Program-made: the position numbers and the translations under genes | Source: Sulfitobacter sp. HI0040 | GTDB taxonomy: Bacteria > Pseudomonadota > Alphaproteobacteria > Rhodobacterales > Rhodobacteraceae | Reading direction: 5' to 3' | DNA: 37,971 nucleotides | NCBI RefSeq assembly: GCF_001634885.1 | Contig: NZ_LWEX01000379.1 | Location: 1-37,971, forward strand | Notes under the pieces: generated by a model | Databases searched by the model: none | The model's input: only the letters and a program-made list of their open reading frames with translations | Told to the model about the DNA's origin: nothing | Shown: positions 1 through 37,971 of the stretch, in pieces | Numbering within the stretch: the stretch's first letter is position 1 | How the letters are laid out: each line of letters begins with the position of its first letter

Positions 1-760
1 CCTCGCTCCCGGCGGGCATCTGCCATTGCATGATCACGGCGGCCAGATCGGCAAAGGGATGCCCGATCGTCGAAAGCTCCCAGTCCAGCACAGCAAGACA
101 ATCAGTGCCTTCCTTGGCAAAGATCATGTTGTCGATCCGGTAATCGCCGTGCACCAGCGTGCGCTGGCCATCGTCCTCGGGCATCTCGGCGGCGAGCTTT
201 TCCATCAGCTCGTCCATCCCCGGGATCGTTTCGGTCTCCGACGCGCGATATTGCTTGGACCAGCGGCCCACCTGCCGTTCGAAGTAATTGCCCGGGGGGC
301 CGTAGTCCGACAGGCCCGCGGCGTCGATATCGACATCGTGCAGCGCCGCCAGAACGCGGTTCATCTCGTCGATCACCCCGGCACGGTGCGCAGGCGTCAT
401 CTCCGGCATGGTGGGGTCGGCATAGTTGCGGCCATCCACATGGTCCATGATGTAGAAGGCCGAGCCGATCACATCGTCGTCCTCGCAGAGCAGATACATC
501 TTCGCCACCGGCACGTCAGACCCGTAGAGCGCCTTCTGCACCCGGTATTCCCGATCCACCGCATGGGCGGATTTCAGCAGCACGCCGGGCGGCTTGCGGC
601 GCAGCACATAGTTGCGCGTGGGCGTCTTCAGCAGAAAGGTCGGGTTCGACTGTCCGCCCTGAAACTTCGTGACCTCCAGCGGACCGGCATAGCCGTCAAG
701 ATGTTCCGACAGGTAGCGGTCCACCGCGTCGATATCGAGGGTCTGGGTATCCACGCTCAT
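1..760 (-). CDS. ACAD10/APH-type phosphotransferase family protein (3' part beyond window)
   Basis: This is a partial gene: the first 253 codons are present and the C-terminus lies beyond the left edge. It has the aminoglycoside-phosphotransferase kinase fold. The glycine-rich ATP-binding strand with FQGGQSNPTF is near residues 33-42. The catalytic Brenner-type loop HGDYRIDN is at about 204-211 and the metal-binding LDWE is at about 225-228. Members of this family near acyl-CoA dehydrogenase genes resemble the N-terminal kinase part of ACAD10/11, which phosphorylates hydroxylated acyl-CoA intermediates. That role is inferred here from context. The ATG is preceded by AGGAG with suitable spacing, 11 bases after the upstream phosphatase gene stops, so it is probably the last known gene of the leftward acyl-CoA operon. 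The family is clear; the substrate is unknown. Confidence 0.85.
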   Translation of the reverse strand, partial: MSVDTQTLDIDAVDRYLSEHLDGYAGPLEVTKFQGGQSNPTFLLKTPTRNYVLRRKPPGVLLKSAHAVDREYRVQKALYGSDVPVAKMYLLCEDDDVIGSAFYIMDHVDGRNYADPTMPEMTPAHRAGVIDEMNRVLAALHDVDIDAAGLSDYGPPGNYFERQVGRWSKQYRASETETIPGMDELMEKLAAEMPEDDGQRTLVHGDYRIDNMIFAKEGTDCLAVLDWELSTIGHPFADLAAVIMQWQMPAGSE

Positions 761-771
761 CGGTTCACTCC

Positions 772-1431
772 TCAGCTGTAACTCATCAGGTCGGCGCGGT
801 CTGCCGCCATCATATGCGGTGTGGTGTTGAATTCATGCAGGAAAAAGCGGCTCCCCGAAAAGATGAACCGCGTGATCGAGGTATTCTTTACCTGAAGGTT
901 CAGCGCCATCATCTGGGCGGGGGGTGCTTCGAGCGCGCGGGCGGTCAACTGCCCGATGGGGCCGCCGGAACTGACCACCAGCACGCGCTTGGCGTCGGTA
1001 TCGCAGGCAAAGTGCCGCGCCGCTTCGACCCGGTCGGAAAACTGCTGCCACGTTTCCTCTGCGCCGTCGCAGCCACCCGCCTGCCAGTCGAGGATGGTTT
1101 CGCGCAGGGTGCGGAAATGGGTCTTGCGGTCCTGCATCACCGGGTCGGGCACATTGCCCGCGAACCGCGCGTCCAGCAGGTTGTGGAAATCGTATTCGTT
1201 GAAACCCGCGTGTTCCTCGGGTGCCGCGTCAAAGCCCATTGCGCGCAGCGTGTCCTTCTGCCGCCGCAGCGTGCCGGTGATCAGCCGGTCGGGCACCCAG
1301 CCCGCGCCCTCCAGCGCCGCGCCCACCGCCTGCGATTGCCGCCGCCCGAGATCCGACAGGACGTCGTAATCATCCGCCCCGAAAGAGGCCTGACCGTGCC
1401 GAACGACCAGCAACTCCGCCACCTCAGGCAA
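772..1431 (-). CDS. Histidine phosphatase family protein (phosphoglycerate mutase-like)
   Basis: This is a 219-residue protein of the histidine phosphatase superfamily. The phospho-accepting RHG motif is at residues 11-13 (RHGQASFG), and the second catalytic His is probably replaced or shifted in the VVSSGGPIG segment at about 150-158, where related proteins usually have a His. The longest reading starts at a TTG that overlaps the stop of the upstream nitronate monooxygenase gene by 8 bases. A GTG at 1420-1422, just after that stop and preceded by GGCGGAG, is an equally good start. It lies inside the leftward acyl-CoA operon. Family members act on small phosphoesters, and the sequence does not identify the substrate. 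Because the usual second His is not evident, activity should not be assumed. Confidence 0.85.
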   Translation of the reverse strand: MPEVAELLVVRHGQASFGADDYDVLSDLGRRQSQAVGAALEGAGWVPDRLITGTLRRQKDTLRAMGFDAAPEEHAGFNEYDFHNLLDARFAGNVPDPVMQDRKTHFRTLRETILDWQAGGCDGAEETWQQFSDRVEAARHFACDTDAKRVLVVSSGGPIGQLTARALEAPPAQMMALNLQVKNTSITRFIFSGSRFFLHEFNTTPHMMAADRADLMSYS

Positions 1432-2428
1432 ACTCCGCCGCCAGCGCCCTGCCCGCCGCGTGATACTCCGCCTCCATGCGGTCCACGATGGCGGCGGCGG
1501 GACCGACGGATTTGATCGCGCCGATACCCTGCCCGGAGCCCCAGATGGTCTTCCACGCCTTGGGCTTGGAGGACCCGTCCGAAAAGCTCATCGAAGAAGC
1601 ATCCGCCTGCGGCAGGTTGTCGGGGTCCATACCCGCGTTGCGCACCGACCCCTTGAGGTAATTGCCCCAGACCCCGGTAAAGAGCGACGAATAGACGATG
1701 TCATCCGCGCCCGAGCCCACGATCATGTCCTTGTAGCCGGGTTCGGCATTGGCCTCTTCCGTGGCGATAAAGGGCGAACCGGTATAGCCCAGATCGGCCC
1801 CGACAGCGCGCGCCGCAAGCAGCGCCTCGCCCGTGGCGATGGCGCCTGACAGGGCCACCGGGCCGTCGAACCATTCGCGGATCTCGCGCACCAGCGCAAA
1901 GGGCGATTGCTGGCCCGCATGGCCCCCGGCCCCCGCCGCCACGGCCACCAGCCCATCGGCCCCCTTCTCGATGGCCTTGCGCGCGAACTTGTTGTTGATG
2001 ATGTCATGCAGAACGATCCCGCCGCAGGAATGCGCGGCCTCGTTCACCTCCACCCGCGCGCCGAGCGACGTGATCCAGATCGGCACTTCGTGACGGGTAC
2101 AAATCTCCAGATCGCGTTCCAGCCGGCCATTGGACCGATGCACGATCTGGTTCACGGCAAAGGGTGCGGCGGGGTTGTCCGGGTTGGCCTGATTGTGCCG
2201 GTCCAGTTCTTCGCGGATTACTGTCAGCCATGTGTCGAGCAGCGGATGCTCGCCTTCCGCCTCGCGGGCGTTGAGCGCCGGAAAGGACCCGACGATCCCC
2301 GCCTTGCATTGCGCGATCACCAGTTTGGGCACCGAGATGATGAACAGCGGCGACGCGATCATCGGCAGTCGCAGCCCCTGCAGCGCCTTGGGCAAATGAG
2401 AATCGTCGCGCTTGAGGGTACGGGCCAT
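1424..2428 (-). CDS. Nitronate monooxygenase family protein (2-nitropropane dioxygenase-like)
   Basis: This is a 334-residue TIM-barrel FMN flavoprotein. The N-terminus (LPMIASPLFIISVPKLV) matches the start of the 2-nitropropane dioxygenase/nitronate monooxygenase family, and the AGAGGHAGQ segment is the family's FMN phosphate-binding loop. I chose the ATG at 2428 because GGAGG lies 5 bases upstream; the frame stays open further upstream, but there it enters an intercistronic hairpin. Family members oxidise alkyl nitronates, but versions found in acyl-CoA catabolic operons may be enoyl-reductase-like or detoxifying enzymes. It is separated from the thiolase gene by 75 bases holding a strong hairpin, so it may be expressed less than the genes before it. 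The family is sure and the reaction is open. Confidence 0.85.
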   Translation of the reverse strand: MARTLKRDDSHLPKALQGLRLPMIASPLFIISVPKLVIAQCKAGIVGSFPALNAREAEGEHPLLDTWLTVIREELDRHNQANPDNPAAPFAVNQIVHRSNGRLERDLEICTRHEVPIWITSLGARVEVNEAAHSCGGIVLHDIINNKFARKAIEKGADGLVAVAAGAGGHAGQQSPFALVREIREWFDGPVALSGAIATGEALLAARAVGADLGYTGSPFIATEEANAEPGYKDMIVGSGADDIVYSSLFTGVWGNYLKGSVRNAGMDPDNLPQADASSMSFSDGSSKPKAWKTIWGSGQGIGAIKSVGPAAAIVDRMEAEYHAAGRALAAEFA

Positions 2429-2460
2429 GCGACCTCCGGTCAGTGTCATGTTGATATGAA

Positions 2461-2482
2461 GGGGGCGGGTGAACCCGCCCCT
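2461..2482 (-). terminator. Intercistronic GC hairpin between thiolase and nitronate monooxygenase genes
   Basis: A 9-base inverted repeat, GGGGCGGGT and ACCCGCCCC (2462-2470 and 2473-2481), is separated by only two bases. An outer G-U pair could extend it. On the leftward transcript it is followed by CTTCATATC, not a clean U tract, so it may be a partial terminator or a 3'-end stabiliser for the upstream thiolase message. It lies in the only sizeable gap of the leftward operon. Confidence 0.6.
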
Positions 2483-2503
2483 CTTGTTCGCGAAACGCAA
2501 GTG

Positions 2504-3700
2504 TCAGAGAACCTCGAACAGGCCCGCGGCACCCATGCCGCCGCCGACGCACATGGTGCAGACGACGTATTTGGCACCGCGGCGCTTGCCCTCGATCAGG
2601 GCATGGCCGACCATCCGTGCGCCGGACATGCCATAGGGATGCCCGATGGAAATCGCGCCGCCATTTACGTTCAGCAATTCGTCCGGGATGCCCAGCTTGT
2701 CGCGGCTGTAGATGACCTGCACGGCGAAGGCTTCGTTCAGCTCCCACAGGCCGATGTCATCCATCTTGAGCCCATGCGCCTTCAACAGCGGCGGCACGGC
2801 ATAGACCGGGCCGATGCCCATTTCGTCCGGCTCGCAACCCGCCGCCCAGACGCCAACGTAACGTCCCAGCGGCTCCAGCCCCTGCTGCTCTGCCAGCTTC
2901 GCTTCCATCACCACAGAGGCCGACGCGCCGTCGGACAGCTGCGAGGCGTTGCCCGCGGTGATGAACTTGCCTTCCTTGATGTGGATGCCGTCCTTGAAAA
3001 CGGGCTGCAGCCCGGCGAGGCTTTCCTCCGACGTGCTGGGGCGGTTGCCCTCGTCCTTGTCGAGTTTCACGTCGTGGGACGAGATTTCCTTGGTTTCCTT
3101 GTCCTGCATCATCATCGTGCTGTCCATCGGCACGATCTCGTCGTCGAACTTGCCCGCCTGCTGGGCGGCATGGGTGCGGGCCTGCGACCGGGCCGCGTAT
3201 TCATCCTGCGCCTCGCGGCTCACGCCGTAGCGTTCGGCCACCGTTTCGGCGGTCTCCAGCATGGACATGTAGATTTCGGGCTTGTGCTCCTTCAGCCAGT
3301 TGTCGGCCTTCACGCGCATCTCCGGCGTCTGCACCATGGAGATGCTTTCGACACCGCCCCCCACGACCACATCCATGCCGTCGGTGATCACCTGCTTGGC
3401 CGCCGTGGCAATCGCCATCATGCCCGACGCACACTGCCGGTCGAGCGACATGCCCGCCACGCTGACGGGCAGGCCCGCGCGGATCGCGGCCTGACGGGCG
3501 ATGTTGCCCGCGCCGTGTCCCTGCTGCAGGGCCGAGCCGATGATCACATCGACGATCCGGTCGTGGTCCACCCCGGCCCGTTCCACGGCATGGGCGATGG
3601 CATGTCCCGCAAGAGCCTGCGGAGAGGTGTTGTTGAACGCCCCGCGATAGGCCTTGCCGATAGGCGTCCGGGCGGTGGAAACGATGACTGCGTCACGCAT
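2504..3700 (-). CDS. Acetyl-CoA C-acyltransferase (thiolase)
   Basis: This is a full-length 398-residue thiolase, the usual size for the family. The acyl-accepting Cys is C90 in DRQCASG. The C-terminal half has the conserved GHP motif with His at about 354 and the second catalytic Cys at about 384 in [10 protein letters not shown]. The enzyme would cleave 3-ketoacyl-CoA with CoA, or run the reverse condensation, and would close the beta-oxidation cycle built by its neighbours. The start is fixed by AGGAG 7 bases before the ATG. It follows the MFE-2-type dehydrogenase gene by 21 bases and belongs to the same leftward operon. Chain-length or ring specificity cannot be read from sequence. Confidence 0.95.
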
Positions 3701-3721
3701 GTTGGTTCTCCTTCGTTTGGG

Positions 3722-4651
3722 TTAACCCCAATCCAGCTTCAGGCCACGGGCCTTGGCTGCGTTGCGGGCATATTTCTTAGTTTGGCTGAAGGCGTCAGCC
3801 ATGTCTTCCTGATCCTGCGGATCGGTAATGTCGCCCCATGCGGCGGCGACCGCTTCGGGCGTGTTATCCTCCCCGGTGAGCGTGACGCCGCGGGTTTCAT
3901 AGACGCGGGTCTGGGCGAAACTGCCGGCCCCCGCGCCGAGGATGACGCGGCTGGGGGCATCTTCGCTCACCAGATAGAGCAGGCCCGGCGTGATGGTCTC
4001 GGGCGCGAGCAGCTCCTGCGCCTCGGCGGGCAGCAGATCGGCCGTCATCCGGGTGGCAGCAGTAGGGGCCAGCGTGTTGACGCGGATGTTGTCGCGCGCG
4101 CCTTCCATGTGCAAGACGTTCATCAGCCCGAGCATCGCCGCCTTGGCAGCCCCGTAGTTTGATTGCCCGAAGTTGCCATAGAGCCCGGAGGCCGAAGCGG
4201 TCAGCACCACACGGCCATATTTCTGTTCGCGCATGATCGGCCAGCAGGCGTGGGCCACGTTGGCGGAGCCGATCAGATGCACGTCCACCACCTTGCGGAA
4301 ATCGGCCATCTCCATCTTGGCGAAGGTCTTGTCCCGCAGGATACCGGCGTTGTTAACCACGATGTCGATGCGGCCCCATGCCTCCATCGCGCGGGCCACC
4401 ATGTCTTTCACGCCCGCTTCGTCGGCCACATCGGTGCCATGGGCCATCGCGGTGCCGCCCGCGGCGCGAATTTCCTCCACCACCGCGTCCGCCGCGTCTG
4501 ACGATGCGCCCTGCCCGTCCCGGCTGACGCCCAGATCGTTGACGACGACCTTCGCGCCGCGCGCCGCCAGTCCCAAGGCATGCGACCGGCCCAAACCGGT
4601 GCCCGCGCCGGTGACGATGGCGACCCGGTCGTCAAATCGGATATCGGCCAT
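3722..4651 (-). CDS. MFE-2-type (3R)-hydroxyacyl-CoA dehydrogenase (SDR family)
   Basis: This is a 309-residue short-chain dehydrogenase. The cofactor loop TGAGTGLG is at 14-21, NNAGILRD at 100-107, the catalytic Ser in the TASAS strand at about 153-155, and YxxxK at Y166/K170. The VVNDLG segment and NNAGILRDKTF are typical of the dehydrogenase domain of peroxisomal multifunctional enzyme type 2 (17-beta-HSD4), which oxidises (3R)-hydroxyacyl-CoA. The MaoC hydratase downstream in this window would supply that stereoisomer. The start ATG overlaps the stop of the preceding SDR gene by one base (TGATG), which implies translational coupling and rules out the longer upstream reading. Family confidence is high; stereospecificity is inferred from the subfamily. 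Confidence 0.9.
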   Translation of the reverse strand: MADIRFDDRVAIVTGAGTGLGRSHALGLAARGAKVVVNDLGVSRDGQGASSDAADAVVEEIRAAGGTAMAHGTDVADEAGVKDMVARAMEAWGRIDIVVNNAGILRDKTFAKMEMADFRKVVDVHLIGSANVAHACWPIMREQKYGRVVLTASASGLYGNFGQSNYGAAKAAMLGLMNVLHMEGARDNIRVNTLAPTAATRMTADLLPAEAQELLAPETITPGLLYLVSEDAPSRVILGAGAGSFAQTRVYETRGVTLTGEDNTPEAVAAAWGDITDPQDQEDMADAFSQTKKYARNAAKARGLKLDWG

Positions 4652-5472
4652 CAGTGCAGCGCCTGTTCGAAAATATTGGGGCCGGACATCACGTTGATGC
4701 CGCCCGAAACCGGCAAGATCGCCCCGGTCAGATAGGCGCCGCCCTTTCCGCAAAGGAAGAGCATGCAACCGGCGATGTCTTCGTCCCGGCCGACGCGACC
4801 CAGCGGTACGTCGTCGCCCACCTTGTCGCGGGTATCTTCGTTTGCGGTGGCAAAGGCCGTCATCCGCGAGACGAAGGGTCCGGGGGCCAGCGCGTTCACG
4901 GTCACGTGCTGCCCGGCGAGCTCCTTGCCGAGGATACGCGTCATGTGATGCACCGCCGCCTTCGACATGGAATAGGAATAGGCCCCGTCGCCCATTTCAC
5001 GCTCCCCCATGACGGAGCCGACGTTGACGACCCGCGCCGGATCCTCCGCCGAACTCGAACTCACAAGCATCGGCAGCAGCTTTTGCGTCAGGTCGAACAT
5101 TCCCGCGACGTTGACGTTCATCACCTTTTCCCATGCGGCGTGGGGGAACTGCCCCATCGGCGCACCCCAGGTGATGCCCGCGTTGTTCATCAGGATGTGG
5201 AGGCTGTCCGTCCGTTCTTTCACCGCCGCAACCAGCGCGTCGATCCCCTCTTCGGAGCCCACGTCGCCGACGAAACCGATTGCTTTGCCCGGCACGCCCA
5301 GTCCATTCAACTCTTCCGCGACGGCAGCACAGGCGCCTTCCTTGCGGCTTGCCATGAGCACGGTCGCCCCCGCCCGCACCAGCGCCTCTGCCGCCATGCG
5401 CCCGATGCCTGTGGCGCCACCGGTGACCAGCGCGGTCTTTCCCTCCAGCCCGAAGAGCGTCTGAATATCCAT
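4651..5472 (-). CDS. Short-chain dehydrogenase/reductase (FabG/RhlG-like)
   Basis: This is a 273-residue classical SDR. GGATGIG at 18-24 binds the nucleotide, NNAGITWGAP begins at about 97, the catalytic Ser is S153, and Y167/K171 form YxxxK. The NNAG-TWGAP stretch and the C-terminal LPVSGG motif recall RhlG/FabG-type reductases and dehydrogenases of 3-oxoacyl substrates. It starts on an ATG that overlaps the stop of the second acyl-CoA dehydrogenase gene by one base, and its own stop overlaps the next SDR start by one base, so three genes are tightly coupled. A second hydroxyacyl dehydrogenase in one operon suggests two alcohol oxidation steps or a ring or side-chain hydroxyl, but this is inference. 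Confidence 0.9.
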   Translation of the reverse strand: MDIQTLFGLEGKTALVTGGATGIGRMAAEALVRAGATVLMASRKEGACAAVAEELNGLGVPGKAIGFVGDVGSEEGIDALVAAVKERTDSLHILMNNAGITWGAPMGQFPHAAWEKVMNVNVAGMFDLTQKLLPMLVSSSSAEDPARVVNVGSVMGEREMGDGAYSYSMSKAAVHHMTRILGKELAGQHVTVNALAPGPFVSRMTAFATANEDTRDKVGDDVPLGRVGRDEDIAGCMLFLCGKGGAYLTGAILPVSGGINVMSGPNIFEQALH

Positions 5473-6587
5473 CAAAATCCCCTTTCGCGCGCGACGATCT
5501 CGGCGTGATAGCCATAGTCGCCCAGCCATTCCGCGCCGACGCGCGCACGTTTCATGTAAAATCCCATGTCGAAAGCATCGGTCATGCCAATCCCGCCATG
5601 CATCTGCACGCCCTCCTGCACCGCCAGTTGCGCGGTGGAGGTGGCCCGGGCCTTGGCCAGCGATACCGCGAGCGCCGCATTGTCGGGATCTTCGTCCAGC
5701 ATCCGACCGGCGTTGAGAATGGCAGAGGCCGTCACCTCTATCTCGCACCACAGATGCGCGGCACGATGCTGGAGCGCCTGAAAACTGCCGATGGTCGTGC
5801 CGAACTGCTTGCGTTCCTTCAGATAGCCCACGGTCATCCCGAAGGCCCCGGCGGCCAGCCCCGACATCTCTGCCGCGAGCGCGGCTTGCCCGGCCTCCAG
5901 TGCCGGACGAAGAACCGACATCGCGTCATCGACCTGTCCCAGCACGTCGTCACCGGTCGCCTGTACGTCGTCGAATTCGATACGCGCCGAATCCCGCGCG
6001 TCGATCATGTTCTGCCGGTTACGGGTGATCCCGTCGCGGTCGGCGGGGATGTCGAAGAGCGTGAGTCCCGCATCGGTCCGCGCCAGCACCAACAACCGGT
6101 TGGCCAGCGCGCCATCGACGACAAAGGTCTTCTTGCCGCTCAGCCGAAAACCGTTGCCCTCGGCGCGAGCCTGCATGGCGGTATTGTCGGGGGCGAACTT
6201 GTTGCCCTCGTCGATGGCCAGCGCATAGGTCGCATCACCCGAAGCGATGGCCGCCAGCGCCTTTTCGGCACGTGCATCGCTCACTTGCCGCAGGGCCGTG
6301 GCCGCGATGACGGCGGTGGACAGGAAGGGAGAGACGGCCAGCGTCTTGCCCATCTCGGCGGCAAGGACATTGGCGGCGGCATGCCCCATGTCGGAGCCGC
6401 CCTGCGCTTCGGGCACCAGCACCCCGGCCCAGCCCATCTGCGCCATCTCACGCCAGAGATCCGCGTCATGCGTCCGCCCGGCATCACGCAGGTCGCGCAG
6501 CGCCTTTACCGGCGCCTTGTCATCAAGAAACCCGCGGGCGCTGTCGGCCAGCATGGTTTCGTCTTCGGTCATCACCAATTTTGCCAT
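5472..6587 (-). CDS. Acyl-CoA dehydrogenase family subunit lacking the usual catalytic Glu
   Basis: This is a 371-residue acyl-CoA dehydrogenase-fold protein with the N-terminal helical domain, the beta domain, and a C-terminal domain containing KERKQFGTTIGSFQALQHRAA and QMHGGIGMTDAFDMG. Where family members normally carry the EGT/EGG catalytic Glu motif near the C-terminus, this protein reads GAEWLGDYGYHAEIVARERGF, so no equivalent base is evident. It is encoded 10 bases after a complete acyl-CoA dehydrogenase gene. This fits the non-catalytic half of heteromeric enzymes such as the mycobacterial FadE pairs of steroid side-chain breakdown. I chose the ATG at 6587 rather than the longer reading, which would run into the upstream gene. 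The heteromer is inferred. Confidence 0.9.
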   Translation of the reverse strand: MAKLVMTEDETMLADSARGFLDDKAPVKALRDLRDAGRTHDADLWREMAQMGWAGVLVPEAQGGSDMGHAAANVLAAEMGKTLAVSPFLSTAVIAATALRQVSDARAEKALAAIASGDATYALAIDEGNKFAPDNTAMQARAEGNGFRLSGKKTFVVDGALANRLLVLARTDAGLTLFDIPADRDGITRNRQNMIDARDSARIEFDDVQATGDDVLGQVDDAMSVLRPALEAGQAALAAEMSGLAAGAFGMTVGYLKERKQFGTTIGSFQALQHRAAHLWCEIEVTASAILNAGRMLDEDPDNAALAVSLAKARATSTAQLAVQEGVQMHGGIGMTDAFDMGFYMKRARVGAEWLGDYGYHAEIVARERGF

Positions 6588-6597
6588 CTGCCCGTCC

Positions 6598-7773
6598 CTA
6601 CCCCGGAAGCCCGAGGACACGGCGCGATACGATGCTCAGCATCACTTCGCTCGTACCGCCCTCAATGGAGTTCGCCTTCGTGCGCAGCCAGTCCGCCGGG
6701 CGGTCGCCCAGCGGGCCATCCCATTCCAGCGCATCACTGCCGCCCGCGGCCATCAGCAATTCATGCCGCTGCTTGTTCAGCTCAGTGCCCATGTATTTGA
6801 GCATCGCGCTGGCATCGCCCGCCCCGGTTCCGGCCTCGGCCTGATCCTTGTAGCGCTCCAGCGTCATCCCGATGGCTAGCGCGTCCACTTCGCAGCGCAT
6901 GGCGTCGGCCCGCAGAGTCGCATCGGTCAGGCCGCCCTCACCGGCGGATTCCGCCAGCACGGCCCCCAGCGCGCGACCGCCCTGCAGGCCCTGCCCCCCG
7001 CCCGAGATCATCTCGCGCTCATGGGTCAGCAGGTATTTGGCCACGTCCCAGCCGCGATTTTCCTCCCCGACGATCTGATGCTTGGGCACCTTCACGTCGG
7101 TAAAAAACGTCTCGCAGAAGACCGACGCGCCGGAAATCAGCTTGATGGGCCGCGTCTCCACACCCGGATCGCTCATGTCGATCAACAGAAAGGAAATGCC
7201 CTTGTGCTTGGGCGCTTCACGGTCGGTGCGGACCAGCGCGAAGATCCAGTCGGCCTTGTCCGCGTAGGAGGTCCAGATCTTCTGGCCGTTCACCAGCCAA
7301 TGATCGCCCTTGTCCTCACCCTTCGTCTGGACGCTGGCCAGATCGGACCCTGCGCCCGGTTCCGAATATCCCTGGCACCAGCGCACCTCGCCGCGCGCGA
7401 TGGGCGGCAGGTAATGCAGCTTTTGTTCGTGACTGCCGAAATGCAGCAGCGCGGGCCCGAGCATCCAGATACCGAAACTTTCGAGCGGCGAGCGCGCGTT
7501 GATCCGGGCCATTTCCTGATGGAAGATCTTTTCCTGCGCACGGCTCAGACCCGCGCCGCCGTATTCAACCGGCCATGTCGGCACGGTGTAGCCCTTGGCC
7601 GCGCAGCGCTCCAGCCATTGCTTCTGTGCTTCGCTGGTGAATTTCCAGTTGATGCCGCCCCAGCAGATCGCCGTTTCGATGTTCTGACCGTCCCGCATTT
7701 CGTCGGGGCAATTCTGCTCCAGCCAGTCCCGCAATTCGTTGCGAAACCCCTCCAGTTCGGCTTCACTCTGCAT
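6598..7773 (-). CDS. Acyl-CoA dehydrogenase, catalytic subunit type
   Basis: This is a 391-residue flavin-dependent acyl-CoA dehydrogenase and the first gene of the leftward operon. The beta-domain motif WCQGYSEPGAGSDLAS binds FAD and substrate, and IWTSYAD follows in the usual place. The C-terminus holds SIEGGTSEV with Glu at about 371, the position of the catalytic base in medium-chain enzymes. It would introduce the 2,3 double bond in an acyl-CoA and pass electrons to ETF. The ATG at 7773 is preceded by GAGGGGGAG and fits homologous N-termini; the longer upstream reading would cover the promoter region. The partner encoded next lacks the Glu, so the two probably form a mixed oligomer. Confidence 0.93.
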   Translation of the reverse strand: MQSEAELEGFRNELRDWLEQNCPDEMRDGQNIETAICWGGINWKFTSEAQKQWLERCAAKGYTVPTWPVEYGGAGLSRAQEKIFHQEMARINARSPLESFGIWMLGPALLHFGSHEQKLHYLPPIARGEVRWCQGYSEPGAGSDLASVQTKGEDKGDHWLVNGQKIWTSYADKADWIFALVRTDREAPKHKGISFLLIDMSDPGVETRPIKLISGASVFCETFFTDVKVPKHQIVGEENRGWDVAKYLLTHEREMISGGGQGLQGGRALGAVLAESAGEGGLTDATLRADAMRCEVDALAIGMTLERYKDQAEAGTGAGDASAMLKYMGTELNKQRHELLMAAGGSDALEWDGPLGDRPADWLRTKANSIEGGTSEVMLSIVSRRVLGLPG

Positions 7774-7838
7774 CGACGACTCCCCCTCGCGACAGCGGAC
7801 ATCAGTTCCGCACTGCAAAATTGCATTTCGATATTCGA

Positions 7839-7868
7839 TTGACAAGACAGTTTGTCCCCCGCCCTACT
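7839..7868. promoter_or_regulatory. Candidate operator and promoter of the divergent acyl-CoA operons
   Basis: The 122-base gap between the divergent genes holds an inverted repeat GACAA-N6-TTGTC at 7841-7856. On the + strand a perfect TTGACA (7839-7844) overlaps its left arm and could be the -35 box of the rightward gene; the -10 is weak (CCTACT, 7863-7868). On the - strand TTGTCA overlaps the same arm. A site here could control both directions. No regulator gene sits next to it. The binding family (TetR or other) is not determined. Confidence 0.4.
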
Positions 7869-7895
7869 GGCGACCACACGTCACAGGAGATCACG

Positions 7896-8891
7896 ATGAA
7901 AGCGATGCTGAGCCACGAACCCGGCGGACCCGAGACACTGAGCCTCGAAGAGCAGCCAACCCCGCAGCCCCGCAAGAACGAGGTGCTGATCCGGGTACGC
8001 GCGGCGGGCGTCAACTTTCCCGACACGCTCATCATTCGTGACCTTTACCAGATGAAGCCGCCCCGCCCCTTCGCCCCCGGCGGCGAAGTCGCGGGCGATG
8101 TGGAGGCGGTGGGCGAAAACGTCTCTGACGTGGCGGTGGGGGACCGGGTTCTCGCCCTGACGGGCCATGGCGGTTTCGCCACCCATGTCTGCGCCGAGGC
8201 CATCAAGGTCATCAAGATTCCCGATGAAATGCCCTATGAGGACGCGGCCTGTTTCATCTTCACCTACGGCACATCGCATCACGCACTGAAAGACCGGGCC
8301 GAGATCAAGTCGGGCGAATCGCTGCTCATCCTCGGGGCCGCGGGCGGTGTCGGTGTCGCGGCGATCGAGCTTGGCAAGGCCGCGGGCGCCAAGGTCATCG
8401 CCGCCGTCTCGTCACAGGACAAGGCCGATTTCTGCAAGGAATGCGGTGCGGATGAAACCATCGTCTATCCGCGCGAGATGGACCGGGACGCGCAAAAGGA
8501 ATTCTCCAACCAGATCAAATCGCTCGCCGGGCGCGACGGTGTCGATGTCGTCTATGACGCGGTGGGCGGTGATTATGCCGAACCTGCCCTGCGGGCACTG
8601 GCGTGGAAGGGCCGCTTCCTCGTGGTCGGCTTCCCCGCGGGCATCCCGAAAATTCCGCTGAACCTGACCCTGTTGAAGGGCAGCCAGATCGTCGGCGTCT
8701 TCTGGGGGGCGGCGGTGATGCGCGAACCGCAGGGCCATGCGGAAAACATGCAGGAACTCTTCGCCATGTATGCCGATGGCAGGGTCAAACCCCGCATTTC
8801 GGCTCGATTCCCGCTGGAAGAGGCGGCAGAGGCGCTCAACATGATGCAGGACAGGAAGGTACAGGGCAAAGTCGTTCTGACCGTCGATTGA
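7896..8891 (+). CDS. NADPH:quinone oxidoreductase-like MDR protein
   Basis: This is a 331-residue zinc-free medium-chain dehydrogenase/reductase of the quinone oxidoreductase (zeta-crystallin-like) group. The catalytic-domain segment AAGVNFPDTLIIRDLY is at 37-51 and GGEVAGDVEAVGE follows at about 62. The Rossmann NADPH loop LGAAGGVGVAAIE is at about 146-158. The start is fixed by CAGGAGATCACG before the ATG. Such proteins reduce quinones or alpha,beta-unsaturated carbonyl compounds, and some enoyl-CoA reductases belong to the same group. It is transcribed away from the acyl-CoA dehydrogenase operon from a shared intergenic region, so co-regulation is likely. Its stop codon abuts the stop of the convergent phosphatase gene with no base between. 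Confidence 0.9.
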   Translation: MKAMLSHEPGGPETLSLEEQPTPQPRKNEVLIRVRAAGVNFPDTLIIRDLYQMKPPRPFAPGGEVAGDVEAVGENVSDVAVGDRVLALTGHGGFATHVCAEAIKVIKIPDEMPYEDAACFIFTYGTSHHALKDRAEIKSGESLLILGAAGGVGVAAIELGKAAGAKVIAAVSSQDKADFCKECGADETIVYPREMDRDAQKEFSNQIKSLAGRDGVDVVYDAVGGDYAEPALRALAWKGRFLVVGFPAGIPKIPLNLTLLKGSQIVGVFWGAAVMREPQGHAENMQELFAMYADGRVKPRISARFPLEEAAEALNMMQDRKVQGKVVLTVD

Positions 8892-9548
8892 TCACTCCAG
8901 ATGCGCGCAATCGTTGAACCCACGGGCGATGAATTCATCGCCCCGGATCACCAGCCGGCTGATCGATCCATTCGCCGCCCCGTTGAAGGCGAAAGGGCGC
9001 GCGCCCGTGGCCACAGCCATGGCGGCCCCGATCACCCCGCCATGCACGACGACAGCGATGCGTTCATCGGGATGCGCGCGGGCGATCCGCAAGAGGGCAT
9101 CGCGCACGCGGCCATGCAGGGCCGCTGTGGTCTCCGCTCCTGGGATCTCGCCCCATTCCTCCCCCGCGCGGGCCTTTTCGAAGGCGGGATGGCCTTCGGC
9201 GGCGTGGAACCGGTAGGCGCCTCCGTCCCAATCACCGAGGAACACCTCCCGCAGATCAGGCTCTGTCATGAGGGTCAGACCCAGCTTTTCGGCCAGAGGC
9301 GCCGCCGTCTGATGTGTCCGCCTCAGGCTGGTGACGTAGATTGCCGTAATCGGCTCTCCGCCCAAGCGTTCGGCCACCGCGCGGGCCTGCGCCTCCCCTT
9401 CGGGGCGCAACGCCGGATCGCCGTGCCCGTCCACCAGCGGAAAGCTTTCGCCGCGCCGGGCGGCCTCCGTCTCGCCGTGGCGGATCAGCAGCAAATCCGC
9501 CGCGCCCTTGGCCGGCACGAACCTGTGTTGCCGCGCTTCGTCACTCAT
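8892..9548 (-). CDS. Histidine phosphatase family protein
   Basis: This is a 218-residue member of the phosphoglycerate mutase-like phosphatase family. The phospho-accepting His is H24 in RHGET, and the second catalytic His is in VVVHGGVIG near the C-terminus. The acid residue region PDLREVFLGDWDGG is typical of the family. I chose the ATG at 9548 because the longer upstream reading would run into the divergent gene's leader. It is a single gene read leftward between two rightward genes, convergent with the quinone oxidoreductase gene and divergent from the next MDR gene. The substrate is unknown. Unlike the first histidine phosphatase of this window, both catalytic His residues are visible. 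Confidence 0.9.
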   Translation of the reverse strand: MSDEARQHRFVPAKGAADLLLIRHGETEAARRGESFPLVDGHGDPALRPEGEAQARAVAERLGGEPITAIYVTSLRRTHQTAAPLAEKLGLTLMTEPDLREVFLGDWDGGAYRFHAAEGHPAFEKARAGEEWGEIPGAETTAALHGRVRDALLRIARAHPDERIAVVVHGGVIGAAMAVATGARPFAFNGAANGSISRLVIRGDEFIARGFNDCAHLE

Positions 9549-9559
9549 CACCCAATTCT

Positions 9560-9575
9560 CCCCGATGCTTCGGGG
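9560..9575. other. Small inverted repeat in divergent gap
   Basis: CCCCGA and TCGGGG (9560-9565 and 9570-9575) enclose four bases in the 50-base gap between a leftward phosphatase gene and a rightward reductase gene. It could be an operator half-site pair or a leader hairpin, or chance in GC-rich DNA. No U tract follows, so a terminator is unlikely. Confidence 0.25.
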
Positions 9576-9598
9576 CATCTGACCACAAGGACCTGCCC

Positions 9599-10603
9599 AT
9601 GACAAACCGCCAGATCACCATCGCCGAACTGCCCAAGGACGCGCTGACCCGGAACCACTTCGAGATGGGCGAGACCGACATGCCCGTGCCCGGCGACGGC
9701 GAGGTCCTGTTGCGGGTGATCCTGATGTCCATCGACGCCGCGAACCGGTCGTGGATGAAGGGTGCGACCTACCGTGCCGCCGTGCAGCAGGGCGACGCCA
9801 TGCCGACCTATGCGATCTGCGAGGTGACTGAATCGAACAGCCCCAAGCTGCAAAAGGGCGACATCGTCGCGGCGGAAGCCACCTGGTCCGACTATATCAC
9901 CGCCCCCGCCCACAAGGTTCAGAAGCTGCCGAAAGTACCGCAACTGTCGAACCTGATGTCCGTCTATGGCATCGCGGGCAAGACGGCGTTTCACGGCCTC
10001 GTCTCCGTCGGGCGGCCCATCGCGGGCGAAACGGTGCTGGTGTCGGCGGCCGCAGGCTCCGTCGGCGGCTACGTGGGGCAGATCGCGCGTAACCTCGGCT
10101 GCCGGGTCGTGGGCATCGCGGGCGGCAGCGAAAAATGTGACTGGGTGCAAAAGGAATTCGGCTTCGACGCCTGCGTCGATTACCGCGATCCCGGTTTCGC
10201 CAAGGCCCTGCGCAAGGCCTGCCCCGATGGCGTCGACGTCTATTTCGACAACGTGGGAGGCAGCGTGCTGGAACTGGCGCTGGCCAACATGAACGAACGG
10301 GGGCGCGTTGTCTGCTGCGGGGCGATCAGTCAATACGATACCGAAGCCCCCACCGGCCCGCGCAACCTGCCCGGCGTCGTCGTGGTGAAACGCCTGCGGA
10401 TGGAAGGGTTCATCGTGATGGATTTCGCGCAGGACGACGACAAGGCGCTCCGCGCGCTGCGCCACTGGGTCGAAGCGGGCCAGATCAAGGTGACCGAAGA
10501 CATCGTTGAAGGGCTCGAAAATGCGCCGCAGGCTCTCATCGGGCTGCTCGCGGGCGAAAACAAGGGCAAGCGCATGGTGCGCGTGTCCGCAGACCCTGCA
10601 TAA
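9599..10603 (+). CDS. NADP-dependent MDR oxidoreductase (PTGR/CurA-like)
   Basis: This is a 334-residue zinc-free medium-chain reductase of the leukotriene B4 dehydrogenase / prostaglandin reductase group, which reduces the double bond of enones. The N-terminal catalytic domain contains LMSIDAANRSWMKG (about 42-55), and the cofactor domain has SAAAGSVGGYVGQIARN at about 149-165. The C-terminal part (YFDNVGG, RGRVVCCGAISQY) matches the family well. The ATG follows AAGGACCTGCCC. It is followed after 12 bases by the MaoC hydratase gene, so the two are likely cotranscribed. It is only distantly related to the other MDR gene of this window and belongs to a different subgroup, so this is not a tandem duplication. 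Confidence 0.9.
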   Translation: MTNRQITIAELPKDALTRNHFEMGETDMPVPGDGEVLLRVILMSIDAANRSWMKGATYRAAVQQGDAMPTYAICEVTESNSPKLQKGDIVAAEATWSDYITAPAHKVQKLPKVPQLSNLMSVYGIAGKTAFHGLVSVGRPIAGETVLVSAAAGSVGGYVGQIARNLGCRVVGIAGGSEKCDWVQKEFGFDACVDYRDPGFAKALRKACPDGVDVYFDNVGGSVLELALANMNERGRVVCCGAISQYDTEAPTGPRNLPGVVVVKRLRMEGFIVMDFAQDDDKALRALRHWVEAGQIKVTEDIVEGLENAPQALIGLLAGENKGKRMVRVSADPA

Positions 10604-10615
10604 GGAGCCGGAGCC

Positions 10616-11086
10616 ATGTCCGCATTGCAAAAAGCGCTTGAGACGAGCGAGAAGCTGGTCGGCACCGAGGTCGGCGTATCGAACTGGATCGAAGTCGATC
10701 AGGCCATGATCGACCGCTTCGCCGAAACGACCCATGACACTCAGTGGATCCACGTCGATCCAGAACGCGCCGCTGCCGAAACGCCCTTTGGCGGCACCAT
10801 CGCGCACGGGTTCCTGACGCTCTCGCTGGCGAGCCGCTTTGCCTATGACTGCTTTGCCATGATGCCCGGGCAGGTCATGGGCATCAACTACGGCATGAAC
10901 AAGCTGCGGTTTTTGACGCCGGTCAAGGCAGGCTCCCGCCTGCGGGGGCGCTTCACGCTGCAGAAAGTGCAAAAGCGCAACGCGACCAACATGCTGCGCA
11001 CCAACCTGCTGACGGTGGAGATCGAAGGCGTGGATACCCCGGCGCTGGTGGCCGAATGGCTGGGCATCGCCGTGTTCGAGGATTGA
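10616..11086 (+). CDS. MaoC family (R)-specific enoyl-CoA hydratase-like protein
   Basis: This is a 156-residue single hot-dog-fold protein. The hydratase-2 motif is visible as THDTQWIHVDPERA (about 39-52) followed by FGGTIAHGFLTLSL (about 58-71), which supplies the Asp and His of the active site. Family members hydrate trans-2-enoyl-CoA to (3R)-hydroxyacyl-CoA. The product would suit the MFE-2-type dehydrogenase encoded in the leftward operon, so the two transcription units appear to serve one pathway. AAGGAGCCGGAGCC precedes the ATG. The position just after the reductase gene suggests a two-gene operon. Small MaoC proteins can also dehydrate other 3-hydroxyacyl thioesters, so the exact substrate is open. 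Confidence 0.9.
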   Translation: MSALQKALETSEKLVGTEVGVSNWIEVDQAMIDRFAETTHDTQWIHVDPERAAAETPFGGTIAHGFLTLSLASRFAYDCFAMMPGQVMGINYGMNKLRFLTPVKAGSRLRGRFTLQKVQKRNATNMLRTNLLTVEIEGVDTPALVAEWLGIAVFED

Positions 11087-11280
11087 TCGCGCCTGCTGCC
11101 AGCGCTGGCTTCTCTGCGAAATGCCGGGTTATCAGCCGGACCATGATACGCCCCCCGGTATAATAAAGTACGTTATCGCACTCCTCTTCGCGGGGCTGCG
11201 ATTTCGTGGTACAGATGAAGGCTGAGCGGTCGCTGCCGATCCGTTCATTGGGGACATTTCTACATCGGGGGGCCTTTGCG
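11087..11280 (+). promoter_or_regulatory. Gap before the receiver-domain gene, with a TATAAT-like -10
   Basis: This 194-base gap has no convincing gene. A consensus TATAAT lies at 11159-11164, with only a weak -35 (CGGACC, 11137-11142). It probably drives the following receiver gene, giving a leader of about 110 bases if the ATG at 11281 is used. An in-frame ATG further upstream (near 11206) would shorten the leader but adds a low-complexity N-terminus. Confidence 0.4.
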
Positions 11281-11739
11281 ATGGCAAAGCTTTCGGTGTC
11301 CGACTCTCCCGAGAGGCGGACAGGTTTCGGGCGCGCCAATGCGCGTGAACGGAGCATAAACCAGCGAAAGTTACGCGTTCTGCTGGCGGAGAAGATGCAT
11401 TTGATCGCCGCCGACCTTGCCTTCGAACTTGAACAGGAAGGGCTGGAGGTGACCGCCATCACGCACACGCTGGCGGAAACGATGCAGCTGATCGCCCGCA
11501 AACCCATCGATCTTGCCTTGATGAATGTCGAATTCTCGGACGGTAAGAGCTATCCCGCCGCACGTCGGCTCAAAGAGGCCGGGATCCCCTTCGCCTTCTT
11601 CACGACCTTCACCCAGGACGAAATTGCCGAAGATTTTCGCACGGCGCCCTGCCTTCGCAAACCTCAGGACACGCACCGGATCGCCGCCGCGGTCAAGGAC
11701 CTTGCCCGACGCGCAAGGCGCGATCCGGAAATCCCCTGA
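11281..11739 (+). CDS. Stand-alone pseudo-receiver (degenerate response regulator) protein
   Basis: This 152-residue protein is one CheY-like receiver domain with a charged N-terminal tail of about 30 residues and no output domain. The fold markers are present: LRVLLAEKM (31-39), IDLALMNVEFSDG (76-88), FFTTF (106-110) and the conserved Lys in LRKPQD (K127). The phospho-acceptor Asp is replaced by Asn (N82), and the acidic pair that binds Mg keeps only E37, the next position being Lys. It is therefore unlikely to be phosphorylated in the normal way and may act as a constitutive binding module. The start at 11281 is a choice; a longer in-frame reading begins at 11206. Its partner is unknown. 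It is convergent with the Crp/Fnr gene. Confidence 0.75.
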   Translation: MAKLSVSDSPERRTGFGRANARERSINQRKLRVLLAEKMHLIAADLAFELEQEGLEVTAITHTLAETMQLIARKPIDLALMNVEFSDGKSYPAARRLKEAGIPFAFFTTFTQDEIAEDFRTAPCLRKPQDTHRIAAAVKDLARRARRDPEIP

Positions 11740-11749
11740 CCTAAAGGGG
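11733..11749. terminator. Short bidirectional hairpin between convergent regulator genes
   Basis: CCCCT and AGGGG (11733-11737 and 11745-11749) can pair over a 7-base loop, overlapping the stop codon of the receiver gene. It sits in the 18-base gap between two convergent genes, where a shared terminator is expected. The stem is short and there is no U tract, so the call is weak. Confidence 0.35.
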
Positions 11750-11757
11750 TGCCCAGC

Positions 11758-12480
11758 TCAGTGGGGCGCGAAGCCGATCAGCCGCACGTACTCGGCTTCG
11801 GGCACGCCGTAGGATTCCTCCGCCTCCGCCTCCAGCCCGGCGCGATCGAGGATGGTAATATGCCCCCGGTTGGCCCGGATAAGCCCCTTCCCTTCGAGGA
11901 TATGCGTGCTGACCGTTACCCCGGCCCGGCGCACCCCCAGCATGATGGACAGGAATTCATGCGTCAGCTGAAGCTCATCCGACGTGCTGCGGTCGTGGCA
12001 CATCAGTAGCCAGCGAGCCAGTCGTTCCTCCAGCTTGCCATGCCCGTTCGACAGTGCCGTCTGCGACGACTGGGTGCACAATACCTGAACGTAGCGCAGA
12101 AAATGGTGCCTCAGTGTGCGGTGCAGGTCCAACAACTCTTCGAGCTTTCCCGCCTCCACTGCCCGGCCTTCTCCGGCGACCTGCATGAACGTCTCATGCG
12201 TGCTTTGCCCCGCGCGAAGAACGACGGAGGTACCCGACATGCCTTCGCATCCGAAAAGCGCCGTTTCCAGCCGCCGCCCTCCCGGGCTAACCGCGACGGT
12301 CGAACCGACGCCCGAACAAAGGAAATAAACTATCTCGACAGGTGCGCCGGGCCTTTCGATAGAAAACCCCTTGGGCAGCGCGACATCTGAAAGATGCGGC
12401 TCTAGCGCCGCCAAATCTTCATGAGACAAGGTGAACAAAAGATTGGGGCGTCCGGGGGGACATTCGAAACGCCGGGGCAT
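11758..12480 (-). CDS. Crp/Fnr family transcriptional regulator
   Basis: This is a 240-residue regulator with an N-terminal cyclic-nucleotide-binding-like beta barrel (about 15-125), a long dimerisation helix, and a C-terminal winged helix-turn-helix whose recognition region is LTHEFLSIMLGVRRAGVTVSTHIL, split here only for description. The N-terminal Cys pattern of FNR is absent, so an Fe-S oxygen sensor is unlikely. The effector is unknown. I chose the ATG at 12480; a TTG at 12549 would extend the frame but leaves almost no leader below the likely -10 box. It lies between the acyl-CoA block and the flagellar cluster, so it could serve either or neither. The family is certain. Confidence 0.88.
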   Translation of the reverse strand: MPRRFECPPGRPNLLFTLSHEDLAALEPHLSDVALPKGFSIERPGAPVEIVYFLCSGVGSTVAVSPGGRRLETALFGCEGMSGTSVVLRAGQSTHETFMQVAGEGRAVEAGKLEELLDLHRTLRHHFLRYVQVLCTQSSQTALSNGHGKLEERLARWLLMCHDRSTSDELQLTHEFLSIMLGVRRAGVTVSTHILEGKGLIRANRGHITILDRAGLEAEAEESYGVPEAEYVRLIGFAPH

Positions 12481-12562
12481 GAAATCACTCTCGCAATTGG
12501 GGCGAGAGCACCATCGCGTCTCTCGATCGAGGTCGCCCTGCTCGTTCAATCCCGACAGGCTG

Positions 12563-12624
12563 AGTATAGGGTGTGGCCTGCACGCATTAGAAGGGTCAGT
12601 GAACCTGTGTACGTTTTTGTACTG
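12563..12624 (-). promoter_or_regulatory. Candidate promoter and operator of the Crp/Fnr gene
   Basis: Reading leftward, TATACT at 12568-12563 is a good -10 box for the Crp/Fnr gene. Upstream of it GTAC-N6-GTAC (12609-12622) forms a symmetrical repeat placed about 50 bases before the likely transcription start, where an activator or autoregulator could bind. The rest of this 179-base gap up to the fliI stop shows nothing else. Confidence 0.35.
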
Positions 12625-12659
12625 AAAATCATGCGATTGCTTGCCGTTTGTCCCGCGCC

Positions 12660-14000
12660 CTAACCCGGCCTGATGCCCGCGCTGTCCAGCATGCCGGCGA
12701 CCTGCGCGAAAGCCTCCTGCGGCGTCGTCTGCTCACTCTTGCGCTGTGAAAGGAAGGTTTCGCATGGGCCTGCAAAGGCGATCGCGCGGTCGAGTTCCGC
12801 GTTGGAACCGTTCCTGTAGGCCCCGATGCGTATCAGTTCCTCCATATCCGCATGGGCCGCCAACGCCCGGTGCGCGGCGGTGAGCAAGGTATATTCCACC
12901 TCGTTGTGGCAATCCGGCAGCGTGCGCGACACGCTGGCGAGCAGGTCGATGGCGGGATAGCGCCCGCGCTCGGCGATACGCCGGTCCAGCACGATATGCC
13001 CGTCGGTGATGCCGCGCACCGCGTCTGCGATGGGGTCGTTCATGTCGTCCCCGTCCACGAGCACGGTGAAAATTGCGGTGATGTCGCCCTTGCCGTGGGG
13101 GCCGGGGCCGGCGCGTTCCAGCATTTGCGGCAATTCCGAAAAGACGGTAGGCGGATAGCCCTTCGCGGTGGGCGGTTCGCGCGAGGCGAGGCCGATTTCC
13201 CGCTGGGCCATGGCAAAGCGCGTCACGCTGTCCATCAGTAGCAATACATGCTGACCCTGATCGCGGAAGTATTCCGCCACGGCCATGGCAGTCCATGCGG
13301 CCTGCCGACGGGTGAGCGGCGGCTCATCCCCCGTAGCGACGACGAGCACCGCCTTCTTCATGCCCTCGGGGCCAAGGTCAGAGGCGATGAAGTCCTGCAC
13401 TTCGCGCCCGCGCTCGCCCACCAGTGCCATGACCACCACATCGCATTCAGTATAACGCGCGAGCATTGCCATCAGCGTCGATTTACCCACGCCCGAGCCT
13501 GCGAAAATGCCAAGCCGCTGGCCCGTGCAGAGCGGCGTGAAAATATCCAGCGCACGAACCTGCGTGGCAAGCTTTGGGCCGATGCGCTTGCGGTCGAAGG
13601 CGCCGGGCGGGCTGGCCCGCAGTGGAAAGGGCATGTCCCCCTCCGACAGATGGCCGCGCCCGTCGAGCGGTTCGGCTGCCGCGTTGATCACGCGACCCTT
13701 CCAGCTTTCGGTGGGGCGGATCACGTCGCGCCCGGGGTCGACCTCCACCGCGTCACCGGCGGACACCCCGCGCCATGAGCCAAAGGGCAGCAGTTCCGTC
13801 CCGCGCGATCCGATGCCCACGACCTCTGCCCGCACCGGCCCGGCAGAGCCGCGCACGATGCAGCGCTGCCCGATCCCGAGCACCCGTTCGAGGCCGATGG
13901 CCGTGAGCGTGATCCCGGTAATGGCGCTGACTTCGCCGATGATCTTGGCCTCTCCGGCGTCGCGGGCAAAGCTCGTCAGCTCGGAAAACAGCGCATCCAT
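12660..14000 (-). CDS. fliI: Flagellar export ATPase FliI
   Basis: This is the 446-residue ATPase of the flagellar type III export apparatus, related to F1 beta subunits. The Walker A loop AGSGVGKS is at 167-174, and the Walker B strand LLLMDSVTRFAMAQRE and the FliI/YscN signature PPTAKGYPPTVFSELPQ follow. It powers export of rod, hook and filament subunits together with FliH, encoded at 24827. The ATG at 14000 has GAGG 9 bases upstream; longer readings overlap the divergent flgB gene. It is the leftmost flagellar gene and is transcribed alone. No fliJ-like gene follows it. Length and motifs are normal for the family. Confidence 0.97.
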   Translation of the reverse strand: MDALFSELTSFARDAGEAKIIGEVSAITGITLTAIGLERVLGIGQRCIVRGSAGPVRAEVVGIGSRGTELLPFGSWRGVSAGDAVEVDPGRDVIRPTESWKGRVINAAAEPLDGRGHLSEGDMPFPLRASPPGAFDRKRIGPKLATQVRALDIFTPLCTGQRLGIFAGSGVGKSTLMAMLARYTECDVVVMALVGERGREVQDFIASDLGPEGMKKAVLVVATGDEPPLTRRQAAWTAMAVAEYFRDQGQHVLLLMDSVTRFAMAQREIGLASREPPTAKGYPPTVFSELPQMLERAGPGPHGKGDITAIFTVLVDGDDMNDPIADAVRGITDGHIVLDRRIAERGRYPAIDLLASVSRTLPDCHNEVEYTLLTAAHRALAAHADMEELIRIGAYRNGSNAELDRAIAFAGPCETFLSQRKSEQTTPQEAFAQVAGMLDSAGIRPG

Positions 14001-14025
14001 GGATAATTTCCTCTTTGATACAAGG

Positions 14026-14040
14026 TTAATTTGCTTTATA
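14026..14040 (+). promoter_or_regulatory. CtrA-like site in the fliI/flgB divergent gap
   Basis: TTAA-N7-TATA lies in the 68-base gap between fliI and flgB and resembles the alphaproteobacterial CtrA box TTAA-N7-TTAA with one half imperfect. CtrA controls flagellar genes in many Rhodobacterales. The gap is much more AT-rich than the genes, as expected of a promoter. Only one half-site matches exactly, so this is tentative. Confidence 0.3.
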
Positions 14041-14068
14041 CATGAAAAAAACGAGCGGTGATACAAGA

Positions 14069-14473
14069 ATGAACTTGTCCAATCTATCGATATTTGGACT
14101 CGCCTCGGACCGCATGACTTGGCTGGCGGCCCGGCAGAAGGTGACATCCGAAAACGTGGCGAACGCCGCGACGCCCGAGTTCAAGGCGCGCGATGTGAGT
14201 TCGTTTGAAACCATGCTCCGCGACAGCACGACCGGCGACACCGGCAGCCTGAGAACGACGCATCCGATGCATGTGTCAGGCCGCACCGGCACCAATGGCG
14301 TGCGGGAAATCGATGATGCCACGGCCACCGCCACGACGCTGGACGGCAATACCGTCAACCTCGAACAACAGGCCATCCGTGCGGCGGAAACATCGGACCA
14401 ATACCGCATGGCTGCGCAGCTCTACCGCAAAAGCTACGATCTTCTCACCCTGGCCGTGACCGGCAACAGATAG
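14069..14473 (+). CDS. flgB: Flagellar basal-body rod protein FlgB
   Basis: This is a 134-residue proximal rod protein. The N-terminal flagellar rod/hook motif is visible as ARQKVTSENVANAATPEFKA, and the C-terminal amphipathic helix contains AAETSDQYRMAAQLYRKSYDLLTLAV. FlgB joins FlgC, FliE and FlgF to make the rod crossing the periplasm. I prefer the ATG at 14069 giving MNLSNLSIF; an ATG at 14042 adds nine residues. It starts a rightward operon with flgC, fliE, fliQ, sltF, flhA, fliR and flhB, with gaps of only a few bases or overlaps. The length is normal for the family. Confidence 0.94.
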   Translation: MNLSNLSIFGLASDRMTWLAARQKVTSENVANAATPEFKARDVSSFETMLRDSTTGDTGSLRTTHPMHVSGRTGTNGVREIDDATATATTLDGNTVNLEQQAIRAAETSDQYRMAAQLYRKSYDLLTLAVTGNR

Positions 14474-14481
14474 GAGCGCAT

Positions 14482-14892
14482 ATGGATCCCCTTTCCTCCA
14501 TCGGCAAGATCGCCGCCAGCGGCATGACGGTGCAGACGGCCCGGCTGCGGGTCATCTCCGAAAACGTTGCCAACGCGGATTCGACCGGCACGACACCGGG
14601 CGCCGACCCCTTCCAGCGCAAGACCATCAGCTTTGCCGAACTGCTCGACCGGGACGGCGGCGCATCGCTGGTCAAGGTCGACCGGATCGGCCGGGACCTG
14701 TCAGATTTCCGTCTGGATCACGATCCCTCCCACCCGGCGGCGGATGCGGACGGTTATGTGAAGCGCCCCAACGTGGACCCGGTGATTGAAATGGCGAACA
14801 TGCGCGAGGCATCGCGCAACTACGAAGCCAACATGAACATGTTCGAAGCAGGGCGCCGGATGCGCGGCCAGATGCTCGACCTGCTGAAGTGA
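14482..14892 (+). CDS. flgC: Flagellar basal-body rod protein FlgC
   Basis: This is a 136-residue proximal rod protein. The N-terminal signature is seen as RLRVISENVANADSTGT, and the C-terminal family motif as VDPVIEMANMREASRNYEANMNMFE. It is secreted by the flagellar export apparatus and assembles next to FlgB on top of FliE and the MS ring. It follows flgB by 8 bases, and a GGAG sequence before the ATG gives a normal ribosome binding site. The length is typical of the family. No unusual feature is seen. Confidence 0.96.
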   Translation: MDPLSSIGKIAASGMTVQTARLRVISENVANADSTGTTPGADPFQRKTISFAELLDRDGGASLVKVDRIGRDLSDFRLDHDPSHPAADADGYVKRPNVDPVIEMANMREASRNYEANMNMFEAGRRMRGQMLDLLK

Positions 14893-14899
14893 GCCCCGC

Positions 14900-15220
14900 G
14901 TGACCGATCCTTCCCTCATATCCTCCGCCGCCGTCCGGGGCGCCTATCGCAGCTCGCAGGCGTTGCGCGCAGACCGCACCACGCCAGCCGAAAACCCGGC
15001 AGCGACGGACTTCTCCTCGATGGTGCGCAACGCTTCCGCCGAAGCATTGGAGACGGTGCGCACCGGCGAGGCGACGGCGCAGGCCGGTCTGCGCGGAGAG
15101 GTCGGCACACAGCAGGTTGTCGAAGCGATGATGGCGATGGAATCCACGGTGAAGGTCGCCGTTTCAGTGCGCGACCGCTTCGTTGAGGCCTATCAGGAAA
15201 TCCTGCGGATGCCGATCTAG
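14900..15220 (+). CDS. fliE: Flagellar hook-basal body complex protein FliE
   Basis: This 106-residue protein is the adaptor between the MS ring and the rod. The C-terminal FliE domain is recognisable in EVGTQQVVEAMMAMESTVK and the following VSVRDRFVEAYQEILRMPI. The start codon is a GTG, 7 bases after the flgC stop. FliE is needed early for export of later rod proteins, which suits its place in this operon between rod and export-gate genes. The length is normal. Confidence 0.95.
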   Translation: MTDPSLISSAAVRGAYRSSQALRADRTTPAENPAATDFSSMVRNASAEALETVRTGEATAQAGLRGEVGTQQVVEAMMAMESTVKVAVSVRDRFVEAYQEILRMPI

Positions 15221-15223
15221 ACC

Positions 15224-15493
15224 ATGACGGAAACACAGGCCTATGACATGCTCTCCGACACCGTCTGGGCCGTGCTTCTCGGTTCCGGGCCGGTGCTGGG
15301 CGTCGCGCTCGTCATCGGGCTGGTGATCGCCTTCTTTCAGGCGCTGACGCAAATTCAGGAAATGACGCTGACCTTCGTCCCCAAGATCGTGATGATCTTC
15401 CTCACGCTTCTGGTGGCGACGCCGTTCACCTACGGTGTGCTCAAGCGCCTCTCCGATACCGTTTTCGACCTGATCGGGAGCGGCGGCGCATGA
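15224..15493 (+). CDS. fliQ: Flagellar export gate protein FliQ
   Basis: This is an 89-residue inner-membrane protein with two transmembrane helices (about 17-39 and 53-74). The motif FFQALTQIQEMTLTFVPKI is typical of FliQ, part of the FliP-FliQ-FliR export gate. Its ATG follows the fliE stop by 3 bases, and its own stop overlaps the sltF start by 4 bases (ATGA), which implies translational coupling. FliP is encoded in a different block at 25927, so the gate genes are split within the cluster. The length is normal. Confidence 0.96.
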   Translation: MTETQAYDMLSDTVWAVLLGSGPVLGVALVIGLVIAFFQALTQIQEMTLTFVPKIVMIFLTLLVATPFTYGVLKRLSDTVFDLIGSGGA

Positions 15494-16335
15494 TGCGGCT
15501 TGCCCCCCTTCTCCTCTGCCTCCTCGTGATCGGCTGGCTCGGCCCCATAGCCCCGGCACGGGCCGAAGGCTGGGTGGGGTTCTACGTCCCCAGCACCACG
15601 GGTAAATCGCGCCGCAGCGCCACGGCAATCTCGCCCGACGGGGCGACGGGCATCTGCATCCGCGAAATCCTCGCAGCACAGGAACGCCACGGTATCCCCG
15701 ACAACCTTCTGCTGGCCATCGGGTTGCAGGAGGCGGGCACCCGCCGCGGCGGGCATTTCACCGTCTGGCCTTTTGCCGTCAACGCGGCAGGCGAAGGCAG
15801 GCTGTTCGACACCCGCGCCGCCGCGCTCAACTGGATCGCGGAGCGTCAGCGTGCCGGGATCGCCTCCATCGATGTGGGCTGCATGCAGATCAACATGCGC
15901 TGGCACCCCGAAGCTTTCGACAGCCCCGCGCAGGGGTTCGACCCGCGCGTGAACGTCGAATATGCCGCGCGGTTTCTCAAGCGGCTCCACGCTCGCACCG
16001 GGGATTGGCTGATGGCCGCCGGATCCTACCATTCATTCGAACCCGAATTCCGCGACGTCTATCTGACGCGCCTGCACCGCAATATCGCCGCCGCCAACAG
16101 CGGGATGAACGGGTTCGCCGCGCTGGCGCAGGGCGCGGGCGACGCAGAGATCGCCCCCCTGCGGGAGCCTTCGCGATCCCGTCGGAAGTCCAGCGCCAAC
16201 ACCACGGTGGCCCGCGCCACATGGGGGGCCGATCTGGGTGGGCAGGCCACTGCCGGCACCTCGATCTATTCGGGCCGCAAGATCACGCCGCTGCTGCCGC
16301 AATTCACCAATCACAGCGATGAGGCTTCGGGATGA
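15490..16335 (+). CDS. sltF: SltF-like flagellar lytic transglycosylase
   Basis: This is a 281-residue secreted protein. A signal peptide covers residues 1-25 (ending APARA). The lysozyme-like domain follows, with the catalytic Glu at E81 in GLQEAG and the VGCMQINMRW motif near residue 135. The C-terminal tail is Ser/Thr/Arg-rich and unlike catalytic domains. In Rhodobacter sphaeroides SltF opens the peptidoglycan for the rod, because FlgJ there lacks a muramidase domain. The same split is present here, with a FlgJ rod-binding domain alone at 31959. It overlaps fliQ and flhA by 4 bases each, so it is tightly coupled to export-gate genes. The SltF name is by analogy. Confidence 0.85.
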   Translation: MMRLAPLLLCLLVIGWLGPIAPARAEGWVGFYVPSTTGKSRRSATAISPDGATGICIREILAAQERHGIPDNLLLAIGLQEAGTRRGGHFTVWPFAVNAAGEGRLFDTRAAALNWIAERQRAGIASIDVGCMQINMRWHPEAFDSPAQGFDPRVNVEYAARFLKRLHARTGDWLMAAGSYHSFEPEFRDVYLTRLHRNIAAANSGMNGFAALAQGAGDAEIAPLREPSRSRRKSSANTTVARATWGADLGGQATAGTSIYSGRKITPLLPQFTNHSDEASG

Positions 16336-18422
16336 GCGCCGGTACCAAATCACCCACCGCCCTTTCCGGCCTCGCGATGCTGGGCGGCAACAAGGACATC
16401 GCCTTCGCCGTCGGCATGACGCTCGTTCTGGCGGTACTCTTTCTGCCGCTGCCGCCGATGCTGCTCGATTTCGGGCTGGCGCTGTCGCTCTCGCTCAGCG
16501 TGCTGATCTTCATGGTGGCGCTCTGGATTCCGTCGCCGCTGCAGTTCAACTCCTTCCCCACGCTGCTGCTGGTCACGACCATGCTGCGGCTGTCGCTCAA
16601 CGTCGCCTCGACGCGCCTGATCCTGAGCGAGGGCCACACCGGCCTCAACGCGGCGGGCGACGTGATCCAGGGCTTTTCCAATTTCATCGTCGCGGGCAAT
16701 TTCGTCATCGGCATCGTGATCTTCGCGATCCTCGTGGTGATCAACTTCATCGTCATCACCAAGGGTTCGACCCGCATCGCCGAAGTCGCGGCGCGTTTCT
16801 CGCTCGACGCGATGCCGGGCAAGCAGATGGCCATCGACGCCGACATGGGCGCGGGCCTCATCGACGAGAACGAGGCGCGTCGCCGCCGCAAGGAGCTTGA
16901 GGATGAAAGCGCCTTTTTCGGGGCGATGGACGGTGCGTCGAAATTCGTGCGCGGCGATGCGGTCGCGGGGCTGATCATCACGCTCATCAACGTCATCGGC
17001 GGGATCCTCATCGGTGTCGTGCAGCGTGGGATGGGCGTGGGCGACGCGGCGAATGTCTTTACCTCGCTGACCATCGGGGATGGGCTGGTCAGCCAGATCC
17101 CCGCGCTGGTCGTGTCGCTCGCCGCCGGCCTGATCGTGACCAAAGGCGGCACCCGGGGTGCCGCGAACGAAGCGGTACTGGACCAGCTGTCGAACTTCCC
17201 CAAGGCGCTCTACATGGCCGCCGCGCTGCTCTTCGGCGTGGGGCTTCTGCCGGGCTTTCCCTTCGCGGTCTTCACCTTCCTCGCGGCGGCGATGGTGGGG
17301 CTGGGCTATATGATCCAGCAAAGCGCCGCCCGCGCTGCGGTGGAAAAGGAGAAAGCCGATGCCGAAGCGGCCAAGGCCGAAGCCACCCCCGAAGCCGATG
17401 CGAACCCCCTGCGGCTCGATGAGCTGCGGCTGGTTCTGGGCGAAGGCCTCGTCGGGTTGGCCAACCGGCCCGACGCGGTGCTGCCCAGCAAGATCAAATC
17501 GCTGCGCAAACACTTCAGCGAAGAATATGGCTTCCTCATGCCATCGGTCCGCATCAAGGACGACGCGAACCTGCCGATCAACTGCTATGCCTTCCAGCTG
17601 CACGGGGTGGAAACGGCGCGCGGTGACATCCGTGCGGACCGCATGATGGTCATCAACCCCGAAGGTGCGCCGCTGAAACTCGCCGGGGAAAAGGCGAAGG
17701 AGCCGACCTTCGGGCTCGACGCGCTCTGGGTCGATCGCCGCACGGCAGACGACGCGGAATCCCAGGGCTTCACCGTCGTCGATCCCGAAAGCGTCATCAC
17801 CACCCATCTGACGGAGGTGGTGAAGGACAACATGGCGGAACTGATGACCTATGCCAGCGCCAAGGAACTGATCGACGGGCTCGACCGCAGCTATCAGAAA
17901 CTGGTCAGCGATCTGCCCGTCACCTCGCCCGCGATCATGGTCCAGCATGTTCTGCAGGAATTGCTGCTGGAGCGGGTTTCCATCCGCAATCTGCCGCTGA
18001 TCGTCGAAGCCATGGCGGAGGCCATGCGCAATACCAGCAAACCGACGCTCATCCTCGAAAACGTGCGCCGCCGGCTATCCAGCCAGATTTGTCAGGGTCT
18101 GTCCGACGGTCAGGGTTTCGTGCCCGTCATCACCCTGTCGCCGGAGTGGGAAATCGAATTTACCGAAGCGGTCAAGATCGTCGGCGAAGACCGCAATTTC
18201 GTGATGTCGCCCAAGCGCGTGCAGGAATTCGTGCTGCAGGCGCGCCAGCAAATCCAGCGCTTTGCCTCGAACGACGAATGGCCCGCGCTGATGGTCAGCC
18301 CCGAGGCGCGGACCTTCGTGCGTTCCATGCTGGAACGGGTCAGCCCGATGACGCCCGTGATCTCCAACGCCGAAATCCATCGCAAGGTCTCGCTTCGCAC
18401 GGTCGGCACGATCGGCGGCTGA
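16332..18422 (+). CDS. flhA: Flagellar export gate protein FlhA
   Basis: This is a 696-residue export-gate protein. It has about eight transmembrane segments in the first 330 residues, the FHIPEP signature region at about 72-100 (FNSFPTLLLVTTMLRLSLN, then RLILSEG), a second conserved cytoplasmic stretch around GDAVAGLI, and a large C-terminal cytoplasmic domain that docks chaperone-substrate complexes. The length equals the usual 690-700. The ATG overlaps the sltF stop by 4 bases. FlhA forms a nonameric ring over the FliPQR pore. No unusual residue stands out. Confidence 0.98.
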   Translation: MSAGTKSPTALSGLAMLGGNKDIAFAVGMTLVLAVLFLPLPPMLLDFGLALSLSLSVLIFMVALWIPSPLQFNSFPTLLLVTTMLRLSLNVASTRLILSEGHTGLNAAGDVIQGFSNFIVAGNFVIGIVIFAILVVINFIVITKGSTRIAEVAARFSLDAMPGKQMAIDADMGAGLIDENEARRRRKELEDESAFFGAMDGASKFVRGDAVAGLIITLINVIGGILIGVVQRGMGVGDAANVFTSLTIGDGLVSQIPALVVSLAAGLIVTKGGTRGAANEAVLDQLSNFPKALYMAAALLFGVGLLPGFPFAVFTFLAAAMVGLGYMIQQSAARAAVEKEKADAEAAKAEATPEADANPLRLDELRLVLGEGLVGLANRPDAVLPSKIKSLRKHFSEEYGFLMPSVRIKDDANLPINCYAFQLHGVETARGDIRADRMMVINPEGAPLKLAGEKAKEPTFGLDALWVDRRTADDAESQGFTVVDPESVITTHLTEVVKDNMAELMTYASAKELIDGLDRSYQKLVSDLPVTSPAIMVQHVLQELLLERVSIRNLPLIVEAMAEAMRNTSKPTLILENVRRRLSSQICQGLSDGQGFVPVITLSPEWEIEFTEAVKIVGEDRNFVMSPKRVQEFVLQARQQIQRFASNDEWPALMVSPEARTFVRSMLERVSPMTPVISNAEIHRKVSLRTVGTIGG

Positions 18423-18425
18423 CAG

Positions 18426-19181
18426 GTGGACCTCTCCGCCTTTCTCTCCGACGTACTGCTGGGATATTTCCTCGTCTTCGCCCGTCTGGGCAGCGCGCTG
18501 CTGTTCATGCCCGGCTTTTCCGATGCCGCCGTGCCGGTGCGCCAACGGCTGCTCTTCGGGCTGGTCATGACGGCAGCACTCTATCCCGCGACGGGCGTGG
18601 GCCCGGTGGCAGAGGACCGGCCCGCCGCGCTGATGCTGTTGTTCGGGGCGGAAATCACCATCGGGCTGTGGATCGGCCTTGTGGGGCGGGTGCTGCTGTC
18701 GGCGCTTCAGTTCGCGGGCTACCAGATCGGCCTGATGTCGGGCCTTGCCAACGCTTTGGCCCCCAATGTGGGCGCCTTCGAAGGGGCGACCAGCCTTGCC
18801 GCGATGCTGCTGGTGGGCGCTACCGCGCTCATCTTCATCACCGACCTGCATCACCTGATCATTGAATCCCTGCTGATGTCCTATCAGGTCTTCGTGCCCG
18901 GCACCTTCATGCTGTCGGATCTGACGGACCAGTTCGCGCGGGCGGTGCAGGTCAGCCTGCGGCTGGGCCTCTCCCTCGCCGCGCCCTTCTACATTGCGGG
19001 GCTGGTGCTCAACGTCGGGATGGGTCTGGCGAACCGCATGATGGCGACCCTGCAGGTCTTCTTCATCGCCCAGCCCTTGCTGATCGGTTCGGCACTGGCC
19101 TTGCTGGTTCTCGCGATCCCGACCATGATGCGCGGGTTCCTCGAACCCTTCGCGGAATGGCTGCAAACCTACGGATTCTGA
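18426..19181 (+). CDS. fliR: Flagellar export gate protein FliR
   Basis: This is a 251-residue polytopic inner-membrane protein with about six hydrophobic segments. Family motifs seen are FLLVFARLGS-like (YFLVFARLGSALLFMPGF), YQIGLMSGLANALAPNVG and the C-terminal FFIAQPLLIGSALALLVL. It starts with GTG three bases after flhA. FliR, FliP and FliQ form the export pore, and FlhB wraps around it. It is followed 4 bases later by flhB. The length is normal. Confidence 0.96.
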   Translation: MDLSAFLSDVLLGYFLVFARLGSALLFMPGFSDAAVPVRQRLLFGLVMTAALYPATGVGPVAEDRPAALMLLFGAEITIGLWIGLVGRVLLSALQFAGYQIGLMSGLANALAPNVGAFEGATSLAAMLLVGATALIFITDLHHLIIESLLMSYQVFVPGTFMLSDLTDQFARAVQVSLRLGLSLAAPFYIAGLVLNVGMGLANRMMATLQVFFIAQPLLIGSALALLVLAIPTMMRGFLEPFAEWLQTYGF

Positions 19182-19185
19182 AACC

Positions 19186-20304
19186 ATGTCGGAAGAAGAC
19201 AAGAGTTCAAAGACCGAGGAACCGACCGAGAAGAAATTGCGCGATGCGCGCAAGAAGGGCGATGTTCCGCAATCCCGCGAAACCGGCACCGCCATGGTGG
19301 TGTTCGCGCTGCTGATGATCCTGATCTTCATTCTGCCCACGACTTCCGGCAGGCTGGTCGACGCGCTCAGCGCGCCGCTGACCGGGGCGGGGCTTGCCGC
19401 CGTTGGCGATGGCGGCGCGGGCCTGTCGGACACGGGCAACATGCTGCAATCGCTTGGCTTCTCAGTCGGGCTGGCCATGCTGCCGATCGTGGGCATCATG
19501 GTGCTGGCCGCGCTCTTTGGCGTGATGGTGCAGGGCGAAACCGTCGTGGCCGCCGAACGGATCAAGCCGAAACTGTCGAAACTCAACCCCCTTTCCGGGT
19601 TCAAGCGGCTCTTTTCGGCGGATGCTTTCGTCGAATTCCTCAAGAACACCGGCAAGGTGCTGGTGATCGGGGTGATCACCGTCTGGGCCGTGCGGGACCT
19701 CGCACAGTCGCTGGGGCAGACACAGAATTTCCTGCCGGAGCAACTGCCCGCCTTCACGCTCGACTCGGTACGCTGGATATTCCTTGTCACCACCGTCTTT
19801 CTGGTGCCGATCGCGCTGGCTGACATCCTGTGGAAACGGTCCCAGTGGAAGAAGAAACAGATGATGAGCCTCAAGGAGGTCCGGGACGAGCACAAGGACA
19901 GCGAAGGCGATCCGCAGATCAGGGCCCGGCGGGCCGAGCTGCGCCGCGCCCGGGCGCGCCAGCGCATGGCGCAGGCGGTGCCGACCGCCAGCGTGATCCT
20001 GACCAACCCGACCCATTACGCCGTCGCGCTGCGCTACGAACAGGGCAAGGATGACGTGCCCCTCTGCGTGGCCAAGGGTGCGGATGTCATGGCCGCGCGC
20101 ATCCGCGAAATCGCGCGGGAGCATGACATTCCGATGATCGAGAACCGCCCCCTCGCCCGCGCCCTCCATGCGAGCGTCGAAGTCGATGAACGCGTGCCGG
20201 TCGAACACTGGCAGGCGGTGGCGGAGATTATCGGCTACGTGATGGATCTGCGCCGCAACAACAGGCGCACCCCCCCCGAAGGGTCCACCTTGCGCGAAGA
20301 ATGA
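19186..20304 (+). CDS. flhB: Flagellar export switch protein FlhB
   Basis: This is a 372-residue protein with a charged N-terminus (KTEEPTEKKLRDARKKGDVPQS), four transmembrane segments, and a C-terminal cytoplasmic domain that self-cleaves at NPTH (N274-H277). Cleavage between Asn and Pro switches export from rod/hook to filament substrates. The cleavage motif is intact. The last about 15 residues (RRTPPEGSTLREE) form a short tail. It is the last gene of the rightward operon and is convergent with motE after only 15 bases, with no clear terminator between them. The length is normal. Confidence 0.97.
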   Translation: MSEEDKSSKTEEPTEKKLRDARKKGDVPQSRETGTAMVVFALLMILIFILPTTSGRLVDALSAPLTGAGLAAVGDGGAGLSDTGNMLQSLGFSVGLAMLPIVGIMVLAALFGVMVQGETVVAAERIKPKLSKLNPLSGFKRLFSADAFVEFLKNTGKVLVIGVITVWAVRDLAQSLGQTQNFLPEQLPAFTLDSVRWIFLVTTVFLVPIALADILWKRSQWKKKQMMSLKEVRDEHKDSEGDPQIRARRAELRRARARQRMAQAVPTASVILTNPTHYAVALRYEQGKDDVPLCVAKGADVMAARIREIAREHDIPMIENRPLARALHASVEVDERVPVEHWQAVAEIIGYVMDLRRNNRRTPPEGSTLREE

Positions 20305-20319
20305 AGGCGCGCGCCCCGC

Positions 20320-20994
20320 TCAGCGCAGGCGCAGCCCCTCAAGGTTGCGGTCGGCGGGCAGCTTCGATTGTTCCAGAATGATCTTGGTGATCAACCGCGC
20401 GCGGACGAGGCTCAGTTCGCCCACCACCTGCGCCGCGTCCCGTTCGGGCATAGCACCGATCACCAGCACGGCGGTCTCGATATCGATCTCGTCCATGATA
20501 CCGGCCGCGACCTGCGGCTTCATGTTGCGATACAGTTCGACCAGTTTGGTCATGTCCTGATTGTTCGCCTTTTCGATCCGCTCCAGCTGCGCGGCGATCT
20601 CATCGCGTACCTCGGCGAGGCGTTCCTGTTCGGTCCGCAGGCTTTCCTCGGCCAGCGCGATGCGCGCCTCCCGGTCGGAAAGCTCCTTGCGCTGAACCTC
20701 CAGCAATCCGCGTTCCTCGGCGATGGCGGCGGCGATGGCTTCGCCCGGCTCGCACATACCGCTTTCACCCGGCTGGCTGGCGTCTGCCGATAGGTCGGAC
20801 GACATGTCGGTGACTTCGGGCGCCGGGGCCGCCATCGCCGCCATGACCAGCCGTTCGGGCCGGGGCTGGGACAGGCCCGCATCCTGCTGCGCGCCCATGA
20901 ATAAATCGGCGGGCACCAGATCAACGGAAACTTTCAACACCCCGGCGAGGCCAAGTCCCAGAAGGGCAAGCTTGGGGACGGAGAGGATGCTCAT
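20320..20994 (-). CDS. motE: MotE-like flagellar protein (MgtE-N-like domain, coiled coil)
   Basis: This 224-residue protein has an N-terminal membrane anchor or signal (residues 5-25), a variable stretch, a long coiled coil at about 87-150 rich in Glu/Arg, and a C-terminal domain similar to the MgtE intracellular N domain (IMDEIDIETAVLVIGAMPERDAAQVVGELS). This layout is that of MotE, the Sinorhizobium periplasmic chaperone that stabilises the stator protein MotC. Two Cys-free segments flank a single Cys (MCEPGE). It is encoded last in the leftward fliL-fliM-DUF6468-motE unit, overlapping its neighbour by 4 bases. Equating function with MotE is inference from architecture. Confidence 0.75.
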   Translation of the reverse strand: MSILSVPKLALLGLGLAGVLKVSVDLVPADLFMGAQQDAGLSQPRPERLVMAAMAAPAPEVTDMSSDLSADASQPGESGMCEPGEAIAAAIAEERGLLEVQRKELSDREARIALAEESLRTEQERLAEVRDEIAAQLERIEKANNQDMTKLVELYRNMKPQVAAGIMDEIDIETAVLVIGAMPERDAAQVVGELSLVRARLITKIILEQSKLPADRNLEGLRLR

Positions 20995-21380
20995 TCCTTG
21001 CGCTCCTTGGTAATGTCGAAGAACGTCCGGACGAGGTCCGATTTACCCGGGACGGAGGCCTGCCCGCGTACGGGCGCCTTTTCACGCGCGGCAGCGAGCC
21101 GTTCGGCAGGCGAAGCAACCGGGGCAGGCTGGGCCGCTTTGCCCCCAGGCCCCTTGCGGGACAGGGGCGGATCGGGCCGCCGCGCATCTTCGGAGATCCT
21201 GCGCAGGTCTTCCACCGATTTGGCGGACTGATCCACCGCGCTGGAAAAGGCACCGACCATCGGCTCCATCTCCCGCAAGGTTTCCATCAACTTGCGCACG
21301 CGCCGGTCCAGCACGACCCCATAGCCGAGCGTTCCGACCAGCAGAACGACGATCACGATGTCAATCAGCCCCGGCAGCAT
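20991..21380 (-). CDS. DUF6468 protein (PflI-like flagellar accessory protein)
   Basis: This is a 129-residue bitopic membrane protein: one N-terminal transmembrane helix (about 5-24), then a charged helical stretch with REMEPMVGAFSSAVDQSAKSV, then a Pro/Ala/Lys-rich tail. This is the pattern of DUF6468 proteins found after fliM in alphaproteobacteria, to which Caulobacter PflI (flagellar positioning) has been compared. It overlaps the fliM 3' end by 20 bases and the motE start by 4 bases. The family assignment is from the N-terminal half and context; the function in this organism is not known. Confidence 0.7.
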   Translation of the reverse strand: MLPGLIDIVIVVLLVGTLGYGVVLDRRVRKLMETLREMEPMVGAFSSAVDQSAKSVEDLRRISEDARRPDPPLSRKGPGGKAAQPAPVASPAERLAAAREKAPVRGQASVPGKSDLVRTFFDITKERKE

Positions 21381-22311
21381 CCTCGTCCTCCTCCTCTTCG
21401 TCGCGGGCGTTCTGCTTCAGCAGCATCTGCGTCACGCGCAGCGCCAGCGAGCCGTTGGTGCGCTGACCAAAGGACGCCTGAAACATCGCCTGTTCGTTGA
21501 CCATCCCCACTACCGGCTGATCCAGCGTCATGCCAAGGTCGATCACATCGCCCGGTTTCCAGCGCATCACGTCGTGCAGGGGGATCGGCAGTTCGCGCAG
21601 CAAGGCGGTGATCTTCACGGTCGTGCCCGATATTTGCGAATTGATCTCGTTGCGCCAACCGCTATCGCCCCCCGGTCGCCCGCCGAGGTACGGTTGCGCC
21701 AGCAACGCCCCCACCTCTTCCAGCGCGCCATAGGGCAGGATGAGCGACAGATGCCCGTCGCGCTCGTCGATCCTGAGCCGCAGTCGCACCCGCAGCGTGG
21801 CCGTCCCCGGCGGGACCAGCACCACCGATCTGGGGTTCGTTTCCAGCGTCCGGATGTCGAAATGAACCGGGCTGATCCCGGCGCAGCACCCCTCGAACGC
21901 CGTGAGCGCCAGTTCCGCCAGCTGGCCGCCGATCCGCTTTTCGAAGGCGGTAAAGCTGCGCGGCACCCATTTCGCACGCGCGGTTCTGCGCCCGCCCAGC
22001 ATCACTTCGAGGATGGTGAACAGAAGGTCGGGCTCCACCGCGCAGGCAAGCCTGCTTTTCCAGCCCTCCGCCACCGTGACGGCGATAAGCGACGGGGTGC
22101 AGGTAGCCTCCATCGCGTCTTCATAGGTCATGTAATCCATCGAGATCAGATCGATCTCGGGCGTGATGGAGCAATAGGATTTGAACTCGGGCGCCAGCGC
22201 CAGCACCAGCCGGTCGATGATCATTTCCAGCGTCGGCATGGGCTGGAAACTCTCCCGCGCCTGCCGGATCATCGCTTCTTCGATACGTTCGTCTTTCGCG
22301 CCCTGCGCCAT
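21361..22311 (-). CDS. fliM: Flagellar motor switch protein FliM (N-terminally atypical)
   Basis: This is a 316-residue C-ring protein. The CheC-like middle domain spans roughly residues 35-220 and the SpoA (FliN-like) domain lies near the C-terminus (LRELPIPLHDVMRWKPGDVIDLGMTLDQPVVGMVNEQ, split here for description). Canonical FliM begins with an LSQxEIDALL peptide that binds phosphorylated CheY. Here the protein begins MAQGAKDERIEEAMIRQ and no such peptide is present. The start cannot be moved upstream, because the fliL stop lies 2 bases before. The C-terminus is an acidic EEEEDEDAAGAD tail. It is coupled to fliL and to the DUF6468 gene. The FliM identity is good, but it is a divergent form. 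Confidence 0.88.
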   Translation of the reverse strand: MAQGAKDERIEEAMIRQARESFQPMPTLEMIIDRLVLALAPEFKSYCSITPEIDLISMDYMTYEDAMEATCTPSLIAVTVAEGWKSRLACAVEPDLLFTILEVMLGGRRTARAKWVPRSFTAFEKRIGGQLAELALTAFEGCCAGISPVHFDIRTLETNPRSVVLVPPGTATLRVRLRLRIDERDGHLSLILPYGALEEVGALLAQPYLGGRPGGDSGWRNEINSQISGTTVKITALLRELPIPLHDVMRWKPGDVIDLGMTLDQPVVGMVNEQAMFQASFGQRTNGSLALRVTQMLLKQNARDEEEEDEDAAGAD

Positions 22312-22313
22312 CT

Positions 22314-22901
22314 TTACTGCACCACCATGTCCGAAATCAGGATCTCGGCGGGCGCGTCGCTGTTGCCCACGGCGCGGGCACGACGCAGAAGTTCGGTTTT
22401 CATCATCGCCAGACCCCGCGTTCCGCGCAGATCGCTGACATGAAGCTGGCGCAGGTAATCCTGAAACGTGTCACGCAAATAGACCTCGCGGGAAAGCAGC
22501 CGGTCCGCCCCCTCCTGCTTGTCGTCATAGACCATCAGCATGTTGAGCTTGAGGAACCGGGTCGTCTGGCGCCCGGTGGCGGTCACATCCGTGACGTTCA
22601 CGATAAGCTCGGGAAACGGCAGCACCGGAAAGCCCGCCTGTTTCTTGGCGCCCTTCTTGTCACCCTTGGGGGACTTGTCCTCTTTGCCTTCCTTGCCGTC
22701 ACCGGCTGCGTAATCATCCGATTTGCCTGTTTTATCGGGCTTTTCGCCATCTTTTCCGGCATCGGCGCTCTCCGCCTCGGCGGGGGAGCCGAGGCCCACA
22801 AGACCCAAGGCCGCGGTGGGTCCGATCGCCAGCGTGAGGCCCCCCGCCCCTGCGGCAAGGCTCAGAACGATGAGCGCGGGAATGATGATGATCTTCTTCA
22901 T
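22314..22901 (-). CDS. fliL: Flagellar basal body-associated protein FliL
   Basis: This 195-residue protein has a short cytoplasmic start, one transmembrane helix (about 5-27), a long charged linker at about 40-90 rich in Lys, Asp, Gly and Glu, and a C-terminal periplasmic domain (about 91-195) with the family stretches LPFPELIVNVTD and RGTRGLAMMKTELLRRAR. FliL surrounds the stator units and supports torque. The linker is longer and more charged than in many family members. It is the first gene of the leftward fliL-fliM-DUF6468-motE unit, divergent from fliF. The TM and C-terminal domain make the call secure. Confidence 0.92.
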   Translation of the reverse strand: MKKIIIIPALIVLSLAAGAGGLTLAIGPTAALGLVGLGSPAEAESADAGKDGEKPDKTGKSDDYAAGDGKEGKEDKSPKGDKKGAKKQAGFPVLPFPELIVNVTDVTATGRQTTRFLKLNMLMVYDDKQEGADRLLSREVYLRDTFQDYLRQLHVSDLRGTRGLAMMKTELLRRARAVGNSDAPAEILISDMVVQ

Positions 22902-23102
22902 GGGTATACCTTTACCGCAGGCCGCCGCTCCAGACTACATGCAAGAACAAACAGAATGCAATTCAAGCATTGTTGCAACACTGAGCGCAGGATTGGGTGA
23001 TTTTGCAAGGATATTCCAAACTATGCTTGAAACTTCTTCCTCCAATGGGAAAGCTGGCGGGAACAACAGGGCAAAAGCCCGATATTGAGAGCAGGTACAC
23101 AG
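22902..23102. promoter_or_regulatory. fliL/fliF divergent promoter region
   Basis: This 201-base gap separates divergent fliL and fliF and must hold promoters for both. It is less GC-rich than its surroundings. A dyad TGCAA-N10-TTGCA lies near its centre (about 22957-22976), but I recognise no confident -35/-10 pair, sigma-28 box or CtrA box. No small gene is convincing here. Confidence 0.4.
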
Positions 23103-24830
23103 GTGCGTCAGATCCTCGACAACCTCGGCCAATTGGGCCCGCGGCGTCTCGCCATGTTGGGCGGCGTGGGGCTATTCATCCTCGGCGCCATCCTGATTGG
23201 CGCGCGGACGATTTTCGCGCCGACCTTCGTGCCGGTCTATAGCCAGCTGTCCCCCGGCACCGCGTCGCAGATGACGCAAACGCTGGAACAGGCCGGGCTG
23301 ACGGTGGAACTGTCGCGCGCCGGTGACACGATTTCCGTGGCCGAGGGCGACGTGGCCCGCGCCCGCATGGCGCTGGCCGATGCCGGTCTGCCCGGCGAAG
23401 GCGTGCCCGGGTGGGAGCTTTTCGACGACATGTCCGGCATGGGGATGAACACCTTCATGCAGAAGGTGAACCGCCTGCGCGCGCTCGAAGGTGAACTGGC
23501 CCGCTCCATCCAGACAATCAACGGAATCGAATCCGCGCGCGTGCACCTTGTCCTGCCCGAGCGGGAAGCCTTTTCGCGGGTCCGCCCGGAGGCCAGCGCC
23601 TCCGTCATCGTTCGGTCGCGGGCCAATACATCCATGTCACGGGCGCAGGCGCAGTCGGTTCGCGCGCTCGTCGCTTCCGCTGTTGCCGATCTCGAACCGC
23701 AAAAGGTCACGGTGTTGTCCTCCAACGGGGATACGATCCTTGCCGAAGAGGATGCGACCGGCTCCGACTTCTCGCTTCAGGGCCAGCGCACCGCCATCGA
23801 GGAACAGATGGCCAAGAAGGTGGAGGCGATCCTCAACGCCCGCGTGGGCCCCGGCAACAGCCGCGTCCGCGTCAGCGTGGACCTGACGACGGAGCGCGAA
23901 ATCCGCGTCTCCCGCAGTTTCGATCCCGAACAGCAGGTCGCCCGCTCCATCGAAACACGCGCGCGCAACTCCAATGAAACCGATCCCGCGAATGCCGCGG
24001 TGGACGCGGGCAACAACATCCCCGATGCCCTGCGCGAAGAAGGCGACGGCGCGGCGGGCACCTCCTCCCGCTCTGAAAACGACGAGATCATCAATTACGA
24101 AATCGGATCGGTCGAAAGCGAGTTGATCCGCGAACCGGGCGATATCGAACGGGTGTCGGTGGCGGTTCTGGTCAACGGCAGCTACGGCACCCGGCCCGAT
24201 GGCACCGAAGGATATATCGAACGCTCCGAAGAAGAGATGCGGCGCCTGACCCAGCTTGTCAGCACCGTGATCGGCTTTGACGAAAGCCGCGGCGATCAGG
24301 TCCAGGTGGACAGCCTGCGCTTTCAGGATTTCGACGCTGAACTGGGCGGCCCGGTGGGCCGTACCCTGAGCGGCGTGCTGGCCGACAACGCCATGTCCAT
24401 CCTGCGCGCGATCTTCGGCCTCGCCATGCTGGCGATCATCCTGATGCTGGGCGCGCGCCCCCTGCGCATGGTGCTGGACGCGGCACTGCCCGCGCCGATG
24501 GACACCCCCGCGCTCGCCGGGGCCGGGGCCGCGGGTGGCGAAATCGCGGGCGGAGAGGCGGGCCGCGCCATGCTACCCGGCCCGCAGGCCGGGCAGAAGG
24601 CCCTGGGCAACGATGCGCGTCACATGGAACTTCCCGTCGGGCGGAGCACCGGTTCGGCGCTCGTGCTCGCGGATCACGAAGACGCCCCGCACGAGATGGT
24701 TCAACTCGCCGCCGTCGACGGCCAGTTGCGGCGCAGTCAGATACACTCGGTCGCGGAACTGGTGCAGAACCACGCCGATGACGCGCTGCGCGTGCTCGGC
24801 CACTGGCTGGCGGAAAAGGAAACCGAATGA
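23103..24830 (+). CDS. fliF: Flagellar MS-ring protein FliF
   Basis: This is a protein of about 575 residues. Transmembrane helix 1 is near residues 17-37 (LAMLGGVGLFILGAILIGA), followed by the ring-building RBM domains (about 45-290) with the typical QKVNRLRALEGELARSI and ARVHLVLPER segments. A variable loop, transmembrane helix 2 (AIFGLAMLAIILMLGA) and a C-terminal FliG-binding tail (QLRRSQIHSVAELVQNHADDALRVLGHWL, split for description) complete it. I chose the GTG at 23103 (AGCAGG upstream); a TTG at 23085 adds six residues. It heads the fliF-fliH-fliN-fliP-fliG unit and overlaps fliH by 4 bases. Confidence 0.95.
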   Translation: MRQILDNLGQLGPRRLAMLGGVGLFILGAILIGARTIFAPTFVPVYSQLSPGTASQMTQTLEQAGLTVELSRAGDTISVAEGDVARARMALADAGLPGEGVPGWELFDDMSGMGMNTFMQKVNRLRALEGELARSIQTINGIESARVHLVLPEREAFSRVRPEASASVIVRSRANTSMSRAQAQSVRALVASAVADLEPQKVTVLSSNGDTILAEEDATGSDFSLQGQRTAIEEQMAKKVEAILNARVGPGNSRVRVSVDLTTEREIRVSRSFDPEQQVARSIETRARNSNETDPANAAVDAGNNIPDALREEGDGAAGTSSRSENDEIINYEIGSVESELIREPGDIERVSVAVLVNGSYGTRPDGTEGYIERSEEEMRRLTQLVSTVIGFDESRGDQVQVDSLRFQDFDAELGGPVGRTLSGVLADNAMSILRAIFGLAMLAIILMLGARPLRMVLDAALPAPMDTPALAGAGAAGGEIAGGEAGRAMLPGPQAGQKALGNDARHMELPVGRSTGSALVLADHEDAPHEMVQLAAVDGQLRRSQIHSVAELVQNHADDALRVLGHWLAEKETE

Positions 24831-25501
24831 TCTCCTCGCTGAACCTGCGCAACCTCGATGAAGAGGGCGAAGACTGCACGCCGGGCGCGGCCCGCAAGGG
24901 CGAGCATTTCACCAAGGATGAGCTTGAAGCCAAGGTGAAGAAGGCCCGCGAGGAAGGGCGTATCGCAGGCTATCTCGCCGGGGCGGAGGACGGCCGCAAC
25001 GAAGCACGGGACACGGCGCTGGCCGCACAGGCCGAAACGGCGGATATGCTGGCGAAGGAACTCGCCCGCCTCGCGGTCGCGGCCCAAGAACATCGCGCCG
25101 CGCTGATCGCTCAGGTGGTGGGGTTCACGCTCCAGACCTGCGAAGTCGTCTTTCCCGAACTGATCGACAGGTTCTCGAAGGTGCGGGTGAAGAAGATGGT
25201 GGGCCAGTCACTCAAGATGGCCATCGGCTCCATCCGCATCCGCATCCGGCTGTCGCCCGCCACGATGGCGGCGCTCGAAGACGAATTGCGCCAGCGCGCG
25301 GCCTATTACAAATGCGACGGGGCGCTCGACCTTGCCGCCGACGAAACGATGCATGACGGCGAAGCCCGGATGGAATGGGACCACGGGCGGCTCGATTATG
25401 GGTTCGAACAGATCTGCAACCGGCTGCTGGCCGAGTTGCGGCAGACCAGCGAAAAGGCGCAGGGCGCCCGGAAGGAGATAGGTGGACATGGACAAGTCTG
25501 A
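24827..25501 (+). CDS. fliH: FliH-like export ATPase regulator
   Basis: This 224-residue soluble protein has an N-terminal helical region with coiled-coil character (about 28-110) and a C-terminal domain, as expected of FliH, the negative regulator of the FliI ATPase and its link to FliN. Sequence similarity is weak, as is usual for FliH; the call rests on position between fliF and fliN, size and helix content. The ATG overlaps the fliF stop by 4 bases, and its 3' end overlaps the fliN start region. Alternative names for this position include FlbE-type proteins. Confidence 0.78.
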   Translation: MISSLNLRNLDEEGEDCTPGAARKGEHFTKDELEAKVKKAREEGRIAGYLAGAEDGRNEARDTALAAQAETADMLAKELARLAVAAQEHRAALIAQVVGFTLQTCEVVFPELIDRFSKVRVKKMVGQSLKMAIGSIRIRIRLSPATMAALEDELRQRAAYYKCDGALDLAADETMHDGEARMEWDHGRLDYGFEQICNRLLAELRQTSEKAQGARKEIGGHGQV

Positions 25502-25940
25502 TCCGCAGGACAAGGAAGCGAAAGCCTCCGCCGATACCGCGAAAACCCCCGAAGAGACGGGGACCGAGGAGGCAGCGGCCCCCGCCGCATCCGAACGCAC
25601 CGCCGCCGAGGCGGTGGCGCGGAATGTTTTTCCGCAACTCGATACCGAGGAAACGCGCCATGCGCTGGCCACGCGGGATGAAAACGCGGGCAACGGGATC
25701 AACGCGATGCTCAACGTCGGCCTCGATGTGCAGATCGTGCTGGGCCATGCGCGGATGCCGATTTCACGGCTGCTGGAACTGACCCGCGGCTCCATCGTGG
25801 AGCTGAACCGCAAGATCGGCGCGCCGGTGGACCTGATGGTCAACGACCGGCTGGTGGCGCGGGGCGATCTCGTCAAGGTGGGCGAGGACCGGCTCGGCGT
25901 CTCGCTGACCCAGATCGTCAAGGATCATGCGGCTGACTGA
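25488..25940 (+). CDS. fliN: Flagellar motor switch protein FliN
   Basis: This 150-residue C-ring protein has an N-terminal extension of about 70 residues rich in Ala/Glu/Pro, then the SpoA domain of FliN (LNVGLDVQIVLGHARMP to DRLGVSLTQIV). The start ATG at 25488 follows GGAG with 10-base spacing; a GTG two codons upstream is also possible. It overlaps the fliH end by 14 bases and the fliP start by 14 bases, so translation of the three is linked. FliN forms the bottom of the C ring with FliM and docks FliH. It is normal apart from the long N-terminal extension. Confidence 0.95.
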   Translation: MDKSDPQDKEAKASADTAKTPEETGTEEAAAPAASERTAAEAVARNVFPQLDTEETRHALATRDENAGNGINAMLNVGLDVQIVLGHARMPISRLLELTRGSIVELNRKIGAPVDLMVNDRLVARGDLVKVGEDRLGVSLTQIVKDHAAD

Positions 25941-26763
25941 TAGCCTCAGAAAGGCAGGCCGTTTCCTGCGCCTGCCGGGCCTTGCGGGGCTCTTGCTCTG
26001 TGCGGGGGCCGGTATGGCCGCCGCGCAGGACGGCGGCTTTCTGGGCGCGATCTCAGACGCGATCGGAGAGGCGGCACCGGGCACTGACGAGAATGCGAGC
26101 CTTTCGGGCCGCATCGTCCAGTTCATCGCGCTGGTCACCGTGCTTTCCATCGCGCCCGGGCTGCTGGTGGTGATGACCAGCTTCACCCGCTTCGTCATCG
26201 TGTTGTCGATGCTGCGCTCCGCGCTCGGGCTCAACCAGACCCCGCCCAATATCGTGCTGACCTCGCTGGCGCTGTTCATGACCTTCTTCGTCATGCAACC
26301 GGTGTTCGAGGACGCCTACGAAGGGGGTGTCGTACCCCTGCTTGAAAACACGCTGGTGGAGGAACAGGCGATGGAGCGTATCGCGGCCCCCTTCCGCGCC
26401 TTCATGTTCGTCAACACCCGCCCGCGGGACTATGCCCTCTTTCTCGATGTCTCCTCCGACGGTACGGAAACCGAAGACACCCCCCTGCCCACCACCCCGG
26501 AGGAGGCCGATTTTCGCCAGCTGGTCCCGGCTTTCATGATCTCCGAACTGCGGCGGGCCTTTACCATCGGCTTTTTGATCTACCTGCCCTTCGTTGCGAT
26601 CGACCTGATCGTCGCCTCCGTCCTGATGAGCGCGGGGATGATGATGCTGCCGCCCGTCCTCATTTCGCTGCCTTTCAAGGTGATCTTCTTCGTTCTGATC
26701 GACGGCTGGTACATGCTGGCCGGCTCCCTGATTGAAAGTTACGTCCCGCTCGCGGGCGGATGA
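25927..26763 (+). CDS. fliP: Flagellar export gate protein FliP
   Basis: This 278-residue protein carries a cleavable signal peptide (residues 1-33, ending AAA) and then the FliP domain. Recognisable are the LTSLALFMTFFVMQPVF stretch, and the signature around PAFMISELRRAFTIGFLIYLPFVAIDLIVAS, with MMMLPPVLISLPFKVIFFV after it. FliP forms the pentameric core of the export gate. The ATG overlaps fliN by 14 bases. The gap to fliG is 21 bases. fliO, which often stands before fliP, is not present; a protein replacing it is not recognisable. Confidence 0.96.
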   Translation: MRLTDSLRKAGRFLRLPGLAGLLLCAGAGMAAAQDGGFLGAISDAIGEAAPGTDENASLSGRIVQFIALVTVLSIAPGLLVVMTSFTRFVIVLSMLRSALGLNQTPPNIVLTSLALFMTFFVMQPVFEDAYEGGVVPLLENTLVEEQAMERIAAPFRAFMFVNTRPRDYALFLDVSSDGTETEDTPLPTTPEEADFRQLVPAFMISELRRAFTIGFLIYLPFVAIDLIVASVLMSAGMMMLPPVLISLPFKVIFFVLIDGWYMLAGSLIESYVPLAGG

Positions 26764-26784
26764 TACGGTCCAAAGGAAAGCACT

Positions 26785-27843
26785 ATGTCCCCTAGCCCCA
26801 ACTCACCCACCGCAGCCCGTAAACCCAGCGCCGCCGTCCGGGCCATGACCGGCCCGACCAAGGCGGCGATCACCTTTCTCTGCCTCGGTGAACAGGCCGG
26901 GTCGGACCTGATGAAGCGCCTTTCCACGACAGAGATCGAACGCATCACCCACGCCATGAGCCGCCTTGGCCCGATCCCGGCGGAAATCGTGGAGGACGTG
27001 CTGTCGGAATTCACCGAAAGCGTGATCACCGGCACCGGCTCCGTCACCGGGTCGCTTTCCGCGGCGGAGGCGCTGCTGCGCAAGTTCATGCCGGAAGAGG
27101 AAGTAACCGAACTGCTGAACACCGTGCGCGGCAATAACCGGCAGAGCGCAACCTGGCGCCGCTTCGCCTCGCTCGACGAGTCGGTGATCGCCAACTACCT
27201 CGAAGGCGAACACGACCAGACGGCAGCGGCGATACTCAACAATATCGACACCTCCGTCGCGGCCAAGGTGCTGCCCCTCCTGGGCACCGACCGGATGTAC
27301 GACGTGGCCGAACGCATGGTCGGCATGGAAGCAGTGCCCATCCACATGATGCGCCAGATCGAGGAAACGCTGAAAAAAGACATCATGTCCGACACGGTCC
27401 ACACCAGCGCTGCCGAGACCCATCAGCGCATGGCCGACATGTTCAACAAGCTCGACGTGCAGGCCTTTGAGCAGCTTTCACAGACCCTCGACCAGCGCAT
27501 CCCCGAAACCTTTCAGGCGATCAAACAGCGCATGTTCGTCTTCGACGATCTTGTCCGCCTGTCGACGCAGGATCTGGCGCAGGTCATGCGGGGGCTGGAG
27601 GGCGACACCCTGCCGCTCGCCATGCGGGGGGCCAAGAAGGAGCTGCGCGATTACCTGATGTCCTGCCTGCCGCAGCGGTCGCGCCAGATGCTGATGGACG
27701 AAATGGAAGCCACGGGCCCGGTGCGGGGCCGCGATGTGAACGCCGCCCAGACCACGATGGTGGATTACGCCAAGGTGCTGGCGGATCAAGGTCTGATCCA
27801 GTTACCTTCGCACACCGACGAAGAAGACGAGATTTTCGAATGA
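26785..27843 (+). CDS. fliG: Flagellar motor switch protein FliG (divergent motifs)
   Basis: This 352-residue protein has the three FliG domains: an N-terminal FliF-binding part (about 20-115), a middle part, and a C-terminal torque-generating part (about 245-340, MFVFDDLVRLS to VDYAKVLADQG). Length and domain order are normal. The middle-domain EHPQ motif reads EHDQ at 142-145. In the torque helix the usual DDRSIQ is STQDLAQ (S260-T261-Q262), so the acidic pair and Arg are missing, while the following Arg in MRGLEGD is kept. The C-terminus is acidic (TDEEDEIFE). It is the last gene of its unit and convergent with the DUF1217 gene. Confidence 0.95.
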   Translation: MSPSPNSPTAARKPSAAVRAMTGPTKAAITFLCLGEQAGSDLMKRLSTTEIERITHAMSRLGPIPAEIVEDVLSEFTESVITGTGSVTGSLSAAEALLRKFMPEEEVTELLNTVRGNNRQSATWRRFASLDESVIANYLEGEHDQTAAAILNNIDTSVAAKVLPLLGTDRMYDVAERMVGMEAVPIHMMRQIEETLKKDIMSDTVHTSAAETHQRMADMFNKLDVQAFEQLSQTLDQRIPETFQAIKQRMFVFDDLVRLSTQDLAQVMRGLEGDTLPLAMRGAKKELRDYLMSCLPQRSRQMLMDEMEATGPVRGRDVNAAQTTMVDYAKVLADQGLIQLPSHTDEEDEIFE

Positions 27844-27855
27844 CGCTATGCGCGG

Positions 27856-28683
27856 TCAGCGGTAGCGGTTGTATCCGCCCTGCACGATGGACGGAATATC
27901 GAGCGTGATGATGTTGAACCCGCCCCCCTGCCCGGCAGAAACCGCGCCCTGCATCAGAGTGACCGCGATATTGTTGGCGGTCGCCGTCCCTTCGAGCGCG
28001 TCGTAAACGGCCGAGAACCGCTTCACCAAGCGATCCACCTCTGCCGGATCCTTCAGCTTTTCGATATCGAATTTCGCTTTGAACAGTTCGACCTGCCGGT
28101 CGATGTCCACCTGCACGACTTCTTTCGGCAGGCCGAGCGCGGTGCGCATGAATTTGGCGATGTCCTTGTCCTTCAGGACGTCGAACCATGTGTTGATCTC
28201 GCCGGCCTTGGCCTTGAATTCCAGCGCCAGCCCCGCGCCGGTGTTCTGCTCCGCCGCGGTGTTGAGCAATATGCGTTCCTTGAAACGCTCGATCATGTCC
28301 GCCTGCCATTGGGGGTCGCTGAAATTCGCGCTGCCCCCGCCGCCCGGCGCAAAGCCAAGCTCGATGTGCATCTCGCGGATGTTGGGATCGGTCAGGCGGT
28401 TCACCAGCGCGGCGGTATCCGAGCGGTCACTTTCCAGCGTCTTGCGGATGAGCGCCTTGCCGAAGATCTGCGCTTCGAGGTCGAAGGCCCGCATGACGAA
28501 AGTATAGACCTCCGTATCCGCGATCAGTTCCTTGGGCGATCCGATCTGGCCGATACGCTCGCTGAAGGCGGCGATCTGCCGCGCGTTCAGCGCGTTGCGC
28601 GCCACCAGGTCCAGCTGCTTATCGCGCGTACTGTCATAGAGATTGACAGCCAGACCTGTTCCCAGACCGCCCAGGGGGATCAT
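27856..28683 (-). CDS. DUF1217 flagellar protein
   Basis: This 275-residue protein is composed of helical segments with no transmembrane helix. It matches the DUF1217 family found in alphaproteobacterial flagellar clusters in its N-terminal (NALNARQIAAFSERIG) and central (RKTLESDRSDTAALVNRLTDPN) stretches. The biochemical role is not known; its location suggests a filament- or hook-assembly accessory. The ATG overlaps the flbT stop by 4 bases, so it is coupled to flbT, and it is last in the flagellin-flaF-flbT-DUF1217 unit. It is convergent with fliG after 12 bases, with no visible terminator. Confidence 0.8.
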   Translation of the reverse strand: MIPLGGLGTGLAVNLYDSTRDKQLDLVARNALNARQIAAFSERIGQIGSPKELIADTEVYTFVMRAFDLEAQIFGKALIRKTLESDRSDTAALVNRLTDPNIREMHIELGFAPGGGGSANFSDPQWQADMIERFKERILLNTAAEQNTGAGLALEFKAKAGEINTWFDVLKDKDIAKFMRTALGLPKEVVQVDIDRQVELFKAKFDIEKLKDPAEVDRLVKRFSAVYDALEGTATANNIAVTLMQGAVSAGQGGGFNIITLDIPSIVQGGYNRYR

Positions 28684-29129
28684 GCGGACACCGATTGCCC
28701 TGCCGCCGGCGGGGCGGCTTTTGCTGCGGCACCGCGGTCCGGCAGTTTCAGCGACATCAACTCGCCCTCGTACTTCAGCACGGGGCGCAGGTCGCTCATG
28801 GCCTTGTAGTAATCCGCCATGCTGACGTGGTTGGCGGCCTGCATCACCTTCCCGCGCATCTCTGCGCCGAAACAGGTTGCCAGCCCCACCAGCCCGGACT
28901 GGATCTTGGGTACGATCTCCTCCCGTGCCTTGGGATTGATGAGCGCCGTCTGCAACAGGAAATAGATCTTGGATACCGGCGTCGCCTTCTTCTTGGCGTC
29001 CAGCAGATCGCTTTCGCGCACGATGTCGGCGCGATTTTCCACGGTGATGGATTGGCGCCGATCCCCGTTGCGCAGGACACAGCCGTTGACGATGACCCGT
29101 TCGCGGGGTCTGAGCGTGATTTTTAACAT
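28680..29129 (-). CDS. flbT: Flagellin mRNA regulator FlbT
   Basis: This 149-residue protein begins MLKITLRPRERVIVNGCVLRNG, the characteristic start of FlbT, with the family stretch FLLQTALINPKAREEIVPKI in the middle. FlbT binds flagellin mRNA leaders and represses translation or stabilises the message in Caulobacter and relatives; the C-terminus here is Ala/Pro-rich. The ATG follows the flaF stop by 1 base. It overlaps the DUF1217 start by 4 bases. Being next to two flagellin genes that share a leader element makes the mRNA-binding role plausible here, though it is inferred from the family. The longer upstream reading overlaps flaF and was rejected. Confidence 0.94.
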   Translation of the reverse strand: MLKITLRPRERVIVNGCVLRNGDRRQSITVENRADIVRESDLLDAKKKATPVSKIYFLLQTALINPKAREEIVPKIQSGLVGLATCFGAEMRGKVMQAANHVSMADYYKAMSDLRPVLKYEGELMSLKLPDRGAAAKAAPPAAGQSVSA

Positions 29130-29130
29130 G

Positions 29131-29541
29131 TCAGACCCCTTCGTGAGCCATTTCGGTCGCGCCACGGCCCGCAAGCCCGGCGACGATGTTGCTGTTGATT
29201 TCCACGAGACCGGCGAGGCCGCCCTCCCCCGCGATGACGGCGCTGCACTGGCGGTCGATCCACATGGCGATGGAAATGAGCGATGCCTTCAGGCTGTCGG
29301 GGATCGTGTTGCCCGGCTCCGCCAGGTCGCTGCGCAGGGCCGCCCAGATGCGCTGGTTCTCAACCAGCGTATCGCGCAAACCGCCCGCAAGGATCTGCTG
29401 CCGCTCGAACCGGGACTCGCTCTTGTCGAAATCCGCGACATAGGTCTGAAGCTCATGCGTCACGCGCGACAGGATGCGCCGCTCGATCTGACGCGGGGAT
29501 TCGCTTTCCCTGATGGTCTTCTTGTATGCTGCCAAGCCCAT
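29131..29541 (-). CDS. flaF: Flagellar biosynthesis regulator FlaF
   Basis: This 136-residue helical protein begins MGLAAYKKTIRESESPRQIE and contains ERQQILAGGLRDTLVENQRIW and the MWIDRQCSAVIAGE stretch, typical of FlaF. In Caulobacter FlaF opposes FlbT and is needed for flagellin synthesis or secretion. The ATG has AAGGAG 9 bases upstream. It lies 65 bases after the first flagellin gene, separated by a hairpin, and one base before flbT. It is probably read both with the flagellin gene and partly attenuated. The family is clear from the N-terminus and size. Confidence 0.93.
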   Translation of the reverse strand: MGLAAYKKTIRESESPRQIERRILSRVTHELQTYVADFDKSESRFERQQILAGGLRDTLVENQRIWAALRSDLAEPGNTIPDSLKASLISIAMWIDRQCSAVIAGEGGLAGLVEINSNIVAGLAGRGATEMAHEGV

Positions 29542-29575
29542 AGGATTTTCTCCTTGTTATGTTCTTTATCCGTCC

Positions 29576-29595
29576 CGCTCCCCTGCTCAGGAGCG
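29576..29595 (-). terminator. Hairpin between flagellin gene and flaF
   Basis: CGCTCC and GGAGCG (29576-29581 and 29590-29595) pair over an 8-base loop in the 65-base gap after the flagellin stop. On the leftward transcript it is followed by a GGACGGATAAAG stretch rather than a U tract. It may weaken read-through from the abundant flagellin message into flaF-flbT or protect its 3' end. Confidence 0.45.
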
Positions 29596-29606
29596 AGGCG
29601 TCGGCC

Positions 29607-30443
29607 TTACTGGAAGAGGCTCAAGATATTCTGCGGCGCCTGATTGGCGATCGACAGCGACTGCGTGGCAAGCTGCTGCTGCACCTGAAGCGACTGCAGG
29701 CGGGCGGCCTCTTCTTCCATGTCCGCGTCGATCATCGACCCGACACCGGCATCCAGCTTGTCCGTCAGCTCGCTCAGAAAGTTCTGCTGCGTCTCGATGG
29801 AACGCTCGGCAATACCCAGATCCGTCGCCGCACCCGTCACCGTGGTCAGGTAGCTTTCGGCGTTGCGCAATGCGGTTTCCAGCGCTGTCGGTGTGGTGCT
29901 CTCATCGATCAGGATCGCCGCAAATTTGGCCTGTTCCGCTTCGAGGTCGGTGGTGGTGAAATCAATCGTAGTCGTGTTCAACATCGTTCCGCTGCGGCTG
30001 ACGCCGGAAACGACTTCCTTCGGGCCAGCGCCAGTTGCGGAAATCAGGTTTTCGCCGTTGAAGGAGGACTGCTCGATCGCTGTCTGCATCTGCGCGGCAA
30101 GGGCGGTCAGTTCCTTTTGAATGTCAGCCTGATTCACGCCTTCGGTCTGGGCAAAGGCCAGACGGTCAACGAATTCCTGCGCAAGATCGACGAGCGTTTC
30201 CGCACCCAGGCGGGCGGTCGACACGGAATTCTTCGCAAGGGTCAGACCCTCGTTGACGGCTTTGTTCATGCCGCTTTCGGAATTCATCGTCGTGGAAATG
30301 GAATAATAGGACGCGTTGTCCTTGGCGGAGGAGACCTTCAGACCGGTGGAAATGCGGTTCTGTGTCTCGCCGAGCTGCTCGTTGATGCCGCGCAATGTCG
30401 AAAGCGCGCCCATCGCCGATGTATTGGTGAGGATTGAGGACAT
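29607..30443 (-). CDS. fliC: Flagellin
   Basis: This 278-residue flagellin has the conserved N-terminal D0/D1 region (MSSILTNTSAMGALSTLRG, then QNRISTGLKVSSAKDNASYYSIS) and the C-terminal D1/D0 region (ETQQNFLSELTDKLDAGVGSMIDADMEEEA, split here for description, ending NILSLFQ). The central part (about 150-195) is short, as in many alphaproteobacteria, so there is no large D2/D3 domain. Its leader carries a 17-base element also present before the neighbouring flagellin gene, and the ribosome binding site is GGAG. The two flagellins are tandem paralogues; they may form one mixed filament or be used in different conditions. Confidence 0.97.
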   Translation of the reverse strand: MSSILTNTSAMGALSTLRGINEQLGETQNRISTGLKVSSAKDNASYYSISTTMNSESGMNKAVNEGLTLAKNSVSTARLGAETLVDLAQEFVDRLAFAQTEGVNQADIQKELTALAAQMQTAIEQSSFNGENLISATGAGPKEVVSGVSRSGTMLNTTTIDFTTTDLEAEQAKFAAILIDESTTPTALETALRNAESYLTTVTGAATDLGIAERSIETQQNFLSELTDKLDAGVGSMIDADMEEEAARLQSLQVQQQLATQSLSIANQAPQNILSLFQ

Positions 30444-30478
30444 GGTAGTTTCTCCATACTTTTCTAGTGGATTTCAAA

Positions 30479-30495
30479 GTCGTCGTTCTGACAAC
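30479..30495 (-). promoter_or_regulatory. Flagellin leader element, copy 1
   Basis: GTTGTCAGAACGACGAC on the leftward strand lies 36 bases before the start codon of the flagellin gene at 30443. Sixteen of its 17 bases are identical to the element before the second flagellin gene, at almost the same distance. It could be part of a promoter or of the leader bound by FlbT. Downstream of it the two leaders still share blocks up to the ribosome binding site. Confidence 0.6.
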
Positions 30496-30524
30496 CGCAA
30501 GGTCTTGTCCGTCCTGAGGGTAGA

Positions 30525-30560
30525 CTTCCGGCCCCGGATCAGATGATCAGGGGCCGGAAG
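30525..30560 (-). terminator. Strong hairpin downstream of the second flagellin gene
   Basis: An 11-base perfect inverted repeat CTTCCGGCCCC/GGGGCCGGAAG (30525-30535 and 30550-30560) encloses a smaller dyad GATCA/TGATC, so nearly the whole 36 bases can fold into one long hairpin. It lies after the stop of the flagellin gene starting at 31478 and before the leader of the next flagellin gene. No U tract follows on the leftward strand, so it may stabilise the abundant message as well as terminate it. Confidence 0.65.
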
Positions 30561-30587
30561 GTAATATTTATGATCTCAATTTAATCA

Positions 30588-31478
30588 TTAACGGAACAGG
30601 CTCAGGATGTTCTGCGGCGCCTGGTTAGCGATAGAAAGGGACTGGGTCGCGAGCTGCTGCTGAACCTGAAGCGACTGAAGGCGCGCGGCCTCCTGCTCCA
30701 TGTCGGCGTCAACCATCGATCCAACCCCGGCGTCCAGCTTGTCGGTCAGCTCACTCAAGAAGTCCTGTTGAGTTTCGATAGCCTTTTCAGCGATACCGAG
30801 CTGAGTTGCGGAATTAATGACAACTTTCAGGAAGTTGTCGGCATTCTTAAGGTCGTCTTCCATCGTTACCGTTTCGGTGGTAACGTCCACGCCGCCGAAG
30901 GCCAGCGCGACGGAAGCCAAGTCTAGTTCATTCATGTTGATGGAGGTGGTCGAAAGTGTACCGTCAGAGTTGCGGGTGATGCCCGAGGTCACTGTCACCG
31001 CGGTTTCGACCGAGGCCATATTGACGCTACCGTCGGTCGGCGCGGTGTAGGCGGCGGCAGCGACGGCGGGGCCGCCAATCAGGTTTTCGCCGTTGAACGA
31101 CGACTGCGCAATGGTCGTGTTCATCTGCTCGACAAGAGAATCGAGTTCCTTTTGCACTTGCGCCTTGTCGACGCCGTCGTTCTGCGAAAAGCTCAGACGA
31201 TCGACGAACTTCTGGGCCAGATCCTTCATCGTCTCGGCACCCAGACGTGCGGTGGAAACGGAGTTCTTTGCCAAAGTCAGCCCCTCCCGCACAGATTTAT
31301 TCATGCCGCTTTCAGAATTCATCGTGGTCGAGATCGAGAAGTAGGACGCGTTGTCCTTGGCCGAATTGACCTTCATGCCTGTGGAGATGCGGTTCTGTGT
31401 CTCGGACAGGTTGCTGTTTACGCTCCGCAGTGTGGAGAGAGCATTCATTGCGGAGCTGTTTGTGAGGATAGAAGACAT
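30588..31478 (-). CDS. Flagellin (second paralogue)
   Basis: This 296-residue flagellin is a close paralogue of the one encoded next to it. Its termini are almost the same (SSILTNSSAMNALSTLRSVN at the start, QNILSLFR at the end) and the difference is in the centre (about 135-215), where this protein is 18 residues longer and of different sequence. It has the same leader element and the same D0/D1 architecture. The ATG at 31478 is preceded by GGAAC, a weak ribosome binding site. It precedes a strong hairpin that separates it from the other flagellin. Which is the major filament protein cannot be told from sequence. Confidence 0.97.
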   Translation of the reverse strand: MSSILTNSSAMNALSTLRSVNSNLSETQNRISTGMKVNSAKDNASYFSISTTMNSESGMNKSVREGLTLAKNSVSTARLGAETMKDLAQKFVDRLSFSQNDGVDKAQVQKELDSLVEQMNTTIAQSSFNGENLIGGPAVAAAAYTAPTDGSVNMASVETAVTVTSGITRNSDGTLSTTSINMNELDLASVALAFGGVDVTTETVTMEDDLKNADNFLKVVINSATQLGIAEKAIETQQDFLSELTDKLDAGVGSMVDADMEQEAARLQSLQVQQQLATQSLSIANQAPQNILSLFR

Positions 31479-31510
31479 GTGTAGTTCCAGTACTATTCTT
31501 AGTAATCCAT

Positions 31511-31527
31511 GTCGTCATTCTGACAAC
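31511..31527 (-). promoter_or_regulatory. Flagellin leader element, copy 2
   Basis: GTTGTCAGAATGACGAC on the leftward strand lies 33 bases before the start codon of the second flagellin gene, with one base different from copy 1. Just upstream lies GCGGATAATTCCGC, which contains GCGGATAA, close to the sigma-28 -10 sequence GCCGATAA, and is itself a dyad. A small hairpin TACTA-AGAA-TAGTA follows between the element and the start codon. Confidence 0.6.
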
Positions 31528-31584
31528 TGCGGAATTATCCGCTTGGTTTGTGGTTTGATGCATGATTCTGTCAGGAATATGGCA

Positions 31585-31962
31585 TCAGATGGTCTTGTCG
31601 ACGGCTACTGAACCTGTAGCCATAATGTCACGTTTCATGCCGGAACGGCCATAAACGCCCGCCATTCCATGGCGTCCGCGGATATGGCGCACCTCGGCGA
31701 TGATCTCGGATGTGGCGCTCTGCGCCTGCTCCAGATGCTGCGCGTCGCGCAGAATCAATCCTTTCAATGCACGCAAGCGCTCGGCTTCGACGGCCTGGGG
31801 ATTCCGAGCCAGTTTCTGTTCCAGTTCCGCGCCCAGCCGGGCCTTTTCGCTTTCGTAATCGACCAGCACCGCGAAATCGCCCGCTTCAAGCGCGGCGATC
31901 TCCTTGTGCAGGATGCGTTCAAGGGCCTCGATGGTGGCCAGTGCCTCGCGCTCTGTGGTCAT
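31585..31962 (-). CDS. flgN: FlgN-like flagellar chaperone
   Basis: This 125-residue helical protein (MTTEREALATIEALERILHK) has the length and the charged helical composition of FlgN, the export chaperone of FlgK and FlgL. Sequence similarity in this family is low; the call rests on composition and position next to flgJ, flgI, flgL and flgK. The ATG overlaps the flgJ stop by 4 bases. It is the last gene of the leftward hook operon, followed by the flagellin promoter region. The longer reading would run through flgJ and is not used. Confidence 0.65.
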   Translation of the reverse strand: MTTEREALATIEALERILHKEIAALEAGDFAVLVDYESEKARLGAELEQKLARNPQAVEAERLRALKGLILRDAQHLEQAQSATSEIIAEVRHIRGRHGMAGVYGRSGMKRDIMATGSVAVDKTI

Positions 31963-32267
31963 CTTTCGCGCCCCGTCTGATACCGCAGGATCGCCGTTTC
32001 GATCCCGTCGGCGATCCCGGTGGAGCCCTGGTCGGCAATGCTGCGTCCGATGGCGTCGGACAGGAAGCTGCGCCAAGTCTCTTCTGCATGGCCACCGCCG
32101 AAATTGCCGATCTCGACGGTCGAAAGCATCTCGTCCACCATCTGGCCGAGGAACATCGCCTCGAACTCCTTGGCCGAGTCACGGGCGGCGCTCACCTGCG
32201 TCTGTGCCTGCGTGCCGGGCACTGTACCGGCGGCGGGCCGTGTCATCGAAAGAGGGGGGATCTCCAT
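31959..32267 (-). CDS. flgJ: FlgJ-type rod-binding protein, no muramidase domain
   Basis: This 102-residue protein consists of the N-terminal FlgJ rod-binding domain only (AAKEFEAMFLGQMVDEML-like stretch, then FGGGHAEETWRSFLSDAIGRSIADQG). Enterobacterial FlgJ is about three times longer because it carries a muramidase domain. Here that activity is probably supplied by the SltF-like protein encoded at 15490. The ATG has AGGAG 7 bases upstream. It follows flgI by 12 bases and overlaps flgN. The short length is usual in Rhodobacterales. Confidence 0.9.
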   Translation of the reverse strand: MEIPPLSMTRPAAGTVPGTQAQTQVSAARDSAKEFEAMFLGQMVDEMLSTVEIGNFGGGHAEETWRSFLSDAIGRSIADQGSTGIADGIETAILRYQTGRER

Positions 32268-32279
32268 CCGGTCGCTCCT

Positions 32280-33398
32280 CTATATGATCACGAGATCGGC
32301 GTGCAGCGCGCCGGCGGCCTTGATGGCCTGAAGGATCGAAATGGTCTCCGTCGCGCCGACACCGATGGCGTTCAGCCCGTCCACCAGACGCTGCAGGCTG
32401 ACCGACCCGTCGATCACGGCGAATTTCGCGTCCCGCTCCTCCACCGAAACGGAGGTATCGGGCACGATCACCGTGGTGCCACCGATGGAAAGCTCCTGCG
32501 GCTGGCTCACGTTGAAATCATCCCGGACGGTCACCGTCAGCCCGCCCTGGCTCACCGCCACGCGGTCGATCCGTACGTCGGCCCCGATCACGATGGTGCC
32601 GGAACGGGCGTCGATCACCACGCGGGCGATCTGATCCGGCTCCACCATCAGCGGCCCGATCTCCGCCATCAGATCGATGAGCGATGCCTTGCCCAGTTCC
32701 TCCACCGCGATGGTCCGCGAATCGAGCGCCTGCGCCACGCCGCCCCCCAACGCGTTGTTGATCGCGGATTCGACGCGCCGCGCTGTGGTGAAATCGGGAT
32801 TGCGCAATGCCAGCAGCACCCGGTCAAGTTCACCAAAGGCGAAGTCCACCTCACGCTCGACAATCGCGCCATTCTCGATCCGCGCGCCGGTCGGCACCCC
32901 CTCCACGATGGAGGCGTTGAGCCCCTGCGCCGCATAGCCCGCAACGGCGATGGGGCCTTGCGCCACCGCGTAAATCTCCCCGTCCGCCGCGGACAGCGGC
33001 GTGATGATCAGCGTGCCGCCCCGCAGCGACGTGGCATCGCCCAGCGAGGATACGACAACATCGATGGTGCTGCCCGCGCGGGCGAAAGGCGGCAACGCCG
33101 CCGTGACCATCACGGCGGCCGTATTGGTCGTACGCATCTGGTCTTCGGTCAGATTGCCGATGCCCAGACGTTCCAGCATCCCCTCGATGGCACTTTCCGT
33201 GAAAGGCGCGTTGCGCAGCGAATCCCCGGTGCCGTTCAGTCCGACGACCAGACCGTAGCCCACCAGCTGGTTGGACCTGACGCCCTCGATCGTCACGATA
33301 TCCTTGATCCGGACCTGCGCCGCCGCCGATGTGGCGATCAGGAGCATTCCACCCAGCAGGGCGGTGTTCAGGATGAGTGTTATCAGTCTGCCGATCAT
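32280..33398 (-). CDS. flgI: Flagellar P-ring protein FlgI
   Basis: This 372-residue periplasmic protein forms the P ring around the rod. A signal peptide covers residues 1-27 (ending ATSAAA), and the mature protein begins QVRIKDIVTIEGVRSNQLVGYGLVVGL, split here for description; family stretches include NTAAVMVTAALPPFARAG and SLGDATSLRGGTL. I chose the ATG at 33398 (GAGGG upstream); a GTG at 33413 overlapping the flgL stop is the alternative. Its partner gene for the L ring, flgH, and the chaperone flgA are not in this window. It is read between flgL and flgJ. Confidence 0.96.
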   Translation of the reverse strand: MIGRLITLILNTALLGGMLLIATSAAAQVRIKDIVTIEGVRSNQLVGYGLVVGLNGTGDSLRNAPFTESAIEGMLERLGIGNLTEDQMRTTNTAAVMVTAALPPFARAGSTIDVVVSSLGDATSLRGGTLIITPLSAADGEIYAVAQGPIAVAGYAAQGLNASIVEGVPTGARIENGAIVEREVDFAFGELDRVLLALRNPDFTTARRVESAINNALGGGVAQALDSRTIAVEELGKASLIDLMAEIGPLMVEPDQIARVVIDARSGTIVIGADVRIDRVAVSQGGLTVTVRDDFNVSQPQELSIGGTTVIVPDTSVSVEERDAKFAVIDGSVSLQRLVDGLNAIGVGATETISILQAIKAAGALHADLVII

Positions 33399-33409
33399 CG
33401 CCCGGGCCC

Positions 33410-34492
33410 TCACAGGTAATTCAGGAACGACATGCGCGACAGCCGCGCCGTCACCGCGTAGCTCGATTCGAGCTGCGTCTGCAGTTGCGTGAGTCGGCCG
33501 GCGGCATCGTATTGATCCGCCCCTTCCAGCGCGAGTTGTTCGGAGGCGAGCAGTTCGGCCCGCACCTGCTGCGTGTTGAGCGTATCGGCCAGCCGCCCAC
33601 GCGTGACACCGGCACCCGTCTCAAGGTCGGTGACCCCTGACAATCCTCCGGCGATGGCTGAACGCGCCTCTTCCATCCAGAGTGCCCGTGCATCGGGATC
33701 CGCGATGGCCGACACGTCAACCTCCGCCAGCATGGCAAGGCCCCGCAAAAGGTCTCGCATGGCCGGATTGTTCGCCTGCGCGGGCTGGCTGATCTTTTCG
33801 GTCGGTGAAATCTGCACCTCGACGAAGGGATTGGGCTGACCGCCTGCGTCCAGCTCATGGGCGCCGCGATAGAAGCTCGCTTCGAAATTGCGGTTCGGGT
33901 TGGCGACGAGCGCACTGTCGTACATCGTCTTCAACTCGTCGATCTTGGCCTGCGCGTCGGCGGCGCTCGTGATCGTGGGGCCGACAGTTCCCTGAATGAT
34001 GCCTTTGGGCGAAAGCCCCGTCTCGGGGTTCACTTCGTCCCAGGGCTGAAGCGGGATCAGGTCGCTCTTCGTCCCCGACATCGCGAATCCGGAGGTATCC
34101 TTGTAGGCGGCGCGGGCTGTGATCGTATCGATTGCGGCCTGGGCGATCTGCGACAGGTTGCGCGACGGCGACCCCCCGTTGGCCTCGCTGAAGACCAGCT
34201 GTTCCAGCACGTCCTGACCCGCGTCGCGAATACCGCCAAGCGCGCTTTCCAGCCCGGCAAAGCGCTGCGCCAGCAACTTGTTGGATTCGATGAAGCCGTC
34301 GTTGCGGGTGATCTGCATGCGGATCGCGATGGCGTCCGCGGATTTGTGGCCCAGTGCCTCGTAGGGGCGGGATTTCAGCCCGGTGGTCACTTCGCTGGCG
34401 GTATCGGCAATCTGGCCAGCCAAACGGCTGGCGTGTTCGCGCTGGCGCAGGCTCTGCAATGCGGTGGAAACGGTGCGGGATATTTCGCTCAT
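33410..34492 (-). CDS. flgL: Hook-filament junction protein FlgL (HAP3)
   Basis: This 360-residue flagellin-like protein starts MSEISRTVSTALQSLRQRE and ends with the flagellin C-terminal pattern (LQTQLESSYAVTARLSRMSFLNYL, split). Flagellin-like termini with a distinct centre and position after flgK identify it as FlgL, the second junction protein between hook and filament. The ATG follows the flgK stop by 7 bases with AGGCAGCG before it. The 3' end overlaps the possible GTG start of flgI by 4 bases. Length is slightly above the family average; nothing is truncated. Confidence 0.9.
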   Translation of the reverse strand: MSEISRTVSTALQSLRQREHASRLAGQIADTASEVTTGLKSRPYEALGHKSADAIAIRMQITRNDGFIESNKLLAQRFAGLESALGGIRDAGQDVLEQLVFSEANGGSPSRNLSQIAQAAIDTITARAAYKDTSGFAMSGTKSDLIPLQPWDEVNPETGLSPKGIIQGTVGPTITSAADAQAKIDELKTMYDSALVANPNRNFEASFYRGAHELDAGGQPNPFVEVQISPTEKISQPAQANNPAMRDLLRGLAMLAEVDVSAIADPDARALWMEEARSAIAGGLSGVTDLETGAGVTRGRLADTLNTQQVRAELLASEQLALEGADQYDAAGRLTQLQTQLESSYAVTARLSRMSFLNYL

Positions 34493-34499
34493 CGCTGCC

Positions 34500-35921
34500 T
34501 CACACCGCGTCCAGAAGCGTGTCTATCATGCTGGTCAGGCTCGTCAGAACCTGCGAATTGGCGCCATAGGCCTGTTCGATCTCCAGCAATTTCTGCAGTT
34601 CGGTGTCGATGTTGACGCCTTCGATACCGGCACGGCTGTCCTCAAAGGTGGCGAGCTTCACGGCACCGCCTTCGGCGCGGGCCTCGGCACTGACCCGTAT
34701 GTTCTGATGCGCCCCTACCAGCGTGGCGGCGTAGTCGCCGATCGTCCGGTTCGTGCCCAGCCCGGCCCCGGGCGCAAAGCCCTGCGGCGCGGAAAGCGCA
34801 TCGATAAAGGCCCCGATCTGTGCCGTGGCACCCGCGTCACCGGGGGTGGCCGCGCCCATGCCGTCGCGCAGACGCCACAAGCCCCCGCCCGCCTCCGGGC
34901 GGACCGCGTCGTTGATGCTGATGCGCCCGGCCAGCCCCACGGCCTGCGCCGGGTCGAACGCGGCCCCCGCATCGGTGAAAAGCCCCGCCTGCCCCGGCCC
35001 GATGGAGGCATCGGCAGCCTCGAAACTCTGCACAAGAACGCGGGCCAATTCGTCCAGCTGCTGGCCCATCTGGGGCAGCGTGTCCGACAGCAACGTGCTG
35101 AGCTCGGCCAGCCGGCCTTCGGAAAATCCCCGCGCCCCGGGCACGCCCGGGGTGATGTCGATATTGCCGGTCTGCAGGGCGCCGGTCTGCGGGTCGAAAG
35201 TGATCGCTGCGGCGTCGGAGCCGCGCACAAGCTCCGCCCCCCCGGTGGTATGGAGCGTCAGCGTCCCGTCGCTTTCCCACCTCGTGTCGAACTGCATCTG
35301 CCGGCCGAGATCGTCGAGCGCGCGCCCGATACGGTCGCGCAGGTCCGCCTCTCCCTGCGTTCCGGGGACTTCGAGCTGTATCTGATCGTTGAGTTGGGCG
35401 ATCCCCGATAGCGCGGCGTTGACCGTCCCAACGGTACGTCCGAATTCTTCCGCCGCATCCGCCGTCGCGGTGGTGAGCGACTGCGAAGCGGTGTTAAGCG
35501 ACTTGACCAGCGATTCTGCATTCAGCAGAACGCCGCGCTGGACCCCGGCGCTGTTGGGCGCATTGACCAGCAGATCGAGGCTTGTCTGGAATTCGGCGAC
35601 CCGTGCTGCGGGCGAAATCTCATCCCCCGGATTGCCGAGGGTCCCGAGATAGCCGTTCAGCACCTCGCCTGTCACCGTAGCACCCGCGGCCTCCGCCCCG
35701 GCGCGCCGGGTCATGGCCGCCAGCCGGTCGTCAACCTGCCGGGCGATGCGCACCTCCACCGTGCTGCCCTGCCCCGCCGGCGTGCCGCTCGTCTGGGCGG
35801 CATCGCGCCGGGCGTAGCCGGGGGTGCTCGCATTGGCGATGTTGCCGGCCACCATCGTTGCACGCTCTTCGGTCGCGCGCAGTCCGCTGCGTGAGACGTT
35901 GAAGGCGGCCGAGATGCTCAT
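34500..35921 (-). CDS. flgK: Hook-associated protein FlgK (HAP1)
   Basis: This 473-residue protein begins with the rod/hook family motif (RATMVAGNIANASTPGYARR, near residue 20) and ends with a flagellar C-terminal helix (LEIEQAYGANSQVLTSLTSMIDTLLDAV, split). Those ends and the position after flgE identify FlgK, the first hook-filament junction protein. It is somewhat shorter than the enterobacterial protein because the central region is reduced, which is common in alphaproteobacteria. It begins 17 bases after flgE and is followed by flgL after 7 bases, so the hook operon is compact. Confidence 0.94.
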   Translation of the reverse strand: MSISAAFNVSRSGLRATEERATMVAGNIANASTPGYARRDAAQTSGTPAGQGSTVEVRIARQVDDRLAAMTRRAGAEAAGATVTGEVLNGYLGTLGNPGDEISPAARVAEFQTSLDLLVNAPNSAGVQRGVLLNAESLVKSLNTASQSLTTATADAAEEFGRTVGTVNAALSGIAQLNDQIQLEVPGTQGEADLRDRIGRALDDLGRQMQFDTRWESDGTLTLHTTGGAELVRGSDAAAITFDPQTGALQTGNIDITPGVPGARGFSEGRLAELSTLLSDTLPQMGQQLDELARVLVQSFEAADASIGPGQAGLFTDAGAAFDPAQAVGLAGRISINDAVRPEAGGGLWRLRDGMGAATPGDAGATAQIGAFIDALSAPQGFAPGAGLGTNRTIGDYAATLVGAHQNIRVSAEARAEGGAVKLATFEDSRAGIEGVNIDTELQKLLEIEQAYGANSQVLTSLTSMIDTLLDAV

Positions 35922-35938
35922 TCAGCGGGTTCCCCCTA

Positions 35939-37207
35939 TCAGCGCTTGATGCGCAGGGTCTCGTCCAGCATTTCGTCGCTGGTCGTGATGATCTTGGCGT
36001 TGGACGCATAGGCCCGCTGGGTCTGGATCAGGTCGGTCAGTTCCTTCGCGATATCGACGTTGGACTGCTCCAACGCGCCGCTGACCACCCGGCCCAGCCC
36101 GTTCGACGTGGCGGAGTTGAGGTTCACCGGCCCGGAGGCGAGCGTCGAGACATAGGCGTTGCCATCGATCGACCCCATCTCGTTGGGGTTCGCGACCTGC
36201 GCGATGGGGATTTCGAACAGCGGGCGGCGCTGGCCATTGTCGAAGACACCGTAGAGCACGCCAGCCTCGCTCATCTCCGCCCGGATCAGGCTACCGGTCT
36301 GGGCACCATTATCTTCAAAGCGGGGCGCTGCGTAGTCACCGGAAAATTGGGTCATCCCGGCAAAGCTGCCCGGCGCGCCGAGGTTGATTTCCAGCGGCTG
36401 GGGCGTTCCCCCATTGGCGATGGACAGTGTCACGACCCCGGTGGCCGGATCGATCGGCAGGCCGGTTGAGGTATAGCTCGCCGGGCTGCCCGCGTTGGGG
36501 CCACTGTCGTTGAAGGCGACCGTCGCACTGCCGTAGTTGGTTCCGTCGGCATCCGTTATGGTCAGGGACCATTCATTTGGCGTCGCCGTAGGCTGCCAGG
36601 ACAGGTTCATCTCCGCCTGCCCGCCAAGCTGGTTCACATAGCGCAGGGTGGAAACGAAAGGCGCGCCGGGGGTGGCTTGCCCGGTTTCCTGCGACGGCAC
36701 ATTTCCCGACACATTGACCAGCGTGCTGGGGGAGCCGGGGATCTGGTAGTCCGCGATATTCACGGTTTCCAGATCGCCAAAGCCCGTGCGGTTCACATTG
36801 CCCACGTTGCCGTCGACGGCGGTCGGAAACCCGCTGAGGTAATAGCCCGCGGAATTGCGCAGGTTGCCATTCTGGTCGGGCGCGAAGGATCCCGCGCGCG
36901 TCATGAAGTAGTTGGATTCGACCGGATCGTTCGGATTGCGCGAGACGACAAAGAAACCATCGCCCTGAATCGCGAAGTCCGTGTTGCGGCCCGTGGTCTG
37001 CAGGATCCCCGTGTCGTCGATGTCCGACCGCGTCGTGCTGACCACACCGGCCTGCTGGTCGCCCGTGTTATGGGTGACGAAATCGGAAAAGCTCCGCCGG
37101 TAGCCTACGGTATTGGCGTTGGCGATGTTGCTCGAAATCACGCTGACCTTGGACGAATTGGCCTGCAGGCCGCTGATTCCCACTTGAAGGGCGTTGCCGA
37201 TACTCAT
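35939..37207 (-). CDS. flgE: Flagellar hook protein FlgE
   Basis: This 422-residue protein has the N-terminal flagellar rod/hook motif (SVISSNIANANTVGYRR, about 23-39), the FlgE central domains with FAIQGDGFFVVSR, and the C-terminal motif VDIAKELTDLIQTQRAYASNAKIITTSDEML, split. The combination and length fit the hook rather than the rod proteins. The ATG has GAGGAG 8 bases upstream. It heads the leftward flgE-flgK-flgL-flgI-flgJ-flgN unit; the 80 bases before it are AT-rich and contain a CtrA-like site. flgD and fliK, needed for hook capping and length, are not in this window. Confidence 0.95.
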   Translation of the reverse strand: MSIGNALQVGISGLQANSSKVSVISSNIANANTVGYRRSFSDFVTHNTGDQQAGVVSTTRSDIDDTGILQTTGRNTDFAIQGDGFFVVSRNPNDPVESNYFMTRAGSFAPDQNGNLRNSAGYYLSGFPTAVDGNVGNVNRTGFGDLETVNIADYQIPGSPSTLVNVSGNVPSQETGQATPGAPFVSTLRYVNQLGGQAEMNLSWQPTATPNEWSLTITDADGTNYGSATVAFNDSGPNAGSPASYTSTGLPIDPATGVVTLSIANGGTPQPLEINLGAPGSFAGMTQFSGDYAAPRFEDNGAQTGSLIRAEMSEAGVLYGVFDNGQRRPLFEIPIAQVANPNEMGSIDGNAYVSTLASGPVNLNSATSNGLGRVVSGALEQSNVDIAKELTDLIQTQRAYASNAKIITTSDEMLDETLRIKR

Positions 37208-37265
37208 GGATTACTCCTCTTCATCTTGTACTATTCATACGCATACAAGAATAATAAATGCGCGC

Positions 37266-37280
37266 TTAATCTTGTTCTAA
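37266..37280. promoter_or_regulatory. CtrA-like site upstream of flgE
   Basis: TTAA-N7-CTAA lies in the 80-base AT-rich gap before flgE and matches the CtrA box TTAA-N7-TTAA except for one base. A second, poorer match lies before flgB. The surrounding AT content and the flagellar context support a regulatory role; binding is not shown. Confidence 0.35.
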
Positions 37281-37287
37281 TCATGAT

Positions 37288-37971
37288 TCAATTAAGGTCT
37301 TTGTCATTTTTGTCACTCACGGCGCCTGCTCCGGTCAGTTCCAGAACGGTGTCGAGCGCCCGGTCGGCATCCGACATGCTGCTGCGCATCGCCTCCGACG
37401 TCAGCGTTTCGGGCGGCTCCACCTCGGGCGACAGGCGCAGGGCGATGTCCCGCCAGCCGGACATGTCCGACAGCAGGGGAAAGGTGCCTGCAAGTCGCTC
37501 CAGGGTATCGGCGGCGCCGATCTCATGCGCCGCAAGGGTCAGCCGCGTGGCGTCCGGAAAGGCGAAATCACTTGGATAGCGCGCCCACAACTCCATAAAG
37601 GCATCATGCGCCGCCGCCCACTTCCGCTTGTCGTAGAGCGCCTCGGCCCGGCTGCGTGCGAGCCTTGCGTCAAGCGCCCGGGCGCGCAGGGCCGCCAACT
37701 CCTCCGTCCGGCCCGCCCGCGAGAGGGCCGAGACGAGCAGCCGCTCGGCCTCGGCGTCGCTTTCCCCTGTCTCAAGGCCCACGCTCATAAGCAGGTCAAC
37801 CGCACCATCCGCCTGCCCGCCCGCCAGCAGGGCGCGCGCCTCGCCCAGCCAAAGGTCGCGCAGATAGGCGGGGTCGGTTTCGAACATCTCCAGTTCCTGC
37901 GCCGCAATCGCCAGTTCCCGCAGGTTGCGGAACTCTCGCGCGGCGGCGCTGGTGATTCCCGCCGCCAGCAG
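37288..37971 (-). CDS. Partial helical-repeat protein, possibly MotC-like (5' part beyond window)
   Basis: The reading frame is open from the right edge to the stop at 37288, giving at least 228 residues, and an internal ATG at 37887 has no clear ribosome binding site, so the true start is probably outside the window. The visible part is made of Ala/Leu/Arg-rich helical pairs (LWLGEARALLAGGQADGAVDLL, split; RRAGRTEELAALRARALDARLA type) like tetratricopeptide repeats, and has no transmembrane helix. It lies before flgE in the stator/hook region where Rhodobacterales clusters often carry a motB-linked protein. Together with motE at 20320 it may be the MotC-like stator partner, but I cannot confirm it from this fragment. 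Confidence 0.5.
   Translation of the reverse strand: MLAAGITSAAAREFRNLRELAIAAQELEMFETDPAYLRDLWLGEARALLAGGQADGAVDLLMSVGLETGESDAEAERLLVSALSRAGRTEELAALRARALDARLARSRAEALYDKRKWAAAHDAFMELWARYPSDFAFPDATRLTLAAHEIGAADTLERLAGTFPLLSDMSGWRDIALRLSPEVEPPETLTSEAMRSSMSDADRALDTVLELTGAGAVSDKNDKDLN

What the first reader, a model, noticed from the sequence alone, without database searches (positions are those of the whole stretch)
30479..31527. Conserved 17-base element in both flagellin leaders
GTTGTCAGAAYGACGAC occurs 33-36 bases before both flagellin start codons (16/17 identical), followed by further shared blocks up to the start codon, while the surrounding intergenic DNA differs. flbT and flaF, which control flagellin mRNA in Caulobacter, sit next door. 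It is a candidate FlbT target or promoter core.
Basis: partly seen in the sequence, partly recalled or inferred. Interest (0 to 1): 0.7.

Follow-up and report, generated by a model that had tools for sequence, protein, structure and literature searches.

The report
Conserved RNA hairpin before flagellin genes
The repeated 17-base element is a small RNA hairpin with a nearly fixed loop that stands in front of most flagellin genes sampled in this bacterial family and, in a sister form, in Caulobacter, and it is probably the handle by which the regulator FlbT controls how much flagellin is made.

Summary
In detail: GTTGTCAGAAYGACGAC precedes both flagellin genes and occurs nowhere else in the genome at two mismatches or fewer. 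Each copy folds as a 6-bp stem around loop AGAAY. It is no recent duplication. A C-AGAA(N)-G hairpin, mostly 38-94 nt before the start, stands in 86 of 104 native-type flagellin leaders sampled in the family (shuffles mean 1.0, max 3). Searched without regard to the loop, GTC-N4/5-GAC has loop AGAA in 63 of 70 sites. The stem covaries (0 of 500 shuffles). In 517 kb of flagellar loci, 51 of 54 GTCAGAA(N)GAC sites lie in sense flagellin leaders. Caulobacterales leaders carry the same hairpin as tandem C-AAAAN-G copies; reviews say FlbT binds flagellin 5' UTRs there. Elsewhere in the class, ARAA-loop hairpins mark flagellin leaders in 22 of 29 FlbT-bearing genomes against 5 of 32 lacking FlbT, though FlbT follows phylogeny. 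Eight gamma-type flagellin leaders have none. No Rfam family fits. Best reading: an FlbT-type post-transcriptional control hairpin, not a promoter core. Binding is untested.

The parts
31511..31527 (-). H1 hairpin of the leader of flagellin gene 1: GUUGUC-AGAAU-GACGAC
   Evidence: exact match; folds as a 7-bp stem counting the inner A-U; best hit of covariance model R1 in this genome, 25.3 bits (this sequence was among the 64 used to build R1)
30479..30495 (-). H1 hairpin of the leader of flagellin gene 2: GUUGUC-AGAAC-GACGAC
   Evidence: exact match; folds; R1 hit 21.7 bits, below a 21.9-bit hit elsewhere in the genome (also in the training set)
31529..31542 (-). H0' hairpin GCGGA-UAAU-UCCGC directly upstream of H1 in leader 1; no clear counterpart in leader 2
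   Evidence: fold, position; similar upstream stems in other short leaders seen by eye, not counted
31492..31503 (-). second, SD-proximal hairpin ACUA-AGAA-UAGU in leader 1
   Evidence: fold, position; AGAA-N2..10-GGR in 22 of 25 short leaders, shuffles mean 5.0, max 11
30454..30469 (-). SD-proximal AGAA box CACUAGAAAAGUAUGG in leader 2
   Evidence: position; same count as above
30588..31478 (-). flagellin gene 1
   Evidence: Pfam Flagellin_N and Flagellin_C
29607..30443 (-). flagellin gene 2
   Evidence: Pfam Flagellin_N and Flagellin_C
29131..29541 (-). flaF
   Evidence: Pfam FlaF, E 1.6e-24
28680..29129 (-). flbT, proposed trans-acting partner
   Evidence: Pfam FlbT, E 3.2e-31; flagellin-flaF-flbT in the same order on plasmids of Loktanella salsilacus and Marinovum algicola

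Best explanation
The element is an RNA hairpin (H1) in the 5' leader of both flagellin mRNAs: a short stem topped by an AGAA(N) loop closed by C-G. Together with a second AGAA box or hairpin beside the Shine-Dalgarno sequence it forms a binding platform for the post-transcriptional flagellin regulator FlbT (with FlaF and possibly a flagellin as co-factors), encoded directly downstream. FlbT would hold back translation or shorten mRNA life until the hook-basal body can export flagellin. Shown here: the hairpin, its conservation, its stem covariation, its concentration in native-type flagellin leaders, the equivalent ARAA-loop hairpins in Caulobacterales, and an association with FlbT. Inferred: that the hairpin lies within the transcript in this genome, that FlbT is what recognises it, and the direction of the effect.
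For: Hairpin in 86 of 104 leaders (strict) against 1.0 on average and 3 at most in 50 shuffle rounds; 96 of 104 with one bulge allowed (2 of the 96, L140 and L038, are doubtful by position). Loop-blind search: 63 of 70 GTC-N4/5-GAC sites in the 104 leaders have loop AGAA. The fourth stem pair is paired in 53 of 76 non-redundant copies (shuffle mean 32, max 44 of 1000) with six pair types, and in 53 of 78 cores taken without regard to stem length (mean 36.5, max 48). Covariation score 0.292 against 0.164, 0 of 500 shuffles; all slid registers lower. 51 of 54 core sites in 517 kb lie in sense flagellin leaders. Among all 256 tetramers, AGAA or AAAA ranks first as hairpin loop in each of three sets: AGAA 61 of 104 against 1.1 expected, AGAA 14 of 79 against 1.05, AAAA 72 of 76 against 3.5. 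Caulobacterales leaders carry tandem hairpins (71 of 76 with two or more ARAA hairpins; 64 of 76 by the narrower C-ARAAN-G rule), including GUC-AAAAU-GAC, the same hairpin with one loop change. In the 44 leaders with a sigma-54-like site, 40 have the base before the loop-closing C 14-15 nt beyond TTGC, about where RNA should begin. FlbT link: class leaders 26 of 42 in FlbT-bearing against 5 of 37 in FlbT-lacking genomes; per genome 22 of 29 against 5 of 32, Fisher p 2e-6. 0 of 8 gamma-type flagellin leaders have it. G058, with FlbT not found and flg genes close by, has a flagellin leader without the hairpin. Four of four leaders on named plasmids have it. Reviews state that FlbT binds the flagellin 5' UTR in Caulobacter, mechanism unresolved (PMC4347634, PMC3930126; passages read).
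Against: No binding, RNA end or expression data in this organism. FlbT presence follows phylogeny, so the Fisher value overstates independence. G056 has no FlbT found yet keeps a hairpin before its orphan flagellin. Even with a bulge allowed, 8 of 104 leaders lack the hairpin; one is from FlbT-less G058, the other seven from FlbT-bearing genomes: G355 C23 (beside its own flbT), G293 twice, G121, G150, G175, G087. One of six G086 leaders read also lacks it. 13 of 60 fetched flagellin loci show no FlbT within the stretch. 5 of 37 FlbT-lacking leaders have an ARAA hairpin (chance 2.1, max 6). The 0 of 8 for gamma-type flagellins is also what chance gives (0.4); it matters only against the 80-90% of native-type leaders. 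The single hairpin is too short to be specific in a whole genome: 6-27 R1 hits at E up to 3 in each of 28 genomes. Folding scores of the window leaders depend on the stretch: z from -3.6 to -0.6 for leader 1, -1.2 to -0.3 for leader 2. A flbT transposon mutant of Phaeobacter inhibens is still motile, which its authors find in accord with a repressor (PMC11974857, passage); FlbT is described as an activator in Brucella, so the sign of regulation is open.
Confidence: 0.68

Rival explanations
1. A different RNA-binding factor (Hfq, CsrA-like, FlaF, flagellin itself or an unknown protein) or a base-pairing small RNA reads the AGAA loop; FlbT only co-occurs.
For: All the conservation evidence fits any sequence-specific reader. 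flaF sits beside flbT in the window and was not tested separately.
Against: Five of the eight gamma-type flagellins without the hairpin are in genomes that also hold FlbT and a match to the native flagellin (G039, G051, G097, G161, G174), so a general factor would need another reason; of those five only G051's native leader was read, and it has the hairpin. The loop tolerates AGAA to AAAA, which does not suggest strict base pairing. No GGA in the loop, so not a classical CsrA site (recalled consensus).
Confidence: 0.2
2. Passive 5' hairpin that protects the flagellin mRNA from decay, with no dedicated protein.
For: The Caulobacterales hairpin would start at or within a few bases of the predicted +1.
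Against: A passive hairpin needs no fixed loop, yet in a loop-blind search 63 of 70 GTC-N4/5-GAC sites have AGAA while the outer stem changes freely. The long-leader class places it behind another conserved hairpin.
Confidence: 0.07
3. DNA-level element: promoter core or operator (imperfect palindrome GTCGTC/GACGAC).
For: Inverted repeat; short, fixed distance to the start codon within each class; no promoter signal recognised upstream in the window itself.
Against: Compensatory changes across six pair types and 4- or 5-nt loops. CtrA-type TTAA-N7-TTAA boxes 60-75 nt before the loop in 8 of 25 short leaders (a ninth at 30; other spacings N5, N6, N8, N9 give 0, 0, 1, 1) and sigma-54-like sites upstream in 44 of 76 Caulobacterales leaders put transcription starts upstream of or at the hairpin.
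Confidence: 0.05

Closest known systems
FlbT-bound 5' UTR of Caulobacter flagellin mRNAs (Anderson and Gober 2000; primary paper not read, known from passages in PMC4347634 and PMC3930126)
   Same: Flagellin leader, FlbT and FlaF encoded in the genome, hairpin C-ARAAN-G; many Caulobacter leaders carry GUC-AAAAU-GAC where the window has GUC-AGAAY-GAC.
   Different: Caulobacter mostly has two tandem AAAA-loop hairpins, often behind a sigma-54-like site; the window has one AGAA hairpin plus an SD-proximal AGAA and no sigma-54-like or CtrA-type site seen. Binding is reported for Caulobacter and untested here.
flg-Rhizobiales RNA (Rfam RF01736)
   Same: Alphaproteobacterial RNA candidate next to a flagellar gene.
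   Different: No match in the window or in 19 flagellin loci. The two weak class-level matches (40.9 and 29.6 bits, gathering score 55) overlap the start of FlgF-like reading frames (my reading of the translations) and show no clear H1-like hairpin.
CsrA-controlled flagellin leaders (Campylobacter flaA, Bacillus hag)
   Same: A small RNA-binding protein acting on flagellin mRNA (abstract in search listing, PMC4894983, for Campylobacter; Bacillus recalled).
   Different: CsrA binds GGA motifs; here the loop is ARAA.

Membership tests
FlbT-controlled flagellin leader (Caulobacter type) | Leader of a flagellin gene in a genome with flbT | tested here: met
FlbT-controlled flagellin leader (Caulobacter type) | Shares the leader hairpin of Caulobacter flagellins | tested here: met
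   GUC-ARAAN-GAC in both; loop AGAA here, AAAA there, and the tandem arrangement is not the same
FlbT-controlled flagellin leader (Caulobacter type) | FlbT binds the leader RNA | not testable with these tools
   needs gel shift or CLIP
FlbT-controlled flagellin leader (Caulobacter type) | flbT loss changes flagellin mRNA life or translation through the leader | not testable with these tools
   needs genetics
flg-Rhizobiales RNA (RF01736) | Covariance model score at or above gathering (55 bits) | tested here: not met
   no match in window nor at E up to 1 in 19 of the 20 loci L129-L148
Any Rfam 15 family | Match to a curated model at its gathering score | tested here: not met
   window: none at gathering, one sub-threshold match, E 2.9, on the other strand; 19 loci: two sub-threshold matches, both in L129 and outside its leader
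CsrA-binding hairpin | GGA in the hairpin loop (recalled consensus) | tested here: not met
   loop is AGAAY
Promoter core or operator | DNA sequence, not base pairing, is conserved | tested here: not met
   compensatory stem changes

The most novel reading that the evidence does not exclude
C-[ARAAN]-G hairpins are the recognition code of the FlbT family: an RNA-protein pair older than the split of Caulobacterales, Rhodobacterales and other FlbT-bearing alphaproteobacteria, used as single, tandem or SD-overlapping modules, and carried with the often plasmid-borne fla2 flagellar cassette as a matched cis element and trans factor, while gamma-type flagellins acquired separately lack both.
Probability: 0.5. 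Interest if true: 0.75.

Novelty: new variant of a known kind. Interest (0 to 1): 0.62.

Why it matters
A 2015 review gives the mechanism of FlbT on flagellin mRNA as unresolved and leaves its recognised motif blank (PMC4347634, passage). A defined hairpin with a nearly fixed loop, present across many genera, with two loop versions and some natural losses, turns this into a simple binding and reporter experiment. It also gives a marker for predicting which flagellins are under this export-coupled checkpoint.

Tried and rejected
Rfam: no family fits; flg-Rhizobiales compared and rejected. FlbT as a CsrA homologue: suggested by eye from the N-terminal strands, not supported by profile comparison or Pfam scan. 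AlphaFold model of window FlbT has mean pLDDT 65 and no PDB match below E 0.5, so it says nothing about RNA binding; the only PDB sequence match has E 1.6. Covariance model R1 as a genome-wide finder: too short; the 28 genomes given were chosen by me. A sigma-28 -10 reading of GCGGATAA in leader 1 was considered, but the string is the 5' side of the H0' hairpin and I saw no such string by eye in the other short leaders. Loop-anchored logos upstream of H1 showed no strong shared core in either class.

Sampling: 104 leaders were read, from 60 loci with the best matches to the window flagellin and the window's own two, 20 more loci and 16 of the 19 loci L020-L038 (3 duplicates removed). Searches had hits in 162 of 198 and 295 of 394 genomes, so this is a part. 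Dropped before the alignments: L140 and L038 (position) and L128_662234 (near-duplicate); then near-identical copies (91 distinct to 76); then 12 with 4-nt loops for the covariance model (64). These 76 were found by searching for [CT]AGAA, so their common loop proves nothing; supplies the loop-blind count. Pairs 1-3 of the stem are enriched by selection and were not used as proof of covariation. At class level 80 loci were fetched of a longer list; one (L225) gave no ATG, leaving 79. Two gamma-like loci (L017, L019) with unlike flagellins and L018 were left out of the count of 8. Of 18 further flagellin loci (L333-L350), my start finder read 12: 10 have an H1-type hairpin (9 AGAA, L344 with AAAA); L334 and L343 do not (L343 is L104 again); the other 6 were not pursued.

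Full report
What is there. The pattern GTTGTCAGAAYGACGAC matches exactly at 30479-30495 and 31511-31527, minus strand, 35 and 32 nt before two flagellin start codons. No other place in the 4.18-Mb genome matches with two mismatches or fewer. The genes are flagellins, followed by flaF and flbT. The order FlgI, rod-binding or FlgJ-like protein, a small protein, flagellin(s), FlaF, FlbT stands also on plasmids of Loktanella salsilacus and Marinovum algicola DG 898; on the Sulfitobacter sp. SK025 plasmid the flagellin is not followed by flaF and flbT in the stretch read. All four leaders of these three records have the hairpin. Marinovum is the reference for the fla2-type flagellar cluster in PMC11974857 (abstract, section 6 and passages read), so I take the window as fla2-type.

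It is an RNA-type hairpin. Each copy folds as GUUGUC-AGAAY-GACGAC. Leader 1 from 31542 to 31479 folds into three tandem hairpins: H0' (31542-31529), H1, and an SD-proximal ACUA-AGAA-UAGU; energy -17.8 kcal/mol, z -3.6, 1 of 200 shuffles as good. Other stretches of leader 1 give z -2.9 and -0.6, and leader 2 gives -0.3 to -1.2, so energy alone is weak evidence; H1 appears in all these folds.

It is conserved far beyond a duplication. I read 104 leaders of MSSILTN-type flagellins from the same bacterial family; the genomes sampled are nearly all of different genera. 86 have a C-AGAA(N)-G hairpin with at least 3 bp within 140 nt of the start; 50 shuffle rounds gave 1.0 on average and 3 at most. 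Allowing one bulged base gives 96, two of which I distrust for their position. Two layouts exist: short leaders (25; loop 38-46 nt from the ATG, including the window) and long leaders (69, or 68 without a near-duplicate; 58-94 nt). Over 61 loci, 517,430 bases and both strands, the core GTCAGAA(N)GAC occurs 54 times: 51 in sense flagellin leaders (51 of 68 starts) and 3 elsewhere, one of them at window 8881 minus; the reversed control pattern occurs 8 times.

The loop is nearly fixed and the stem covaries. In a search blind to the loop, GTC-N4-GAC and GTC-N5-GAC occur 70 times in the 104 leaders, and 63 of these have loop AGAA. In 76 non-redundant copies the first three pairs are nearly fixed as C-G, U-A/G and G-C; the fourth pair is paired in 53 of 76 against 32 expected (max 44 of 1000 shuffles), with all six pair types. 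With 78 cores taken without regard to stem length it is 53 of 78 against 36.5 (max 48); pairs 5 and 6 do not exceed the shuffles' maximum. On the 64 five-base-loop copies the covariation score is 0.292 against 0.164 in shuffles (0 of 500 as high), and every slid register is lower. Shuffles do not keep relatedness; slides do.

A sister hairpin stands before Caulobacter flagellins. 76 leaders from Caulobacter, Brevundimonas, Phenylobacterium and Asticcacaulis records (one of 77 loci was dropped for lacking a start) show C-AAAAN-G hairpins, usually two in tandem, such as GAGC-AAAAU-GCUC and GUC-AAAAU-GAC. 71 of 76 have two or more ARAA hairpins; 64 of 76 by the narrower C-ARAAN-G rule. These genomes are close relatives, so the counts are not independent; their 58 distinct hairpins still covary at the fourth pair (38 paired, shuffles 23.4, max 33). 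AAAA and AGAA exchange at the same place between two Brevundimonas leaders (L307, L311), and one leader of the window's family (L344) has GUC-AAAAC-GAC. In 44 Caulobacterales leaders with a sigma-54-like TGGY-N7-TTGC, the base before the loop-closing C lies 14-15 nt beyond the TTGC in 40. With the usual spacing of about 12 nt to +1 (recalled), the RNA would begin at or within a few bases of the first hairpin. In 9 of 25 short leaders of the window's family a CtrA-type TTAA-N7-TTAA box lies upstream, 8 of them 60-75 nt before the loop. The window leaders have neither signal.

Loop choice is not an artefact of looking for it. Counting all 256 tetramers as loops of hairpins with at least 4 bp, AGAA is first in the window's family (61 of 104, expected 1.1) and first in the other alphaproteobacteria (14 of 79, expected 1.05), with AAAA third in both; AAAA is first in Caulobacterales (72 of 76, expected 3.5).

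Link to FlbT. In the class sample, 49 of 142 genomes have FlbT. ARAA hairpins occur in 26 of 42 leaders from FlbT-bearing genomes (shuffles 3.0, max 7) and in 5 of 37 from FlbT-lacking ones (shuffles 2.1, max 6); per genome 22 of 29 against 5 of 32. FlbT is confined to part of the class, so this is an association along the tree and not many independent events. Within the family, 145 of 198 genomes have FlbT. Eight gamma-type flagellins (MTxINTN) have no ARAA hairpin (chance 0.4), and three genomes with such flagellins and no match to the window flagellin at 1e-15, G045, G104 and G176, lack FlbT. G058 has a native-type flagellin with FlgB-, FlgC-, FlgF-, FlgG- and FlgH-like frames (my reading of the translations) within 10 kb, no FlbT found and no hairpin. 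Against: G056 has no FlbT found and no flagellar neighbours that I could see in 20 kb, yet its leader reads GGAC-AGAAC-GUCU. G083 and G027 have hairpins and no FlbT found, but the flagellin genes concerned run to contig ends, so absence is unreliable. Seven leaders from FlbT-bearing genomes lack the hairpin even by the relaxed rule, one of them (G355 C23) beside its own flbT; in G175 and in L140 an AAGAA loop stands instead. 13 of 60 fetched loci show no FlbT in the stretch.

Mechanism. Reviews say FlbT binds flagellin 5' UTRs in Caulobacter and represses or destabilises them until the hook-basal body is built, by an unknown mechanism (PMC3930126 and PMC4347634, passages). It acts with the flagellin FljJ as co-repressor, released by secretion with FlaF (PMC7591256, PMC9812332, passages). 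I propose that the ARAA hairpins are what FlbT reads. In the window, H1 plus the AGAA beside the Shine-Dalgarno sequence (AGAA-N2..10-GGR in 22 of 25 short leaders, shuffles 5.0, max 11) would let bound FlbT cover the ribosome site. In some other families the hairpin itself takes in the Shine-Dalgarno, as in UCC-AGAAU-GGA. Binding, the sign of the effect and the co-factors are inference.

Novelty. No Rfam 15 family matches at its gathering score in the window, and no Rfam match fell in a leader in the loci scanned. Ten searches of the open-access library listed no paper whose title or abstract start describes this hairpin; I read passages of seven of the listed papers. The two primary papers most likely to mention Caulobacter leader structure, Anderson and Gober 2000 and Ardissone 2020, were not readable here, so a description of the Caulobacter stem-loops may exist. 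I therefore file it as a new variant of a known kind.

Noticed in passing
Alignment A3; e.g. L096, L097, L124 upstream of flagellin: Long (fla1-type) leaders carry at least two more conserved hairpins: an upstream GCAYC...GRUGGCGCG stem with compensatory changes, and a hairpin often of the form GC-AAA(A)-GC before the Shine-Dalgarno (36 leaders). No Rfam match in these leaders among the 19 loci scanned. This may be a larger structured leader RNA.
   Followed up: partly
L105, L106, L111, L118, L121, L077, L089, L092, L074: CtrA-type TTAA-N7-TTAA box upstream of the hairpin in 9 of 25 short flagellin leaders, 8 of them 60-75 nt before the loop; absent from the window leaders.
   Followed up: partly
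window 8881 (-): One further GTCAGAACGAC core outside flagellin leaders, one of 3 such sites in 517 kb; probably chance.
   Followed up: no
G086 (L334-L342): A genome with ten Flagellin_N matches keeps the hairpin on 5 of the 6 leaders read; L334 has a different leader, and three loci were not read.
   Followed up: partly
L226, L237 (G520): Another family of the class has a strong upstream CGAC-AGAA-GUCG hairpin plus an SD-proximal CCAGAA, a layout like that of the window.
   Followed up: no
G055, same genus as the window's genome: A one-contig genome of the same genus has no flagellin match and no FlbT match, which would fit a mobile fla2 cluster.
   Followed up: no
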